Notes: generated from the sequence alone by a model not told the origin. 64,000 bases of DNA from Methylophaga sp. (GCA_002733715.2 NVWQ02000042.1:1-64000); one strand, 5' to 3'. Positions 1 to 64,000 are shown, numbered from the stretch's first letter. Numbers and translations are program-made.

Positions 1-30
1 ACGCCAAGCCCAATGTCTGGTTTGTTAGGT
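1..30 (-). other. Start of an integron attC site, cut by the window edge
   Basis: On the minus strand the bases from 30 down to 24 read ACCTAAC, which fits the R'' core RYYYAAC of attC recombination sites. A further 23 bases run off the window. The site lies 24 bp after the stop codon of the small minus-strand gene at 55-234 and on the cassette side of the integrase gene, which is where an attC belongs. The matching R' core (GTTRRRY) and the hairpin would lie outside the window, so the assignment rests on one core box and its position. Confidence 0.5.
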
Positions 31-68
31 GTTCACGATCATAAGATTGGGTGTTCACGTTCGTAAGA
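30..68. repeat. Two 17-bp near-identical direct repeats
   Basis: Bases 30-46 and 52-68 share TGTTCACG(A/T)TC(A/G)TAAGA, 22 bp apart. The second copy overlaps the last codons and stop of the cassette gene. The first abuts the attC core. This looks like a local duplication of the cassette's 3' end. Confidence 0.6.
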
Positions 69-234
69 ATACGCATTTGTATCTATCTTTCTCAGGAATT
101 CGGTGAATAAACCTGAAATCTTCTACATTTTTAAGATGACTCCAGTATTTATTATTTTCAGCAAATTCGTCTGAAAATGCCATTAGTCTTGAAATGTAAG
201 GAGCAACTTCCTCCAAGTCTTTTCTAATGTCCAA
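55..234 (-). CDS. Small integron cassette gene, 59 aa, unknown function
   Basis: A TTG-initiated frame of 59 codons preceded by AGGAGT four bases upstream, a good ribosome site. The product begins LDIRKDLEEVAPY (the first residue would be Met) and ends KCVFLRT. It is soluble and charged, with no membrane segment or cysteine cluster, and I do not recognise a family. It reads away from the integrase gene and its stop is followed after 24 bp by an attC-like core, which is the layout of an integron gene cassette. An upstream in-frame TAG leaves no ATG start. The strong Shine-Dalgarno site and the cassette layout are the evidence that it is a gene. Confidence 0.5.
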   Translation of the reverse strand: MDIRKDLEEVAPYISRLMAFSDEFAENNKYWSHLKNVEDFRFIHRIPEKDRYKCVFLRT

Positions 235-251
235 TTTGACTCCTATATGGT

Positions 252-310
252 GCTAACTTGTTAATAAGCAGAATCGAAATTCTGTGTATTATTTGTATGT
301 ATACGTAATG
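252..310 (-). other. Candidate attI region between integrase and first cassette
   Basis: In an integron the attI site lies between the integrase start and the first cassette. Here that interval is about 235-362. The minus strand carries GTTAGC (257 down to 252), close to the GTTRRRY core, 18 bp before the cassette gene's TTG start. The core match is imperfect and attI sites vary widely between integrons, so the exact site is a guess from position. Confidence 0.3.
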
Positions 311-362
311 CTATTCTTTGTATTATCATATTAAGCCTATAAACCAGAATTATGATGTAATA

Positions 363-1391
363 ATGTCGCAATCAGAGAGTGATGTCAATTTTAGTAAATA
401 CAAGCCTTCGTCTCCGCGAATAATGGATCAGGTTCGTGAGGTTTTACGTTATCATCATTATGGTATTCGCACCGAAGAGGCCTATGTACGGTGGATTAAA
501 CAATTCATTCATTTTAATGGAACACGCCATCCTAAAGAAATGGGAAAATATGAAATTGAACGGTTTTTAACTCATTTGGCGGTTAATAAGAATGTTGCGG
601 CATCAACACAAAACCAAGCTTTGAATGCGATTGTGTTTTTATATAAAAAAGTGCTTGATTTACCCATTGCTGATGATCTTGCCCCGATCCGTTCAAGGAA
701 GCCGGTACGTTTGCCTGTTGTATTAAGTAAAAGTGAAGTTGCTCAACTATTATCTGCAATGACGGGGGTAACTTTATTGATGGCTCAACTGATGTATGGT
801 GGTGGGTTGCGGGTGATGGAGGTGCTACGCCTTCGCGTACAGGATATTGATTTTGGCAATGGTTATTTAATGATCCGTGATGGAAAGGGCGGCAAGGATC
901 GCTCTACTTTACTTGCTCCTTCGTTAATTTTAGAATTAAAAAATCACCTTGAATCCGTTCGGAGCATGTTTGATGATGATGTGGATAAAGGGGTGGCTAA
1001 TGTGTATTTGCCGAATGCGTTAGCCAAAAAATATCTTCATGCAGGAAAAACGTGGGAGTGGCAATATGTATTTCCTTCTAGAAAGTTATCTAAAGATCCT
1101 CGTGGAGGTGAGATTAGACGGCATCATATGAGTGATACGGTCTTGGGTAAAGCGATTAAAAGTGCAAAAAATAAAGTGAGCATTGATAAGCGGGTAACAT
1201 CACATACTTTACGCCATTCGTTTGCTACGCATCTGTTAGAGGCTGGAACCAATATTCGTGTGGTTCAAAAATTGTTAGGCCATGCGGACGTAAAAACTAC
1301 TGAGATTTATACGCATGTGTTGCAGCAGAATTTAAGTAGTGTGATGAGTCCGCTGGAGGCGTTGTTTGGCAAGGAAGTGGATTCCCGATAA
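363..1391 (+). CDS. intI: Integron integrase IntI, tyrosine recombinase
   Basis: Site-specific tyrosine recombinase that inserts and excises gene cassettes at attI and attC. With the ATG at 363 the protein has 342 aa, a normal IntI length. An N-terminal SAM-like DNA-binding domain (about 20-110, DQVREVLRYHHYGIRTEEAY) precedes the catalytic domain. The full catalytic set is visible: R150 (GGGLRVMEVLRLR), K178 (GKGGKDR), H281 and R284 (HTLRHSFATH), H307 (LLGHADVKTTEIYTH) and Y316. The insertion that separates IntI from XerC/D is present at about 205-265 (ALAKKYLHAGKTWEWQYVFPS, then RRHHMSDTVL). A TTG at 318 is in frame, but family alignments start near the chosen ATG. The cassette gene diverges on its left, the classic layout. 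No inactivating change is visible. Confidence 0.93.
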   Translation: MSQSESDVNFSKYKPSSPRIMDQVREVLRYHHYGIRTEEAYVRWIKQFIHFNGTRHPKEMGKYEIERFLTHLAVNKNVAASTQNQALNAIVFLYKKVLDLPIADDLAPIRSRKPVRLPVVLSKSEVAQLLSAMTGVTLLMAQLMYGGGLRVMEVLRLRVQDIDFGNGYLMIRDGKGGKDRSTLLAPSLILELKNHLESVRSMFDDDVDKGVANVYLPNALAKKYLHAGKTWEWQYVFPSRKLSKDPRGGEIRRHHMSDTVLGKAIKSAKNKVSIDKRVTSHTLRHSFATHLLEAGTNIRVVQKLLGHADVKTTEIYTHVLQQNLSSVMSPLEALFGKEVDSR

Positions 1392-1556
1392 AAGATCTCG
1401 GGAATGACGGGGCTTTTTGATCTCGGAAACGAAGTAACCGAAGGATCAATGACGGGTTCTTTCCGCTCGTAGGTGGTAGGCTCTTTGAGATCGGAAGTGG
1501 CAGGCTCTTTGAGCTCGGTAATGACAGGCCTCTTTGACATCGGAGATGATGATAAG
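1392..1556. repeat. Degenerate tandem array of about 24-bp units after intI
   Basis: The stretch after the integrase stop is made of irregular units of the type GA(G/T)(A/C)TCGG-AATGAC-GGGCTCTTT, repeated about five times with changes. One unit carries the 35-bp element at 1419-1453. The unit core (TCGGGAATGACGG) also resembles the palindrome at 34780-34806. A 98-codon minus-strand frame across it (residues such as ELKEPATSDLKEPTTYERKEP) reflects the repeat and is not a gene. Confidence 0.6.
1419..1453 (+). repeat. 35-bp inverted repeat, left copy
   Basis: Begins GATCTCGGAAACGAAGTAAC and ends GGATCAATGAC. The exact reverse complement is at 3206-3240. The two copies enclose the HExGH gene, tcdA and the TraR-like gene (about 1.75 kb). 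Confidence 0.85.
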
Positions 1557-1559
1557 GAG

Positions 1560-2075
1560 TTAGTTTTTTCGATTTTGCCAGGTTGGGAGTTGTTGGTCAT
1601 CAATAATATTATGATTGATTAACCAGTGTTTGGCATCTTCGGAATCCTGTTCAAACCAAGCTTTGGCGCTGCCTAAGCGAAAGGTATAGCCCCAGCTATC
1701 CATGTCGGTCAGCATCCTTTCTTTGCCCATTTCAGGAAGATGATCGGCTAGTAATATTTGCAAATAACACACACCATTTTCTTCGTCATAATCACCTTCG
1801 GCATTGGTGTCTAGTTCGCCTCGACGGATAGGATCCATGCAGATGTAATGCCCTGATTCATGTAGGGCAGAATGGACGGGTGTGTCATGGCGAAGGTAGA
1901 GTTTATTGCCAATTAAGCCTGCTTCGCGTTCTCCAAAAAAGCTTCCGGGTATGTTTTGATCATCAGTAACATGCTCAATATTAATACCATAAGGTTTGAG
2001 TAGGGTGCTAAGTTGTTGTTGGCGCTTTGGGTCACAATTTAAAACATTAGTTGGATCTTCAGACACGGCGTGCAT
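1560..2075 (-). CDS. Putative HExGH zinc-metalloprotease-like protein, 171 aa
   Basis: Unrecognised cytosolic protein with no signal peptide or membrane segment. It carries H72-E73-S-G-H76 (ALHESGHYICMD), the pattern of gluzincin-type metallopeptidases, in which two histidines bind zinc and the glutamate is catalytic. A third ligand may lie in the acidic stretch after it (DTNAEGDYDEENG). The ATG at 2075 lies inside the end of tcdA (17-bp overlap), so the two genes are probably translated together. A TTG two codons earlier is also possible. The context suggests a role linked to TcdA or simply co-transcription. Protease activity is an inference from one motif. Confidence 0.7.
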   Translation of the reverse strand: MHAVSEDPTNVLNCDPKRQQQLSTLLKPYGINIEHVTDDQNIPGSFFGEREAGLIGNKLYLRHDTPVHSALHESGHYICMDPIRRGELDTNAEGDYDEENGVCYLQILLADHLPEMGKERMLTDMDSWGYTFRLGSAKAWFEQDSEDAKHWLINHNIIDDQQLPTWQNRKN

Positions 2076-2796
2076 CACCAATAATATGATTTGTCACCAT
2101 GCCAGCAAGGGTGAGCCCAAAAATAGATGGCATATAGCTCATAGTGCCATTCACTGCGCGCGGACGACCACGGGCGACTTGTTCTGGCGGCAGTGCCGGC
2201 AGGGGAGATTCGATTGAATAAACGGTTTGAACACCTTCACCTACACCGCGTCTTCGGAGGTATTTACGTAATTGTTTGGCAAGTTTGCACATGGATGTAT
2301 CCATAATATCGCCTGTGCGAATCAGTGAGGGATCAAGCTTGCCACCCGCGCCCATGCTAGCAAAAATAGGCGTTTTATTACGCCATGCTGTTGCGATTAA
2401 TTCGACTTTACTGCTCATGCTATCAATGGCATCTACCACTATATCAAAATCATCAGATAACACATCAGGGATGCTGGTAGGTGTGAGGAACTCAGTATCA
2501 ATGTTTACTTTGCAGTCTGGATTGATGTCTTTAATTCGCTCTGCCATCACTTCAACTTTGAGTTGACCCACAGTTGAATTAAGCGCAATTAGTTGTCGGT
2601 TAATATTTGATGTTGAAACCACATCATGATCAACTAATGTTAATTGGCCTACACCCATTCTAGCTAATGCTTCGGCAGTGAATGAGCCGACGCCACCCAT
2701 GCCAGCAAGAAATACATGGCTGGCTTGTAAGCGCTCGATACCTTGATCGCCGATTAATATATGGGTACGTTCAAATAGTGGGTTGGTGTTAGTCAT
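2059..2796 (-). CDS. tcdA: tRNA threonylcarbamoyladenosine dehydratase TcdA
   Basis: E1-like (ThiF/MoeB fold) enzyme that uses ATP to cyclise t6A at position 37 of ANN-decoding tRNAs to ct6A. The 245-aa protein shows the nucleotide-binding loop GMGGVGS at 32-38, the acidic segment LVDHDVVSTSNINRQ at about 55-69 and DIVVDAIDSMSSK near 120. The conserved C-terminal block SYMPSIFGLTLAGMV is present. It lacks the CxxC zinc pairs of MoeB/ThiF, as TcdA does. It starts at ATG 2796. The next gene begins within its 3' end. No csd sulfur-transfer genes are seen nearby. Confidence 0.9.
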   Translation of the reverse strand: MTNTNPLFERTHILIGDQGIERLQASHVFLAGMGGVGSFTAEALARMGVGQLTLVDHDVVSTSNINRQLIALNSTVGQLKVEVMAERIKDINPDCKVNIDTEFLTPTSIPDVLSDDFDIVVDAIDSMSSKVELIATAWRNKTPIFASMGAGGKLDPSLIRTGDIMDTSMCKLAKQLRKYLRRRGVGEGVQTVYSIESPLPALPPEQVARGRPRAVNGTMSYMPSIFGLTLAGMVTNHIIGDARRV

Positions 2797-2836
2797 GACC
2801 TATTTTAACGTATGACTAAATGAGTTGGAAGTTAAT

Positions 2837-2861
2837 CCTTCGACAGGCTCAGGACGAACGG
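2837..2861. repeat. Short dispersed repeat (TTCGACAGGCTCAGGACGAACGG type)
   Basis: This 25-bp sequence, CCTTCGACAGGCTCAGGACG followed by AACGG, is of a kind I know as a scattered intergenic element in many proteobacterial genomes. It sits between tcdA and the end of the TraR-like gene, 5 bp from the latter's stop codon. Only one copy is in this window, so the repeat call rests on recall. Confidence 0.45.
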
Positions 2862-2866
2862 AGTGT

Positions 2867-3151
2867 TTATTCTTGTTTTGAAGCGCAGGGTACACACATA
2901 GTTGATGCGGGGTCAATTTCTAAACGTTGATGATTTATTTCATCATCGCACACACTGCAATATCCATAATCACCCGATGCGATAAGTGCTAAGGCTGTCG
3001 ATATTTTTCTAAGTTGTTGCTGGCGCAGTCGAGTTGTTTCTACAGCCATTGATTGTGATTGCATGGCATCCATCCTCGATACGCGACCAACACTAGACTG
3101 ATCAAGCTCAACCGTTTCTGTTGCACTTTGAGCCATCTGTTGCGATGTCAT
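2867..3151 (-). CDS. TraR/DksA-family zinc-finger protein, 5' end doubtful
   Basis: Small relative of DksA/TraR, proteins that bind the RNA polymerase secondary channel. The C-terminal C4 zinc finger is intact (CSVCDDEI, then CVPCASK, about residues 68-89), preceded by the family block VELDQSSVGRVSRMDAMQ. From ATG 3151 the product is 94 aa, but the same frame continues upstream to codon 3190 with IKQLLEAQRDEL, which matches the usual family N terminus. No ATG, GTG or TTG lies in that extension, only an ATC at 3187, and the 35-bp repeat begins at 3206. The native start may therefore have been lost when the repeat arrived, leaving a slightly shortened protein. Confidence 0.8.
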   Translation of the reverse strand: MTSQQMAQSATETVELDQSSVGRVSRMDAMQSQSMAVETTRLRQQQLRKISTALALIASGDYGYCSVCDDEINHQRLEIDPASTMCVPCASKQE

Positions 3152-3205
3152 TAACTCATCACGCTGAGCTTCTAGTAATTGTTTGATTTTTTAGATTTCC
3201 AAAAG

Positions 3206-3240
3206 GTCATTGATCCTTCGGTTACTTCGTTTCCGAGATC
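3206..3240 (-). repeat. 35-bp inverted repeat, right copy
   Basis: Exact reverse complement of 1419-1453. It lies just upstream of the TraR-like gene, where that gene's first codons and ribosome site would be expected. Confidence 0.85.
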
Positions 3241-3329
3241 TTACTCAGTCAAACTAAGCATAAGCTTATAGGGGCTATGCCCGTGACCAATTAATTTACA
3301 GGTTTTTCTTTGTCATTGCTATCACCCTT

Positions 3330-3393
3330 GTCATTGCGAACGCAGTGAAGCAATCCAGCCCTGCCTAGATTGCTTCGCGTTGCTCGCAATGAC
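3330..3393. repeat. Palindromic dispersed repeat, possible terminator
   Basis: GTCATTGCGAACGCAGTGAA opens an imperfect palindrome that closes with GTTGCTCGCAATGAC. The arms fold into one long hairpin around an AATCCAGCCC/CTGCCTAGATT centre. Elements of this TCATTGCGA type are common between genes in several gammaproteobacterial genomes. It lies just beyond the tgpA stop (3411) and could end that transcript, although no T-run follows. Confidence 0.6.
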
Positions 3394-3410
3394 GGAGAGT
3401 TCGTTATCGT

Positions 3411-5387
3411 TCATGCTTTCTTGGGCTTGAATACTTTAATGGCTTGTTTTAATTGCTCTATTGACGCAGATCGTTTGCCATAATGCAAGTTAATATAGAG
3501 CTGTGTTATGTGATCTATTTCAATGGCATTATCGGGATAATGTTGTTTTAGTCTGCTAGCAAAGTCGATCGGACCTTCGCTTATTTCACGCTTCATCGTG
3601 ACCTTATGGCAAAATTTTTGATAAAGACGCACAATGGGATCATGATGTTTGCGACGGTAAAAAATAAATAGGCTGATAATTAGCAACACGACACTAATAG
3701 AAGCTGCCAGCCAAACCGCCATTTTCTGCCAATCCGGACTGGACATACCTAATTTGGCCAAAAATTCTTTTTGAAGTTTGGGGCCATAAGCTAAAATCCA
3801 TTGATTCCATTTATTATCGAGTGCATCTAAATTATTGCGTAGAGCTTGCCATAACTCAGATAATTTCTGACTTTGAGCTATAAGCAAAGGCGATCGCATC
3901 GTTAAGGGCATCACGGTGCTCATGCCTTGTTCAATACGTTCTTTTGATACTGCGGCGGTGGGATCGATGCGGATCCATCCTTTGCCTTTGATCCATACTT
4001 CAGTCCACGCATGGGCATCGCGCTGTCGAATAACTAAGAAGTTATCAATAGGGTTTATTTCGCCCCCTTGATAACCTGTAACAACACGTGTTGGTACACC
4101 TGCAGCACGCATCAATACGGTAAAACTGGCGGCATAGTGTTCACAAAACCCTTGACGAGTTTCAAATAAAAATTGGTCAATAGTATCGCCGTTTAATGGG
4201 GCTGGGCTAAGCGTATAATAAAAGTCTTGTTGGTTAAAATGGCTTAATGCTAGCTCTATCAGCTCGTTAGGATCATCTGTTGTTTGTCGCCACTGCTGAG
4301 CTAACGCCCGAGTTTTGGGGTGTAAGTTCTCGGGGAAATGCAGGGCTGCTGGCAGCAATGGCTCGTGGTCAGCATTAAATTGATATTGCGTTGCTGAACT
4401 GAGCTGAAACTGTGTGCGTTGTTTGATTTTTTCATCTGTTAGCAGTTGACCATCTTGGCTAAAGTGCGTTTTTTCACCGGCGGGTAATTGAGTGGGAAAA
4501 TCGAGCGCAAATAACCAGTTATTATTGTGCGCTTCTAGGGTGGTGGTGTAGTGGTACGTTAAGCCCGACGTTGTAATATTAGGTTTAGCTTGGCTGACTA
4601 TTTGTTGTTCTTCAAGCTCTGTCCAGGTTGTACCATCGGTGTTCCATAGCACAGGGCCACGCCAATATAAGTTAGCTTGCGCAGGTATTTTATCTTCAAA
4701 CTTGACTCTAAAAGCAATGTCATCCGATTGAATAAGCTGGCTTATTTTTCCAAGTGTCATACTATTATCAATACCTGTTTTGGCATTATAAGCATCATCG
4801 GGCAAGCCCCATAACGGCCCTGCGATTCGCGGGAACAATACAAACAGTAATATCATCAATGGCACAGCTTGTAGCAACATTTTTCCCGCTAATTGAAGCT
4901 TGAATTTAGTGCGTATCGATTGATTAAGATCGTTAAGGCTAATAAGGCTGGCAGTCATAATAATGACTACGACAAACATTAATGCAGCAGTGGCGATGCT
5001 TTGTGAATAGAAAAAGTTGGTTACGACCAAAAAATACCCTAAAAAACTACTAAGATAATAATCACGATTGCTGCGTATTTCGGTGACTTTAATGCCTAAC
5101 ATCACGGTGAGCAAGGCCACGCCCGCATCACGGCCAATCAGATTACCGTAGTGTAATAATAGTAAGGTAACTGCAAATGCAGCAATGCTAAGTTGGAGCC
5201 AGCGTTGCTTTTTATACTGTTTGGAGGGCAATGGCCATGCATGCCAAATATTCATGCAACGCCAGCCAATCATTGCGAGGAAAATTATGGCAACCCAGAT
5301 GGGTTGATAATAAAAATGAGGCAGGGCGCCTAGTGTTAGGCCAAGCATTAGCCAGAGCAATGAATGATTGGAAGGCATATTATTCAT
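3411..5387 (-). CDS. tgpA: TgpA-like membrane transglutaminase
   Basis: The 658-aa protein has about six to eight membrane helices in the first 190 residues (DUF3488 region), a periplasmic transglutaminase core, one helix near 555-575 and a cytosolic tail (DUF4129-like). The papain-type triad is visible: C415 (RQGFCEHYAASF), H459 (RDAHAWTEVW) and D475 (IRIDPTAAV). Pseudomonas TgpA has nearly the same length and layout. It is last of three genes with DUF58 and MoxR (8-bp overlap with the DUF58 gene), a very common trio. The substrate is unknown. Peptide cross-linking or peptidoglycan-related cleavage at the envelope is the usual proposal. Confidence 0.88.
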   Translation of the reverse strand: MNNMPSNHSLLWLMLGLTLGALPHFYYQPIWVAIIFLAMIGWRCMNIWHAWPLPSKQYKKQRWLQLSIAAFAVTLLLLHYGNLIGRDAGVALLTVMLGIKVTEIRSNRDYYLSSFLGYFLVVTNFFYSQSIATAALMFVVVIIMTASLISLNDLNQSIRTKFKLQLAGKMLLQAVPLMILLFVLFPRIAGPLWGLPDDAYNAKTGIDNSMTLGKISQLIQSDDIAFRVKFEDKIPAQANLYWRGPVLWNTDGTTWTELEEQQIVSQAKPNITTSGLTYHYTTTLEAHNNNWLFALDFPTQLPAGEKTHFSQDGQLLTDEKIKQRTQFQLSSATQYQFNADHEPLLPAALHFPENLHPKTRALAQQWRQTTDDPNELIELALSHFNQQDFYYTLSPAPLNGDTIDQFLFETRQGFCEHYAASFTVLMRAAGVPTRVVTGYQGGEINPIDNFLVIRQRDAHAWTEVWIKGKGWIRIDPTAAVSKERIEQGMSTVMPLTMRSPLLIAQSQKLSELWQALRNNLDALDNKWNQWILAYGPKLQKEFLAKLGMSSPDWQKMAVWLAASISVVLLIISLFIFYRRKHHDPIVRLYQKFCHKVTMKREISEGPIDFASRLKQHYPDNAIEIDHITQLYINLHYGKRSASIEQLKQAIKVFKPKKA

Positions 5388-6345
5388 AGAGTGCTAAGGC
5401 AGTTAAACAACGATGACGATGGGACTCGCCATGACCGAAATGGATGATATTATTGGGCAAGGCCAAACCATAAGACATACCCGAGGATTCGGCTTGTAAT
5501 ACCCACTTACACATTTGTGATAAGCGCGCCTCGACATCTTTGATTTGTGAGACATCTTGCCAATTAAGCATCAATCTACCGCCTTGAAGATTACTAAATT
5601 GTTTGGTGCGTAACACATCATCTCGTGCCATTGCTTTCCATGCAATGGCGTGAATAGGATCGCCTGTTCGATATCGATTAAAACCTGAAAAATCATCCAT
5701 TCCTTGCTGTTGCTGAGTGTTTAGTTTTTGCCCTTGTTCCGTGGCATCAGGTAAGGGTAGTGTCCCCTCAGGTTTAGGGTAAATAATGGCAGTGTAGTCA
5801 TTAGGGAAATAACTCCACGTTGAATATAAGCCCATGGGGAATTGACTAGCAATACGAATACGGCCTAGCGACTGTTTGCCACGAGTTTTGCTGGGCAGTG
5901 CATAGCTAAATCGAGCTGTTTGCTGAGGCTTTGTGTGTGCTAATTGTTGTGGGTGTAGATAGCCAGCTAATCTGCGAAACGGGTTCCATGAACGAGGCGT
6001 CTTTTGTCTAGAGCTGATTTCAATATGATAATGATTAGACTGAGATTGATTTTCTATAACTAAGGTGAAATTAACATCTTGACCACAAAAGACAGGTTTT
6101 GAATTAGCTTGTAATAGTTCTATTTTAGATATATTACGATATGAGTGCAGCATAGCAATTTGGCCTAAACTGGCTAATAAAAAGGCTAAAACATGGCCTA
6201 AGCTATTACTATAATTAATAGCGCCAAGTAAAATTAAGAGTATAAAACCTGCATACATAAAACCAAAGCGTGTAGGGACGATGAATATTCGTCTACCGCG
6301 CATTTGCTTAAAGCGTTGGTAAAGCCTATGAAGTGCTTGTGCCAT
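5380..6345 (-). CDS. DUF58-domain protein
   Basis: This 321-aa protein has two membrane helices near residues 25-65 followed by a soluble domain. The DUF58 signature (R-Y-x-x-G-D-x-x-x-x-I-x-W-K-x-x-A-R) appears as NRYRTGDPIHAIAWKAMAR near 225-243, with His where Arg is usual. DUF58 proteins are von Willebrand A-like partners of MoxR ATPases. The gene sits between moxR and tgpA, 14 bp after moxR and overlapping tgpA, so the three form one operon and probably one membrane assembly. Confidence 0.88.
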   Translation of the reverse strand: MAQALHRLYQRFKQMRGRRIFIVPTRFGFMYAGFILLILLGAINYSNSLGHVLAFLLASLGQIAMLHSYRNISKIELLQANSKPVFCGQDVNFTLVIENQSQSNHYHIEISSRQKTPRSWNPFRRLAGYLHPQQLAHTKPQQTARFSYALPSKTRGKQSLGRIRIASQFPMGLYSTWSYFPNDYTAIIYPKPEGTLPLPDATEQGQKLNTQQQQGMDDFSGFNRYRTGDPIHAIAWKAMARDDVLRTKQFSNLQGGRLMLNWQDVSQIKDVEARLSQMCKWVLQAESSGMSYGLALPNNIIHFGHGESHRHRCLTALALYE

Positions 6346-6359
6346 TTTTATTTAATAGA

Positions 6360-7277
6360 TTAAGGAATGGCAACGTGAGCAATAAGCTCATTAACAATAT
6401 CCCGATCAAGGTAGGCATCACGTGTTTGCAGACGGTGGCCAACAATATTGGCTAATACCGCTTGCACATCTTCTGGCAAAACTTGTTCACGTTCTTCAAT
6501 TAAGGCCCACGCTTGTGCTGCACGTAGCAAACCTAAACCTGCTCGTGGAGATAAACCAAAATGAAATAAATCAGAGTTGCGGCTATGTTCTAGTAGTTGT
6601 TGTACATAATTAATAATTGCTGGTGAGGTATGAATATTTTCAACTTCAGTTTGAATAGCTAATAATTGTTCGGGTGAGATAACGGCTTGTAGCTGTTTTA
6701 GTTTGTCTCGACCATTTTGCCCCAATAATAACTTCCGTTCAGCTTCAGCATCAGGATAGCCAATTTCAATTCGCATTAAAGAACGATCCAATTGTGATTC
6801 AGGTAATGGAAAGGTGCCGATCTGGTTTGATGGATTTTGGGTGGCGATCACAAAAAATGGATTGGCTAAATCATATGTTTCACCTTCAATACTGATTTGC
6901 CTTTCTTCCATTGCTTCGAGCAGGGCGCTTTGAGTGCGAGGAGTGGTGCGATTGATTTCATCAGCTAATAATAGTTGGCAAAAAATAGGCCCTTTATGAA
7001 AAGTAAACTGATTAGTTTGGCGATCAAAAACAGATACGCCTAAAATATCAGCAGGCAACATATCACTGGTGAATTGTACACGTTGGAATGCTAGACCTAG
7101 TGCATTGGCAAGGCTATGAGCTAAAGTGGTTTTTCCTACACCGGGTACATCTTCGATTAATAAATGGCCCTTTGCTAATAGGCAGGTTAATGCTAGCTTT
7201 GTTACCTGCTCTTTACCTAGAATAATATCATTCAGGGTAACAAGTATTGATTTTATAGCCGTTGCCGTTGATGCCAT
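6360..7277 (-). CDS. MoxR-family AAA+ ATPase
   Basis: Cytosolic AAA+ chaperone, 305 aa from ATG 7277, which is preceded by AGGA at seven bases. A TTG two codons earlier is less likely. Walker A is EDVPGVGKTT (42-51), Walker B LLADEINR (about 105-112) and sensor 1 VIATQNP (about 140-146). The C-terminal lid FGLSPRAGLGLLRAAQAWA is the MoxR hallmark. It is first in the moxR-DUF58-tgpA operon. Members act with VWA-domain partners in maturing envelope or metalloprotein complexes. The client here is unknown. Confidence 0.93.
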   Translation of the reverse strand: MASTATAIKSILVTLNDIILGKEQVTKLALTCLLAKGHLLIEDVPGVGKTTLAHSLANALGLAFQRVQFTSDMLPADILGVSVFDRQTNQFTFHKGPIFCQLLLADEINRTTPRTQSALLEAMEERQISIEGETYDLANPFFVIATQNPSNQIGTFPLPESQLDRSLMRIEIGYPDAEAERKLLLGQNGRDKLKQLQAVISPEQLLAIQTEVENIHTSPAIINYVQQLLEHSRNSDLFHFGLSPRAGLGLLRAAQAWALIEEREQVLPEDVQAVLANIVGHRLQTRDAYLDRDIVNELIAHVAIP

Positions 7278-7354
7278 GAACAAATCCTAAAGAGTATAAA
7301 TAAGGCATAATTGTCCCACATTTATGGAAGCAAAGATGCGAACAATTAGGCGTT

Positions 7355-9232
7355 TTAATCTGACTTAAATTTAAGCAATAAAAATCCCGTTAAGGTGGTG
7401 TGTTCAACGCCACCATTTTGGCGCCATATTTGTAAGTCATCAACATATAATGTCGCTTTGATACCGTTTACCGTTTGGGTTAAGCGTAACTTATCTGCTT
7501 GATCTGTAGCCACACTAATCCGGCCTTTTTGTTTGTTAAATCTTTTTGTGATATCAAGCAAGTCAAAAATAATTGTTTCTTTGTTATTGATTGAAAGAAC
7601 TAACTGACTCTCTTTATTGATAATTAATTGATGACTATTCTCCAACGCTAAATTATCGCACGAGGCATTAAGTCCTTTTACATCACATGGCAAATTAGCA
7701 TCTTGCTGTAATGATAACCAAGAAATAGGGATGAGTTCATCATAGCCCGAGATGGTTAAAATTCTGCCAGCAGAGTGTTGTTTATTAAACTCAATATTAA
7801 TTTGTTCATTTTCTATATCTTCCCAATAAGAAATAAAGTTAAGCCCCATTAGCTCAACAATACTTTGTTCAACTGAACTGCATCTTGTTGTTGGATCTTC
7901 TGCTTGCTCGCATTCTCTAGCTTGATCAAAGGCTTCTTTATCAGTAAGCCAAGGGCGAATTCTATCTTCCGCTTGGTGTTTAACAAGAAACGTGACCATG
8001 GAGCTGATTGATTTTTGTACTTCAGCACTAGGCTGTTCAGCAACATTCAGTTCACCATTGATTAATAAATTCTCTTCTATGAGCGTAGTGTTAAGGCGTG
8101 AAAACTGACTATTAACAGGTAGCTGGTGAATTCCCCATGGACCAAAGGAGATTAATACGCTCAATATAGCAAGGCTAATGGTGACAAATTTTAATTGAAA
8201 GTATTCGCGTTTGACTAAGTTTAGAATAATTAAAGTAGCAAACCAAACGGCACAAAGGGCAATCAGATAACGCTGTTCAGTGACACCATATTGTGAAATT
8301 CGCACGCCAATCGCAACGGCTAATAAGCCGGTGGGAACAATTAGCATGATATAAAAATACTTATAAAACCAGCTTAATAGTGAGTTGCCTCGGTCATGAA
8401 GTGGATAAACAGCAAGATGAGTAGCAATGCCAATTACACCAAACCAAGAGACCATGAGTCCTAGTTGCCCACCGGGCAGTGCCGTTTGTAGTAATATTTT
8501 AATGAAATAGGCATATAAAATAACCATATATATCAATGATAAAGGCACTAGAATGTAGTTTAAGATGAAGTGAACACCTTTGGGAAACGCACAATCAGAA
8601 CGAGGATAATCAAATTGTTTGGGGATATTAATTAACAAATAGACCGGCGCTAGAAAAAATAGGCCTATTGCCCAAATATTTTGATACGGTTTGCTAGTAA
8701 GGTTGAATTCAAATAAATATTCTAGACTTTTTAAAATAAAACTTAGACCAGAACATAAAATAATGGCGGACAATAAAGCAAAACAAATGGCAGCGATCAG
8801 TTGATAATTAAAATACCAGACCGATGCGTTGTCACTGCGGCGGCTTAGATAGCTTGCAAATGTGATAGCAAGCCCAGCAGCCAAAATTAGTACAAGCGAT
8901 TTTAGTGTAAAAGCATTTTGTTGGATGATGAACCATGCATATAAAGCAAAAATGGACAATGCTAGTAAGTACTGCTTACTCTTTGGCCATTGTAATCGCT
9001 CTGAGAATAATCTAATTGCGGCAAACCATAATGAACCACCAAGGGCAATGAAGAAGATGTTTCCTTGTTGCTTATCGGTCAGTAGATCTAGGTTATTAAT
9101 ATCTGTAATGATGACTAGATTAATCGCTACTAGAGATAATATACTTAATGGAAAGCGCTGACAGGTATTTAAAAACGATTGAAAAATCTGCGTCCAAAAA
9201 GGTAAGCTAAAGAGACGTGAGAACAATGACAT
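7355..9232 (-). CDS. DUF4153-type polytopic membrane protein
   Basis: 625 aa. About ten hydrophobic helices fill residues 25-385, beginning with the RFPLSILSLVAINLVII segment typical of DUF4153 proteins. A hydrophilic domain of about 240 residues follows, with paired cysteines (CEQAEDPTTRC and CDVKGLNASC) that could form disulfides if it faces the periplasm. It lies 72 bp upstream of moxR and 13 bp after tatD on the same strand, so it may belong to either operon. Function unknown. The family call rests on the N-terminal motif and layout. Confidence 0.7.
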   Translation of the reverse strand: MSLFSRLFSLPFWTQIFQSFLNTCQRFPLSILSLVAINLVIITDINNLDLLTDKQQGNIFFIALGGSLWFAAIRLFSERLQWPKSKQYLLALSIFALYAWFIIQQNAFTLKSLVLILAAGLAITFASYLSRRSDNASVWYFNYQLIAAICFALLSAIILCSGLSFILKSLEYLFEFNLTSKPYQNIWAIGLFFLAPVYLLINIPKQFDYPRSDCAFPKGVHFILNYILVPLSLIYMVILYAYFIKILLQTALPGGQLGLMVSWFGVIGIATHLAVYPLHDRGNSLLSWFYKYFYIMLIVPTGLLAVAIGVRISQYGVTEQRYLIALCAVWFATLIILNLVKREYFQLKFVTISLAILSVLISFGPWGIHQLPVNSQFSRLNTTLIEENLLINGELNVAEQPSAEVQKSISSMVTFLVKHQAEDRIRPWLTDKEAFDQARECEQAEDPTTRCSSVEQSIVELMGLNFISYWEDIENEQINIEFNKQHSAGRILTISGYDELIPISWLSLQQDANLPCDVKGLNASCDNLALENSHQLIINKESQLVLSINNKETIIFDLLDITKRFNKQKGRISVATDQADKLRLTQTVNGIKATLYVDDLQIWRQNGGVEHTTLTGFLLLKFKSD

Positions 9233-9245
9233 AGTGCTAAATTCC

Positions 9246-10016
9246 TTATTTATTTTCGAGCCCTAATACACGTTGGCAATTTTCCGTTGTGGTCGAGGCG
9301 ATTACATCTTTGTTTTCAGTACGAAGTGCCGTAAGTGCATCTAATATTACAGTAATATTTTCAGGTGTGTTGTATTGCTGTTTCATTAAATGTAATGGCA
9401 TATCAGGTGCATCCGTTTCTAGAACAATACTAGATAAAGGAAGTTGGCTGACCATAGCGCGTAAACGTGTGGCACGTAGATGAGTAATCGCACCACCTAT
9501 CCCCAATAAAAAACCTAGATCTTGATACTGTTTTGCCTGCTGTAAACTGCCACTGAAAGCATGGATAATTCCCCTAACTACAGGATATTGCTTTAATAAA
9601 CTAATTGTTTGCTCATGTGCTTTTCTAACATGTAGCAGGACAGGTAACTTTGCCTGTTGAGCGATTTTTAGTTGTACTGAGAACAGTTCTACCTGTGACT
9701 CTTTATCATGATCGGCAATATAAAAATCAAGACCAATCTCGCCAACTGCAATAATGTGATGATTTGAAATATGTTCTGCTAGCTGAATAAGGTGTTCAGG
9801 CTGGTGCTTAGCCATAAACATGGGGTGTAATCCAAGAGCAGGGTGTAACATCGCTGAGCCTTGGCAAACAGTTAATAATTTGTTCCACCTCTGGGCTGTT
9901 ACACCAGGTATAACAATGTCTTTAATACCTAATTGTTGGCAGTGTGAAAGTAGTTGATCACGATCTAGATCAAATTCTTTGAAATCAAGGTGGCAATGAC
10001 TATCGATTAAATGCAT
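9246..10016 (-). CDS. TatD-family metal-dependent hydrolase (YjjV type)
   Basis: 256-aa TIM-barrel amidohydrolase. Metal ligands of the family are visible: DSHCHLD (5-11), the glutamate of VGEIGLDFY (about 90-98), LLHVRKA (about 127-133), IIHAFSGS (about 150-157) and LETDAPDM (about 200-207). TatD proteins are Mg-dependent 3'-5' DNases or deoxyribonucleases, and the YjjV branch is less well characterised. It starts at ATG 10016, 4 bp after ggt, so it is co-transcribed with ggt and probably the DUF4153 gene. It is not next to holB or tmk, where the YcfH branch often lies. Confidence 0.9.
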   Translation of the reverse strand: MHLIDSHCHLDFKEFDLDRDQLLSHCQQLGIKDIVIPGVTAQRWNKLLTVCQGSAMLHPALGLHPMFMAKHQPEHLIQLAEHISNHHIIAVGEIGLDFYIADHDKESQVELFSVQLKIAQQAKLPVLLHVRKAHEQTISLLKQYPVVRGIIHAFSGSLQQAKQYQDLGFLLGIGGAITHLRATRLRAMVSQLPLSSIVLETDAPDMPLHLMKQQYNTPENITVILDALTALRTENKDVIASTTTENCQRVLGLENK

Positions 10017-10020
10017 ATAT

Positions 10021-11676
10021 TTATTGGACTAGACTTAATCCTTCACCTCTTGGATCGCTGGCGGCAGTGAGTCTATGTGGTGTTTCAGTTTGGATAATGA
10101 GCTGCATATTGCCATATTGCCGGCTGAGCACTTTAATCTCGTGACCATATTGCTTTAACTGTTCTATTTCTTGTGTGCCAAAGCCAATAGACTCAAGTTG
10201 AATCTTATTGGGTAAATATTGATGATGAAAGCGAGGTCGTGAAACTATAGTTTGAGCATCTTTACCATCAACAAAGTCTAAAATTCCGAGTAACACCATA
10301 GTAATGATTCGGCTGCCTCCTGGTGTGCCAATTATCATCAAGCGGTTATCATTTTCAATAAAGGTCGGACTCATGCTAGAGAGGGGACGCTTATTGGCTT
10401 CGATGGCATTGGCGTGGTTGCCTGTTAGTCCATAGGCATTAGCCGAGCCTATTTGGGCTGAAAAATCATCCATCTCATCATTAAGTAACACACCGGTTCC
10501 TGCCGGTACAAATGCTGAACCGAAAGGATAGTTAATGCTTAATGTTGCAGCAACACGATTGCCATCTTTATCAATAATGGAAAAGTGAGTGGTATCCTCA
10601 CCTTTTGTGGCCCCAGCTAATGGAAGCTGCTGAGTGTTGCTTGCTTGGTGTTGATCAATGCTGGCGGCCAAGCTTTTAGCATAATATTTTGAAGTCAGTT
10701 GCGTAGTTGGTATCGTAATAAAATCGGTATCGCCCATATAACGACTGCGATCAAAATAGGCACGACGCATCGTTTCAACGATCATATGTTTGCGTTGAAC
10801 GCTATCAAACTTACTCAGAGGTAGCTGTTCAAGTTGATTTAATATTGATATTAAAACAATACCACCTGAAGAGGGTGGAGCAGCTGATGTGATTTTGTAG
10901 CTTTTATATGTTCCCGTAATAGGCTGGCGTTCTTTTACTTGGTAGTTTTTTAGGTCTTGCAGTGTCCAAATCCCCCCCGCTTGTTGTACGCCACTAACCA
11001 ACTTCTGTGCAACATCACCTTGATAAAAACCAGAACGACCGTGCTCGGCAAGTTGTTCGAGGGTGTGTGCTAAGTTAGCTTGTGTAATAAGGGTATTTAT
11101 TTCTGGGACTTGGCCGTTTCGTAAAAAGGTGGCTTTAGCTTCTATTGAAGCCTTTAGTGCATCAATACGAAACCCTGCCAATTTTTGATAATGGCTAGAT
11201 ACTTTGAAACCTTGTTTAGCATATCGAATAGCCGGGGCAAGTGTTTGCTCTAGAGATAAACGGCCATAGTTTTGACTAAGATGATCCAATGCTGCGGGCA
11301 CACCAGGTATGCCTGCTGCCAGTGGACCATCAAGCGATAAGCGCTTATCAACGATACCATTATTATCTAAATACATATCACGATGAGCAGCATTCGGTGC
11401 AGTTTCACGACCATCAATCATGGTTTGAAAACCATCACTGGCTCGGTGTAATAACCAAAAACCACCACCACCTAAACCTGAACCAGTAGGTTCAACAACC
11501 GCTAATGCCGCACTCACTGCAATGGCAGCATCAAAGGCATTGCCACCTTGGTTTAAGATCTCAAATCCTGCTTGTGTAGCTAAAGGATGAGCACTGGCAA
11601 TGGCTGCCTGCTTATTTTCACTAGCTGTAACTTGGAAGCTAACCAAGTAACACAAGAAGATGAAGAGTAGTCTCAT
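10021..11676 (-). CDS. ggt: Gamma-glutamyltranspeptidase
   Basis: Periplasmic Ntn-hydrolase that cleaves the gamma-glutamyl bond of glutathione. The 551-aa precursor has a signal peptide (MRLLFIFLCYLVSFQVTAS) and then the large subunit. Self-cleavage is expected before T362 in GEDTTHFSIIDKDG, the nucleophile that begins the small subunit. The substrate-binding motifs LSSMSPTF and IGTPGGSRII are present. Length is normal (E. coli Ggt is 580). trhO ends one base upstream and tatD follows 4 bp downstream. The frame is complete. Confidence 0.95.
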   Translation of the reverse strand: MRLLFIFLCYLVSFQVTASENKQAAIASAHPLATQAGFEILNQGGNAFDAAIAVSAALAVVEPTGSGLGGGGFWLLHRASDGFQTMIDGRETAPNAAHRDMYLDNNGIVDKRLSLDGPLAAGIPGVPAALDHLSQNYGRLSLEQTLAPAIRYAKQGFKVSSHYQKLAGFRIDALKASIEAKATFLRNGQVPEINTLITQANLAHTLEQLAEHGRSGFYQGDVAQKLVSGVQQAGGIWTLQDLKNYQVKERQPITGTYKSYKITSAAPPSSGGIVLISILNQLEQLPLSKFDSVQRKHMIVETMRRAYFDRSRYMGDTDFITIPTTQLTSKYYAKSLAASIDQHQASNTQQLPLAGATKGEDTTHFSIIDKDGNRVAATLSINYPFGSAFVPAGTGVLLNDEMDDFSAQIGSANAYGLTGNHANAIEANKRPLSSMSPTFIENDNRLMIIGTPGGSRIITMVLLGILDFVDGKDAQTIVSRPRFHHQYLPNKIQLESIGFGTQEIEQLKQYGHEIKVLSRQYGNMQLIIQTETPHRLTAASDPRGEGLSLVQ

Positions 11677-11677
11677 A

Positions 11678-12676
11678 TTATCGATGCTGTTTCTGCAATG
11701 ATTCTTGGCGTTGATTTTCTTTCAACTGTTGTTTATCAGCGCGATGAGTAGCAATAGTTAATGCTGAATCAGCGCCAATGTGAGCCTCACCACGTTGCTC
11801 TGCAAGTTTCATTTGTTTTTCGCGTTCGGCAAACCGTGATTTTTGTTGCACTGACGTTTTATCAAAACAATGAGGACAACTCACGCCATGAATATAATGT
11901 TCAGATTGCTGATCTTGTTTGGTGATAGGCATACGACAGGCATTGCATTGATCGTATTTACCTTTTTCTAATTGGTGATCAACGGTGACGCGCTCATCAA
12001 ATACAAAACATTCTCCTTCCCATAATGTATCATTTTCAGGTACTTCTTCTAAGTATTTTAGAATACCGCCTTCCAGATGATAGACCTCTTCAAAGCCTTG
12101 TTCTTTTAAATATGCTGTAGATTTCTCACAACGAATTCCACCCGTGCAATACATAGCCACTTTTTTATGTTTTGCAGGATCAAAATGTTGTTTCACATAA
12201 TCAGGAAATTCTCTAAAACTATCTGTTTTAGGATTAATAGCATTTTTAAATGTGCCGACCTGAACTTCATAATCATTACGGGTATCAATTAGCAATACTT
12301 CAGGATCACTAATTAAATCATTCCAATCTTTCGGTTTAACATAAGTGCCAACAATATGTTTAGGGTCAATGCCCTCAACGCCCATGGTGACAATTTCTTT
12401 TTTCAACTTAACGCGAGTGCGTAAAAACGGCATTTCTTCAGTGAACGATTCTTTGTAGCTAATCTCTTCAAATCTAGAATCGTTTTGTAAATAGACTAAT
12501 AAATTATCAATACCTGTGCGTGAACCCGCAACCGTGCCATTAATCCCTTCATTTGCTAATAGCAATGTGCCGCGAACATCATGTTCAAGCATAAAGTTTA
12601 GTAAGGCTGGTTTTATTTGCTGGTAGTCATTGAGTGTGACAAATTTGTAGAGTGCGCAGACAACTATTTGTGACAT
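11678..12676 (-). CDS. trhO: tRNA uridine(34) hydroxylase TrhO, rhodanese domain
   Basis: 332-aa YceA/TrhO enzyme that hydroxylates wobble U34 to ho5U in tRNAs. An N-terminal acylphosphatase-like domain (about 1-95, with [14 protein letters not shown]) is followed by a rhodanese domain containing [15 protein letters not shown] and the active-site loop [11 protein letters not shown] (about residues 175-186). A C-terminal cysteine-rich segment (CNACRMPI, then CPHCFD) could bind zinc, as usual in this family. ATG 12676 is preceded by AAGGAAA. It heads a compact minus-strand run with ggt and tatD. Confidence 0.95.
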
Positions 12677-12824
12677 GAAGTTTTCCTTTAATCCATAATT
12701 ACACCCATTTTACGTTTATTTTTAAAGGCTGTCCGTGTAATATTTATTATTTTGTAATGAACTCTATTGGGGGCGTCATTAAAGAGTATCATTATTATTT
12801 TATCTTAAGGCTATGGAGGTCGTT

Positions 12825-13235
12825 ATGGATAAAGAAGATAAAACCCCACCAAGGTGGTGGCACCAAGACCATAAAACATGGATTAAAGAAGTAGGGCAAT
12901 GGCAGCATGAGTCTGATCGCTTAGTTGCATTACTATATCAGCTGGAGTGCGCTCTGCCTGAACATTCTGCAAAGCTTAATAATCATGTAGAAGGTATTCA
13001 GCAACATGAAGGATATCTTCAACGATATGAAGATGGAAGATTGGAATTTGACTCTTCGGAAGAACAGCAACAATACCATCAGAATTTAGCCCAATTACAT
13101 GGCAAAATGGGGCAAGAGCATAGTGGATTGAAACAAATGTATGCAGATGAAATGGAAAAGTTTAGATTGCTACTGAATAAATTATTGTGCGAGTGTGATA
13201 AAAGATTATCGTGCGAATGCGATAAAGAGGCTTAA
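12825..13235 (+). CDS. Small acidic, His/Glu-rich hypothetical protein
   Basis: Unrecognised. The start is taken as ATG 12825 because GGAGG lies eight bases before it, overlapping the alternative ATG at 12813. The 136-aa product is helical and highly charged (PPRWWHQDHKTWIKEVGQW at the start) and probably cytosolic. It ends with two near-copies of a CECDK motif (LLCECDKRLSCECDKEA) that might bind metal. It stands alone between trhO and mepK with its own ribosome site. The codon pattern looks coding. Confidence 0.7.
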   Translation: MDKEDKTPPRWWHQDHKTWIKEVGQWQHESDRLVALLYQLECALPEHSAKLNNHVEGIQQHEGYLQRYEDGRLEFDSSEEQQQYHQNLAQLHGKMGQEHSGLKQMYADEMEKFRLLLNKLLCECDKRLSCECDKEA

Positions 13236-13246
13236 TCAGAGCTTCC

Positions 13247-13834
13247 TTAACTACCCCATTGGCGAACATGGCCTGTATCAATATGAAGAAAATCAGATTT
13301 TGAATATCTTCCTACGCCACCAATTTCTAAATTGACAGCGGCTTTATGTAACGAAGAAAGCTGACATTTCGGTAAACGAATGTCGATGGCCATGCCTTTC
13401 ATATGGAAACTTTTCTTTGCTACACCGCTGCTGTGCTCACGTAATTCGGCATTAGATTTAGGTGAGCGGTAACCAGAAATGACGTGAAAAGTCTCATTGC
13501 TATCTACTTTGGTATGAATAAGATTTAATAGGTCAATAAGATTCTTATCAATCACCTCAATATCACCGGTACGATGGTCGCGTAAAACTTTATTAATAAC
13601 AGCTAATTCATTGATTTGGTATTCGCCTTCAGCCCAATAGGTAGCATCAATGCTTTCGCCAGTGTGTAAATTAAGAAGGGATAATTTTCGATCGGGCTGT
13701 TGTAGCGTGTTTGCAAAGGCACTAGGTGTTGCAGCAAGGCTTGCGGTTAAGCCTAAACCAAATTGTAAAAAGCGACGTCTAGAAGACGTAATATTTACAG
13801 CAGGTTCTTGTTGCAGATTAGTTCTAAACGTCAT
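13247..13834 (-). CDS. mepK: MepK/YcbK-like murein endopeptidase, Tat-exported
   Basis: 195-aa M15-type (DUF882) zinc peptidase. The N terminus carries a twin-arginine signal, SSRRRFLQFGLGL, followed by a hydrophobic stretch ending PSAFA, so export is probably in the folded state by Tat. Zinc-binding motifs are SGYRSPKSN, SFHMKGMAIDI and DFLHIDTGHVRQW. E. coli MepK cleaves 3-3 cross-links made by L,D-transpeptidases. The neighbouring minus-strand gene (69 bp upstream) is exactly such a transpeptidase, so the pair would make and cut 3-3 links. Confidence 0.9.
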   Translation of the reverse strand: MTFRTNLQQEPAVNITSSRRRFLQFGLGLTASLAATPSAFANTLQQPDRKLSLLNLHTGESIDATYWAEGEYQINELAVINKVLRDHRTGDIEVIDKNLIDLLNLIHTKVDSNETFHVISGYRSPKSNAELREHSSGVAKKSFHMKGMAIDIRLPKCQLSSLHKAAVNLEIGGVGRYSKSDFLHIDTGHVRQWGS

Positions 13835-13902
13835 TACTTCACCTTAACGAGCTAGTCTTGTTTTGGCATAAGCGTGGAATTATAAATAGTTTTTACTGTA
13901 AA

Positions 13903-15471
13903 TTACAAGTGCTTTGCCATTCGTTCATCACGTTGATAAACGTCCGGGGAGAATTTTACTTCATTATCATCCATCCAAACAGTGAAGTAGACCGCATAAA
14001 CAGATAATGATTTTGTCACTTTTCGACCGCGGTTCTCTTTGCTTTCAATCATCTCTAATATTGTTTTAGGTTGATACCTATCTGCTAGGCTAAAGTTGGC
14101 TAAAGCGATGGGATCTTCAACTCGAATACAGCCCGAACTAAGGGAGCGCATTGATTCATTAAATAGCTTTTTATGATTGGTGTCGTGTAAATAAATGGCC
14201 CAGTCATTAGGGAATAAGAATTTTATTTGGCCTAAGGCATTATGATCACCGGGATCTTGTCTTAGCGTGTAAGGAAAATTATCTTCGTTCAGCGCATGCC
14301 AATCAATTAGGTATGAATCGTGTTCTACTTTTTGACCATTTTCACGTGTGAAAACACGAATATCATGGGTGTAAAAATAATTAAAATCTTCTTGTTGCTT
14401 AGGTAGTAGATCTTTAACGGCTAGTTTTCTAGGAACATTCCAATATGGATTGACTACGACACGATTCATCTGACTAACGAAACTAGGTGTTTGCCGCTTT
14501 TCTCGACCAACTATAACGCGCATGTTTAATTTTTCATTACCATCTTCTACAGCACTTAGTGTGTAGTTGGCTAAATTAATAAATAGATGTTGTTGCCCTA
14601 ATTCATTAGGCATCCAACGACGGCGTTCTAGTGCAACTTTTATTTGCTGCGTACGATCACTCGCGGATATATTCATTGCCCTACGCGTTCCTTTACCAAT
14701 AACGCCATCCACTTTTAAACCATGTATTTCTTGAAAGTGGCGTACAGCTTGTTCTGTTTGGGCATCATATATTAATGATTGAGAATCGGCTGAAAGTGGA
14801 ATATGACTGTCTTCAAAAGCTAATCTAGCGCGAATGGCGGGTAGTTGTTGATGACTGTCGCCTGGACGTATAGATGATGTTTTAGGGATTTGAGACCATC
14901 CACCGCGAGCAACATAGCTTTGGTATCGCGCTAAAGCTCCGATTAAGCTTATATATTCAGGAGATATTGGTATAAGTGAATCTAATTGTGCTCTGAGTTG
15001 ATTGGTAAGCAAAGATTGTTTTAAAAAAAGCTTAGCATCAAATTCAGCTTGTGGAATAAACCAGTCGGGATCGGCCTCGCTTGCTTTAAGCCGACCTACA
15101 CTCAGGTCATGGATAAGTTTGAGCAGCCCATCTGTTAATAAAACATCAAATTGATGAGCAGCAATAGTGCTATCTGTAGGATCTAATTGTTTTAACGTGA
15201 GAGAGTGATAATCTTCAGGGTTTAAACCCTGTCGTGATGAAGCAGAAATGAAATCAATAGCGTCATGAGCTTGGCTTGATGGCTGTTGTTTATCAAGCCA
15301 AAGATAGGCTGATTTATCATTATAAAAATGGGATAAAATAACAAGATCAAGATCGTAAGTGTTTTCTTGTTGGGAATGCTCTAACCATTCTGACACCATA
15401 GCATTCACGGGCAAGCATATAAAGAGCAATAAAAAGTTTATTGCCACAGCAGTTTTTTTAAGTATTTTCAT
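13903..15471 (-). CDS. ldtD: L,D-transpeptidase of the LdtD (YcbB) type
   Basis: 522-aa periplasmic enzyme forming 3-3 peptidoglycan cross-links. A signal peptide (about 1-24, LLLFICLPVNAMVS) precedes a substrate-side domain and a PG_binding_1 repeat (EQAVRHFQEIHGLKVDGVIG near 230-250). The YkuD catalytic domain follows, with H in IYLHDTNHKK and the nucleophile C448 in SLSSGCIRVEDP. E. coli LdtD has 615 aa with the same order. The gene pairs with mepK downstream. No penicillin-sensitive domain is present. Confidence 0.92.
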   Translation of the reverse strand: MKILKKTAVAINFLLLFICLPVNAMVSEWLEHSQQENTYDLDLVILSHFYNDKSAYLWLDKQQPSSQAHDAIDFISASSRQGLNPEDYHSLTLKQLDPTDSTIAAHQFDVLLTDGLLKLIHDLSVGRLKASEADPDWFIPQAEFDAKLFLKQSLLTNQLRAQLDSLIPISPEYISLIGALARYQSYVARGGWSQIPKTSSIRPGDSHQQLPAIRARLAFEDSHIPLSADSQSLIYDAQTEQAVRHFQEIHGLKVDGVIGKGTRRAMNISASDRTQQIKVALERRRWMPNELGQQHLFINLANYTLSAVEDGNEKLNMRVIVGREKRQTPSFVSQMNRVVVNPYWNVPRKLAVKDLLPKQQEDFNYFYTHDIRVFTRENGQKVEHDSYLIDWHALNEDNFPYTLRQDPGDHNALGQIKFLFPNDWAIYLHDTNHKKLFNESMRSLSSGCIRVEDPIALANFSLADRYQPKTILEMIESKENRGRKVTKSLSVYAVYFTVWMDDNEVKFSPDVYQRDERMAKHL

Positions 15472-15508
15472 TAAAGATCTTTAGCATTTTGATTATAGAA
15501 TATAACGT

Positions 15509-16471
15509 CTAAATTTTAGATTTAATTAGTAACCAGATGAAAAAAGGTCCACCTAATAAAGTGGTGATAACACCAACGGGTATTTCAGCCGGGGCGATAA
15601 TAAGTCTTGCAACAGTGTCACAGAGAATAAGAAAGCCGCCGCCAAATAGTAGTGTAGCAGGGATAAGCCAGCGATGATCATTGCCAATTAATAATCGGCA
15701 GATATGGGGCACCATCATGCCAACAAAGCCGATAGGCCCACAGACGGCAACAATAGCGCCGACACAAAGTGAACTGACAAAGAAAAGTGCATAACGTGTG
15801 TGTTGCACATTTACGCCACGACTAAGGGCAATTTCATCGCCTGCCATTAATAAATTTAACTCACGACTCAGCCATAAAACAACGCCGATACAAATAGTGA
15901 CAAAAGGCAATAGTTGTAAAATATCGTGATAGCCAACGATGCTTAGACTTCCCATTAGCCAACGTAAAATGCGAAATGAGTCGGTAATATTACTTAAATA
16001 CTGGATAAATAGAATCAGGCTAGAAAAGAAAAAGCTGATAGCTACACCGGTTAACAATAATGTCTCAGTGGAAAAGTTACTGCGAAAACGACTTAGATAA
16101 TAGACAAAACTAATAGAAAGGAGTGCACCTATAAAGGCTGCAAATGAGGTGCCATCAATGCCTATAAATGAGAAGCTTAAACCAAGGAAAACATATAATG
16201 CTGCGCCAAGGGAAGCGCCACTGGCGACACCAAGGGTAAAAGGTGTCGCCAGTGGATTACGAAACATGGCCTGAAAGACCATGCCGCATAAAGACAAGCC
16301 TGCGCCGGCAATGAATGCAAATAACATTCTAGGCAGACGAATTTCAGTTAGAATTTGCTGTTGTATTTCAGCCGTCGTCGTGTGTGACATGCCTAAAAAA
16401 GGACTGGCTGCAATAATGACAAGGGTGGCCAGTGCAATAAAAAATAATGTTGTTTGTTTGTTTGGTGTCAT
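15509..16471 (-). CDS. btuC: ABC importer permease, BtuC/FecCD family
   Basis: 320-aa inner-membrane permease with about ten helices and the family motifs RLPRMLFAFIAGAGLSLCG, QAMFRNPLATPFTLGVASGA and GPIGFVGMMVPHICR. It works with the ATPase and binding protein encoded just upstream. Its ATG overlaps the ATPase stop in an ATGA junction, so translation is coupled. It is last in the btuF-btuD-btuC order. Vitamin B12 is the likely cargo, but heme or siderophore transporters share the fold, and no TonB receptor or riboswitch is seen to decide. Confidence 0.9.
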   Translation of the reverse strand: MTPNKQTTLFFIALATLVIIAASPFLGMSHTTTAEIQQQILTEIRLPRMLFAFIAGAGLSLCGMVFQAMFRNPLATPFTLGVASGASLGAALYVFLGLSFSFIGIDGTSFAAFIGALLSISFVYYLSRFRSNFSTETLLLTGVAISFFFSSLILFIQYLSNITDSFRILRWLMGSLSIVGYHDILQLLPFVTICIGVVLWLSRELNLLMAGDEIALSRGVNVQHTRYALFFVSSLCVGAIVAVCGPIGFVGMMVPHICRLLIGNDHRWLIPATLLFGGGFLILCDTVARLIIAPAEIPVGVITTLLGGPFFIWLLIKSKI

Positions 16472-17253
16472 GAAGGTTCACTCACCAGTGCGATTTTATC
16501 CCCTGTTTGGGGATGCTCGGCAAATACAAACTGTTGATCATAAAGTGTGTGTACATGATCTGTTTCTAGAAACTCAGATGAAGCGCCAAACCACATCTTT
16601 TTACCTTGTTTTAAGGCTAGAATGGATGAGCTATGTTGTACCGCATGATTTAAATCGTGGCTTACTTCGATTACACTTATTCTATGTTGTTGATTAAGTT
16701 TAACAATAAGTTGGTGCACTTCGGCTTGATAGTGCGGGTCAAGAAAGCTGGTGGGCTCATCTAACAAAAGCAAAGGCGCTTGCTGACATAATGCCGCGGC
16801 GATCATAATGCGTTGTTGTTCACCGCCACTTAATGTTTGCATTTGGCGCTGTAAAAAAGATTCGGTACCTGTGATTGCTATGGCTTGATCAAAAGCGTCT
16901 TGATCATCACTAGCCCAGTCAGATAAGGCGGTATGATAGGCATAACGGCTCATTTTAATAAAATCGATAACAGTAAAATCGAACTGCTGGCCATGCGCTT
17001 GGGGAACATAACTGATTTGTTGAGCGCGTTGTTTTTGGCTAAGTTGTGACACAACTTGGTGCTGAATAGTGATATCACCAGAGCTGGGTTTACTTATGCC
17101 CAGCAATGCTTTCAGTAGCGTACTTTTGCCCGCACCATTTGGGCCAAGTACACACAGATAATCTCCTTCATTGATTTGAAAGCTAACGGAAGATAATAAT
17201 GTAGTGTTGGCAATTTCTACCGAGAGATTATGGGCTTCTAGTAATACACTCAT
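16468..17253 (-). CDS. btuD: ABC importer ATPase, BtuD/FecE family
   Basis: Cytosolic ATPase of the importer, 261 aa from ATG 17253, which overlaps the btuF stop as ATGA. An in-frame ATG at 17271 would lie inside btuF. Walker A is GPNGAGKST, the Q-loop YVPQAHGQ, the signature LSGGEQQR, Walker B LLLLDEPTS and the H-loop VIEVSHDLNHA. Intact and of normal length. Confidence 0.93.
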   Translation of the reverse strand: MSVLLEAHNLSVEIANTTLLSSVSFQINEGDYLCVLGPNGAGKSTLLKALLGISKPSSGDITIQHQVVSQLSQKQRAQQISYVPQAHGQQFDFTVIDFIKMSRYAYHTALSDWASDDQDAFDQAIAITGTESFLQRQMQTLSGGEQQRIMIAAALCQQAPLLLLDEPTSFLDPHYQAEVHQLIVKLNQQHRISVIEVSHDLNHAVQHSSSILALKQGKKMWFGASSEFLETDHVHTLYDQQFVFAEHPQTGDKIALVSEPS

Positions 17254-18161
17254 GGCGGCATTTGATCCCATCGAACTTCAGGGTGGATAAGCTTGGCAAG
17301 CTGTTCAAGTAATAATGAAACACGAGGCCCCGGAATAGTGGCATAGCTTTCTTCAACGATATAGATACGATTATTTTTCACGGCATTAATATGTTTTAGT
17401 GATTGCCAGCGTTGTAGCACTTGTTGGAGATCGGCATTGTGGTCATCAGCTTCTGGATAAATATCAATAATAATATCAGGATTAAGCTGAATAATACCTT
17501 CAACGGATAAAGAAGGTACATTAAGTCGAGTATCCATGTATACGTTAGTGCCGCCTGCGAGCTTGATTAGATCATTATAGAAGTCATTTTGCCCCGCAAT
17601 ATAAACGGTGTTTATTGTTTCGTTACTGGTACTGTTTCCCAAAGAAATCATTACTGTTGGACGAGCTAGGTTATTGATTTTTTTTGTTATAAAATTAATT
17701 TTTTGGTTCAATGCGCCCAGTAATTCGGTAGCTTGTTGTTGTTGGCCTGTACGCTGTCCAATAGCGGTAATAGTTTGTTTGATATCAAACAAAGTGGCGC
17801 TATGAACAGATAGAGTAGGGGTGCTTAAGTGTTGAAGTTGCTTAATCGTACGATATTGGTTGGCAGGTAAAATAACGAGATCAGCTCGTTGGGAAATAAT
17901 CGCTTCTAAATTAGGATTAACAAACCCTCCTACTTTGGGTAAAGTCAGCGCCTTAGCTGGGAAATCACAATAATCGCTGACAGCTACAATCTTTTCACCT
18001 AAGCCTAAGGCAAATAAGGTTTCGGTAATATTAGGGGCGAGCGAAATAATACGCTGGGGGATCCCTACTCGGTCTGTAGTGTTTGTTGACTCTGGTTTTA
18101 CAGCGATCAAAGCTACAATAAAAATGAGTATAAATAGCAAAAGTGGCCAGAAGCGGCGCAT
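17250..18161 (-). CDS. btuF: Periplasmic substrate-binding protein, BtuF-like
   Basis: 303 aa, class III (helical-backbone) binding protein delivering the cargo to BtuCD. The N-terminal hydrophobic segment (WPLLLFILIFIVALIAV) has no lipobox and may remain as an anchor or be cleaved. Family blocks are RIISLAPNITETLFALGLG, VGGFVNPNLEAI and IPGPRVSLLLEQLA. It is the first gene of the operon, 67 bp from the divergent hpt. I see no cobalamin riboswitch in that short gap, so B12 specificity is inferred from sequence style only. Confidence 0.85.
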   Translation of the reverse strand: MRRFWPLLLFILIFIVALIAVKPESTNTTDRVGIPQRIISLAPNITETLFALGLGEKIVAVSDYCDFPAKALTLPKVGGFVNPNLEAIISQRADLVILPANQYRTIKQLQHLSTPTLSVHSATLFDIKQTITAIGQRTGQQQQATELLGALNQKINFITKKINNLARPTVMISLGNSTSNETINTVYIAGQNDFYNDLIKLAGGTNVYMDTRLNVPSLSVEGIIQLNPDIIIDIYPEADDHNADLQQVLQRWQSLKHINAVKNNRIYIVEESYATIPGPRVSLLLEQLAKLIHPEVRWDQMPP

Positions 18162-18170
18162 TAGTTACCC

Positions 18171-18199
18171 TTAAACGAGATTAAAAGGTTTATTATAAT
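18171..18199 (+). promoter_or_regulatory. Candidate sigma-70 promoter for hpt-MTIP
   Basis: TTAAAC (18171-18176) and a perfect TATAAT (18194-18199) are 17 bp apart, 30 bp before the hpt start. The -10 box is strong and the -35 box weak. Confidence 0.45.
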
Positions 18200-18228
18200 G
18201 ACTTATTATCAAGGCGCACAAAAAATCG

Positions 18229-18774
18229 ATGAAGCAATTACAGCATATTTTTGATTCAGCAGATTTGCTGTACTCGTTAGCAGACATTACACTCGTATTA
18301 GATCGGCTAGCGGCCGAATTAACAGAGCAGTTTTCTCAAGCGAACCCCGTTCTTTTATGTGTAATGAATGGCTCGGTTGTAGTAACTGGAAATTTATTAC
18401 CTAAATTAAACTTTCCATTAGAATTAGATTATATTCATGCTAGCCGCTATGGTGACAAAACGGTGGGTAGTGAATTAAATTGGCTACATAAGCCTGCCAC
18501 AAAACTAGTCAATCGAACGGTTATATTGGTAGAAGATATTTTTGATGAAGGTGTGACAATGTTAGCCTTGAGAAAATATTGCCAACAAGCAGGTGCTAAA
18601 TCGGTCAGTTGCGTGACCTTAGTTAATAAATTGCATAATAATAAAGTAGGTGAGCGACCTGAATTTATAGGTTTAACCGTGCCCGATCGTTATGTATTTG
18701 GCTTTGGCATGGACTATAAAGGCTATTGGCGAAATGCGCCGGGGATTTATGCTGTCAAGGAGGAGAATCTATGA
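18229..18774 (+). CDS. hpt: Hypoxanthine-guanine phosphoribosyltransferase
   Basis: 181-aa purine salvage enzyme that joins hypoxanthine or guanine to PRPP. The PRPP loop is VILVEDIFDEGVTM (about residues 100-113). VCVMNGSVV-like and LDYIHASRYG blocks of the Hpt family are present upstream. Its TGA overlaps the ATG of the next gene (ATGA at 18771-18774). The downstream enzyme releases hypoxanthine from methylthioinosine, so the pair forms a short salvage route back to IMP. It is divergent from btuF. Confidence 0.9.
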   Translation: MKQLQHIFDSADLLYSLADITLVLDRLAAELTEQFSQANPVLLCVMNGSVVVTGNLLPKLNFPLELDYIHASRYGDKTVGSELNWLHKPATKLVNRTVILVEDIFDEGVTMLALRKYCQQAGAKSVSCVTLVNKLHNNKVGERPEFIGLTVPDRYVFGFGMDYKGYWRNAPGIYAVKEENL

Positions 18775-19511
18775 CGACTTTAGCTATTATTGGTGGAACA
18801 GGACTTACTTCTTTAGACGGGTTAACGATCAGCGAGCATAAATTCGTTGAAACACCTTATGGTGAACCATCTAGCCCTTTATTGTTAGGTGAATATGAAG
18901 GCAAAAAGGTTATATTTTTACCTCGTCATGGCCCTGAACACACCATTGCTCCGCATAAGGTGAATTATCGTGCCAATATTTGGGCATTGTATGCATTGGG
19001 TGTGGAAGAGATTATTGCGGTGGCGGCAGTGGGTGCAATTGACCAAAATTTGGCACCAGGCACGCTTGCTGTGCCAGATCAAATTATTGATTATACCTAT
19101 GGACGCGAGCAAAGCTTTTATAGTGATGAATTCACTGCTGATAGACACCTTGATTTTACTTATCCATATACATCAGGACTTCGCAATGTGATTTTGGCAG
19201 CAGCAATTAGGCAGAAGGTAACTATAACGGACGGAGGCACTTATGCCGCAACACAAGGCCCGAGATTAGAGACTGCAGCAGAGATCAAACGTTTAGAACA
19301 AGATGGATGTGCAATGGTTGGAATGACCGGGATGCCTGAAGCCTACCTAGCACGCGAATTAGGTATGGCTTATGCGACCTGTGCTGTCATGGCAAATTGG
19401 GCAGCTGGCATTACGGATAATGAAATTCAAATGGCAGATATAGAGCAAGTACTGAACGAGGGAATGACACAAGTAAAACAGTTATTAGTAGAAATTATTC
19501 GGTTACAATAA
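18771..19511 (+). CDS. S-methyl-5'-thioinosine phosphorylase (MTIP)
   Basis: 246-aa trimeric purine-nucleoside phosphorylase of the MTAP family. It begins TTLAIIGGTGLTSLDGL and has the phosphate/ribose motifs LPRHGPEHTIAPHKVNYRAN and the base-site block ATQGPRLETAAEI, VGMTGMPEAYLARE. This last block closely follows the Pseudomonas MTIP as I recall it. That enzyme splits methylthioinosine, formed by MTA deaminase, into hypoxanthine and methylthioribose-1-phosphate. The Pseudomonas NPAAG motif is NWAAG here. The ATG at 18771 overlaps the hpt stop. A longer frame from 18726 lies inside hpt. Cleavage of MTA itself is the alternative. Confidence 0.82.
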   Translation: MTTLAIIGGTGLTSLDGLTISEHKFVETPYGEPSSPLLLGEYEGKKVIFLPRHGPEHTIAPHKVNYRANIWALYALGVEEIIAVAAVGAIDQNLAPGTLAVPDQIIDYTYGREQSFYSDEFTADRHLDFTYPYTSGLRNVILAAAIRQKVTITDGGTYAATQGPRLETAAEIKRLEQDGCAMVGMTGMPEAYLARELGMAYATCAVMANWAAGITDNEIQMADIEQVLNEGMTQVKQLLVEIIRLQ

Positions 19512-19515
19512 AATT

Positions 19516-20040
19516 TTATAATGGTGTTATTTGTAATAACGCGCCGATCTTGGGATGGTCATAAAAATACAGCTTTTTACTACGAATACGACGTGACTCA
19601 ATTAAGCGAGGTGATTGAGCGCCCTGCATCAGTTGCAAATCTAAATCAGCATGTAAATAGGTTGATTTAAAAAATCGGACGGAGCCATTAAGCAATCCAT
19701 CGACCGATTGTATTTTTACACCTTGTGAATTTGATTTGGTCATAATCGGCTGCTGCCATGATTTATGGTAGAGCACTTGGTAATCTCTTGAATTATTCAA
19801 ACGAGTCGCTGTTTGAATCAAGGTGCTGTTTTTGGCGGGATGAATTCGCTTTCCTGATACAGAAGGACTAAGCGGTGCACTAATATCAAAAGACGTTTCA
19901 GGCCATACTTCATCGGTATAAGTATTTAGTTGTTCAAACACGATTAATTCTACGTGGTACCACTGTTGAGCCTGGGCCTGAAAGCTAAGAGACCAAAGTA
20001 TAATAAGGCTGAAAAGGTGTATGAAATGAGTTTTTTTCAT
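19516..20040 (-). CDS. csiV: CsiV-family periplasmic protein
   Basis: 174 aa with a clear signal peptide (KTHFIHLFSLIILWSLSF, cut after QAQA). The mature part starts QQWYHVELIVFEQ, the characteristic block of CsiV (DUF2803). In Vibrio cholerae CsiV binds peptidoglycan and helps a penicillin-binding protein. The C terminus (RRIRSKKLYFYDHPKIGALLQ) also fits. In pseudomonads and vibrios csiV often follows mfd, which is not in this window. It converges on the MTIP gene with a 4-bp gap. Confidence 0.8.
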   Translation of the reverse strand: MKKTHFIHLFSLIILWSLSFQAQAQQWYHVELIVFEQLNTYTDEVWPETSFDISAPLSPSVSGKRIHPAKNSTLIQTATRLNNSRDYQVLYHKSWQQPIMTKSNSQGVKIQSVDGLLNGSVRFFKSTYLHADLDLQLMQGAQSPRLIESRRIRSKKLYFYDHPKIGALLQITPL

Positions 20041-20112
20041 GAGTTATAAGGCTATATCGAAAGTGAATAGAACCTATTGTCTAATGTTGCCAGTAAAATG
20101 TCCAAAGTTTTA

Positions 20113-20140
20113 TTTGGTATACTGGCCTCATATTTATAAT
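20113..20140 (+). promoter_or_regulatory. Candidate promoter for qmcA-nfeD
   Basis: TTTGGT (20113-20118) and TATAAT (20135-20140) are 16 bp apart. An AAGGAGA ribosome site follows before the ATG at 20157. The transcript would start only about ten bases before the Shine-Dalgarno sequence. Confidence 0.35.
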
Positions 20141-20156
20141 ATTTAAGGAGAGAACT

Positions 20157-21077
20157 ATGTTTGAAGGATTGTCAGTATTTGCTGTGATATTTGTAGTGCT
20201 AGCACTTGTTTTATTATTTAAAGGTGTTCAATCAGTCCGACAAGGTTATGAATTTACCGTTGAACGGTGGGGGCGGTATACACATACACTGCGCCCGGGC
20301 TTACACTGGATTGTACCTATTATGGATAGGGTTGGTGCCAAAATTAATATGATGGAACAAGTATTAGATGTTGATTCTCAAGAAATTATCACCAAAGATA
20401 ATGCGATGGTACGTGTTGATGGAGTGGTCTTCTTCCAAGTGGTTGATGCACCGAAAGCGGCTTATGAAGTGAATAACTTACAGAATGCCATTTTAAATTT
20501 GACTCAAACTAATATCCGTACGGTGATGGGCTCAATGGATTTAGATGAGTTGTTATCTAAACGTGATGAAATTAATGCTCGGTTGCTTAATGTTGTTGAT
20601 GATGCCACGACACCATGGGGCGTTAAAGTCACCCGTATTGAAATTAAAGATATTGAGCCGCCAAGAGATTTAGTAGAGGCGATGGGGCGTCAAATGAAGG
20701 CCGAGCGTGAAAAACGTGCCAATATTCTAGAAGCAGAAGGTTTCCGTCAAGCTGAAATATTAAAAGCAGAAGGTGAGAAACAAGCCATAATGTTAGATGC
20801 GGAAGGACGTAAAGAAGCGGCATTTCGTGATGCTGAAGCGCGTGAACGTGAAGCAGAAGCAGAAGCACGTGCAACATTTGTGGTATCAGAAGCGATTGCT
20901 AAAGGTGATATTCAGGCGATTAATTATTTCGTAGCATTGAAATATGTAGAATCACTTAAAGATATGGCATCGGCAGACAACCATAAAGTGATCTTTATGC
21001 CACTTGAAGCGAGTAGTGTAATTGGCTCATTAGGCGGTATTGCTGAATTAGCGAAAGATACCTTTAAAGGGAAATAA
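20157..21077 (+). CDS. qmcA: SPFH/Band-7 membrane protein QmcA
   Basis: 306-aa stomatin-like protein. It has one N-terminal helix (about 5-22), the SPFH domain (about 25-185, with [16 protein letters not shown] and the [20 protein letters not shown] segment), then an alanine/glutamate-rich coiled coil (about 185-245). These proteins form large membrane rings and partner with NfeD-type proteins. nfeD follows one base later, the usual pair. The ribosome site GGAG is strong. Confidence 0.93.
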
Positions 21078-21078
21078 T

Positions 21079-21519
21079 ATGGAGTTTGCACTTACTTTTT
21101 GGCATTGGTGGATATTTGCAGCCGCACTGATTACATTTGAAGTGTTGTTACCCACTTTTTACTTGCTATGGACAGGTATTGCCGCATTCATTGTGGGCTT
21201 AATAGTGTGGCTGGTACCTTCTCTAGCATGGGAGATCCAAGTCGTTATTTTTGCTGTTTTATCCGTGCTTAGTATTGTGATGTGGCGCAATTATGCTCAG
21301 AAAAATCCTGTTGTATCTGACGAGCCTTTATTGAATCGGCGGGGCGAGCAATATGTTGGTCGTGTGGTTACGCTAAAAGAACCTATTGTAGATGGTCATG
21401 GCAAAGTGAAGCTTGATGATTCCACTTGGAAAATTAATGGCGCAGACTGTGATGCAGGCACTCAAATTAAAATAATGAGTGTCAACAATGTTGTTTTTCA
21501 GGTTGAGAAAGTAAGTTAA
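21079..21519 (+). CDS. NfeD-family protein, QmcA partner
   Basis: 146 aa. Three membrane segments fill residues 1-75 (WHWWIFAAALITFEVLLP at the start), followed by an OB-fold domain (NRRGEQYVGRVVTLKEPIVDGHGKVKLDDSTW). This is the short NfeD form, as in E. coli YbbK, and lacks the protease domain of long NfeD proteins. It starts one base after the qmcA stop, so the two are co-translated. Confidence 0.92.
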   Translation: MEFALTFWHWWIFAAALITFEVLLPTFYLLWTGIAAFIVGLIVWLVPSLAWEIQVVIFAVLSVLSIVMWRNYAQKNPVVSDEPLLNRRGEQYVGRVVTLKEPIVDGHGKVKLDDSTWKINGADCDAGTQIKIMSVNNVVFQVEKVS

Positions 21520-21525
21520 TAATTA

Positions 21526-22713
21526 GTGGCAGATTTTTTTAATACAGGGCTAGGGCTGACACAACAGCAATTTCTAGATCAATATTGGCAAAAAAAACCA
21601 TTATTAATTAGACAGGCATTTGCTGATTTTGAAAGCCCGATTACGCCCAATGAATTGGCAGGTCTCGCCTGTGAACCTGAAATTGAATCACGATTAATTG
21701 AAGAAAACGGCGTAAAAGGCAAGTGGCAAGTAACCACAGGGCCATTATCTGAAGCTGATTTTGAACGCTTGCCAGCAACACATTGGACAATGTTAGTTCA
21801 AGATGTCGACAAGCACTTGCCGGATTTACAATATTTACTCGATCCTTTTCGATTTATTCCTGATTGGCGGCGTGATGATCTGATGATTAGCTACGCACCG
21901 AAACATGGCACCGTTGGGCCGCATACCGATGGCTATGATGTGTTTTTATTGCAAGCAATGGGGTCGCGACGCTGGCAAATAGGCAATAAACCCATCACAG
22001 AGGCTAAATTAATTGATGGCTTAGATCTGCAAATATTGACTGAATTTACCCCGGATCAAACTTGGGATTTAAAGCCTGGGGATATGTTGTATTTGCCCCC
22101 TCACTTTGCACATCACGGTGTCGCTTTAAATGATTGTATGACCTTTTCATTTGGTTTTAGAGCACCTAGTCAAATCGATATGCTAGATGCGATCACCAAT
22201 AGTTTGATAGAAAATGAACTAACTTCAAGCCGGTACCAAGATGCAGGTTTGCAAACCTGCCAAAATAGTAGTGAGATCGATGCTGAAGCAGTTAAGCGGC
22301 TAAAGCAGTTATTGCATGATGCGATTGATGAGGCAGCCCCTATTTTGACTAGTGCTTTAGGTAAGTTTGTTACCGAAACTAAATCAACTTTAACAGCGCT
22401 GGCATCAGAAACCATCAGTGATTTAACGACAATTGATGAAGTAAATACCTTATTTGAGCAAGATAATATATTACAACGTAGCCATTACCATCGTTTTGCT
22501 TGGGCTAAAAGTGAAACTGAAATTCACTTTTTTATGGCAGGTGAGGTTTTTAAAGCTAGGTTGAGTAGTTGTAACAATATAATTATATTGGCAGAGCAAG
22601 CTATCCTCACTCAGGATGATTGGCAATTACTTAAAAATGATACAGAATTCACCACTATTCTTTGCCAATTAATTGCTGAAGGTGCTTGGTTCTGGATAAA
22701 TAATGGAAGCTAA
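21526..22713 (+). CDS. roxA: Ribosomal oxygenase RoxA (YcfD), JmjC-type
   Basis: 395-aa Fe(II)/2-oxoglutarate oxygenase. In E. coli the homologue hydroxylates an arginine of ribosomal protein L16. The metal triad is H133 and D135 (GPHTDGYDVF) and H197 (HFAHHGVA). The N terminus LTQQQFLDQYWQKKPLLIRQAF and a C-terminal winged-helix region complete the family layout. The start is a GTG at 21526, six bases after the nfeD stop and without a good ribosome site, so it may be translated by readthrough coupling. Confidence 0.92.
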   Translation: MADFFNTGLGLTQQQFLDQYWQKKPLLIRQAFADFESPITPNELAGLACEPEIESRLIEENGVKGKWQVTTGPLSEADFERLPATHWTMLVQDVDKHLPDLQYLLDPFRFIPDWRRDDLMISYAPKHGTVGPHTDGYDVFLLQAMGSRRWQIGNKPITEAKLIDGLDLQILTEFTPDQTWDLKPGDMLYLPPHFAHHGVALNDCMTFSFGFRAPSQIDMLDAITNSLIENELTSSRYQDAGLQTCQNSSEIDAEAVKRLKQLLHDAIDEAAPILTSALGKFVTETKSTLTALASETISDLTTIDEVNTLFEQDNILQRSHYHRFAWAKSETEIHFFMAGEVFKARLSSCNNIIILAEQAILTQDDWQLLKNDTEFTTILCQLIAEGAWFWINNGS

Positions 22714-23121
22714 CCATCCTGAGAAATTAGTTTTGTACTTTTATATTTTTTGAAGCGAGCATAGGTCGTAGTGACAGCAATATAGATGATAGTCAAGGTA
22801 CCAAACATCCAATAAAATCTATAATCATAATTTTTTGTATGAATAGCGAAAGATAGAATAAAAGCGAATGCTCCCCCGCCAACAAGCATAACTATTGTAG
22901 TGAGAACAGTTGCCATAAGATAACTGTTTGCCATTTTAGACTTTGCAATAACCGTTATAACAGAATTGCTTAAAAGGATAAAAAAGAAAATAAATAAGGA
23001 AAACCCAAATGTTTCATCAGGAGTTAGTCCCCATCTGGCAGTTTGATTTGACGTGCTTAGAAAAAGGGATAGAACTAATAATAAAGAGTAGAAAATACAA
23101 GTTAAAATTATATATTCTCAT
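22710..23121 (-). pseudogene. Frameshifted small membrane protein gene
   Basis: An ATG at 23121 with AGGA nine bases upstream opens a frame (MRIYNFNLYFLLFIISSIP) that stops after about 34 codons. The neighbouring frame stays open from just inside that start to 22710. It encodes four hydrophobic helices (for example FGFSLFIFFFILLSNSVITV and ATVLTTIVMLVGGGAFAF) and has no usable start of its own until ATG 22934 (74 aa). A one-base shift, perhaps in CCCTTTTTC near the start, would join them into about 135 aa. It is either a broken gene or a sequencing error. The 3' end overlaps roxA by 4 bp. No family recognised. Confidence 0.55.
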
Positions 23122-23157
23122 TTAATGGCTTCCTGAAAGCGAATAATAACGTAAGTG

Positions 23158-23673
23158 TTATTTACGCCGTGTTCGAACAAAAACTGTTTTGTGACACTTA
23201 GGGCAGGGCGGAATACGACCCGTTTTTTTGAAATGCATTAGCGTTTCACAACTTTTACAGGCCAGTGTGCCAATACTGGTTATCTCACCCGTATGATATT
23301 CAGTTGCTTGCTTTGCTTGCTCCGCAAGTTGCGCTAATTCGGAGCTGGTTTTGTCAGCTACTTTAGCAAAAATATCTAACAATCTGTCTTCCACTAGTTC
23401 AAGATCAAAATGAAGCCAGGTCGATAATTCTTTGCCAGATTGACTAAGGTGTTGTGCCGCGTCATGTAAATCACGTTTTAAATATTTAGCTAACTTCTCT
23501 GCTTCTTCAGAAGTAACTTCTTTTAATTCAATGGCTTGATTTTTTGCCTTGTCAATATTTTTTTGTAATACGGGCAAGGCCTGATGTTCAGCTTTATCAA
23601 GAAGCTGGTTAATGCGCTCCATCATTTTGTCATATGCAGCACTGAGTTTTTTTTCTAATTCTTGTTCATTCAT
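23158..23673 (-). CDS. YbeL-type (DUF1451) zinc-ribbon protein
   Basis: 171 aa from ATG 23673, which is preceded by AGGGAAA. Seven further in-frame codons upstream are less likely. The first 130 residues are helical and charged. The C-terminal zinc ribbon is LACKSCETLMHF...PPCPKCHKTVFVR (two CxxC pairs), preceded by YHTGEITSIGTLAC, the diagnostic DUF1451 block. Function is unknown. E. coli YbeL is the reference member. It is divergent from dsbB with about 80 bp between starts. Confidence 0.85.
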   Translation of the reverse strand: MNEQELEKKLSAAYDKMMERINQLLDKAEHQALPVLQKNIDKAKNQAIELKEVTSEEAEKLAKYLKRDLHDAAQHLSQSGKELSTWLHFDLELVEDRLLDIFAKVADKTSSELAQLAEQAKQATEYHTGEITSIGTLACKSCETLMHFKKTGRIPPCPKCHKTVFVRTRRK

Positions 23674-23755
23674 AATAGTTTCCCTATATACCATTGCTTA
23701 TTTAAGGTTGTTTAGTGCAGTATATACTCAAATTTATATTGTTGGAGAAATCAAA

Positions 23756-24271
23756 TTGTCATCTCGCAGTTTATTTTTAGTAGGATTTTTATTTTGTACT
23801 GCAATGTTGGCTGTTGCAGGGTATTTTCAATTTGTTGACCATTTAGAACCGTGCCCTTTATGTATCTTGCAGCGCGTATTCGTTTTGTTTGTGGGAGTGA
23901 TTTTCTTGTTAGCTGTATTACACAATCCACGAGCTTGGGGAATTAAAGTATATGGTTTTTTTGCTGGGATATTTGCATTGGGTGGAACCGCGATATCTGC
24001 TTGGCACTTGAGATTACAAAACTTACCAGAAGATCAGGTGCCTAGCTGCGGCCCAGGTTTAAATTTTATGCTGGATAATTTTTCACTTAATGAAACACTT
24101 GAAATGGTTCTACGTGGATCAGGAGAGTGTGCTGAAGTATTATGGACATTTATGGGATTAAGTATTCCCGCATGGACATTGATTGCGTTTACTGCTTTGG
24201 CTCTTATGTCATTAGCTCAATTATTCCGTCGCACCAATAATACTGGTTTAGGCTATATTCACTATCGTTAA
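23756..24271 (+). CDS. dsbB: Disulfide bond formation protein DsbB
   Basis: Inner-membrane quinone reductase that reoxidises DsbA. The 171-aa protein has four helices, the first periplasmic cysteine pair in EPCPLCILQR and the second pair in VPSCGPGL and GSGECAEV. The start is taken as TTG 23756 with GGAG seven bases upstream, because longer in-frame starts lie inside the divergent ybeL region and add a non-homologous tail. The usual CVLC motif is CPLC here. Its stop overlaps the convergent mshK-like gene by 4 bp. Confidence 0.9.
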   Translation: MSSRSLFLVGFLFCTAMLAVAGYFQFVDHLEPCPLCILQRVFVLFVGVIFLLAVLHNPRAWGIKVYGFFAGIFALGGTAISAWHLRLQNLPEDQVPSCGPGLNFMLDNFSLNETLEMVLRGSGECAEVLWTFMGLSIPAWTLIAFTALALMSLAQLFRRTNNTGLGYIHYR

Positions 24272-24654
24272 TTAGTGAGTTTAGGACTAGGGCTGGTTGA
24301 TTTCATGTCGCTGATAAAAGATTTTTGTAGCGACAATGTGATGACTTCACCATCTTCTTGTAGCAATTTTACTTGCTGATGAGTGATGCTTTGTACTATG
24401 GCGCCGTCATTTAGTTTATCCCCCACTTTAAACTGCACACCGTTGATGATCGCGACTTTATGGTTGCTCGCCACTATCGTGGAATTAAGTGTTAATTTCG
24501 TATTAGTCTTCACAACGACATGCTGTGAATTTGCTACTGTTGATACCGATTTAGCAGATGAATAAGTAGCGGGCCTCGTTGGATCTGTGAGTTGTTGCGC
24601 CACACAGTTAAACGAAAATAATGTCAAGCAGACAATGACGGCAAGTTTCGACAT
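24268..24654 (-). CDS. mshK: MshK-like pilus biogenesis protein
   Basis: 128-aa periplasmic protein with a signal peptide (SKLAVIVCLTLFSFNCVAQ) and, just after it, DPTRPA, the conserved mature N terminus of MshK/GspC-like proteins. A small beta domain follows (VAIINGVQFKVGDKLNDGAI). MshK is thought to link the inner-membrane platform to the secretin. It is the last gene of the four-gene msh cluster here. The expected next gene mshL is absent, and convergent dsbB lies there instead. Confidence 0.72.
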   Translation of the reverse strand: MSKLAVIVCLTLFSFNCVAQQLTDPTRPATYSSAKSVSTVANSQHVVVKTNTKLTLNSTIVASNHKVAIINGVQFKVGDKLNDGAIVQSITHQQVKLLQEDGEVITLSLQKSFISDMKSTSPSPKLTN

Positions 24655-24655
24655 A

Positions 24656-25333
24656 TTACAAACCAATCCAATATTCATTGGTACTAATCGTGTGCACACG
24701 CAAACTAATTTCTGCTTGTGGGTAGTCAGTGACAGTGTAGTGCATTTTATCCCAGAATAATCCCCAATCTGATTGCTCTAGGGCTAATAAATATTGATAT
24801 AGCTGTTGATAATTCCCCGTGAGTTTAATTATAGTAGCATGTTCATAAAGTAATGATTCTGGTTCTATTGACTCTTCTTCATTGTCTTTTTTCTCATTAA
24901 GTATGATTTTTTTTACAGGTTCATTATTGAGTGAAACTAACTTTAAACCATTTGTTTTTAATAATAGGTTACGGAGTAATTCTGTTATTTTTGTGGGTGG
25001 TACAAGCTTATCAAAGACAGAATCTAATTGTGCCTCGGTCTCATCCAGCTTTAACTGAGCTTTACTAATCTCTTGTTTTAGCTCATCTGAACTACGCTTA
25101 TTGATAGCTATTTTCTCTGCATTTTCTACAAGTTCTGTCGAAAGTAGCTGTTGCTGATCTGTAAAATCTTGTTGCTGTGTTTGCAATTGTTGATACTGTA
25201 GGTCTAGTTTTTTAAAGACTAGTCCGTCAAAAATAACATAGATTATTGTGATGATGACGAGTAAGGCCATCACACGTTCACGCAAACTTAGCGCATTAAG
25301 GTAGCTGGGAATCAATTGTAATTTATGATTCAT
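24656..25333 (-). CDS. mshJ: MshJ/PilO-like pilus assembly protein
   Basis: 225 aa. One membrane helix (VMALLVIITIIYVIFDGLVF, about 20-39) is followed by a long coiled coil (about 45-115) and a small ferredoxin-like domain. This is the bitopic layout of PilO/GspM, which dimerise with PilN/GspL at the inner membrane. Its ATG overlaps the upstream stop (ATGA, 25330-25333) and the mshK-like gene starts one base after its stop. The call rests on topology and position more than on strong motifs. Confidence 0.72.
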   Translation of the reverse strand: MNHKLQLIPSYLNALSLRERVMALLVIITIIYVIFDGLVFKKLDLQYQQLQTQQQDFTDQQQLLSTELVENAEKIAINKRSSDELKQEISKAQLKLDETEAQLDSVFDKLVPPTKITELLRNLLLKTNGLKLVSLNNEPVKKIILNEKKDNEEESIEPESLLYEHATIIKLTGNYQQLYQYLLALEQSDWGLFWDKMHYTVTDYPQAEISLRVHTISTNEYWIGL

Positions 25334-25914
25334 TGCTGACCTGAACTATTTTGGTTTGTTCTGAGTTTAAATGTATAGATATTAGAATTAGCTTCTGGAT
25401 TCTCTAGACTGAATACTGAAAAGTGCTTACCTTGAAAAGGCCCTGATTCTGCCAAGCCATCGATATAAAGAGGGATCTGGCTTGATTGGAGAGCGCTACC
25501 ATGTAAAGCAATATGTTGACCACCATTGATAAAGGCAAAATCAGTCAACCAGACTCCGTCAATATGTTGTTTACTAAGGTGAGCTAAATTATCCGTAAAT
25601 CCATGTTGGTTTCCGAAATTTTGATGGGTCAGGTAATCAAGTAATATTTTCTTTTTGGTTTGTTGTTGTTGCAACTTGAGTAAGTTCGCCTTTAACAGTG
25701 CTTGATCATTTACAACTGCAGGTTGCTGCTCGAGCATTCCTAAATGTTGTTGTGATGCAATATGCGTTTCAAGCGTTGAACTCTTTTTGGCAGAATATAG
25801 GCCTAAAAGAGCAAAAATAATAACCGCTAACAGTGCCAGTAAAAATAGCTGCTTAGCAGGTAATATAAGGCGTTTTGGTTTAAATTGAGCCTGATAAAAG
25901 TTAACTTGTTGCAT
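25330..25914 (-). CDS. PilN-like (MshI C-terminal type) assembly protein
   Basis: 194 aa. The N terminus QQVNFYQAQFKPKRLILPA is typical of PilN/MshI2 proteins and is the segment that binds the PilM-like ATPase. A single helix (about 22-42) and a periplasmic coiled coil plus alpha/beta domain follow. The gene lies 4 bp after the PilM-like gene and overlaps mshJ, forming the inner-membrane subcomplex of an MSHA-type IV pilus. Confidence 0.75.
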   Translation of the reverse strand: MQQVNFYQAQFKPKRLILPAKQLFLLALLAVIIFALLGLYSAKKSSTLETHIASQQHLGMLEQQPAVVNDQALLKANLLKLQQQQTKKKILLDYLTHQNFGNQHGFTDNLAHLSKQHIDGVWLTDFAFINGGQHIALHGSALQSSQIPLYIDGLAESGPFQGKHFSVFSLENPEANSNIYTFKLRTNQNSSGQQ

Positions 25915-25918
25915 AGGA

Positions 25919-26863
25919 CTAATATTCCATCCTTAATGCACCGCCAATAGCCATCATGCAGTTACTGGTAACGGTATCACTCATTGACTCAGCAGATGTA
26001 ATAAAATCAGCAGGCTCAATTATTGAGCAATCAATCCCTAATCGTGCTTCAATTAATTGGGCGATATGAGGAAGGGATTGGCCATTAGATAATATATACA
26101 GGTGCGAGATAGCAGCTTGTCGAGAGTGGCTTTCATAATAATCAAAAGTGCGCTGTAACTCTAGTGTTAAAGAATCTAAAATAGACTGACTATCAGTATT
26201 ATCTTCGGATACAAAAGAAAGCGATTGAATCCCAATGCTAGAAGAACGGTTAATATAAAGATCGTGATTCAAGAAAACACTAATCTTAGCCCGGTCATCC
26301 CACAAGTTGAGCAAGCCAACACTTGAATTATCCATGGTAGTGGTATGATTGACGATATTACGTGCAGCTAATGCCGCTATATCAATCGAGACCAAATTAC
26401 AATTTGCAGTGTGCAGTAGATCAACATGATTTTGAATCAAGGATTGGCGACAGGCAACAACAAGTAGCGAGTGCTTTCCTTGAGAAACTGGATTGTGACT
26501 AGGTAATTCAATTTTATCAATGACGGCATCATCAATATGAAAGTCGATTAAATCTTTTATTTGCCAGCGTAAGGCAGAACTTAATTCATGCTTAGGAACA
26601 TCGGGCGCTTCAATTTGATGAAATTGATATTCATTTGAGTAAAGAATCAAATTGCATGCAATATTATACAGTTTGTATTCTTTTGATAATTCAGAAAGTA
26701 AAGTAGATTGCTCTGCGCCTGAACAAGGATAAAAGTGTGCGTGATTGAGGATGGGTTTTCTTTTTGAGTGATCAACAATAGCGAGAGCAATGCCATTTTC
26801 AAAAATAGAAATCCCAGCTACTATTTTATCCGTTGATTTTGCTTGTAATGAAAGCATCGCCAT
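25919..26863 (-). CDS. mshI: PilM/MshI-like actin-fold protein
   Basis: 314-aa cytosolic protein of the PilM/GspL-N type (actin-like fold). Visible features are a beginning phosphate-loop-like strand pair (DKIVAGISIFENGIALAIVDHSK), the mid-protein SIDIAALAARNIV block, and SIIEPADFITS near the C terminus. It would bind the N-terminal tail of the downstream PilN-like protein. It is first in the cluster, 62 bp after infA on the same strand. No catalytic function is assured in this family. Confidence 0.75.
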   Translation of the reverse strand: MAMLSLQAKSTDKIVAGISIFENGIALAIVDHSKRKPILNHAHFYPCSGAEQSTLLSELSKEYKLYNIACNLILYSNEYQFHQIEAPDVPKHELSSALRWQIKDLIDFHIDDAVIDKIELPSHNPVSQGKHSLLVVACRQSLIQNHVDLLHTANCNLVSIDIAALAARNIVNHTTTMDNSSVGLLNLWDDRAKISVFLNHDLYINRSSSIGIQSLSFVSEDNTDSQSILDSLTLELQRTFDYYESHSRQAAISHLYILSNGQSLPHIAQLIEARLGIDCSIIEPADFITSAESMSDTVTSNCMMAIGGALRMEY

Positions 26864-26925
26864 GACCTGCTATTCCCTGTTAAGAATGTTTCACTATGTA
26901 ACGGCTCAATGACTTAATTCATTAA

Positions 26926-27144
26926 TTAACGAGCACGATAAGTGATGCGCCCTTTGCTTAGGTCATAAGGTGTGAGTTGCACTGTAACGGCATCTCCTGT
27001 CAAAATACGAATGTAATTTTTACGCATTTTTCCAGAAATATGTGCTGTTACAACGTGACCATTTTCTAATTCGACACGAAACGTGGTGTTAGGCATGGTA
27101 TCAATAACGGTGCCTTCAAATTCAATATGTTCTTCTTTTGCCAT
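26926..27144 (-). CDS. infA: Translation initiation factor IF-1
   Basis: The 72-aa S1/OB-fold protein has exactly the usual length. It begins [20 protein letters not shown] and ends [12 protein letters not shown]. It occupies the ribosomal A site during initiation. bpt (ate) lies 71 bp upstream on the same strand, and the bpt-infA neighbourhood is common in gammaproteobacteria. Confidence 0.98.
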
Positions 27145-27215
27145 AAATATTTGTTACTTTCCTAATATAGTTAAACGACCATTTTGCCGTAAAACTGCTG
27201 ATTTTACAAGGTTTT

Positions 27216-27920
27216 TCATGCTTTTAATGGCTTCCATTGCTGTTCAATATAACCTTCTAGGGCTGAAAAACTATTTTTATAATTCATTTTCTTGCAATTT
27301 TCGATCCAATAACCCAGGTAAAGCGATGATAAGTTTTGAGTTTTGGCTTTAGCTATTTGTTGCAAAATAGCATAGGTTCCTAGACTTTGTCTTGTTAGCT
27401 GAGGGTCAAAAAAGGTATAAAATGCAGATAAGCCATCATCTACAGAGTCAGTCACGGCAACAGCTACCAGCTGTGAGTGGTCTCGAAATTCAATAAAAGT
27501 AGTGTCACTCCATTCACCAATAAGAAAATTACGGTAGCTTTGTTCAGTTGGATTATCCATGCCACCATTAATATGCCGTGCCAGCAAATAGCGGCAATAA
27601 AGTTCATAATGCTCTAGCTTAAACTCGGCAGGATGAAATGATGTTGTAAGATGCTGGTTACGCTGTAAACAGCGACGCTGACTGCGACTTATTTTAAACT
27701 GTTTGAGATTAATACGAACGGGAACGCAGGCATGGCAATTAGGACAGTGCGGTCGATAAGCATGATTACCACTACGCCGAAAACCATGCTGAATTAACTG
27801 GGAATAAAGTGCATTAGTCATCATCACATTAGGATCGGGATAGATGTTTTGTGCTTGTTTCCCAGTTAAGTATGAGCAATCGTGGGGACTATCCTGATAA
27901 AACTTAAGTGTATTACTCAT
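27216..27920 (-). CDS. bpt: Aspartate/glutamate leucyltransferase Bpt
   Basis: 234-aa member of the bacterial Ate family, which adds leucine to proteins with N-terminal Asp or Glu and so marks them for ClpAP. The N-terminal domain has DCSYLTGKQAQNIYPDP and the Cys motif RPHCPNCHACVPVRI. The GNAT-like C-terminal domain has TFFDPQLTRQSLGTYAI and LYLGYWIENCKKMNYKNSF. Complete length. The window also carries aat, the partner transferase for Arg/Lys N termini, so both arms of the bacterial N-end rule are close together. Confidence 0.94.
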   Translation of the reverse strand: MSNTLKFYQDSPHDCSYLTGKQAQNIYPDPNVMMTNALYSQLIQHGFRRSGNHAYRPHCPNCHACVPVRINLKQFKISRSQRRCLQRNQHLTTSFHPAEFKLEHYELYCRYLLARHINGGMDNPTEQSYRNFLIGEWSDTTFIEFRDHSQLVAVAVTDSVDDGLSAFYTFFDPQLTRQSLGTYAILQQIAKAKTQNLSSLYLGYWIENCKKMNYKNSFSALEGYIEQQWKPLKA

Positions 27921-28087
27921 ATTTCACCAAAGTTTAATTAAAAGATGTCTTAGTCATTGTATTTCTCTTAATTTCTAATTCATTTATATGATGTTAATTA
28001 TTATTCAATACTAGTTTAGTAGACATCAAGTAAATAAAATAGTCTATTATTTAGCCTTAAGTGTACTTTGTAACATATAGGACATCT

Positions 28088-28350
28088 ATGACTCGGATTA
28101 TTTATCTATTGCTCTCATTGATTATTTCAAGTTGTGAAAATCCAATTAAGCCACATTCTGAGCCCGCTAGTTATGCTCTAAAACCTTCGTCCAATCTAGT
28201 GTCTGGGAATCGATTAACGATGATTTTTCTGATGATCATCAGTATTCATCTTTGTCTTCAGCAGGTGAAACAGTGACGTATCTGCCGGCTGGAAATATTG
28301 GACAACGTATTATGGATTTTATATTTAGTTTATTTACGATTGATTCATAA
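28088..28350 (+). pseudogene. Frameshifted small lipoprotein gene
   Basis: ATG 28088 opens TRIIYLLLSLIISSCENP, a lipoprotein signal with a lipobox-like ISSC. That frame runs into poor sequence after about residue 35 and ends at 28276. The -1 frame takes over from about 28175 with a plausible polar protein (SSVWESINDDFSDDHQYSS) and ends in a hydrophobic tail, DFIFSLFTIDS, at a TAA at 28350. One base change near CTCTAAAACC would join both parts into about 87 aa. It is either a broken gene or a sequence error. No family recognised. Confidence 0.5.
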
Positions 28351-28437
28351 ATGTAATGAGTATTTAGCATAAAGATGATGGTTTTATGGTGTGTGGCGCA
28401 CGTCAGATCGGTTAAATAGAGCAGGCCTATCGAGGCT

Positions 28438-28493
28438 TGATTGTAGTGGCTTAGAAAGCTGCTAAAATATTGTCTTGTTCACCACTACAATCA
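28438..28493. promoter_or_regulatory. 12-bp inverted repeat just before the MltF-like gene
   Basis: TGATTGTAGTGG (28438-28449) and its perfect complement CCACTACAATCA (28482-28493) are separated by 32 bp. The right arm ends two bases before the GGAG ribosome site of the gene at 28504. It could be a binding site for a dimeric regulator or an RNA stem that affects translation start. Confidence 0.4.
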
Positions 28494-28503
28494 TGGAGAT
28501 AAA

Positions 28504-29940
28504 ATGAAATTTATTGAACTAGCTAAGACTCTGTTGCTTAGCCTTTCATTTTTCAGCTTAAGCATAGGTGCTGTAGAGCAAAAAAGTAATCTTGACAGTT
28601 TAATGCCGAGCTATGTAGATGTACGGCATACTGATGATTTAAATAAATTGAAGGAAATGAAAATTGTTCGTGCCTTGGTTGTACCCAGTAGAACAGACTT
28701 TTATATAAGAAACGGTAAAATATCAGGGTTAGTAGTGAGGCTTTTGGACAATTACGAAAAATCCCTAAATAAAGGCGTTAAAAGAGAAGACGAGAAGATT
28801 AGAATTGTTTATGTTCCTGTAGATTTTGATCAACTTATTCCTGGTTTATTGGACGGCAGAGGCGATATTGCAGCTAGCCTTCTCACTGTTACAGATGAAA
28901 GAAAGAAGCTAGTAGATTTTGCTTCTGGCCACACCAACAGGGTCAAAGAGCTGGTTGTAATCAGCTCAAATAGTGATATTAACTTATCCAGTGTTGATGA
29001 TTTGGCTGGAAAAGAGGTTTATGTTTTAAAAGGAAGTAGCTATGTCGAGCATTTAGAGCAGTTAAATCAAACCATTCCGAACAACCCTATCAAAATAATT
29101 GAAGCGCAAGAACATTTAGCCAGTGAAGATATATTAGAAATACTCAATGCGGGCATTATTGAGATTACGGTAGTTGATGGTTTTAAGGCTAATCTATGGG
29201 CTAAAGTATTGCCTAATATTAAAGTAAGAGATGATTTAATTATAAATGAAGCGGGGTCTATCGGTTGGGCAGTTAGAAAAAATAATCCTGAGTTAAAAAA
29301 AGATCTTGATATTTTTATGAATAAAGTAAAAAAAGGAACATTGCTGGGTAATATTCTATTTAACCAATATTATGGTCGTGATCAAAAACTTGAAAATCTT
29401 AAATCAAGTGAAGAGCGAGAGAAGTTTAGCCAACATATCGATCTATTCAAAAAATATGGCGATCAATATGACCTTAACCACTACAAATTAATCGCTCAAG
29501 CTTATCAGGAATCAAGGCTTAATCAGCAGTTAGTGAGCCCACGTGGGGCGATTGGGGTAATGCAAGTTTTACCTTCTACAGCTGCGGACAAGAATGTGGC
29601 GGTAGCGGGTATAGATTCACTAGAGAATAACATTCATGCTGGAGCAAAATACATGAATTTTATAAGAATGCGCTATTTTGACAGTCCAGATATTTCTCCG
29701 GAAGATCAAATATTCTTTTCTTGGGCGGCCTATAATGCGGGACCTGCAAATGTTAAAAAAATGAGAAAGTTAGCCGATGAAATGGGCTTAAACAAAAATG
29801 TGTGGTTCAAAAATGTAGAAATTGCTGCGGGCAGAATAATCGGCACTGAGACAGTTCGATATGTTGCCAATATACATAAATACTACAGCACCTACTTACT
29901 GCTAGAACAAAAAGAGAGTAGAGAATATAATACTAATTGA
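28504..29940 (+). CDS. mltF: MltF-type lytic murein transglycosylase
   Basis: 478 aa. After a signal peptide (about 1-24, FFSLSIGAVEQ) comes an SBP_bac_3 solute-binding-like domain (about 50-290, MKIVRALVVPSRTDFY, DFASGHTNRVKELV) and then an SLT lysozyme-like domain (about 310-470). The catalytic glutamate is E336 in AYQESRLNQQ, and the SPRGAIGVMQVLPSTA and WAAYNAGPANV motifs are intact. There is no lipobox, so it would be soluble, unlike E. coli MltF, which is also a non-lipidated form. GGAG precedes the ATG. It converges on aat with 3 bp between. Confidence 0.9.
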   Translation: MKFIELAKTLLLSLSFFSLSIGAVEQKSNLDSLMPSYVDVRHTDDLNKLKEMKIVRALVVPSRTDFYIRNGKISGLVVRLLDNYEKSLNKGVKREDEKIRIVYVPVDFDQLIPGLLDGRGDIAASLLTVTDERKKLVDFASGHTNRVKELVVISSNSDINLSSVDDLAGKEVYVLKGSSYVEHLEQLNQTIPNNPIKIIEAQEHLASEDILEILNAGIIEITVVDGFKANLWAKVLPNIKVRDDLIINEAGSIGWAVRKNNPELKKDLDIFMNKVKKGTLLGNILFNQYYGRDQKLENLKSSEEREKFSQHIDLFKKYGDQYDLNHYKLIAQAYQESRLNQQLVSPRGAIGVMQVLPSTAADKNVAVAGIDSLENNIHAGAKYMNFIRMRYFDSPDISPEDQIFFSWAAYNAGPANVKKMRKLADEMGLNKNVWFKNVEIAAGRIIGTETVRYVANIHKYYSTYLLLEQKESREYNTN

Positions 29941-29943
29941 TAA

Positions 29944-30654
29944 CTAGAATGTACTGTCGTCTAATTTCCAAGGAATAGTAGTGGTTTTCGGACAAAACCT
30001 ATCTAGGTAAGAAGTAAACTGTTTACGATCTATTTCTGTGGCCCCCATACTGGCAAGATGTTCAGAATAAATTTGGCAGTCAATTAATGGGAAGCCCCAA
30101 CGTTCAAGCTGGCGACAGAGTATAACCAGCGCTATTTTTGAGCTATCTCGTACTGTGCTGAACATTGATTCACCAAAAAACACATGACCGATAGCGATGC
30201 CATATAAGCCGCCTACTAATTCACCCTCTTGCCAGCATTCCACGCTATGAGCTACTCCTTGCTGATGCAGAATTGAATAGGCTTCAATCATATCGGGGTG
30301 GATCCAGGTTCCACTTTCTATCTCACCATCAGCATTTTTACGTGGTGCGGAACATGCTGCCATAACATCTGCAAAAGCACGGTCCATAGTTATGGATAAT
30401 TGTGTATTGTTGAGTGTCTTTCGTAGGCTTTTAGATATTTTTATTTGATTAGTAAAAAGCACCATTCTAGGATCAGGCGCCCACCATAAAATAGGATCAT
30501 GTTCATTAAACCAAGGAAAAATGCCATTACGATAAGCATTGAGCAGGCGTTGAGATGATAAGTCACCACCCACAGCTAGCAAACCATCATCAAGTGCTTG
30601 ATCAAGCGTTGGGAATGGACTGTTTGCAGATTCGGCTAGCCAAGTGAGCGGCAT
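29944..30654 (-). CDS. aat: Leucyl/phenylalanyl-tRNA-protein transferase Aat
   Basis: 236 aa from ATG 30654. A TTG at 30699 lies within the upstream gene and adds non-homologous residues. Aat attaches Leu or Phe to proteins with N-terminal Arg or Lys. The N terminus SPFPTLDQALDDGLLAVGGD and the motif GIFPWFNEHDPILWWAPDPR are diagnostic, and GGLYGIAIGHVFFGESMFS lies in the catalytic GNAT-like domain. No clear ribosome site is visible before 30654, so translation may be coupled to the preceding HDOD gene. Confidence 0.95.
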   Translation of the reverse strand: MPLTWLAESANSPFPTLDQALDDGLLAVGGDLSSQRLLNAYRNGIFPWFNEHDPILWWAPDPRMVLFTNQIKISKSLRKTLNNTQLSITMDRAFADVMAACSAPRKNADGEIESGTWIHPDMIEAYSILHQQGVAHSVECWQEGELVGGLYGIAIGHVFFGESMFSTVRDSSKIALVILCRQLERWGFPLIDCQIYSEHLASMGATEIDRKQFTSYLDRFCPKTTTIPWKLDDSTF

Positions 30655-30668
30655 TGTTAATCGCTTTG

Positions 30669-31847
30669 TTATATTTGGCTGTTCAATTCTTTCGCCCAAT
30701 TAATGGCGTCTAAATAAGCTTGCGATAATGTTTCGATCGGGACAGGGGAATTATCAAGATCGGTCCAATTGCCTTTTTCATAATTTAGTACATCCTTTAG
30801 CGCTTGTCCGGCAATGCCAGAATGATGCAGTAATGCATCAGATAACTCGGGAGAAAGGGGTAATTTATCTAGAATTTCTACCAATGGTTTGTCTATTAGA
30901 GCATCGAGAGCTGAAAATAAGCCTGCGGCGAAAAATAGTTCGGCGGCACCTTTATAATGTTTGCTCAATAATTCACACATTCTGGCTCTCGTCATAGCTA
31001 CCACACGTAATTCTACGGGTTTATCATCAACACCAGATAGGCATAATAAGCTGGCCCATGTTTTAATCTTTTTATCGCCTAACATCACAATAGCTTGTTT
31101 GATGTTGCTGACTTCTCGAGGCAAGCCAAAAAAGGCAGAGTTAATCAATCGAAGCAATTTATAGCTTAAGGTGACATCCTGATTGAGAGTATTAGCAAGA
31201 TCTTCTGGTTCAGTTTGTGGATCTTGTAATTTTACTAATAATTCCATTAGGATTTGTTGAGAAGGTAAAATTTTACCGGTTTCTTTTGCCGATGGAAGTG
31301 TATAAAACTGACCTTGCAACAGATCTAATATATAGCTTTTGCAAAGCGTATAAGCCTCAATGTCATTGACATTAGTGGCGCATAAGTGTTGGTGGTTCTT
31401 ACGCCAAGCAGGTAATTGTTGTTGTAGACTATCAAGATTATATTGCTGAATATCTATCAGCAATGTATCTGCTGGTGGGATTTCTTTTTGAGGTATCGCG
31501 TGATTGGCAAAATCGAAATTAGTATTGCTTGAATCGGACAGATTATGTCCATTAAGATCTAAAATAAGACTAAGTGATGATTTTGGTGAGCTGTACAACG
31601 CTTCAAGCCATGATTCTGGCATTGAAAGTAGTGCTTTTTTTCGGTCACTGATAGACGGCAATATGTCGGTAATATGATCAATAAAATCAGGTATTTCAGA
31701 GTCATCATTTAGTTTTTCACCATGCTGATTAAGAAAGGTCAAATGATAACTATCGACATCTAAACGATCAGCTAAAAATATCGGTTGGCGATGGATGATG
31801 CCAGAGAAAGCTTTTAACGATTCAAATGGTGTTGTTTGCTCTGCCAT
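30669..31847 (-). CDS. HDOD-domain signalling protein with degenerate EAL-like N terminus
   Basis: 392 aa. The first 110 residues resemble a decayed EAL domain (FSGIIHRQPIFLADRLDVDSY at the start). It lacks the catalytic E-A-L and metal residues, so it is not expected to break down c-di-GMP. The HDOD domain fills about 190-385 (LPSAKETGKILPSQQILMEL, FGLPREVSNIKQAIVMLGDK). HDOD proteins are non-catalytic relatives of HD phosphohydrolases involved in signalling. It lies between recR and aat on the same strand. Confidence 0.85.
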   Translation of the reverse strand: MAEQTTPFESLKAFSGIIHRQPIFLADRLDVDSYHLTFLNQHGEKLNDDSEIPDFIDHITDILPSISDRKKALLSMPESWLEALYSSPKSSLSLILDLNGHNLSDSSNTNFDFANHAIPQKEIPPADTLLIDIQQYNLDSLQQQLPAWRKNHQHLCATNVNDIEAYTLCKSYILDLLQGQFYTLPSAKETGKILPSQQILMELLVKLQDPQTEPEDLANTLNQDVTLSYKLLRLINSAFFGLPREVSNIKQAIVMLGDKKIKTWASLLCLSGVDDKPVELRVVAMTRARMCELLSKHYKGAAELFFAAGLFSALDALIDKPLVEILDKLPLSPELSDALLHHSGIAGQALKDVLNYEKGNWTDLDNSPVPIETLSQAYLDAINWAKELNSQI

Positions 31848-31861
31848 GATGCCCTTTTATT

Positions 31862-32461
31862 TTAGATCGATTCGCGACTAGAAAATGCATGAGATAGTGT
31901 ACCACTGTCTATATATTCTAATTCACTACCCATGGGGATACCGTGAGCAAGTCGAGTAACGGGAATGTTGCGTGCATGTGCTAATTGACTAATATAATGA
32001 GCGGTTGCTTCACCTTCCACTGTCGGGTTGGTGGCAAGAATGACCTCTTTAACGGTCTCTTGGTCAAATAGTTCAATTAGCTGAGGTAACCCTAACGCTT
32101 CGGGCCCAATGCCATCGAGCGGTGATAAATGGCCGGACAATACAAAAAACTGCCCTTTATAATGTGTTGCTTGTTCAATGGCTAATACATCGCTTGGCAT
32201 TTCGACAATACATAGTTGGTCTTGTCGTCGTTGGCTATCATTGCACCGGCTACAGATTTCCGTTTCACTCAATATTCTACAGCGTTGGCAATGCTGAACA
32301 TGTTCTAAAGCATGGCTAAGTGCTTTCGCCAACCGATCACCGCCATCACGATTACGTTCAAGCAAATGAAAGGTCATTCGTTGGGCGGACTTTGGTCCTA
32401 CACCCGGTAAGCAGCGTAAGGCCTCAATCAGTTGATCTATGCTTGGTCCAAGATTTGCCAT
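31862..32461 (-). CDS. recR: Recombination protein RecR
   Basis: 199 aa, standard length. The helix-hairpin-helix [19 protein letters not shown] is followed by a C4 zinc finger ([18 protein letters not shown]) and a Toprim domain ([36 protein letters not shown]). It loads RecA at gaps together with RecO. It sits 7 bp after ybaB in the dnaX-ybaB-recR operon. Confidence 0.97.
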
Positions 32462-32468
32462 AGAAAAG

Positions 32469-32777
32469 TTAGAACGGTAGCTTCATGCCAGCAGGCATTA
32501 ATCCAGACATGCGATCTTGGCTGGTTTTTTCAACTTGACGAACAGCATCATTCACTGCGGCAGCCACTAAATCTTCAAGCATTTCTTTATCATCTTCAAA
32601 CAAGGCATCTTCGATAGTAATGCGTTTCACATCATGTTTGCCGGTCATGACTACTTTCACCATGCCACCGCCTGCCTCACCTGTTACTTCCATATTTGCA
32701 AGCTCTGCCTGGGCTTTTTCCATATTCGCCTGCATTTGCTGTGCTTGTTTCATTAAATTGCCCATTCCACCTTTCAT
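32469..32777 (-). CDS. ybaB: YbaB/EbfC nucleoid-associated protein
   Basis: 102-aa DNA-binding protein that forms a tweezer-like dimer. It begins [20 protein letters not shown], a family hallmark, and contains [22 protein letters not shown]. The length is normal. It sits between dnaX (17 bp upstream) and recR, the conserved order. Confidence 0.96.
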
Positions 32778-32794
32778 TGGCGATTCCTCATTGG

Positions 32795-34480
32795 TTAAAT
32801 TGGTTTGATTGTACTTTCGATGATTTCAGCGTTAAAGGCATTTTTAAGTGCTGCAACAGCAGGATCGTTATGTATAGCGTCTTTAGCATTTTTTTGGCTG
32901 AGTTTACTTTGTTCAGCACGCTCTGTAGCTAATGTTGACGATGATTGTTGTATTTCATCTTGTTGAACGCGTAATTTCACATCGTATTGTAATGTAGTGC
33001 TCAGTGCCGATTGTAGGCGGCTTATCGCTTTATCATTAGCAAGATGTGCCAACTCTGGTGCGATTGCAAGTGATATTGTTTTATCTTCAAGTGCAATAAA
33101 CGCTGCATTATCAGCAAGCTGTCGAGAAAAAGCGGTGAGCTTTAAGCGAGCAGTCACATCAAGCCAGTTAGCACTATTGATTTGTGTGGTACTGGTACTG
33201 TTGCTGATGGCTGCCGGTTTTGGCGCAGTTTTTATTGGCTCAACAACAGGTGTCGATTCCGAAATTTGTTGTTGTTTTGCAACAGGCTCAGAATACGATT
33301 GTTGCGGTTCTAATTTTGGCTTAGCAACTACTTGCGGCTTTGCATCAGCATTAGGAGTAATGGCGGTATTATTGGTATCAACTTGCATAGGCTGAAAACT
33401 CAGCATTCTAAGTAAGGTCATATCAAAACCACTTTTAGGATCTGCGGCATAAGGTAAATCACGTTTGCCGTGAAGGGCGATTTGATAAAGTAATTGAATG
33501 GTTTCAGCAGGAATTTGTTGGCTTAACAGACTGAGTTGATCATGGTTAGAATTATCAGTGGCGCTATCACTTTCTTCAAGGTTTGGCACAAGTTGTAATG
33601 TGGCAATACGCTGCAAAGTGATGAGTAATTCATCCAATGTCTTTTTGAAATCACGGCCTTGAGCAGATAATTCAGCAGATTGTTGCAAGGCAGTTTGAGC
33701 ATCTTGATTGAATAATGCTGAGACTAATGTATGTAATTGTTGCTGACTAATACTGCCTAGCATTTCATGCACGTTTTCACTGGTCACCGAACCCGCACCA
33801 AAGGATATCGCTTGATCTAATAAGCTCAATGCATCACGCATACTACCATCGGCGGAACGAGCAATCTCTGTTAAAGCTTCAATTTCAAACTCAATATTTT
33901 CCTGTTGCAAAATATTGGCTAAATGGCCTGAGATTTGAGCAATATCAAGACGACGCAAATTAAACTGTAAACAACGTGACAAGATGGTAACAGGCAGTTT
34001 TTGGGGATCAGTAGTAGCAAATAAAAACTTAACGTGCGGCGGTGGTTCTTCTAATGTTTTTAATAGGGCATTAAAACTGCTGGTCGAAAGCATATGCACT
34101 TCATCAATCAGATAGACTTTATAGCGACCACGGCTAGGTGTATATTGCACATTATTAAGTAGCTCACGCATATCATCAATGCCAGTGCGCGATGCTGCAT
34201 CGACTTCGATTAAATCGACAAAACGACCACTATCGACTTCCTGACAGCTTTGGCATTCGCCGCATGGTGTTGAGCTAACACCTTTTTCACAATTCAGTGA
34301 TTTAGCTAGAATACGGGCGAGGGTAGTTTTACCTACGCCGCGCGTGCCAGCAAATAGAAAAGCATGGTGCAAACGATCTTGATCAAGACCATTAATAAGC
34401 GCACGCAGGACATGTTGTTGTCCGATAACTTCAGAGAATGTTTTAGGTCGCCATTTTCGGGCAAGAACCAAATAACTCAT
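32795..34480 (-). CDS. dnaX: DNA polymerase III tau/gamma subunit
   Basis: 561-aa clamp-loader ATPase. Walker A is [19 protein letters not shown] (about 44-62), the zinc module has [10 protein letters not shown], Walker B/DEAH-like is LIDEVHMLS and the arginine finger is in [12 protein letters not shown] proline/glutamine-rich linker (about 370-440) leads to the tau C-terminal domain, shorter than in E. coli (643 aa). An A-AAA-AAT heptamer near codon 529 would end the protein at once if a -1 shift occurred, but it would remove only about 30 residues. ffs lies directly upstream on the same strand. Confidence 0.96.
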
Positions 34481-34531
34481 GCGATAGCTCGTTTATTTAA
34501 GGAAACTATTGTCGTTGCCTTGGAATAATTG

Positions 34532-34646
34532 GGTGATGCCCCACACTAGCCCAATCTCGGCGCACGAGTCCGAAGGCTCCGCTGCTTCCTTCCGGATCTG
34601 ACGGGCTGACCAACATGTCGTCGCGAGGAGACCAGTGCAGGCCACC
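34532..34646 (-). ncRNA. ffs: 4.5S RNA, signal recognition particle RNA
   Basis: The minus strand contains the SRP domain IV core GTCAGATCCGGAAGGAAGCAG, of which CAGATCCGGAAGGAAGCAGC is the near-invariant Ffh-binding loop. It sits inside an approximately 115-nt sequence whose ends pair (GGTGGCC at the 5' end with GGGGCATCACC at the 3' end) into one long hairpin. It lies 51 bp before dnaX, the usual place in gammaproteobacteria. The ends are estimated from pairing and may be off by a few bases. No clear T-run terminator follows. Confidence 0.92.
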
Positions 34647-34779
34647 ATTGCATATAGGAACCCCTAAAATCAGGAATTTCTAAGACTGTAATTTTAGTTG
34701 TTTTTTTGTTTTATTGCCATAAGTAATTTACTTATATAATTAGTATGCTTTTAAAAAAGGGGAAACTAAAAAATATTCC

Positions 34780-34806
34780 GTCATTCCCGATTTCGCGGGA
34801 GTGACG
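34780..34806. repeat. REP-like palindrome
   Basis: CGTCATTCCCG and CGCGGGAGTGACG are near-complementary arms around ATTT. The core CGGGAATGACG also occurs in the array after intI. It lies in the gap between ffs and the next gene and might act as a terminator or RNA stabiliser. Confidence 0.5.
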
Positions 34807-34832
34807 AGAGATGAGTTCAAGTATTTTCGGGT

Positions 34833-35006
34833 TTATTCTGATATCACTTTATGTGTCAGCGGTGTATTAAGTGTAACATCCTGTTGCTGACCATGCGCAT
34901 AGGCAGCACGGTTAATCGCAAACTCAGCATCAAATAATCCATAAACATTTTTAACCCAGTAAGCCAACCGCAAAATAACGGAATGATCGCCATTTTTAAT
35001 AATCAT
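34833..35006 (-). CDS. Small hypothetical ORF or gene remnant, 57 aa
   Basis: The 447-bp gap between ffs and the Tag-like gene holds one frame with coding character. It runs from ATG 35006 (MIIKNGDHSVILRLAYWVK) to a TAA at 34833, ending LTHKVISE. The frame stays open back to about 35051 without a start, so it may be the 3' end of a larger lost gene. There is no good ribosome site. No family is recognised. The rest of the gap is the palindrome at 34780 and AT-rich sequence. Confidence 0.35.
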   Translation of the reverse strand: MIIKNGDHSVILRLAYWVKNVYGLFDAEFAINRAAYAHGQQQDVTLNTPLTHKVISE

Positions 35007-35127
35007 GATCTTGGCTGATTTTTCAGCATTAAGCGACTTCTCATTTTCACAAGCTTAGCCGGGATCTATGAATGAGTGGCTAGCTAGAAGACTCCTGCTA
35101 ACCAGATGCGGGAGTAATGAAGTTTGT

Positions 35128-35799
35128 TCAACCAATTGATAAGGACAAAATACGACTAATTTGAGCGTTACCAAGCCCCGATTCATCACGCCAAATATTA
35201 TAGGCTTCCTGGACCAGTTTTAAATCACGTTTGCTGTTGGGATGGGTCGTTATAACATCTGCACGGATCATAGCGGCAACGCCATCTCTTGCCAATACAA
35301 AACCATCTTTACCGATAAATCGTAGAAAATACTGACAGGTTTGTTTACCTAACCTTGAACCATTTTTATGTAACAGCTCTAATAAACCAATAAAATCATC
35401 ATCAGGCCACTCTGCAATCATCTTGGCGAAAGAACCATATTGTTCAGATAGTTCAATAATCATTACTGCATTTCGTTGTATGGTATCAATCTTCATGCCA
35501 TTTCTTATAATGCGAGTATCTTGATAAAGCGATTCTAAATCTTCAGGGCTGGTCATATTGCAACGAGCAATATTAAAACGCCAAAACGCTTCTTCAAAGC
35601 CAGCCCATTTATGATCGATAATTTTCCAAATAAATCCTGCTTTAAATATAGCCCTAGTCATTTCAGCTAAGTAACGATCGTGGGGGACGGTAGATAGTTC
35701 AGCCGCTGTTTTTATACCTGTTGATAAAAGGGATATGAGCTGTTCCTCACCTCCTTTCCGTTCTAATGCGCGTTGATAAATTACTGAAAACTTTTGCAT
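35128..35799 (-). CDS. DNA-3-methyladenine glycosylase I family protein
   Basis: 223-aa helical protein of the Tag superfamily (base-excision removal of 3-methyladenine). Blocks that fit are the N-terminal SVIYQRALERKGGEEQL, AIFKAGFIWKIIDHKWAGFEEAFWRFN and the C-terminal GKDGFVLARDGVAAMIRADV. The zinc-binding Cys/His set of E. coli Tag (a Cys near residue 4 and a CxxH near the end) is not seen, so it belongs to a divergent branch and activity is not certain. It lies downstream of the oxidoreductase gene, 22 bp away on the same strand. Confidence 0.78.
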   Translation of the reverse strand: MQKFSVIYQRALERKGGEEQLISLLSTGIKTAAELSTVPHDRYLAEMTRAIFKAGFIWKIIDHKWAGFEEAFWRFNIARCNMTSPEDLESLYQDTRIIRNGMKIDTIQRNAVMIIELSEQYGSFAKMIAEWPDDDFIGLLELLHKNGSRLGKQTCQYFLRFIGKDGFVLARDGVAAMIRADVITTHPNSKRDLKLVQEAYNIWRDESGLGNAQISRILSLSIG

Positions 35800-35821
35800 A
35801 AAATTTTAAATAAACTAGTTG

Positions 35822-36910
35822 TTAGGTAGAGGCATCTACAAGACTTGGATAATCAGTATAACCTTTAGAGTCACCCCCATAGAAAGTATCTGGATCAGCA
35901 GGGTTAAGTGGTGCACCTTGTTTAATTTTTTCTGGTAGATCTGGATTTGCGATAAATGGTGCACCAAAAGCAACAAAATCACTTTGATTGCTGTCTAGGC
36001 TCTGTTCAGCTAACTGTCCGGTGTAGCCGCCATTAGCTATGTAGGCCCCGTTAAAGATTCGGCGCAATTCATAGAAATCAAAATCTTCAGAAGCATCATC
36101 GCCAAATCGTTCTACGACATGTAAATAAGCGAGGTTAAATTGATTTAATTTGTCGACAAGATAGTTATATAAAGCTTGGGGATTTGTTTCAGACATTGAA
36201 TTGAATGTGCCCGTAGGCGAGATGCGAATCCCAACACGGCTTCCTCCCCATACATCAATTACAACTTGAACAACTTCCAATACTAAGCGTGTACGGTTTT
36301 CAATGCTACCACCGTAAATATCGTTACGTTTATTAGTACCATCTTTTAGAAATTGATCTAGTAGATAACCATTGGCAGCATGGATCTCAACGCCGTCAAA
36401 ACCAGCTTGTTTGGCATTAATAGCAGCTTGTTTATATTGCTCAACAATACTTGGGATTTCATTTAGTTCTAATGCACGTGGAACTTCAAAATCCAACATC
36501 CCTTGTTCAGTAAATGCTTGACCTTCTACTGCAATGGCTGAAGGGGCAACAGGAAGCGCATTATCAACTTGTATTGCTGAATGTGACACTCGGCCGACAT
36601 GCCATAACTGCATAAAAATATGAGAATTCTCAGAATGAACAGCATCAGTGATTTTTCCCCACCCTTGGATTTGCTCTGCTGAGTGAATGCCCGGAGTGAA
36701 GGCGTAACCCTTACCCTGAGGAGATATTTGCGTGGCTTCGGTGATTATTAAGGCTGCTGACGATCGTTGTTTATAATATTCAGCATTAAGAGCATTGGGT
36801 ATATCACCTGGTTGAGATGAGCGGCATCGAGTTAAGGGCGCCATAACAATTCGGTGTGGTAGATCGAGATCACCTAATGTTTTTTCACTGAAAAGAGTTT
36901 TAAAGTTCAT
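35822..36910 (-). CDS. nemA: Old Yellow Enzyme-family alkene reductase (NemA-like)
   Basis: 362-aa FMN TIM-barrel enzyme that reduces activated C=C bonds (enones, N-ethylmaleimide) with NAD(P)H. Family motifs are MAPLTRCRS, LWHVGRVSH, the active-site HAANGYLLDQFLKDGTNKR and YGGSIENRTRL. The start is ATG 36910 with AAGGAT upstream. An ATG at 36931 would carry that site inside the gene. An HxlR regulator is transcribed divergently, a common pairing for inducible electrophile-response oxidoreductases. This context supports a detoxification role. Confidence 0.93.
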   Translation of the reverse strand: MNFKTLFSEKTLGDLDLPHRIVMAPLTRCRSSQPGDIPNALNAEYYKQRSSAALIITEATQISPQGKGYAFTPGIHSAEQIQGWGKITDAVHSENSHIFMQLWHVGRVSHSAIQVDNALPVAPSAIAVEGQAFTEQGMLDFEVPRALELNEIPSIVEQYKQAAINAKQAGFDGVEIHAANGYLLDQFLKDGTNKRNDIYGGSIENRTRLVLEVVQVVIDVWGGSRVGIRISPTGTFNSMSETNPQALYNYLVDKLNQFNLAYLHVVERFGDDASEDFDFYELRRIFNGAYIANGGYTGQLAEQSLDSNQSDFVAFGAPFIANPDLPEKIKQGAPLNPADPDTFYGGDSKGYTDYPSLVDAST

Positions 36911-37065
36911 CGTTATATCCTTAATATTCATTACGCTAGAAGGTAAGTATAAAAAACACTTATTGTTTATAATTGATATTTAGTATACATTTGTAACTAT
37001 AAGGCTTAAATTGATGTAATAACAAGTACGTACGAATTTGATAGTTAGTTTCACTGAGGTGCCTA

Positions 37066-37449
37066 ATGGCGGATTCAAAGGCTCTAAGAGCAAAAAATAA
37101 TTTAAAAAAAGAATCAGCGATGACAGAATGTACTGATATGCACAGCTGTCCTGTTGCTACTGCGATTGATGTCATTGGTGGAAAATGGAAAGTGATTATT
37201 CTTTATCAATTACGAGGTAAAACACTTCGTTTTGGTGAATTAAAACGCAGTATTCCTAGAATTAGCCAGAAAATGCTGACTCATCAGTTGCGTGAGTTAG
37301 AAACTGATAAATTGATTACACGGCAGGTTTACGCCGAAGTACCTCCAAAAGTGGAATACACATCGACTGATTTAGCAGAAAAACTTAATCCAGCACTGGA
37401 TTTATTGTGTGAGTGGGGCGGTGAATACCAAAAAGTGCATCAAGCCTGA
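37066..37449 (+). CDS. HxlR-family redox/electrophile-type regulator
   Basis: 127-aa winged-helix regulator. The recognition core is CPVATAIDVIGGKWKVIILYQL, LRFGELKRSIPRISQKMLTHQLRELE. Cysteines at about 22 and 28 (ECTDMHSC) lie just before the helix, where HxlR members such as HypR sense thiol stress. ATG 37066 follows GAGGTG. Divergent from nemA, which is its probable target. The 155-bp shared gap holds an imperfect dyad (36981-37001, TAGTATACA..GTAACTATA) and a GTACGTAC palindrome at 37026-37033 as possible operator sites. Confidence 0.93.
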   Translation: MADSKALRAKNNLKKESAMTECTDMHSCPVATAIDVIGGKWKVIILYQLRGKTLRFGELKRSIPRISQKMLTHQLRELETDKLITRQVYAEVPPKVEYTSTDLAEKLNPALDLLCEWGGEYQKVHQA

Positions 37450-37481
37450 GTTTAATAGTTTGGTTCAAGCTCTTTAATTAT

Positions 37482-37706
37482 CTAACTAAATCTTAAGATG
37501 AACGCCGTTTCATCTTCATTAAAGTGAGTAATACAGTCGTTACAAATGCAAACTTTATCTTGCAGTTCTTGTGGCAATAAGTCGCGTAATAGTTGCGGTA
37601 CTTTTACATTATTGCACCAGCATGATGTTGTCGTATTTGCTGTGCACGAGTTTTGTGATTGGCAAAACGGACAGACTGATTCATCTAACGATTTCTTCAC
37701 GACCAT
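37482..37706 (-). CDS. Cysteine-rich CWC protein
   Basis: 74 aa with ordered cysteines: VCPFCQSQNSC, SCWCNNV (the CWC motif) and VCICNDCITHF, which probably bind zinc. This small family has no assigned function. It ends 32 bp from the convergent HxlR stop, and aroE lies 12 bp upstream on the same strand, so it is probably the last gene of a hemB-aroE-CWC transcript. Confidence 0.88.
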   Translation of the reverse strand: MVVKKSLDESVCPFCQSQNSCTANTTTSCWCNNVKVPQLLRDLLPQELQDKVCICNDCITHFNEDETAFILRFS

Positions 37707-37718
37707 TGGTTTTTTATT

Positions 37719-39547
<1,829 letters not shown>

Positions 39548-39656
39548 TTAGTCCTTAAATACGGCAATATTCTTTAAATAATACCTTAATTATTAACATT
39601 TGTTATATTTCAGCCGAAACCATTAGAGTAATAAGTCACTAAGGCACAGACATATA

Positions 39657-40469
39657 ATGAAAAGTCGGATCGGTATGGTGCAGATGAATTCGTCTGACCA
39701 GCTAGCAGAAAATTTAGCATATTCATTGGAGAAAATTCAGCAAGCAGCTGATGATGGCGTTGACCTTTTGGCATTTCCTGAAACATTTTTATATGTAGGG
39801 CGCGATCACGAACAAAAGCATCGGGTAGCAGAGCCAATAGAGGGTGAGATTGTTCAGACTTTTCAGGAATATGCTTCTAAATATAACTTATCTATCTTAT
39901 TAGGTAGTATTTACGAAAAAACAGCAGAAGATAGCGAACGTCTATATAACACTTCAGTCCTAATCAATCGTCAAGGTGAGTTAAACGGCGTATATCGTAA
40001 AATTCATATGTGTGATGCGCCTTCATTAGGTTATAACGAATCGGATGGTATTAAACCGGGCGATACACCGGTTGTGGTTGACCATGAAGTAGGAAAGTTA
40101 GGTCTAACTATTTGTTACGATTTACGTTTTCCTGAATTATTTCGTCATATGACAACACAAGGTGCTCAAATAGTATTTGTACCGGCAGCATTTTTTCTCT
40201 ACACCGGCAAACATCATTGGTTGCCATTATTAATTGCTAGAGCAATAGAAAACCAAGTGTATATTGTGGCACCTAATCAATGGGGTGAGCACTATGATGG
40301 CCGAGTTTCTTATGGCAGCAGTGTGATTATCGACCCGTGGGGTAGTGTTATTTGCTGTGCATCGGAACGCGCAGAAATGGTTTCAGCTGTTATAGATTTA
40401 GATTATTTAGATGAAGTCAGAGCTAATATGCCGCTACTTAATCATGGTCGACCAGAGCTATACAAATAA
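39657..40469 (+). CDS. Carbon-nitrogen hydrolase (nitrilase superfamily)
   Basis: 270-aa amidase with the Glu-Lys-Cys triad visible: E in AFPETFLYVGRD, K in VYRKIHMCD and C in LTICYDLRFPELFR. It resembles the Nit1/Nit2 branch that hydrolyses deaminated glutathione or omega-amides, but the exact substrate cannot be fixed by reading. It stands alone between the divergent hemB and carA. In many gammaproteobacteria this gene accompanies tldD or rng, which are not here. Confidence 0.88.
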   Translation: MKSRIGMVQMNSSDQLAENLAYSLEKIQQAADDGVDLLAFPETFLYVGRDHEQKHRVAEPIEGEIVQTFQEYASKYNLSILLGSIYEKTAEDSERLYNTSVLINRQGELNGVYRKIHMCDAPSLGYNESDGIKPGDTPVVVDHEVGKLGLTICYDLRFPELFRHMTTQGAQIVFVPAAFFLYTGKHHWLPLLIARAIENQVYIVAPNQWGEHYDGRVSYGSSVIIDPWGSVICCASERAEMVSAVIDLDYLDEVRANMPLLNHGRPELYK

Positions 40470-40588
40470 GACTTAAAATTTATATTTTCACATAGACTAA
40501 TGACCTACTTTTAAGATAAAATTACGAGGATTTTGTGTGGGAAGGGCGTTCAGCTTTTTCCTTTATTTTTATCTGGTGGAGGTTTCCC

Positions 40589-41713
40589 TTGCGAACTAGT
40601 GCATTACTCGCGCTTGAAGATGGTACGGTCTATCACGGCGAATCAATTGGTGCCATTGGGCAATCGGTTGGTGAAGTCGTGTTTAATACGGCAATGACTG
40701 GCTACCAGGAAATTTTGACTGACCCTTCATATTGTCGCCAAATTGTCACCCTTACTTATCCGCATATTGGTAACGTTGGGGTGAATACTGAAGATGAAGA
40801 ATCAAATAATATCTATGCGAGTGGATTAATTATTCGCGACTTATCACCTGTTGTCAGCAACTGGCGTAGTGAGGAAGCTTTAGATAGTTATTTAGAGCGT
40901 CATAATGTGGTTGGTTTAGCAGGTATTGATACCCGTGCCTTAACACGCCGATTGAGAGATAAGGGTGCGATGAAAGGCTGTATCGTTGCCGGTGATAATA
41001 TCGATATAGATGCAGCAATTGCCGCAGCGAAAGCATTCGATGGCCTTAAAGGCATGGACTTAGCGAAAGTTGTAACAACAGAAACATCTTACGAATGGGA
41101 TAAATCATGCTGGCATCTGTCGGGAGAGTCTCAAGCAGTAGCAGAACGTTTCCATGTGGTTGCTTATGATTTTGGTGCCAAGAGCAATATCTTACGCATG
41201 TTGGTTGAGCGCGGTTGTCGTTTAACGGTGGTGCCTGCTCAAACATCTGCTGAAGATGTATTGGCATTGAATCCGGATGGTGTGTTTTTATCAAATGGGC
41301 CGGGTGATCCTGAACCGTGTACCTACGCAATTGAAGCTATTCAATCCTTGCTTGAAAAAGAACTACCGATTTTTGGTATTTGTTTAGGGCATCAATTATT
41401 GGCATTAGCCTGTGGTGCAAAAACAGTCAAAATGAAGTTTGGTCATCATGGTGCCAATCATCCAGTGCAAGAAAAATTAGATGGTTTGGTGATGATTACC
41501 AGCCAAAACCATGGTTTTTCAGTTGATGAAGATTCATTGCCAGACACGTTAGAAGCAACGCATGTGTCGCTGTTCGATGGTTCTCTGCAAGCTATCCATC
41601 ATAAAACCAAACCTGCATTTAGTTTCCAAGGGCATCCAGAAGCAAGCCCTGGGCCACAAGATGCAGCTCCATTATTTGATCATTTTATTGACTTACTTGA
41701 ACAGGCTAAATAA
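40589..41713 (+). CDS. carA: Carbamoyl-phosphate synthase small subunit
   Basis: 374 aa. The glutaminase subunit feeds ammonia to CarB for arginine and pyrimidine synthesis. The start is a TTG at 40589 with GGTGGAGG just before it. The longer frame from 40535 adds a non-homologous leader. The N-terminal domain begins [18 protein letters not shown]. The class-I glutamine amidotransferase triad has C in [16 protein letters not shown] and H/E in [11 protein letters not shown]. carB follows after 6 bp. Confidence 0.97.
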
Positions 41714-41719
41714 ACCAAG

Positions 41720-44700
41720 ATGGCAAAACGTACTGATATTAAAACGATTCTGATTCTTGGTGCTGGTCCAATTGTAATTGGGCAAGCCTGTGAGTTTGAT
41801 TATTCTGGTGCTCAAGCGTGTAAGGCGTTACGAGAAGAAGGTTATCGTGTTGTGCTGGTGAATTCTAATCCAGCGACGATTATGACTGATCCTAATATGG
41901 CGGATGCTACTTATATTGAGCCAGTAACATGGCAGGCAGTGAGTAAAGTTATTGAGAAAGAGCGTCCTGATGCAATTCTACCGACAATGGGCGGCCAAAC
42001 AGCATTGAACTGTGCATTAGATCTTGAACGTGAAGGTGTGTTGGAAAAGTTCGGCGTTGAGATGATTGGTGCCGATAGTGAGGCCATCAATAAAGCCGAA
42101 GATCGTGATTTATTCCGTAAGGCAATGACTAAGATCGGTTTGGATATGCCTAAATCAGCAATTGCTCATACCTTAGAAGAGGCCTTAGAAGTTCAAAAAC
42201 AATTTGGTTATCCTACTATCATCCGTCCATCATTTACCATGGGTGGCAGTGGAGGTGGTATTGCCGACAATAAAGAAGATTTTATTGATATCTGCCAACG
42301 TGGTTTATATTTGAGTCCAACATCTGAATTATTGATTGAAGAATCAATTATCGGTTGGAAAGAATACGAAATGGAAGTGGTGCGAGATCGTAAAGATAAC
42401 TGCATCATCATCTGTTCAATTGAAAACTTTGATCCTATGGGCGTGCATACCGGTGATTCAATTACCGTTGCACCTGCTCAAACACTGACGGATAAAGAAT
42501 ATCAAATTATGCGTAACGCCTCGCTGGCGGTATTGCGTGAAATCGGTGTTGATACTGGTGGTTCGAATGTTCAATTTGCTGTTCATCCTGAAACGGGTCG
42601 ATTGATTATTATTGAAATGAACCCGCGTGTTTCTCGATCATCTGCACTGGCATCGAAAGCGACAGGTTTTCCTATTGCTAAAGTAGCGGCTAAATTGGCA
42701 GTCGGTTATACGCTTGATGAGTTACAAAATGAAATCACTGGTGGTGCAACACCAGCTTCATTTGAACCCACAATTGATTATGTTGTTACCAAGATCCCTC
42801 GTTTTACATTCGAGAAATTCCCACAAGCTGATAACCGTTTAAGCACACAGATGAAATCAGTGGGTGAAGTAATGGCAATTGGTCGTAACTTCCAAGAATC
42901 ATTACAAAAAGCATTACGGGGTTTAGAAATTGACCGTGATGGCTTGACTGAAATCACTGATTTAACCGCTGATGATGTGGCTGATACCTTACGTCGTGAG
43001 TTACGCCTGCCAGGTTCTGATCGCCTTTGGTATGTGGCTGATGCCTTCCGTTATGGCTTTAGTTATGATGAAATTCAACAGCTGACTAAGATTGATCCTT
43101 GGTTCTTAGTTCAGGTTCAAGAAATTGTTGAAATTGAGAATGATCTAAAAGATCATTCATTAGCATCAATTGATGAATTAGAAATGCGAGCATTGAAACG
43201 TAAAGGTTTTGCTGATTCACGCATGGCTAAGTTACTGCAAAAAACAGAAAAACAAGTTCGCCAACATCGCCGTGATTTAAATGTTCGCCCAGTCTATAAA
43301 CGTGTTGATACCTGTGCCGCTGAGTTTGCTAGTGATACCGCGTATATGTATTCAACCTATGAGCAAGAATGTGAAGCCAACCCGACTGATCGTGACAAGA
43401 TCATGATCTTGGGCGGTGGACCTAATCGTATCGGTCAAGGTATTGAGTTTGATTACTGTTGTGTACATGCGGCATTAGCATTGCGTGAAGATGGTTATGA
43501 AACCATTATGGTTAACTGTAATCCTGAAACGGTTTCAACCGATTACGACACCTCAGATCGTTTGTATTTTGAGTCAGTAACACTTGAAGATGTTTTAGAA
43601 ATTGTTGCTTTAGAAAAGCCTAAAGGCGTGATTGTGCAGTATGGTGGTCAAACGCCATTGAAATTAGCGCGTGCTTTAGAAGCTGAAGGCGTGCCTATTA
43701 TTGGTACATCACCTGATGCAATTGATCATGCAGAAGATAGAGAACGTTTCCAACAAATGGTCGAAAAATTAGGCTTATTACAACCGCCTAATCGTCTTGC
43801 TTTTTCAGCAGATTCTGCTGCATCACTAGCCAGTGAAATCGGTTATCCGCTGGTGGTTCGCCCGTCTTATGTATTAGGTGGTCGCGGTATGGAGATCGTT
43901 TATAACGAAGAAGAATTGAATCGTTATATGAAAACAGCGATCTCAGTTTCAAATGATTCACCGGTACTATTAGATCGTTTTTTAGATGATGCGATTGAAG
44001 TCGATGTTGATGCCATTTGTGATGGTAAAGACGTCTTAATCGGTGGCATTATGGAACATATTGAACAAGCAGGTGTTCACTCCGGTGACTCAGCCTGTGC
44101 ATTACCTTCATACAGTTTAAGTGAAGAAATTCAAGATCGTATGCGTGAGCAAGTACGTTTAATGGCATTAGAATTAGGTGTGGTCGGATTGATGAATACG
44201 CAATTTGCGATTCAAGGCGATAAGATTTTCCTACTTGAAGTTAATCCACGTGCATCACGTACTGTACCTTATGTCTCTAAAGCGACTGGTGTGCCATTAG
44301 CTAAAGTGGCTGCTCGTTGTATGGCAGGAAAAAGCCTAGTTGAACAAGGTGTAACTGAAGAAGTGATTCCAGAATATTACTCTGTGAAAGAAGCAGTATT
44401 CCCGTTCATTAAATTCCAAGGTGTTGATCCTATTTTGGGCCCTGAAATGAAATCAACCGGTGAAGTGATGGGCGTAGGCCGTACCTTTGGTGAAGCATTT
44501 GCTAAATCACAACTAGCTGCATCTGTTGTATTGCCGACAGGTGGTAAGGCATTTATTAGTGTGCGTGGTGTTGATAAAGCCGCAATTAGTGCAATTGCCA
44601 AAGATTTGATCGATTTAGGATTTACCTTATTAGCAACACGAGGCACTCAGAAAGTGCTGAATGATGCTGGAGTAGCATGTGAACACGTTAATAAAGTAGC

Positions 44701-44938
44701 TGAAGGTCAGCCACATATTGTGGATATGATTAAAAATGAAGAAATCAGCTTGATTGTGAATACTACCGAGGGGCGCCAGTCTGTAGCTGATTCGACAGAA
44801 ATTCGTCGTGCGGCGCTACAACACCAAGTGAATTACACAACAACATTGGCCGCTGCACGTGCAACGTGCCAAGCATTAAATAGTAAAGACATTGACACCG
44901 TTAATTGTCTACAAACGTTACATGGAGAGCTAAACTAA
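41720..44938 (+). CDS. carB: Carbamoyl-phosphate synthase large subunit
   Basis: 1072 aa, standard length. Two homologous ATP-grasp halves (first about 1-400, second about 555-935; [20 protein letters not shown] and [19 protein letters not shown]) are joined by an oligomerisation region. A methylglyoxal-synthase-like allosteric domain follows (about 935-1072, [18 protein letters not shown]). It combines bicarbonate, ammonia and two ATP into carbamoyl phosphate. Its TAA overlaps the greA ATG. Complete. Confidence 0.98.
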
Positions 44939-45414
44939 TGGCAGTGCCAATTACCTTATTAGGTTCAGATGAACTTAAAGATGAATTAAACCAATTAAAA
45001 TTTACCGCGCGTCCTGAAGTGGTTGCTGCGATTGCTGAAGCAAGAGCGCATGGTGATTTAAAAGAAAATGCTGAATACCATGCGGCAAAAGAGCAACAAA
45101 GTTTTATTGAAGGCCGAATTCAAGAGCTTGAAGGTGTGATGTCAAATGCTCAAATTATCGATCCTGCTTCATTGCCACAAGATGGCCGTGTTGTTTTTGG
45201 GGTGACGGTTGAACTACTTAATATCGATAATGATGATGAAGTGACTTATCAGATTGTAGGCGATTATGAATCTGATATTAAGAAAAACCGCATTTCTATT
45301 TCATCGCCTATTGCTCGTGCCTTAATTGGAAAAGAGGTTGATGATTTGGCGATAGTGAAAGCGCCTAGTGGCGATATTGAATATGAGATTGTTGCTATTA
45401 AATATGATAGCTAA
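44938..45414 (+). CDS. greA: Transcription elongation factor GreA
   Basis: 158 aa. The coiled coil that enters the polymerase channel carries the acidic tip in [17 protein letters not shown]. The C-terminal FKBP-like domain has [18 protein letters not shown]. It rescues backtracked RNA polymerase. The ATG at 44938 uses the last base of the carB stop, so carAB-greA are co-translated. A frame from 44905 lies inside carB. Confidence 0.97.
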
Positions 45415-45853
45415 TCTGATATCTGAACGTTTACTGCTGACGTTATGGGTGGGTAGTTTACTAGCGATAGGTTATCTTGCTGTTCCCATGGCTTTCGCTA
45501 CATTAGGCGATGTGACCTTAGCAGGAGATTATGCAGGAAAGTTGTTTTCAGCTGTGAATCTATTAGGTTTAGGTTGTGGCATAGTATTACTGTTAAGTAA
45601 ATTTATTGCTCATGGCAAACAAACAATTACATTATGGCGTTTTTGGGTATTGCTATTAATGGTATTGCTTACCTTAGTATTTAGTTGTTATTTACAACCT
45701 GAAATAGCTGAAATTAAACAATTAACGTCACAAGGTGATGATGCTATTCTCGAACGGTTTGACTTGTTTCACGTTATTAGCCGAAATCTATATATGGTAC
45801 TAAGCTTATTAGGTATAGTGCTTGTTATCAGTAGTGATGAGGTTGAAGCGTAG
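45404..45853 (+). CDS. DUF4149-type membrane protein
   Basis: 149 aa from ATG 45404, overlapping the end of greA by 11 bp. Four hydrophobic helices: [52 protein letters not shown] and [15 protein letters not shown]. The [16 protein letters not shown] end matches DUF4149 proteins, which commonly lie between greA and rlmE. Function is unknown. A 2-bp gap to rlmE indicates one operon. Confidence 0.8.
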
Positions 45854-45855
45854 AG

Positions 45856-46473
45856 ATGGCACGAAGCAAATCTAGTAATGATTGGATGAAAGAGCATTTT
45901 GATGATCATTATGTCAAATTGGCTCAAAAAGCAGGCTATCGTTCACGATCAACATTCAAATTAGAAGAAGTCGATAAAAAAGATAAGTTAATTCGTCCAG
46001 GTATGGTTGTTGTGGATTTAGGTTCTGCTCCTGGCGGTTGGTCTGATTATGCCTTACGTAAAATGGGAGATAAAGGTACTATCGTTGCCTTAGACATTCT
46101 ACCCATGACACCTTTATCTGGCGTACACTTCATTGAAGGTGATTTTAGAGAAGATTCGGTACTCGAGGAACTCAATGATATTATCAATGGTCAACAAATA
46201 GACCTTGTATTATCAGACATGGCACCCAATATAACAGGGGTGAGTTCAATTGATCAGCCTAGTAGTATGTATTTGGTTGAATTAGCATTGGATTTTGCTT
46301 TGACCAATTTAAGCAAGCAAGGCAATTTTTTAGTTAAAGTATTTCAAGGCGCAGGCTTTGAACAGTATATGAAGGCAATGCGAGATGGCTTCCAAAAAGT
46401 CATTACACGCAAGCCAGATGCCTCACGACCACGAAGCCGTGAAGTATATTTATTAGGCAAAGGCCTAAAATAG
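45856..46473 (+). CDS. rlmE: 23S rRNA (uridine-2552-2'-O)-methyltransferase RlmE
   Basis: 205-aa FtsJ-type SAM methyltransferase, made after heat shock in E. coli, acting on the 50S A-loop. The start [20 protein letters not shown] leads to the catalytic K-D-K-E tetrad: K in [16 protein letters not shown] in [10 protein letters not shown] in FLVKVFQG and E in [11 protein letters not shown]. The SAM loop is [12 protein letters not shown]. ftsH follows 27 bp later, the conserved pair. Confidence 0.97.
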
Positions 46474-46500
46474 TTAATAACGTTACAGAGGTAAGACACG

Positions 46501-48420
46501 TTGAATGACATGATGAAAAACATCCTTCTTTGGGTAGTGGTTGCTATTGTACTAATGCAGGTTTTTAGTGCTTTTGGCCCGCAAGCAGTTGATGAAACTG
46601 AGCTTGATTATTCAACCTTTATCGCGAATGTGAAAGATGGTGGAATATCAGAGGTTCATATTCAAGGTAGAACGATTACAGGCACCTTGATTGATGGCAA
46701 AGAATTTACCACATATAGCCCAGACTATGATCCAGGCTTGATGGGCGATCTAATCAATAATGGCGTCACCATTAAAGCTGAACCTGTAGAACAAACCAGC
46801 CTATTAATGCAGATCTTTATTTCTTGGTTCCCAATGTTGCTTTTGGTGGGTGTATGGGTATTTTTCATGCGTCAAATGAATGGTGGCGGTGGCGGTAAAA
46901 ACCCGATGTCATTTGGTAAAAGTAAAGCAAAAATGCTAAGTGAAGATCAAGTGAAAATCACTTTTAAAGATGTAGCGGGCGTAGAAGAAGCAAAAGCAGA
47001 AGTAGAAGAACTCGTTGAGTTCTTACGTGAGCCTGCAAAATTTCAAAAGTTAGGGGGTAAAATTCCGCGAGGTATTTTGTTAGTAGGCTCTCCAGGTACG
47101 GGTAAAACCTTATTAGCTAAAGCAATTGCCGGTGAGGCAAAAGTACCCTTCTTTACCATCTCAGGTTCAGACTTTGTAGAAATGTTTGTGGGTGTCGGTG
47201 CATCACGCGTACGTGATATGTTTGAACAAGCTAAAAAACATGCACCCTGCATTATCTTTATTGATGAGATTGATGCGGTAGGTCGCCATCGTGGTGCCGG
47301 TGTTGGTGGTGGTAACGATGAGCGCGAACAAACATTAAACCAGTTGTTAGTTGAAATGGATGGTTTTGAAGGTAATGAAGGCGTTATTGTTATTGCTGCG
47401 ACTAACCGTCCTGATGTATTAGATCCTGCGTTATTGCGTCCAGGTCGATTTGACCGACAAGTAGTGGTGCCATTGCCTGATATTCGTGGCCGTGAGCAGA
47501 TTTTGAATGTCCACTTAGGCAAGGTTCCTGCAGCGGACGATGTTAAATCTAGCGTTATCGCACGTGGCACACCCGGTTTTTCAGGGGCTGATTTAGCTAA
47601 CTTAGTAAATGAAGCTGCTTTGTTTGCAGCCAGAGAAAATAAACGTCTGGTTGAAATGGAAGATATGGAAAAAGCCAAAGACAAAATCATGATGGGTGCT
47701 GAACGTAAATCAATGGTGATGAGCGAAAAAGAAAAAAGAAATACCGCTTATCACGAGTCAGGTCATGCCATTGTCGGCCGCATAGTGCCCGATCATGATC
47801 CTGTGTATAAAGTCAGTATTATTCCGCGTGGTCGTGCTTTAGGGATCACGATGTTCTTACCCGAAGAAGATAAATACAGCAACAGTAAACGCCAATTAGA
47901 AAGCCAAATGTCTACGCTATACGGTGGTCGCATCGCTGAAGAAATGATTTTGGGTGAAGATGGGGTGACAACCGGTGCATCAAATGATATTCAACGTGCT
48001 ACAGAAATAGCACACAATATGGTGACCAAATGGGGCTTGTCTGACAATATGGGGCCGATGTCCTACGGTGAAGAAGAAGGTGAAATATTCCTTGGTCGTA
48101 GCGTGACACAACATAAGACGGTATCTGATTTGACAGCAAAACAGATCGATGAAGATGTGCGTAAATTAGTGAATCGTAATTATCAACGTGCCGAAAAAAT
48201 CTTGGAAGAGAATATTGATAAATTGCACATCATGACCGATCTATTAATGAAATATGAAACCATTGATAGTGACCAAATTGATGCGATTATGGAAGGACGT
48301 GAGCCGGGCGCGCCGAGAGATTGGACGGATAGTTCTTCTACACCGCCATCATCATCTAATACATCGACAGATTCTGATGCGGATAAAGGTGCGTCATCTG
48401 AGCCAGCAGAACAGTCATAG
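46501..48420 (+). CDS. ftsH: ATP-dependent membrane zinc protease FtsH
   Basis: 639-aa hexameric AAA+ protease. Two membrane helices (about 5-23 and 103-122) flank a periplasmic domain. Walker A is [15 protein letters not shown] (K202; the usual GPPGTGKT has S for the first P), Walker [12 protein letters not shown] and the [22 protein letters not shown]. The protease site is H418ESGH422 plus D in [12 protein letters not shown]. The TTG at 46501, after GAGGTAAG, matches the MSDMAKN start of E. coli FtsH and is preferred to ATG 46510. The tail is serine- and acid-rich. Confidence 0.98.
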
Positions 48421-48432
48421 TCACTTAGCTAT

Positions 48433-49272
48433 ATGATTGTAGATTGTGCAGGTAAACCGCTAGATCTAACACGTCCCCAAGTAATGGGGATCCTTAACGT
48501 CACGCCAGATTCTTTTTCAGATGGTGGACAGTTTATTGCCCCTGATGCAGCTTTAAAACAAGCACAAAAAATGGTGGCTGATGGTGCCGCTATTATTGAT
48601 GTAGGTGGTGAATCTACTCGTCCAGGTGCGGCAATTGTTTCTGTAGAAGAAGAAATAGCCCGTGTAGTACCCGTTATTGAGGCGATACAATCTGAAATAG
48701 ATATTCCAATTTCAATTGATACCAGTAAGCCTGATGTTATGCGAGCAGCCGTAAATGCCGGAGCGGGTTTAATTAATGATGTGCAAGCATTACGTGTTGA
48801 AGGCGCTTTACAAGCAGCTGCTGAACTAGATGTACCCGTTTGTTTGATGCACGCACAGGGTACGCCTGACAATATGCAAGATAATCCCAACTATGATGCG
48901 GTTGTTGCGGAAGTCAGTCAGTTTTTATATGAACGAGTAAGTGTTTGTGAGCAAGCAGGCATTAGTCGAGATAAATTGATTGTTGATCCCGGTTTTGGTT
49001 TTGGCAAACGAGCCAGCCATAATCTTCGATTAATGAAGCATTTGGATTTATTGGTGAAACAAGGACTGCCAGTATTAATTGGTGTGTCTCGAAAATCAAT
49101 GATTGGAAAATTATTGAATGTTTCAGTAGATGAACGTCTTGCAGCAAGTTTAGCGTTATCAGCACTTGCTGTATGGCAAGGTGCAAAAATAATCCGTAGC
49201 CATGACGTGCGTGAAACAGTTCAGGCTATAATGATGACACAACACGTAATACAGGTAACTGACATTGACTGA
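48433..49272 (+). CDS. folP: Dihydropteroate synthase
   Basis: 279-aa TIM-barrel enzyme joining p-aminobenzoate to the pterin diphosphate, the sulfonamide target. Signature blocks are [37 protein letters not shown] and [14 protein letters not shown]. It starts at ATG 48433, 12 bp after ftsH, and overlaps the glmM start by 8 bp, in the standard ftsH-folP-glmM order. Confidence 0.97.
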
Positions 49273-50608
49273 TCAAAAAAGAAAATATTTTGGAACAGAT
49301 GGAATTCGTGGCCGTGTTGGTGACGGTGTTATTACACCTGAATTTGTACTTAAACTAGGCTGGGCAATCGGGCGAGTATTTGCCCAAGAACATCGTAGTA
49401 AAGTTTTAATTGGCAAAGATACCCGAATTTCGGGCTATATGTTTGAATCAGCTTTGCAAGCCGGTTTATCGGCTGCAGGTGTAGATATTTATCTATTAGG
49501 GCCTATGCCCACCCCAGCCATAGCCTATTTAACACGTACATTCCATGCACAGGCAGGCATTGTTATTAGTGCTTCACATAATCCTTATTATGATAATGGT
49601 ATTAAATTCTTTTCAAGTCAGGGCACCAAGTTAGCAGATGATATTGAATTAGAGATTGAAGCGATGATGGATCAGCCGTTGGTCACGGTTGAATCAGACC
49701 TATTAGGTAAAGCCTATCGTGTTGATGATGCGGCAGGTCGTTATATTGAATTTTGCAAAAGCACAATTCCTTCGAAAGTTGATTTAGCAGGTCTAAAAAT
49801 TGTTGTTGATTGTGCCAATGGCGCGACTTATCACATAGCACCTGAGGTATTTAAAGAGTTGGGTGCCGAGGTTATAGCTATTGGTGATGAACCTGATGGG
49901 CTTAATATTAACCAAAAATGCGGCTCGACTGAACCTGAATTATTACAAGGTGCAGTATTAGTCAATAAAGCAGATTTAGGTATTGCTTTAGATGGCGATG
50001 GTGACCGTTTGATCATGGTTGATCATAAAGGTCATCTGGTAGATGGTGATGAACTGCTATTTATTATTGCCCTTTCGCAGCAACGTACGGGCACGGGTAA
50101 TACAGAAATAATAGGCACGAAAATGTCTAATTTGGGCTTAGAGCATGCTTTACAGCGCCATGATATGACGCTACACCGCGCTGATGTTGGTGACCGTTAT
50201 GTAATGCAGATGATGAAAAAAACCGGCGGCATTGTCGGGGGCGAATCATCGGGACATATTATTTGTTTAGATAAAACATCAACAGGTGATGGTATTGTTG
50301 CGGCATTACAAGTGCTAGCCGAAATACAACAAACAGGTGAAAGCCTAAACGAGCTTAGTTCAGCAGTCGTTAAATATCCTCAACGATTGATTAACGTTAA
50401 AATCGCTAAACAAATCGACATTGCTAATAACAGTGATATCACTGCAGCTGTTGAAGCTGCTGAAACAAAGTTAGGCAATGATGGACGGGTTTTATTACGC
50501 GCATCAGGCACTGAACCCGTTATCAGAGTCATGGTTGAAGGGCGGGACGCGACACTGACTAATCAACTAGCCACTGAGCTTGCAGATATTATTAGACAGT
50601 TAGCCTAG
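49265..50608 (+). CDS. glmM: Phosphoglucosamine mutase
   Basis: 447-aa alpha-D-phosphohexomutase that turns glucosamine-6-phosphate into the 1-phosphate for cell wall and LPS. The phosphoserine loop is [15 protein letters not shown] (S about 103), the metal loop is [10 protein letters not shown] and the phosphate-binding end is [17 protein letters not shown]. It uses a TTG start at 49265 inside the folP end. Complete length. Confidence 0.98.
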
Positions 50609-50616
50609 CTACAATA

Positions 50617-51006
50617 TTAATGGAAAACGGCTTGATCCAATGACTTTTGTGGGCCTAAGTTTTTATCAGCATTAATAATGATAGGCGCTGTAGTCACAAC
50701 TTTAATATCATTGTTTTCATCAGATTGTTTATAAACAACTAATAATACAAGTGCATCAGCTGGGTTATCTAACTGAAGTGATTTTAAATCATCGTCACTA
50801 AATTCAATTTCGTATTCCATGCCGAGTGTGCTGGGAGAAATAACTGACATTGAAAAATCAGCATCTTCTATAGATTGTAACCAATGAACAACTGGCTCAT
50901 CTTGAGTTGTTTCATGAAATAATTGTAATTGTGTTTGTTCAGCTAAACCAATTAATCCATTAGGAAACTTAATAATATTATCTGCATTTGAATTTTGAGT
51001 GCCCAT
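50617..51006 (-). CDS. fliW: FliW-like flagellar assembly factor
   Basis: 129-aa single beta-barrel domain. It shows the FliW pattern of IIKFPNGLIGLAEQTQLQLF, HWLQSIEDADFSMSVISPST and TTAPIIINADKN. In Bacillus and Campylobacter, FliW binds flagellin or CsrA to couple flagellin level to translation. In this window no flagellar, flagellin or csrA gene is seen. The gene is reversed within the otherwise plus-strand glmM-tpiA block, which suggests later insertion. Its upstream side is the 157-bp gap to tpiA, which holds no other gene. Confidence 0.78.
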   Translation of the reverse strand: MGTQNSNADNIIKFPNGLIGLAEQTQLQLFHETTQDEPVVHWLQSIEDADFSMSVISPSTLGMEYEIEFSDDDLKSLQLDNPADALVLLVVYKQSDENNDIKVVTTAPIIINADKNLGPQKSLDQAVFH

Positions 51007-51163
51007 AGTTTTTTCCTATCATTAAATAAAATGTATAAGACTTTAATTAGTCTCTTACTCAAATATGCAGGATATGTACCAATGACAAAATAATGACAGG
51101 AAGAGATTGCATTATTTGTATTGAAAAGGTAAGCTAAGCACTTGTTTTTATTTCAAAGAGTAG

Positions 51164-51952
51164 ATGATTTTGCGTAAACCTTTTGTTGCTGGAAATTGGA
51201 AGATGAATGGCTCAAGCACCACTACGGCACGGCTGCTTAACACTATTTTGACGCAGGTAGATACGTTTTCATCCGTTGATGTTGCCCTGTTTCCACCTGC
51301 TGTTTACTTGAAGCAAGTACAAGAAGCATTAACCGGCACCCCACTTTTTTGGGGAACTCAAAACCTATCACAATTCAAACAAGGTGCCTATACAGGTGAA
51401 ATTTCAGCACCTATGCTGAATGATTTTGGCTGTGAATATGTGCTTATGGGACACTCTGAAAGACGATGTCTTTATGCAAAAATAGGCTTAGATCAACTTG
51501 CTCTAGATTATATTATTGCAGATAAATATGGCATAGCGCTGCAAGAGGGAATTACACCCATTGTTTGCATAGGTGAAAGCCCAGAAGAACATGAACAAGG
51601 TAAGACTGAAGAAATTATCCTGCGCCTGCTCGATATCATTATCGAGCACAGTGGTGTCAAAGCATTGTCGCAAGCCATCCTTGCTTATGAACCTGTGTGG
51701 GCAATAGGCACAGGCAAATCAGCGGCGCCTGAATGGGCGCAAAGTGTACATGCACTCATGCGTGAGCACATAGCCAAGCATGATAAAGCCACAGCAGAAT
51801 CCGTACAAATACTTTACGGGGGCAGCGTAAAAGGGGATAATGCGGCCTCTTTATTTTCAATGCCAGATATTGATGGTGGACTTGTTGGTGGCGCATCATT
51901 AGATGCAAATGAGTTTATAAAAATTTGTCAGGCAGCAGCAGCTAGCGCTTAG
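51164..51952 (+). CDS. tpiA: Triosephosphate isomerase
   Basis: 262-aa glycolytic TIM barrel, slightly longer than usual (about 250). Catalytic residues are N/K in VAGNWKMNGS, H in VLMGHSERRCL and E in AYEPVWAIGTGKSA, and the phosphate loop is ILYGGSVKGDNA. ATG 51164 has only a weak ribosome site (AAAGAG). secG follows 8 bp later, the conserved pair. Confidence 0.97.
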   Translation: MILRKPFVAGNWKMNGSSTTTARLLNTILTQVDTFSSVDVALFPPAVYLKQVQEALTGTPLFWGTQNLSQFKQGAYTGEISAPMLNDFGCEYVLMGHSERRCLYAKIGLDQLALDYIIADKYGIALQEGITPIVCIGESPEEHEQGKTEEIILRLLDIIIEHSGVKALSQAILAYEPVWAIGTGKSAAPEWAQSVHALMREHIAKHDKATAESVQILYGGSVKGDNAASLFSMPDIDGGLVGGASLDANEFIKICQAAAASA

Positions 51953-51960
51953 GTAAAAAA

Positions 51961-52308
51961 ATGGATGCAGTAATTATTGTAGTACACCTTGTAATATCAT
52001 TAGCACTAGTCGGGTTGATTTTAATTCAACACGGAAAGGGCGCAGATGCCGGTGCAGCAGCATTAGGTGGAGGCGGTGGAGGCGGAGCATCGTCTAGCGT
52101 ATTTGGTAGCCAAGGTTCAGCTTCTTTCTTATCACGATCTAGCGCTATATTAGCCGCAGCTTTTTTTATGACTAGCCTGTCACTGGCCTATTTTTCAAAC
52201 CAGACCAAACCCATTGAAAGTGTTACAGAGTCAGTAACCATTACTGAAACTGTAGAAACTGCACCAGCGATACCAATACCAAGCGACTTACCTGACCTTC
52301 CTCAATAA
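51961..52308 (+). CDS. secG: Preprotein translocase subunit SecG
   Basis: 115-aa inner-membrane protein of SecYEG. Two helices (IIVVHLVISLALVGLILIQ and AILAAAFFMTSLSLAYF) are separated by a glycine-rich loop (AAALGGGGGGGASSSVFGS). The tail is proline- and threonine-rich. It sits directly before tRNA-Leu, as in many gammaproteobacteria. Confidence 0.96.
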   Translation: MDAVIIVVHLVISLALVGLILIQHGKGADAGAAALGGGGGGGASSSVFGSQGSASFLSRSSAILAAAFFMTSLSLAYFSNQTKPIESVTESVTITETVETAPAIPIPSDLPDLPQ

Positions 52309-52327
52309 ATAGCTACACCCTTAAATT

Positions 52328-52413
52328 GCCGACGTGGTGAAATTGGTAGACACGCCATCTTGAGGGGGTGGTGGACATAGTCCGTGGCGGTTCGACTCCG
52401 CCCGTCGGCACCA
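52328..52413 (+). tRNA. tRNA-Leu, anticodon GAG
   Basis: An 86-nt class II tRNA. The acceptor GCCGACG pairs with CGTCGGC before A-CCA (encoded CCA at 52411-52413). The D arm has AATTGGTAGAC, the anticodon stem-loop CCATC-TTGAGGG-GGTGG places GAG at positions 34-36, a long variable arm (TGGACATAGTCCG) marks it as Leu-type, and the T arm is GCGGTTCGACTCCGC. It reads leucine CUC/CUU codons. Its 3' end is followed by an integrase remnant, so this gene was probably used as an integration site. Confidence 0.97.
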
Positions 52414-52499
52414 ACTTACACATAACTGTATGATAATTAAATAAATTATAATATAGAAAAGTATAAATAATCGCAGTGGACCACATATGGACCACAACA

Positions 52500-52841
52500 A
52501 TGAGATTATCGCAGTATTTATACCGCCGCCCAAGCGGTCATTATTATTTTAGAATACGCACACCTCAAGCTCTAAAATCAGAAGACACTGAATCAAGTAC
52601 TGGAATAAGTTTACAGAGCGTAATGGATGCCTATGCACAAGAGAAAATTCGAGCAGGTAATTGGACCAATAAGACCGAGAAAGAATATGCACAAATATAC
52701 GAGCTATTATTTCAAATCATAGGCAAAGAAATAAGCACCGACGAACTTAGCTATGATATTAGTCAAAAAGTAAAAACAACACTATTTGGAATAACGCTCA
52801 AGCATCATATTGCTATATTTAATAAAAAAATTGGATCATGA
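52500..52841 (+). pseudogene. Remnant of a phage-type integrase (DUF6538 N terminus)
   Basis: ATG 52500 begins RLSQYLYRRPSGHYYFRIRTPQAL, the DUF6538 opening of many tRNA-associated tyrosine recombinases. After only about 25 residues it jumps to a core-binding segment (SLQSVMDAYAQEKIRAGNW, TNKTEKEYAQIYELLFQIIG), so much of the N-terminal domain is deleted. The frame ends at 113 aa without any catalytic domain. It lies 86 bp after tRNA-Leu. The palindrome TGGACCACATATGGACCAC (52477-52495), just before the start, is a possible regulatory or recombination site. Not functional as a recombinase. Confidence 0.75.
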
Positions 52842-52934
52842 TCAAAATCTACTCCATAGATGACCCGAGATCGGGATAAGGATAGTCGGCAACCCTATAA
52901 TTTACAATGAGTTATTTGTAAAATAGAACTTAAA

Positions 52935-53099
52935 ATGAACAAAAAGTTAACACTATTTTTAACCAGTACATTTATTTTAGTGGATATCAAGGCGGGTTTG
53001 CGTAGCAATAGCGAGCTATTGGAAGTAAATTCAACGCAGAGAGCGGCTAAAATAGATGTGCTGGATGACCTGTGCTTATCCCGTTTTCAGGTTAGTTAA
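52935..53099 (+). other. Possible relic: signal-peptide start joined to a repeat
   Basis: The 250-bp gap between the integrase remnant and the next gene holds a 54-codon frame. Its first 16 residues (MNKKLTLFLTSTFILV) look like a signal peptide. From DIKAGLRSNSELL onward the DNA instead looks like a dispersed repeat with the palindrome at 53006-53021. I read it as the 5' end of a lost exported protein cut by a repeat. There is no clear ribosome site, and the frame overlaps the next gene's stop by 8 bp. Confidence 0.3.
53006..53021. repeat. 16-bp perfect palindrome in an intergenic repeat
   Basis: CAATAGC-GA-GCTATTG lies in a stretch (about 52982-53070) of the GCGTAGCAATAGC type that I know as scattered between genes in other gammaproteobacteria. 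Only one copy is seen here. Confidence 0.45.
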
Positions 53100-53865
53100 A
53101 TTGATAAGCTAAAGAAAAACCACTGCCAAGATCAGGCGCGTTATCACTGAGCCCTCGGATTAGATAACCTTGTATTTTCCAGTTCTGATCCAGCTTATAG
53201 CTAAGATAAGCTGAAAGTTGGCGAGTAGAAGGTCGAGTACTTGCTGTTGGTTCTTTGAGGTAGAGATTAATGCCTGTGCTTATTTTTGATGAAAATTTAT
53301 ACCCTAATCCAACTGAACCAAAGAAAACATCATCTAACTTTGTTGTGGAAGGTTGGCCATAAAATCTTCTACCCAAAGTTGCATAAGGTGTAAAATTCCC
53401 CATTAATTTGTATAAGCCTAAAGATAATGAATAATCATTTTTCCCTGTGCCAAGACTTTTGTCTTCATCGGCTGTTCCAAATTTGATCTTGCCATCTATG
53501 TTGAGTAATGTTTTTGATTTTGGCAGATAAAAAAGTCGGTAGCTACTTGAAAATACAATATCACCTAATCCATCATTAGTAGCTGTCCCAGTGGTAGTTG
53601 ATTGTGTTACCTGCCCAATATCACGAATAACATTTTGAGGCCCCTTTATTCTTAAATAGGGTACGGTTAGCTTTAGAGACCACTTATCTGTTTTGTATTT
53701 TAGTGATAGGGGTGTGTAATACACCTCTGTAGTATCGGAACTGCCATAATCGCCGGATGTAAATGTTGTGCCTGTAGATAGGGTGTATTTTCCTTTACTG
53801 CTATCAGCATAACTAGCTTGAGAAAATAAGAGCATCATAAGGATTGATAAAGATAATTTTTCCAA
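53092..53865 (-). CDS. Putative outer-membrane beta-barrel protein, 257 aa
   Basis: A signal peptide (EKLSLSILMMLLFSQASYA) is followed by amphipathic beta strands alternating with short turns (YTLSTGTTFTSGDYG, WSLKLTVPYLRIKG, YSLSLGLYKLMGNFTPYATL) and a final strand GFSLAYQFN. The chain ends Phe-Asn, so it lacks a strict terminal aromatic. It resembles the transporter/MetA-like barrels of about 250 residues. It lies 45 bp after the repeat protein on the same strand, as third gene of the DUF6502-DUF5666 operon, and may anchor or export that protein. Function unknown. Confidence 0.75.
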   Translation of the reverse strand: MEKLSLSILMMLLFSQASYADSSKGKYTLSTGTTFTSGDYGSSDTTEVYYTPLSLKYKTDKWSLKLTVPYLRIKGPQNVIRDIGQVTQSTTTGTATNDGLGDIVFSSSYRLFYLPKSKTLLNIDGKIKFGTADEDKSLGTGKNDYSLSLGLYKLMGNFTPYATLGRRFYGQPSTTKLDDVFFGSVGLGYKFSSKISTGINLYLKEPTASTRPSTRQLSAYLSYKLDQNWKIQGYLIRGLSDNAPDLGSGFSLAYQFN

Positions 53866-53909
53866 TTGGGTATACCTAAAATAACAGATTGGAACGTATA
53901 ATAACTTAA

Positions 53910-55583
53910 TTAATCATCATGTGCTTCATATTCAGGCACTTCAGGCGCTTCATATTCAGGCACTTCGGGCGCTTCATATTCAGGCACTTCAGGCGCTTCA
54001 TATTCAGGCACTTCAGGCGCTTCATATTCAGGCACTTCGGGCGCTTCATATTCAGGCACTTCAGGCGCTTCATATTCAGGCACTTCGGGCGCTTCATATT
54101 CAGGCACTTCAGGCGCTTCGTATTCTGGAGCCTCGGGCGACTCATATTCGGGTGCTTCTGGAGCCTCGTATTCAGGCACTTCTGGGGCTTCATATTCAGG
54201 TGTTTCAGGCGCTTCGTATTCTGGAGCCTCGGGCGACTCATATTCAGGTGTTTCCGGCGCTTCATACTCAGGAGCTTCGGGTGATTCATACTCAGGTGTT
54301 TCCGGAGATTCATACTCAGATGATTCATATCCATGATCTTTATATTCTTCACGCTCATCTTCTTTTTCTATTGACTCATGTTGTTCATCTTTGTCCTTAT
54401 CGTAAGTATCTTCATCTTCAGGTTCTTGTAGATCATGAATGTCATCATTATCAATAGTAGGCACATCTACCAACAGGTGATCTAGGATGATTACATTATT
54501 CTCACCAAGCTGCCCTGTTATGATTACTCTCTGATGTTCAGCTATTTTAGTGATGTCATTTTGTAATGAGCTTGGCACATCAATAGCTCTTCCTGAGATT
54601 TTAAAGCTATCAGTAGTTTTATTGATATAACCTTCAATACTTACTAAACCACCAACATTTGCTGTTAACTCATTTTCTTTAGCTAATGAAAGCGTATTAG
54701 GTGTTAATCCATCACCGTTGAGCACGCCAGTAGCTTGCACTTCCTGACCGAGGCTAGCGCCTTGCGGTGCAGCTGCATTGATTGTTAGTTCTTGAATCTT
54801 AAAATTAGTAGCAGAAATTTCTGAGATGGGACCTATAATGGATACTGTTGAAGTGGGCGAAATTTCATTAATTCGTGAGGCGATAATATTGCCTTGATGA
54901 TTGCGTAGTCCACTCACTTCAATATAGTCACCTATTTGGACTCCGCTATTGGCATTAATACGGTCTGAATTAGTAGGTAACTGTACTGATTGGCCAAGTA
55001 TTTCCATCTCATTATTTGCAATATCGATAGATGATACGGGACCGGTAACTGTATGTAGAATATGCATTTCTGTAGCTGTTACTTCATTGCCAGTACCGAA
55101 TACACTCACGGCAACAACTTGACCAATAGCAAATGAGTTGTCAGTTGTAACGAGTTGGTCATCACGATGTAGAGGCGTATCAGATGTGTAATGGATTTCT
55201 ATTCCATTAACGCAGATGCTACCAAACCCAGTGATTGTTCCGATAATAACACCCGCTTGTTGTATTGGAGAGCCAGTTCCACCAATGCCACTATTTTCTC
55301 TAGCTACGGCGCCTGTGCCTCCAATCCCTTTACCTATTTTTGCAATGGCACCAGTACCGCCGATGCTATTATCAAATAATAGAGGGGTTGTTGTTCTCTT
55401 ATGCTGACTTTTCGATGCGGGTTTCCCCGAACCACCAATTCCATTGTGACTTATATGGGCAATGGCACCTGTACCTCCGATACCACTTCCATTTGATATA
55501 TCGCAAATATCTGCGACTGCGCTATTAGTAAAAACAAGCCACAAGAAACTTAATATGATTTTAACTATGTGATGTCTAATCAT
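53910..55583 (-). CDS. Exported DUF5666-type repeat protein with acidic EYEAPEVP tail
   Basis: 557 aa from ATG 55583. After a signal peptide (about 1-24, LSFLWLVFTNSAVA) come five GIGG(T/S)G motifs spaced through residues 30-100 (DISNGSGIGGTGAIAHIS first). A series of small beta domains of the DUF5666 kind fills about 105-385 (IIGTITGFGSICVNGIEIHY, GPVSSIDIANNEMEILG, GPISEISATNFKIQ). An acidic stretch (DDIHDLQEPEDEDTYDKDKD) leads into about 18 tandem 8-residue repeats (EYEAPEVP) to the end. It overlaps the DUF6502 gene by 8 bp. It is probably periplasmic or on the surface, with the tail as a stiff, variable spacer. No enzymatic motif is seen. Confidence 0.75.
   Translation of the reverse strand: MIRHHIVKIILSFLWLVFTNSAVADICDISNGSGIGGTGAIAHISHNGIGGSGKPASKSQHKRTTTPLLFDNSIGGTGAIAKIGKGIGGTGAVARENSGIGGTGSPIQQAGVIIGTITGFGSICVNGIEIHYTSDTPLHRDDQLVTTDNSFAIGQVVAVSVFGTGNEVTATEMHILHTVTGPVSSIDIANNEMEILGQSVQLPTNSDRINANSGVQIGDYIEVSGLRNHQGNIIASRINEISPTSTVSIIGPISEISATNFKIQELTINAAAPQGASLGQEVQATGVLNGDGLTPNTLSLAKENELTANVGGLVSIEGYINKTTDSFKISGRAIDVPSSLQNDITKIAEHQRVIITGQLGENNVIILDHLLVDVPTIDNDDIHDLQEPEDEDTYDKDKDEQHESIEKEDEREEYKDHGYESSEYESPETPEYESPEAPEYEAPETPEYESPEAPEYEAPETPEYEAPEVPEYEAPEAPEYESPEAPEYEAPEVPEYEAPEVPEYEAPEVPEYEAPEVPEYEAPEVPEYEAPEVPEYEAPEVPEYEAPEVPEYEAHDD
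53934..54300. repeat. Coding minisatellite, 24-bp unit
   Basis: On the plus strand the unit GGCACTTC(A/G)GGCGCTTCATATTCA recurs every 24 bp. Eight almost identical copies run from 53934 to about 54125 and about eight to ten more diverged ones continue to about 54300. Copies differ mainly in an A/G third base. Because 24 is a multiple of 3, copy changes keep the frame. All frames stay open across it, which produces long false ORFs on both strands. Confidence 0.9.
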
Positions 55584-56445
55584 TTTTATTAGCCTCAGAG
55601 CTTTGTTCAGCTTCATTATAAAAATAGATCCCAAACCGCATTCGGGACGGAGCTTCATCTTCTGCCTTTTTACTGTTTACTTGCCGCTCAAGTTTGTCTA
55701 CCGCTTGAAGCTCAAGCGCATGTCGATTTATCTTTCTGAGCAAAGTCATACCACTTTTTTCGGCCATGGCTTGTAATTCATTAATTGAATGTTGGCTTAA
55801 TTGATCATAAAAAACAGCGCGATCGAGAAAGGGGGGCTGTTCTCCCAGCATATTATGGGCACCAGCAGCGATATGATCATGAATATTTTCACCAAAGAAC
55901 CATGCTTTTTCGTCGTAACCCTGTTCAGGTATAAAAGCACTAGCATTAAGGAAAATTCGATCTTGGTCATCAATAGAAACAATACCTAGACTTAGCCATT
56001 CATCAAGTACGGCTCTAGAACGAATATCTTTATTTACGGATATTACAAGTGCTTCAAATGATTGTTCACCACCTTGTTTTATTAATCGCGGAAGTGGCAA
56101 CGGCTTCTGGTTTTCATCAAGGAATTTATTGGAGCCAATCCATTTCGCCGCTAATTGTGCACCGAGTGATACGGACTCAGGGGCTTCATTATCAGATTCA
56201 CTATTTCGGAGCCTTTTAACATCTTTACGGTGAATGCCGGTTAGAAAGTTAATTCGACTGTCAGTTTGCTCTTTATTTTGAAGTTTAAAGTCATTTTCAG
56301 CTACTTCAACAAATATTTCTTTTAACAGATCAGCTAAAAATGGAAAAGTAATCCCACTTTTTAGCAAAAGTTTAATTAAAGGTCGCAACTGCCAACGCAG
56401 TGCTTTAACTAATGATTTTTGTGGTTTAGCTGATTCAATTGACAA
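55576..56445 (-). CDS. DUF6502-family protein
   Basis: 289-aa cytosolic protein. The N-terminal block SLVKALRWQLRPLIKLLLKSG, ITFPFLADLLKEIFVEVAE and the following TDSRINFLTGIHRKDVKRLR look like a winged-helix or HTH region followed by a linker and an alpha/beta domain (ALEVISV-like, SRAVLDEWLSLG). I place it in DUF6502 by this opening. DNA binding is an inference. The start is a TTG at 56445 without a clear ribosome site. It is the first gene of the operon and overlaps the DUF5666 gene by 8 bp, and it could regulate it. It is divergent from ccmA. Confidence 0.72.
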   Translation of the reverse strand: MSIESAKPQKSLVKALRWQLRPLIKLLLKSGITFPFLADLLKEIFVEVAENDFKLQNKEQTDSRINFLTGIHRKDVKRLRNSESDNEAPESVSLGAQLAAKWIGSNKFLDENQKPLPLPRLIKQGGEQSFEALVISVNKDIRSRAVLDEWLSLGIVSIDDQDRIFLNASAFIPEQGYDEKAWFFGENIHDHIAAGAHNMLGEQPPFLDRAVFYDQLSQHSINELQAMAEKSGMTLLRKINRHALELQAVDKLERQVNSKKAEDEAPSRMRFGIYFYNEAEQSSEANKND

Positions 56446-56567
56446 GATTACGGCCTATTTAGCAAAATGCGTGGTAAATTTTACCACATATGGGCGAGTT
56501 TAGTGTATATTTGACCACCTAGTATATAGATAACTATGCCATATATGTGCAGGAGACTCATCTTTCC

Positions 56568-57176
56568 ATGATACTTGAAGTGAAAAAATTGACTTGTTCT
56601 AGAGGTTATAGAGATTTGTTTAAGAACCTGAGTTTCGATTTGCAATCAGGTCAGCTTCTGCTTGTTGAAGGAGAAAATGGCAGTGGCAAGAGTACCTTGT
56701 TAAAAATATTGTCGGGACTTCGACAACCTGACAATGGAATAATGTATTGGAATGGTGATGAAATAGCATTTACATCGACAAATTATTCTAAACAAATTGT
56801 ATGGCTAAGTCATCGTAATGGCGTTAACGATTCATTAACGGCAAAAGAAAATATACAGGTCACAGCAAGTCTGAGTAAGTCGAATTTAACAGACATCAAT
56901 TCAATTTTGGAGCGTGTTGGGTTAAAGCCTTATGCAAATACATCTGTTAGGAGATTTTCGACTGGAATGAAAAGAAGATTGGCCTTGTCACGATTGCTGG
57001 TTAATAAAGCGAAGTTATGGATTTTAGATGAGCCGCAAAGTGCGCTGGATAAAGTGGGTATGGTATTGTTAGAAGAAATGATTGAGCAGCATGTGGCTAA
57101 TAATGGAATGGTGATTATGTCATCACACCATGATGTTCAAATTAAAAATGTAGCTATTAAAACATTAGCTCTATAG
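56568..57176 (+). CDS. ccmA: Heme exporter ATP-binding protein CcmA
   Basis: 202-aa ABC ATPase of the cytochrome c maturation system I. From ATG 56568 it begins ILEVKKLTCSRGYRDLFKNL, typical for CcmA. Walker A is EGENGSGKSTLLKILSGL, the signature RRFSTGMKRRLALSRLL (S-T-G-M rather than L-S-G-G, usual in CcmA) and Walker B LWILDEPQSALD. The gene itself is intact, but its partner ccmB is broken just after it and ccmC-ccmH are missing, so it may be a leftover copy. Confidence 0.88.
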   Translation: MILEVKKLTCSRGYRDLFKNLSFDLQSGQLLLVEGENGSGKSTLLKILSGLRQPDNGIMYWNGDEIAFTSTNYSKQIVWLSHRNGVNDSLTAKENIQVTASLSKSNLTDINSILERVGLKPYANTSVRRFSTGMKRRLALSRLLVNKAKLWILDEPQSALDKVGMVLLEEMIEQHVANNGMVIMSSHHDVQIKNVAIKTLAL

Positions 57177-57180
57177 TTAC

Positions 57181-57366
57181 ATGACAAATTTTATTTTAAT
57201 CCGCAGAGAATTTTTAATTGCTTTTCGCAATCGACATGAGGCACGTAATTCGCAGCTATTTTTGTCTTGGTATGATTGTTGTCTCCACTCGCTGTGGGCC
57301 ATCGTCAACGTTATTAAGTGATGTATCTGCGGGCATTATTTGGACTGCAGTTTTGTTGGTCACCTT

Positions 57367-57370
<4 letters not shown>
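57181..57370 (+). pseudogene. ccmB: ccmB fragment, frameshifted and truncated
   Basis: ATG 57181 begins TNFILIRREFLIAFRNRHEA, which matches the start of CcmB, the heme exporter membrane subunit. After about 24 codons the reading shifts. The +1 frame continues with SSTLLSDVSAGIIWTAVLL, matching the GP..LL..I.PGIIW block of CcmB near its residues 40-60. At about 57370 the IS-like element begins and the remaining 150 or so residues are absent. The break removes function. Confidence 0.7.
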
Positions 57371-57689
<319 letters not shown>

Positions 57690-57950
57690 CAAGTTGCACA
57701 GAGGGAAGGGTTCATAGTAATGTCATCTCGAGACTGTAGTGGAAGGGGGCTTGTGGCATTCTAAGATCTCTCCTAACGTCGATATGACAAATGTTTCAAT
57801 TTGTTTACACGGGCATAGTGAGGATGGCGGACTTTTTGTATAATCCTAGTTGTTTTGTGAATTTTGAATATAAACCTTTAAATGTATATTAAATAGTATA
57901 CAATAAACCTGAAATGTATATGTATTGTTATGCGTGTTTTGGGGTGGATT
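57690..57950. other. Gap without a gene, upstream of the HTH-Fic pair
   Basis: I see no coding frame or RNA here. The AT-rich 3' part (GTATATTAAATAGTATAC, 57883-57900, a partial dyad) could hold the promoter or operator of the downstream pair. The 5' part may be residue of the deleted ccm locus but shows no recognisable match. Confidence 0.4.
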
Positions 57951-58412
57951 ATGAGTATCAAAAAAATAGTACAAGCTCAATATCAATCTATTGTTGATCG
58001 GGCTGTAAATCAATCAGAAGACTGGGCTATTCCTCAGGAAGGGTGGATCCGAACGGTGCGAAAAGCATTAGGGATGTCAGGTTCTCAGCTTGCTAGACGT
58101 TTGGGGCGGACACGTGCGGCTGTATCTAATATGGAACGCGCAGAGTTATCTGGTAGTGTGAGTATAAAAAATATGCAACAGATGGCAAAGGCGATGAATT
58201 GCCGCTTTGTTTACGCCATTATTCCTGAGGTTTCTATTGAAAACCTTATACAGAATCGTGCAAAAGAAAAGGCTATAACTATTGTGGCTAAAGCCAATTC
58301 ACATATGGCACTTGAAGCTCAAGCATTGGATAAAGAGAGGATTGAATTTGAAGTCAATCGGATTAAGAATATCTTTATAAACGATCCCTCTACGGATTTA
58401 TGGAATGATTAA
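57951..58412 (+). CDS. Mobile mystery protein A, HTH antitoxin-like
   Basis: 153 aa from ATG 57951 (GGGGTGG just upstream). An in-frame ATG at 57930 is possible. The N-terminal part (IVQAQYQSIVDRAVNQSED, WAIPQEGWIRTVRKALGMSG) leads into an XRE-type helix-turn-helix (SQLARRLGRTRAAVSNMERAE) and an acidic helical tail. This is the TIGR02612 'mobile mystery protein A' pattern, always followed by protein B. It overlaps the Fic gene by 8 bp. It probably represses the pair's promoter and neutralises the Fic protein. Confidence 0.88.
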   Translation: MSIKKIVQAQYQSIVDRAVNQSEDWAIPQEGWIRTVRKALGMSGSQLARRLGRTRAAVSNMERAELSGSVSIKNMQQMAKAMNCRFVYAIIPEVSIENLIQNRAKEKAITIVAKANSHMALEAQALDKERIEFEVNRIKNIFINDPSTDLWND

Positions 58413-59001
58413 AAATATGGATTATCCAAAAGGGGCGACTCCGTTAGAAGCTGAAGAATTGGAAGGGCTGAAGTTTTCTCATATTACAACAAGAGGTGAA
58501 CTAGACCATTTAGAGCAAGCCAATATTTCAGCAGGGCTTATGTGGCTGAAACGACGGAAGGACAACAGCATTTTAAATGAACAGTTTATTCTAAAATTAC
58601 ATACCCAATTATTTGGCGATGTATGGCGTTGGGCCGGCAGTTTTCGACACACAGAGAAAAATATAGGTATTGATCCTGTGCAAATTAGTGTTCAGCTAAG
58701 AATGCTTTTAGATGATGTTCAATTCTGGCTTGATAATAAAACGTTCGATCCTATAGAAACAGCTGTTCGACTTCACCATCGGCTGGTTTATATTCACCTA
58801 TTTCCTAATGGGAATGGACGACATGCACGCATTATGGCTGATGCATTACTCGAAAAGGTATACGGCATAGCGCCCATTGACTGGCTTGCAGGATCGGATC
58901 TGCTGCAAGAAAGTGAGAGAAGGGATAACTATATTAGCGCACTGCAATTAGCTGATAGAGGTGATTATCAGGCTTTATTAGCTTTTGTTGGAAGAGGGTA
59001 A
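58405..59001 (+). CDS. Mobile mystery protein B, Fic-domain protein
   Basis: 198 aa (ATG 58405, or 58417 giving 194). The Fic core is H131-L-F-P-N-G-N-G-R139-H-A-R142, fully intact, with the flap region upstream (GDVWRWAGSFRHTEKNIGID). Fic proteins transfer AMP or other nucleotides to target proteins. Near the start, HITTRGELDHLEQANI is the place where an inhibitory helix lies in related proteins, but it does not match the (S/T)xxxE(G/N) motif exactly (TTRGEL). With protein A it forms a toxin-antitoxin-like module often found on integrons and mobile elements. Confidence 0.9.
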   Translation: MIKNMDYPKGATPLEAEELEGLKFSHITTRGELDHLEQANISAGLMWLKRRKDNSILNEQFILKLHTQLFGDVWRWAGSFRHTEKNIGIDPVQISVQLRMLLDDVQFWLDNKTFDPIETAVRLHHRLVYIHLFPNGNGRHARIMADALLEKVYGIAPIDWLAGSDLLQESERRDNYISALQLADRGDYQALLAFVGRG

Positions 59002-59191
59002 TTATGAAAGAAGAAATTATTTACGAGCGTTTCTTACATTTGTAGTCGAAGATTTAAATAGCAATCCAAATCAAACTATCGCTTTGGATCGTTGTTTTTA
59101 TAACAATATTCACACACTTGTAGCAGGTGTTGATATTGATCTGAATGGCGTGAAGGTGAGAGAGATAAGGAGAATGCATTATTTTAATTAA
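58985..59191 (+). pseudogene. PrlF/SohA antitoxin C-terminal fragment
   Basis: From about 59024 the frame reads RAFLTFVVEDLNSNPNQTIA and then HTLVAGVDIDLNGV. This matches the C-terminal end of PrlF (SohA), antitoxin of the YhaV RNase, as I recall it. The DNA-binding AbrB-like N-terminal half is missing, and the frame enters from inside the Fic gene without a proper start. An ATG at 59004 in another frame gives only 13 codons. No yhaV follows. It is a decayed second toxin-antitoxin locus. Confidence 0.6.
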
Positions 59192-59349
59192 TGGTGCTTA
59201 TTAATTAAACTGAATATGCTTGCTTCGTGAAAAGTGGACCACAGAGATAGACCGCATACCAATTTAGAATAAAATTCAATGTAATCGTCCTTCTAAAAGT
59301 ATTCGAATCTGCTAAGCTATCTTTAACAAAGTCTAATGTAAGGATCGCA

Positions 59350-60057
59350 ATGAAATACGCTCTAATACTCTCATTTTTTCTTAATGTATCATTTTCTATC
59401 GCTGTATTTGCAGCAGATGAAATCAGTGACCAGCTTAAAGCTATGATTGTGCTTGCAGAGCTGGGTGATGCTGAAGCCCAATATGATTTAGCATTGGCTT
59501 ATGATTTTGCTGATGGTGCGCCTGAAGATCATATTGAGGCGGCTAAATGGTATCTCAAAGCTGCACAGCAAGGCCATATGGATGCACAATATAATTTGGC
59601 TGTTAGTTATGACGATGGTGAGGGTGTTGCCGAAGATGATGTTGCCGCCACAGTATGGTATCGCAAGGCTGCAGAGCAAGGTGATGCAAAAGCACAATAT
59701 AATTTAGCTCAAAGTTATGATAATGGTGAAGGTGTGGAAGTTGATCATGCAGAAGCGGTTGATTGGTATCGCAAGGCAGCTGCACAAGGGCATACATCTG
59801 CACAATATAATTTAGCCGTTAGCTATGATGAAGGTGAAGGTGTCAGACAAAATCATGAAGAAGCCGTGAAATGGTATGTCAAGGCCGCAAAGGCGGGGGA
59901 TCCTGAAGCGCAATATAATTTAGCCGTTAGCTATGAAATTGGCGAAGGTATTGAAAAAAATGAAGGCGAAGCTGTTAAATGGTATCGTCGGGCCGCGGCA
60001 CAAGGCGATGTTGATGCTGAAGCTCGAATAAAAGCCCTAGATAGTGCTAAGAAATAG
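59350..60057 (+). CDS. Exported Sel1-repeat (TPR-like) protein
   Basis: 235 aa. A signal peptide (KYALILSFFLNVSFSIAVFA) is followed by five Sel1-like repeats of 36 residues (AQYNLAVSYDDGEGVAED-x-AATVWYRKAAEQGD pattern) filling residues 30-228. Such solenoids bind proteins. Members act in signalling, envelope stress or secretion, and the role here is unknown. It is preceded by AAGGATCG before the ATG and lies alone between the antitoxin remnant and nuoA. The repeats are very alike (AQYNL recurs), which suggests recent duplication. Confidence 0.88.
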   Translation: MKYALILSFFLNVSFSIAVFAADEISDQLKAMIVLAELGDAEAQYDLALAYDFADGAPEDHIEAAKWYLKAAQQGHMDAQYNLAVSYDDGEGVAEDDVAATVWYRKAAEQGDAKAQYNLAQSYDNGEGVEVDHAEAVDWYRKAAAQGHTSAQYNLAVSYDEGEGVRQNHEEAVKWYVKAAKAGDPEAQYNLAVSYEIGEGIEKNEGEAVKWYRRAAAQGDVDAEARIKALDSAKK

Positions 60058-60125
60058 CTTGTCATTTGCTTCAAATCAAAGGATGGGTGGTAAGTTTTTA
60101 TTATCGCTTACCCAAATAAATCTTA

Positions 60126-60155
60126 TTGTACTCAAAAAATGGATTGTTCTATACT
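60126..60155 (+). promoter_or_regulatory. Candidate promoter of the nuo operon
   Basis: TTGTAC (60126-60131) and TATACT (60150-60155) are 18 bp apart and would give a leader of about 130 nt before nuoA. The rest of the 232-bp gap holds a small GGTAAG/CTTACC dyad (60089-60112) and no gene. Confidence 0.4.
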
Positions 60156-60289
60156 CAACCCACATTCATTGCTAAGTTGGTCGTTATTTTGGGTTGTCGG
60201 AGATAGTTAAGCTGTCTTCACTTTAACCGTTAATTGCTGTAGACTTAATCGATGATTTAAATACTTACAAAACCGGAAAAAATGTACGT

Positions 60290-60646
60290 ATGTTAGAGAA
60301 TTATCTCCCTATTTTGTTGTTTGTAATTATCGGTGTCGGATTCGGCATTATGCCTATGATGGCTGGCTTTGTTTTAGGCCCTCGTCGCCCTGACGATGAA
60401 AAACGCTCTCCCTACGAATGTGGCTTTGCGCCCTTTGAAGATGCACATATGAAATTTGATGTGCGCTACTATCTTGTTGCTATCCTGTTTATTATTTTCG
60501 ATTTAGAAATTGCCTTTTTATTCCCTTGGGCGATTGTGCTTGATGATATCGGTGTTTTCGGTTTGCTAGCGATGTTTTTATTCTTAGGAATATTAGTTGT
60601 TGGTTTTATTTATGAGTGGATGAAGGGAGCCTTGGAGTGGGAATAG
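60290..60646 (+). CDS. nuoA: NADH-quinone oxidoreductase subunit A
   Basis: 118-aa membrane subunit of complex I with three helices. The conserved loop [21 protein letters not shown] lies between helices 1 and 2. It is the first gene of the nuo operon, immediately downstream of the accessory island. The ATG at 60290 is preceded by only a weak ribosome site (CGGAAAAAATGTACGT). Confidence 0.97.
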
Positions 60647-61131
60647 AAGGGGTTCTAGAAGAAGGTATTGTTACCACTTCTGCGGATAAATTAATTAACT
60701 GGGCACGAACAGGTTCATTATGGCCAATGACCTTTGGTTTGGCTTGTTGCGCCGTTGAAATGATGCAAGCGGGTGCATCACGTTATGATTTAGATCGATT
60801 CGGTGTGGTTTTCAGACCTAGCCCTAGACAATCAGATGTGATGATTGTGGCTGGTACTCTCGTAAATAAAATGGCGCCTGCTTTACGCAAGGTTTATGAC
60901 CAAATGTCTGAGCCTCGCTGGGTTATTTCGATGGGCTCTTGTGCCAATGGCGGTGGTTATTATCATTATTCTTATGCCGTAGTGCGTGGTTGTGATCGTA
61001 TTGTACCTGTTGATATTTATGTGCCGGGTTGTCCGCCGACAGCGGAAGCTTTATTGTACGGTATTATCCAATTGCAAAAGAAAATTCGCCGCACCAATAC
61101 CATTGCTAGAACAAAGGTTGAGGAAGTCTAA
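60637..61131 (+). CDS. nuoB: NADH-quinone oxidoreductase subunit B
   Basis: 164 aa. It carries cluster N2, next to the quinone site, with cysteines in [22 protein letters not shown] and [10 protein letters not shown]. The GTG start at 60637 overlaps the nuoA stop and follows AAGGGAG. A frame from 60616 would add seven residues from within nuoA. Confidence 0.97.
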
Positions 61132-61136
61132 GGCTA

Positions 61137-61805
61137 ATGATAAAAGCATTAAAGGCTAAATTAGAGCGGCACTTATCGGATGCAATCCTTGATTGCGAAT
61201 GGTCGCCTTCACATGAAGAAATTACCATTCATATCCTTGATGATAGTGTTGTGTCGGTATGCAAAACGCTACGAGATACATTTGGCTTTGAGCAATTGAT
61301 GGATGTTTGTGGCGTCGATTATTCAGAATATGGTGGCAGTGCTTGGGAAACAAAAGGCGCTTCTGATCGAGGCTTTAGTCGCGCTGTTGATGGCGAAGGT
61401 AATTTAGAGCCGGTAACAGAAGGTCAACGTTTTGCTGTTGTTTACCACTTGCTTTCAATTGAACATAATCAACGCTTGCGGATAAAAATACGTTTGGATG
61501 CCGATCAGCCTACCGTTGATAGTGTGACGTCTATTTGGAGTTCTGCTGACTGGTTTGAGCGTGAAGCCTTCGATATGTATGGCATTTTATTTAGTGGCCA
61601 TGAAGACTTACGTCGTATTTTGACGGATTACGGTTTTGTTGGTCATCCTTTCCGTAAAGATTTCCCGCTTATTGGTAATGTTGAGATGCGTTATGACGCC
61701 GACAAAAAACGCGTGGTTTACGAGCCGGTGAGCATTGAAGATAGAACATTGGTTCCTCGTGTGATCCGTGATGATAATCGCTATCACAAAGGCAAGCGTA
61801 ACTAA
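61137..61805 (+). CDS. nuoC: NADH-quinone oxidoreductase subunit C
   Basis: 222-aa peripheral-arm subunit, separate from NuoD (E. coli has a NuoCD fusion). The 30-kDa signature is [40 protein letters not shown] loop at about 63-85 ([19 protein letters not shown]) is longer than in many homologues, a feature of gammaproteobacterial and betaproteobacterial NuoC. It ends in the base that starts nuoD. Confidence 0.97.
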
Positions 61806-63058
61806 TGGCTGAGATTAAAAATTACACGTTAAACTTTGGGCCACAGCATCCAGCGGCGCATGGTGTATTACGTCTTATCCTCGAAATGGATGGTGAAGTG
61901 ATTGAACGTGCTGATCCGCATATTGGTTTATTGCACCGTGGCACTGAAAAACTAGCAGAATCAAAACCCTATAATCAAAGCATCGGTTATATGGATAGGC
62001 TCGATTATGTATCAATGATGTGTAATGAGCATGCCTATGTAATGGCAATTGAAAAGATGATTGGTGTGCAAGTGCCTGAACGTGCGCAGTATATTCGGGT
62101 GATGTTTGATGAAATCACACGTGTGCTGAATCATTTAATGTGGCTAGGTGCACATGGTTTAGATATCGGTGCGATGACCATATTTTTATATTGTTTCCGC
62201 GAACGTGAAGATTTGATGGACTGTTATGAAGCTGTTTCTGGTGCACGCTTACATGCGACATACTATAGACCGGGTGGCGTTTATCGTGATTTGCCGGATA
62301 GCATGGCGAAATATAAAGCCTCAAAATGGCATAGTGAAAAAGAAGTTAAGCAAAAAAACACCAACCGTGAAGGCAGTTTCCTCGATTTTATTGAAGATTT
62401 CACCGAACGCTTCCCCAAATGTGTTGATGAATATGAAACGCTACTAACGGATAACCGCATTTGGAAACAACGTACGGTGGGGATAGGCGTTGTTTCGCCA
62501 GAGCGTGCGATGCAGCTTGGTTTTACTGGCCCAATGCTTCGCGGTAGTGGCATCGCATGGGACCTACGTAAAAAACGTCCTTATGCCGTTTATGACAAAA
62601 TGGATTTCGATATTCCAATCGGTGTGGAAGGGGATTGTTACGATCGTTATTTGGTGCGTATTGAAGAAATGCGTCAATCAAATCGAATTATTAAACAGTG
62701 TATTGATTGGCTGCGTACGAATCCCGGCCCTGTCATTACCGATGATGTGAAAGTGGCACCGCCGAAACGGACGGGGATGAAAGATGATATGGAATCATTG
62801 ATTCATCATTTTAAATTATTCACTGAAGGATATTGTGTGCCGGAAGGCGAGATTTATTCAGCAGTGGAACACCCTAAAGGTGAGTTCGGGATCTATATGA
62901 TTTCGGATGGTGCTAATAAACCATACCGTGTAAAAATTCGGGCACCCGGTTTTGCTCATCTTTCAGCGATGAATGAAATGATTAAAGGGCATATGTTAGC
63001 CGATGTTGTGGCGATAATAGGTACGATGGATATTGTATTTGGCGAGGTTGATCGATGA
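61805..63058 (+). CDS. nuoD: NADH-quinone oxidoreductase subunit D
   Basis: 417-aa 49-kDa subunit that forms the quinone pocket with NuoB. Key parts are [21 protein letters not shown], the His/Tyr region [29 protein letters not shown] and the C-terminal DIVFGEVDR. It shares one base with the nuoC stop and overlaps nuoE by 4 bp. Confidence 0.98.
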
Positions 63059-63555
63059 TGTTAACGGGGTCAAAGGTTGAGTTGTTTACAGAAGATCTCC
63101 GTAAGGAAATTGATCAATGGGTTGCTAAATACCCTTCGGGTCAGAGTCAGTCAGCTGTTATCCCGGCATTACATATTTTGCAAGATGCTAACGAAGGCTG
63201 GGTTTCAAAAGACATTATGAATGCCTTGGCAGAATATCTTGGCATGCCGAAAATTGGTGTGTATGAAGTGGCTACTTTTTATTCCATGTATGAGTTATCA
63301 CCCGTGGGAAAACATAAAATTAGTGTTTGCACTAATACTTCATGCATGTTGAATGGCTCAGAAGAAATTGTCGCTCATTTGGAACAACGCTTAGATGTAA
63401 AGCTAGGTGAAACAACAGCAGATAATAAATTCACATTAAAAGAAGTGGAATGTTTAGGCGCATGTTGTGGTGCACCGATGTTGCAATTAGATCGCGATTA
63501 TCATGAATACTTAACCACTGAAAAACTGGATAAGATTTTGGATGGAATTAAATGA
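63055..63555 (+). CDS. nuoE: NADH-quinone oxidoreductase subunit E
   Basis: 166-aa subunit with a [2Fe-2S] cluster (N1a). Ligands are in [15 protein letters not shown] and [15 protein letters not shown]. An N-terminal helical region ([19 protein letters not shown]) is normal. ATG 63055 overlaps the nuoD stop, and the nuoE stop overlaps the nuoF start. Confidence 0.97.
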
Positions 63556-64000
63556 GTAATCTAGATCTAGTCTGCTTCCGTACCCGCCACCTTGATGAGC
63601 CTTGGAGTCTCGAATCTTATCGTAGTGTGGGCGGTTACGAACAGTTAGAAAGAGTGCTCAGAGACAAGATAAGTGCCGAAGATATTATAGAACAGATCAA
63701 AGATTCTGCTTTACGAGGTCGTGGTGGGGCCGGATTCCCTACAGGGTTGAAATGGAGTTTTATGCCCCGCCGTATGCCGGGTGCTAAATACATTGTCTGT
63801 AATTCAGATGAAGGTGAGCCGGGCACGTGTAAAGATCGTGATATTTTGCGTTTTAATCCACATCAATTGGTTGAAGGAATGATTATCGCGGGCTACACCA
63901 TTGGTGCACAAGCTGGTTATAATTATATTCGTGGTGAATTTGTTGAGCCATTTGATCGTTTTGAAGCAGCGATTCAAGAAGCTAAAGATGCCGGATATTT
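63552..64000 (+). CDS. nuoF: NADH-quinone oxidoreductase subunit F, 5' part
   Basis: The first 149 codons of the FMN- and NADH-binding subunit, running off the window end. From ATG 63552 it reads [20 protein letters not shown], then the FMN/NADH glycine loop [36 protein letters not shown] and [15 protein letters not shown]. No break is visible. The rest, with the [4Fe-4S] cysteines, lies beyond 64000. Confidence 0.96.

Follow-up and report, generated by a model that had tools for sequence, protein, structure and literature searches.

A putatively self-regulated envelope operon of DUF6502, DUF5666 and beta-barrel genes beside tRNA-Leu in Methylophaga

What do three adjacent genes do, if the families they belong to carry no annotated role? 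The question is raised by a locus of Methylophaga sp. within the window, i.e. the 64,000 nucleotides that were analysed, where three minus-strand genes encode members, above the respective cut-offs, of the unannotated Pfam families PF20112, PF18914 and PF13557. A sequence-only reading had proposed that they form an operon with a common function, consisting of a possible regulator, an exported surface chain and a barrel, and located in a tRNA island. All three genes were found at the coordinates which that reading had given (Table 1). The overlaps, signal peptides and repeats it had listed were likewise recovered: the stop of the DUF6502 gene and the start of the DUF5666 gene overlap by 8 nt (ATGATTAG), the barrel gene follows after a gap of 44 nt, the second and third protein have signal peptides recognisable by eye, and both GIGGTG-type and octapeptide repeats are present. 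PADLOC found no match for any of the three proteins; therefore, a reading as a defence system was dropped.

Table 1. Features of the operon and of its surroundings in the window
Feature	Position	Strand	Basis or remark
tRNA-Leu(GAG)	52328..52413	+	Island insertion point; secG-tRNA-nuoA contiguous in 12/19 relatives
Possible integrase remnant, N-terminal DUF6538-like piece	52476..52841	+	Weak PF20172 match below cut-off, E 6e-4; adjoins tRNA; tentative assignment
Outer-membrane beta-barrel, 257 aa, TTG start, signal peptide	53092..53865	-	PF13557
Probably exported DUF5666 protein, 557 aa: signal peptide, GIGGTG repeats, four modelled OB-type beta domains, acidic PEYEAPE tail	53910..55583	-	
16 tandem octapeptides PEYE[AS]PE[ATV], acidic tail	53913..54296	-	Sequence inspection
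Five [GS]IGG[TS]G motifs, residues 34-104	55272..55484	-	Sequence inspection
DUF6502 protein, 289 aa; predicted HTH (residues 33-84) and winged-helix (86-173) regulator	55576..56445	-	PF20112
17-bp palindrome GTGGTAAAATTTACCAC, putative operator	56471..56487	.	Upstream of DUF6502, 26 nt before its TTG start
Mobile mystery proteins A and B (XRE regulator, Fic protein)	57930-59001		Above NCBIfam cut-offs

In order to see whether the three families belong together, it is best to follow them through other genomes. Of 274 genomes sampled from the class, 76 contain DUF6502, 72 contain DUF5666 and 64 contain both (p 8e-41). The neighbourhoods of 77 loci from this sample and of 80 named loci were examined. 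In 112 of the 148 loci with enough sequence, a DUF5666 gene lies directly downstream of DUF6502, on the same strand. In 120 of 126 cases, the start of the downstream gene falls between -40 and +60 nt from the stop of DUF6502. The pair is conserved across classes and is also found on alphaproteobacterial plasmids, and the operon occurs in many bacteria of environmental origin; a barrel gene takes the third place in many loci, including those of Methylococcales, Nitrosomonas, Gallionellaceae and Pseudomonas. The families thus meet frequently outside the window, so that the proposal of a common function was not refuted; it is strongly supported by co-occurrence, constant order and translational coupling over a very wide phylogenetic range.

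The insert comprises about 7.9 kb between tpiA-secG-tRNA-Leu and nuoA, and in 12 of 19 relatives the distance from the tRNA-Leu to nuoA is no more than about 0.7 kb, which bears out the island proposed earlier. No repeat of the 3' end of the tRNA-Leu was found in the window, nor did the GC content there clearly mark an island. Besides the operon and the mobile mystery proteins, the insert contains a lone gene for the heme-exporter ATPase CcmA (56547-57176), which is divergent from the operon and has no adjacent CcmB in the stretch read, and, on the nuoA side, a gene for an exported Sel1-repeat protein (59350-60057). In the same-genus genomes L232, L233, L235 and L237-L240, nuoA is not within 1.5 kb of the same tRNA-Leu either; the site may consequently be an integration hotspot. 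When 62 other genomes of the order were searched, a single one had a DUF6502 relative, with 30% identity; the protein of the window is much closer to one from Methylococcaceae, with 70% identity. This distribution fits a horizontal gain.

The DUF6502 protein matches PF20112 with 114.3 bits (cut-off 27) over model positions 3-266 of 268. Its AlphaFold2 model (pLDDT 86) consists of an HTH, a winged helix and long C-terminal helices; it resembles sigma region 4 and winged-helix proteins with Z-values of 5.5-7, that is, below the value of 8, where common arrangements also score. A Foldseek search with this model gave no significant match, and no regulator family was matched in a Pfam search of the protein. 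The pattern GTGGKAA-N3-TTMCCAC, with at most 2 mismatches, precedes 72 of 153 DUF6502 genes and is present in none of 765 control windows taken from the same loci. GTGGGAA and its complement are abundant in the upstream regions, and a related core (GGGAATA/TATTCCC) is found upstream in the lipoprotein branch of DUF6502 loci; a recognisable palindrome is absent from about half of all these regions. A T/A version is common to the window and its close relatives L144, L146 and L148, a G/C version occurs in others; thus, both arms of the palindrome changed together. The same four loci possess the HTH sequence NFLTGIHRKD, the others mostly LLTG[VI]HRKD, a distinction that may be due to shared descent. 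A scan for sigma-70 promoters gave matches below shuffled expectation. Because the palindrome is combined with an HTH/winged-helix model, DUF6502 is probably an autoregulator acting at its own promoter. This is our firmest inference on the operon, and the possible regulator of the sequence-only reading has become a well-supported one, given the conserved upstream palindrome and the DNA-binding type of the modelled fold.

The 274 genomes contain 13 exact palindrome sites, of which 7 precede DUF6502, and the genome of the window itself contains two. The second one (GTGGGAATTATTCCCAC; G000:C56:156550-156566, locus L342:1501-1517) lies ahead of an unrelated operon; it follows directly on a TTGACG/TATTAT-like promoter, with 138 bp between it and the genes for a P-loop protein and an ABC exporter. 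This site is a possible second target of DUF6502.

The second protein matches PF18914 in two stretches (56.3 bits, cut-off 27) and, according to its signal peptide, is likely exported. In the structural model (mad9491975008), the GIGGTG stretch is disordered (pLDDT about 40) and the four beta domains are confident. The second DUF5666 unit (residues 177-244) has a predicted OB fold with PriB and SSB matches at Z 8-9 and 1.8-2.0 Å, the best being PriB (Z 9.0, 1.8 Å over 63 residues). The remaining beta domains look similar in the model, and only residues 177-244 were compared structurally on their own; the DUF5666 domains model as OB folds.

As to the repeats in front of these domains, the exact GIGGTG coding sequence occurs only in this gene within the 2.8-Mb genome. 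There are 1 to 12 copies per protein, the last of which leads into the first DUF5666 unit, and in 148 loci the motif next to DUF6502 was never on the opposite strand. The exact coding pattern of GIGGTGI was found at 29 sites across the 274 genomes, and 24 of these are within 350 bp of DUF6502. Where the downstream gene lacks DUF5666, GIxGTG is present near the N terminus in 16 of 26 cases; among other genes it was seen in 6 of 923 (p 2e-23). The proteins concerned include FecR, CarboxypepD_reg/Calx-beta and tiny proteins of 93-119 residues; in L112 and L122, beside a barrel, the minimal proteins (93 and 119 aa) retain a signal peptide, GIxGTG and an ERPE-type tail and lack DUF5666. Because the motif is kept in these genes, the constant partner of DUF6502 is GIGGTG and not DUF5666, and the latter was rejected in this role.

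At the other end of the chain, 60 of the last 170 residues of the window protein are Glu. The barrel matches Phenol_MetA_deg (PF13557) with 36.7 bits (cut-off 22, E 6e-9); L155 and L316, among other close homologues, were not matched by PF13557 at E 0.01. This barrel family adjoins the DUF5666 gene in dozens of loci, and matches of a barrel profile lie mostly beside such genes. If a tail is defined by at least 45% charged residues or proline among the last 60, a tail is present in 45 of 47 main-branch loci with barrel and in 7 of 27 without (p 3e-10, for related loci and not tree-corrected). Tails lacking a detected barrel were seen in L126, L127, L212 and L218, and 32 loci of the lipoprotein branch contain no such barrel. 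The coupling between DUF5666 protein and barrel assumed by the sequence-only reading is thus real but optional, as a barrel of this kind is missing beside many DUF6502-DUF5666 pairs, above all in the lipoprotein branch. Among barrels away from DUF6502, 7 of 13 are preceded by an exported protein with an RPERPE/ERPE-type tail. A phylum-wide sample added more barrels preceded by ERPE-tailed proteins; more distant barrels in this sample often had no tailed neighbour (L348, L355, L357-L359), which weakened a universal tail-barrel rule. Since the presence of the tail tracks the barrel, docking of the tail into the barrel would be the simplest reason for the association.

Two further features of these proteins were observed. 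Small exported proteins preceding barrels in L310, L314, L316 and L318 share a [WF]G[IV]GYEYRxRHR-like motif ahead of RPERP tails. Nitrosomonas barrels (L155, L157, L173, L176 and others) have 400-470 residues, with a long Gly/Ser/Asp-rich insertion in one loop.

Our preferred reading, which we hold tentatively and at somewhat less than even confidence, is a self-regulated, horizontally mobile envelope operon whose barrel anchors or displays the tailed chain. Cytosolic DUF6502 would probably bind, as a dimer, to the palindrome that lies directly ahead of the DUF6502 gene, thereby setting operon expression; we infer both the DNA binding and this direction of regulation. The second gene, translationally coupled to DUF6502, would give an exported chain of three modules, namely a flexible N-terminal GIGGTG stretch, a string of OB-fold domains and an extended C-terminal charged/proline tail. 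The product of the third gene would most likely hold the chain via this tail, by docking or threading, so that the OB domains would be fixed at the outer membrane or displayed through it. Regulation by DUF6502 is the well-supported part of this scheme; docking and surface display are its putative parts. A more general version, possible but on balance doubtful, would treat GIxGTG as read by or co-selected with DUF6502, and the ERPE-type tail as a docking ticket for dedicated barrels, with exchangeable domains (OB, FecR or none) in between.

Several other explanations have to be weighed. In one of them, the barrel would simply conduct a substrate, as ordinary channels do, and the DUF5666 protein would work in the periplasm, where it binds or carries, for instance, a metal or a small molecule; the tail would then be a mere flexible spacer or a peptidoglycan tether, and DUF6502 would sense the substrate and control uptake. 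Phenol_MetA_deg is named for channels near aromatic degradation genes, the OB matches include the copper carrier CusF (2vb2, Z 7.9), methanotrophs and nitrifiers are among the hosts of the operon, and a DUF5666 gene of Acidithiobacillus appeared among iron-related hub genes (PMC10714799). However, CusF is tied with hundreds of other OB matches, the neighbourhoods examined show no conserved catabolic or transport genes beside the operon, and the OB domains are dispensable, as chains free of DUF5666 are still paired with a barrel (L112, L122, L166, L217). We consider the channel rather unlikely. A smaller chance is assigned to the idea that the chain is a free adhesin of surface or matrix and that the barrel only aids its crossing of the outer membrane, similar to two-partner export. 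The repeat-rich chain adjoining a barrel, the variable number of GIGGTG copies and the horizontal mobility would suit an adhesin, but the barrel has only about 250 residues and no POTRA or other two-partner secretion match, a Pfam search of the exported protein of the window gave no adhesin family, and half of the exported chains, mostly lipoproteins, have no barrel at all.

It is also conceivable, if quite improbable, that DUF6502 senses the state of export: the GIGGTG stretch of an unexported precursor would bind DUF6502 and alter its DNA binding, which would create a secretion feedback. The position of GIxGTG right behind the signal peptide and its persistence next to DUF6502 in otherwise unrelated exported proteins agree with such a feedback; this support is genomic linkage, and the motif could equally serve a processing step in the envelope. 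The least probable explanation, to which we give hardly any credence, is that unrelated genes hitch-hike in the tRNA island. The operon is indeed inside the insert at tRNA-Leu, but the same gene order is conserved at other locations in hundreds of genomes, which contradicts this explanation.

The envelope operon preferred here offers testable roles for three families of unknown function, which concern about a quarter of the sampled genomes of the class. It predicts a DNA site for a new family of regulators, whose target proteins are marked by a short peptide motif, and it hints at a rule by which tail and barrel might fix exported chains in the outer membrane. The operator, the link between GIGGTG and DUF6502 and the link between tail and barrel had all been missed by the sequence-only reading and are new with respect to it; they are likewise not part of the family definitions of PF20112, PF18914 and PF13557. 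In a literature search, with preprints and most subscription journals outside its scope, no paper was found which names DUF6502 or describes the operon; within the same scope, DUF5666 appeared only in passing mentions and GIGGTG only in one unrelated peptide review.

A comparison with known systems helps to place the components. The predicted fold of DUF6502 and the palindrome at its own promoter resemble autoregulators with an IclR-type winged helix or a sigma region 4-like HTH; in contrast to these, DUF6502 has long C-terminal helices and its structural scores are middling. The DUF5666 units match the folds of the OB-fold envelope proteins CusF, PilY2 and CcmE, but here several of them form a tandem array, with GIGGTG repeats in front of it and a charged tail behind. 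Unlike TpsB of two-partner secretion, the barrel of the window has neither a POTRA nor a TpsB match in Pfam. A precedent for a barrel holding an exported chain is given by lipoprotein-barrel complexes of the RcsF/OmpA type (PMC4942254, PMC7553776). As in these complexes, an extended segment of the exported chain would be held by an outer-membrane barrel, here deduced from the genetic association of tail and barrel; unlike there, one operon encodes the chain, the barrel and a regulator, and the likeness is one of idea, with no sequence relation claimed. The folds of the components are thus known, whereas the three-gene arrangement and its operator, motif and tail links appear to be new.
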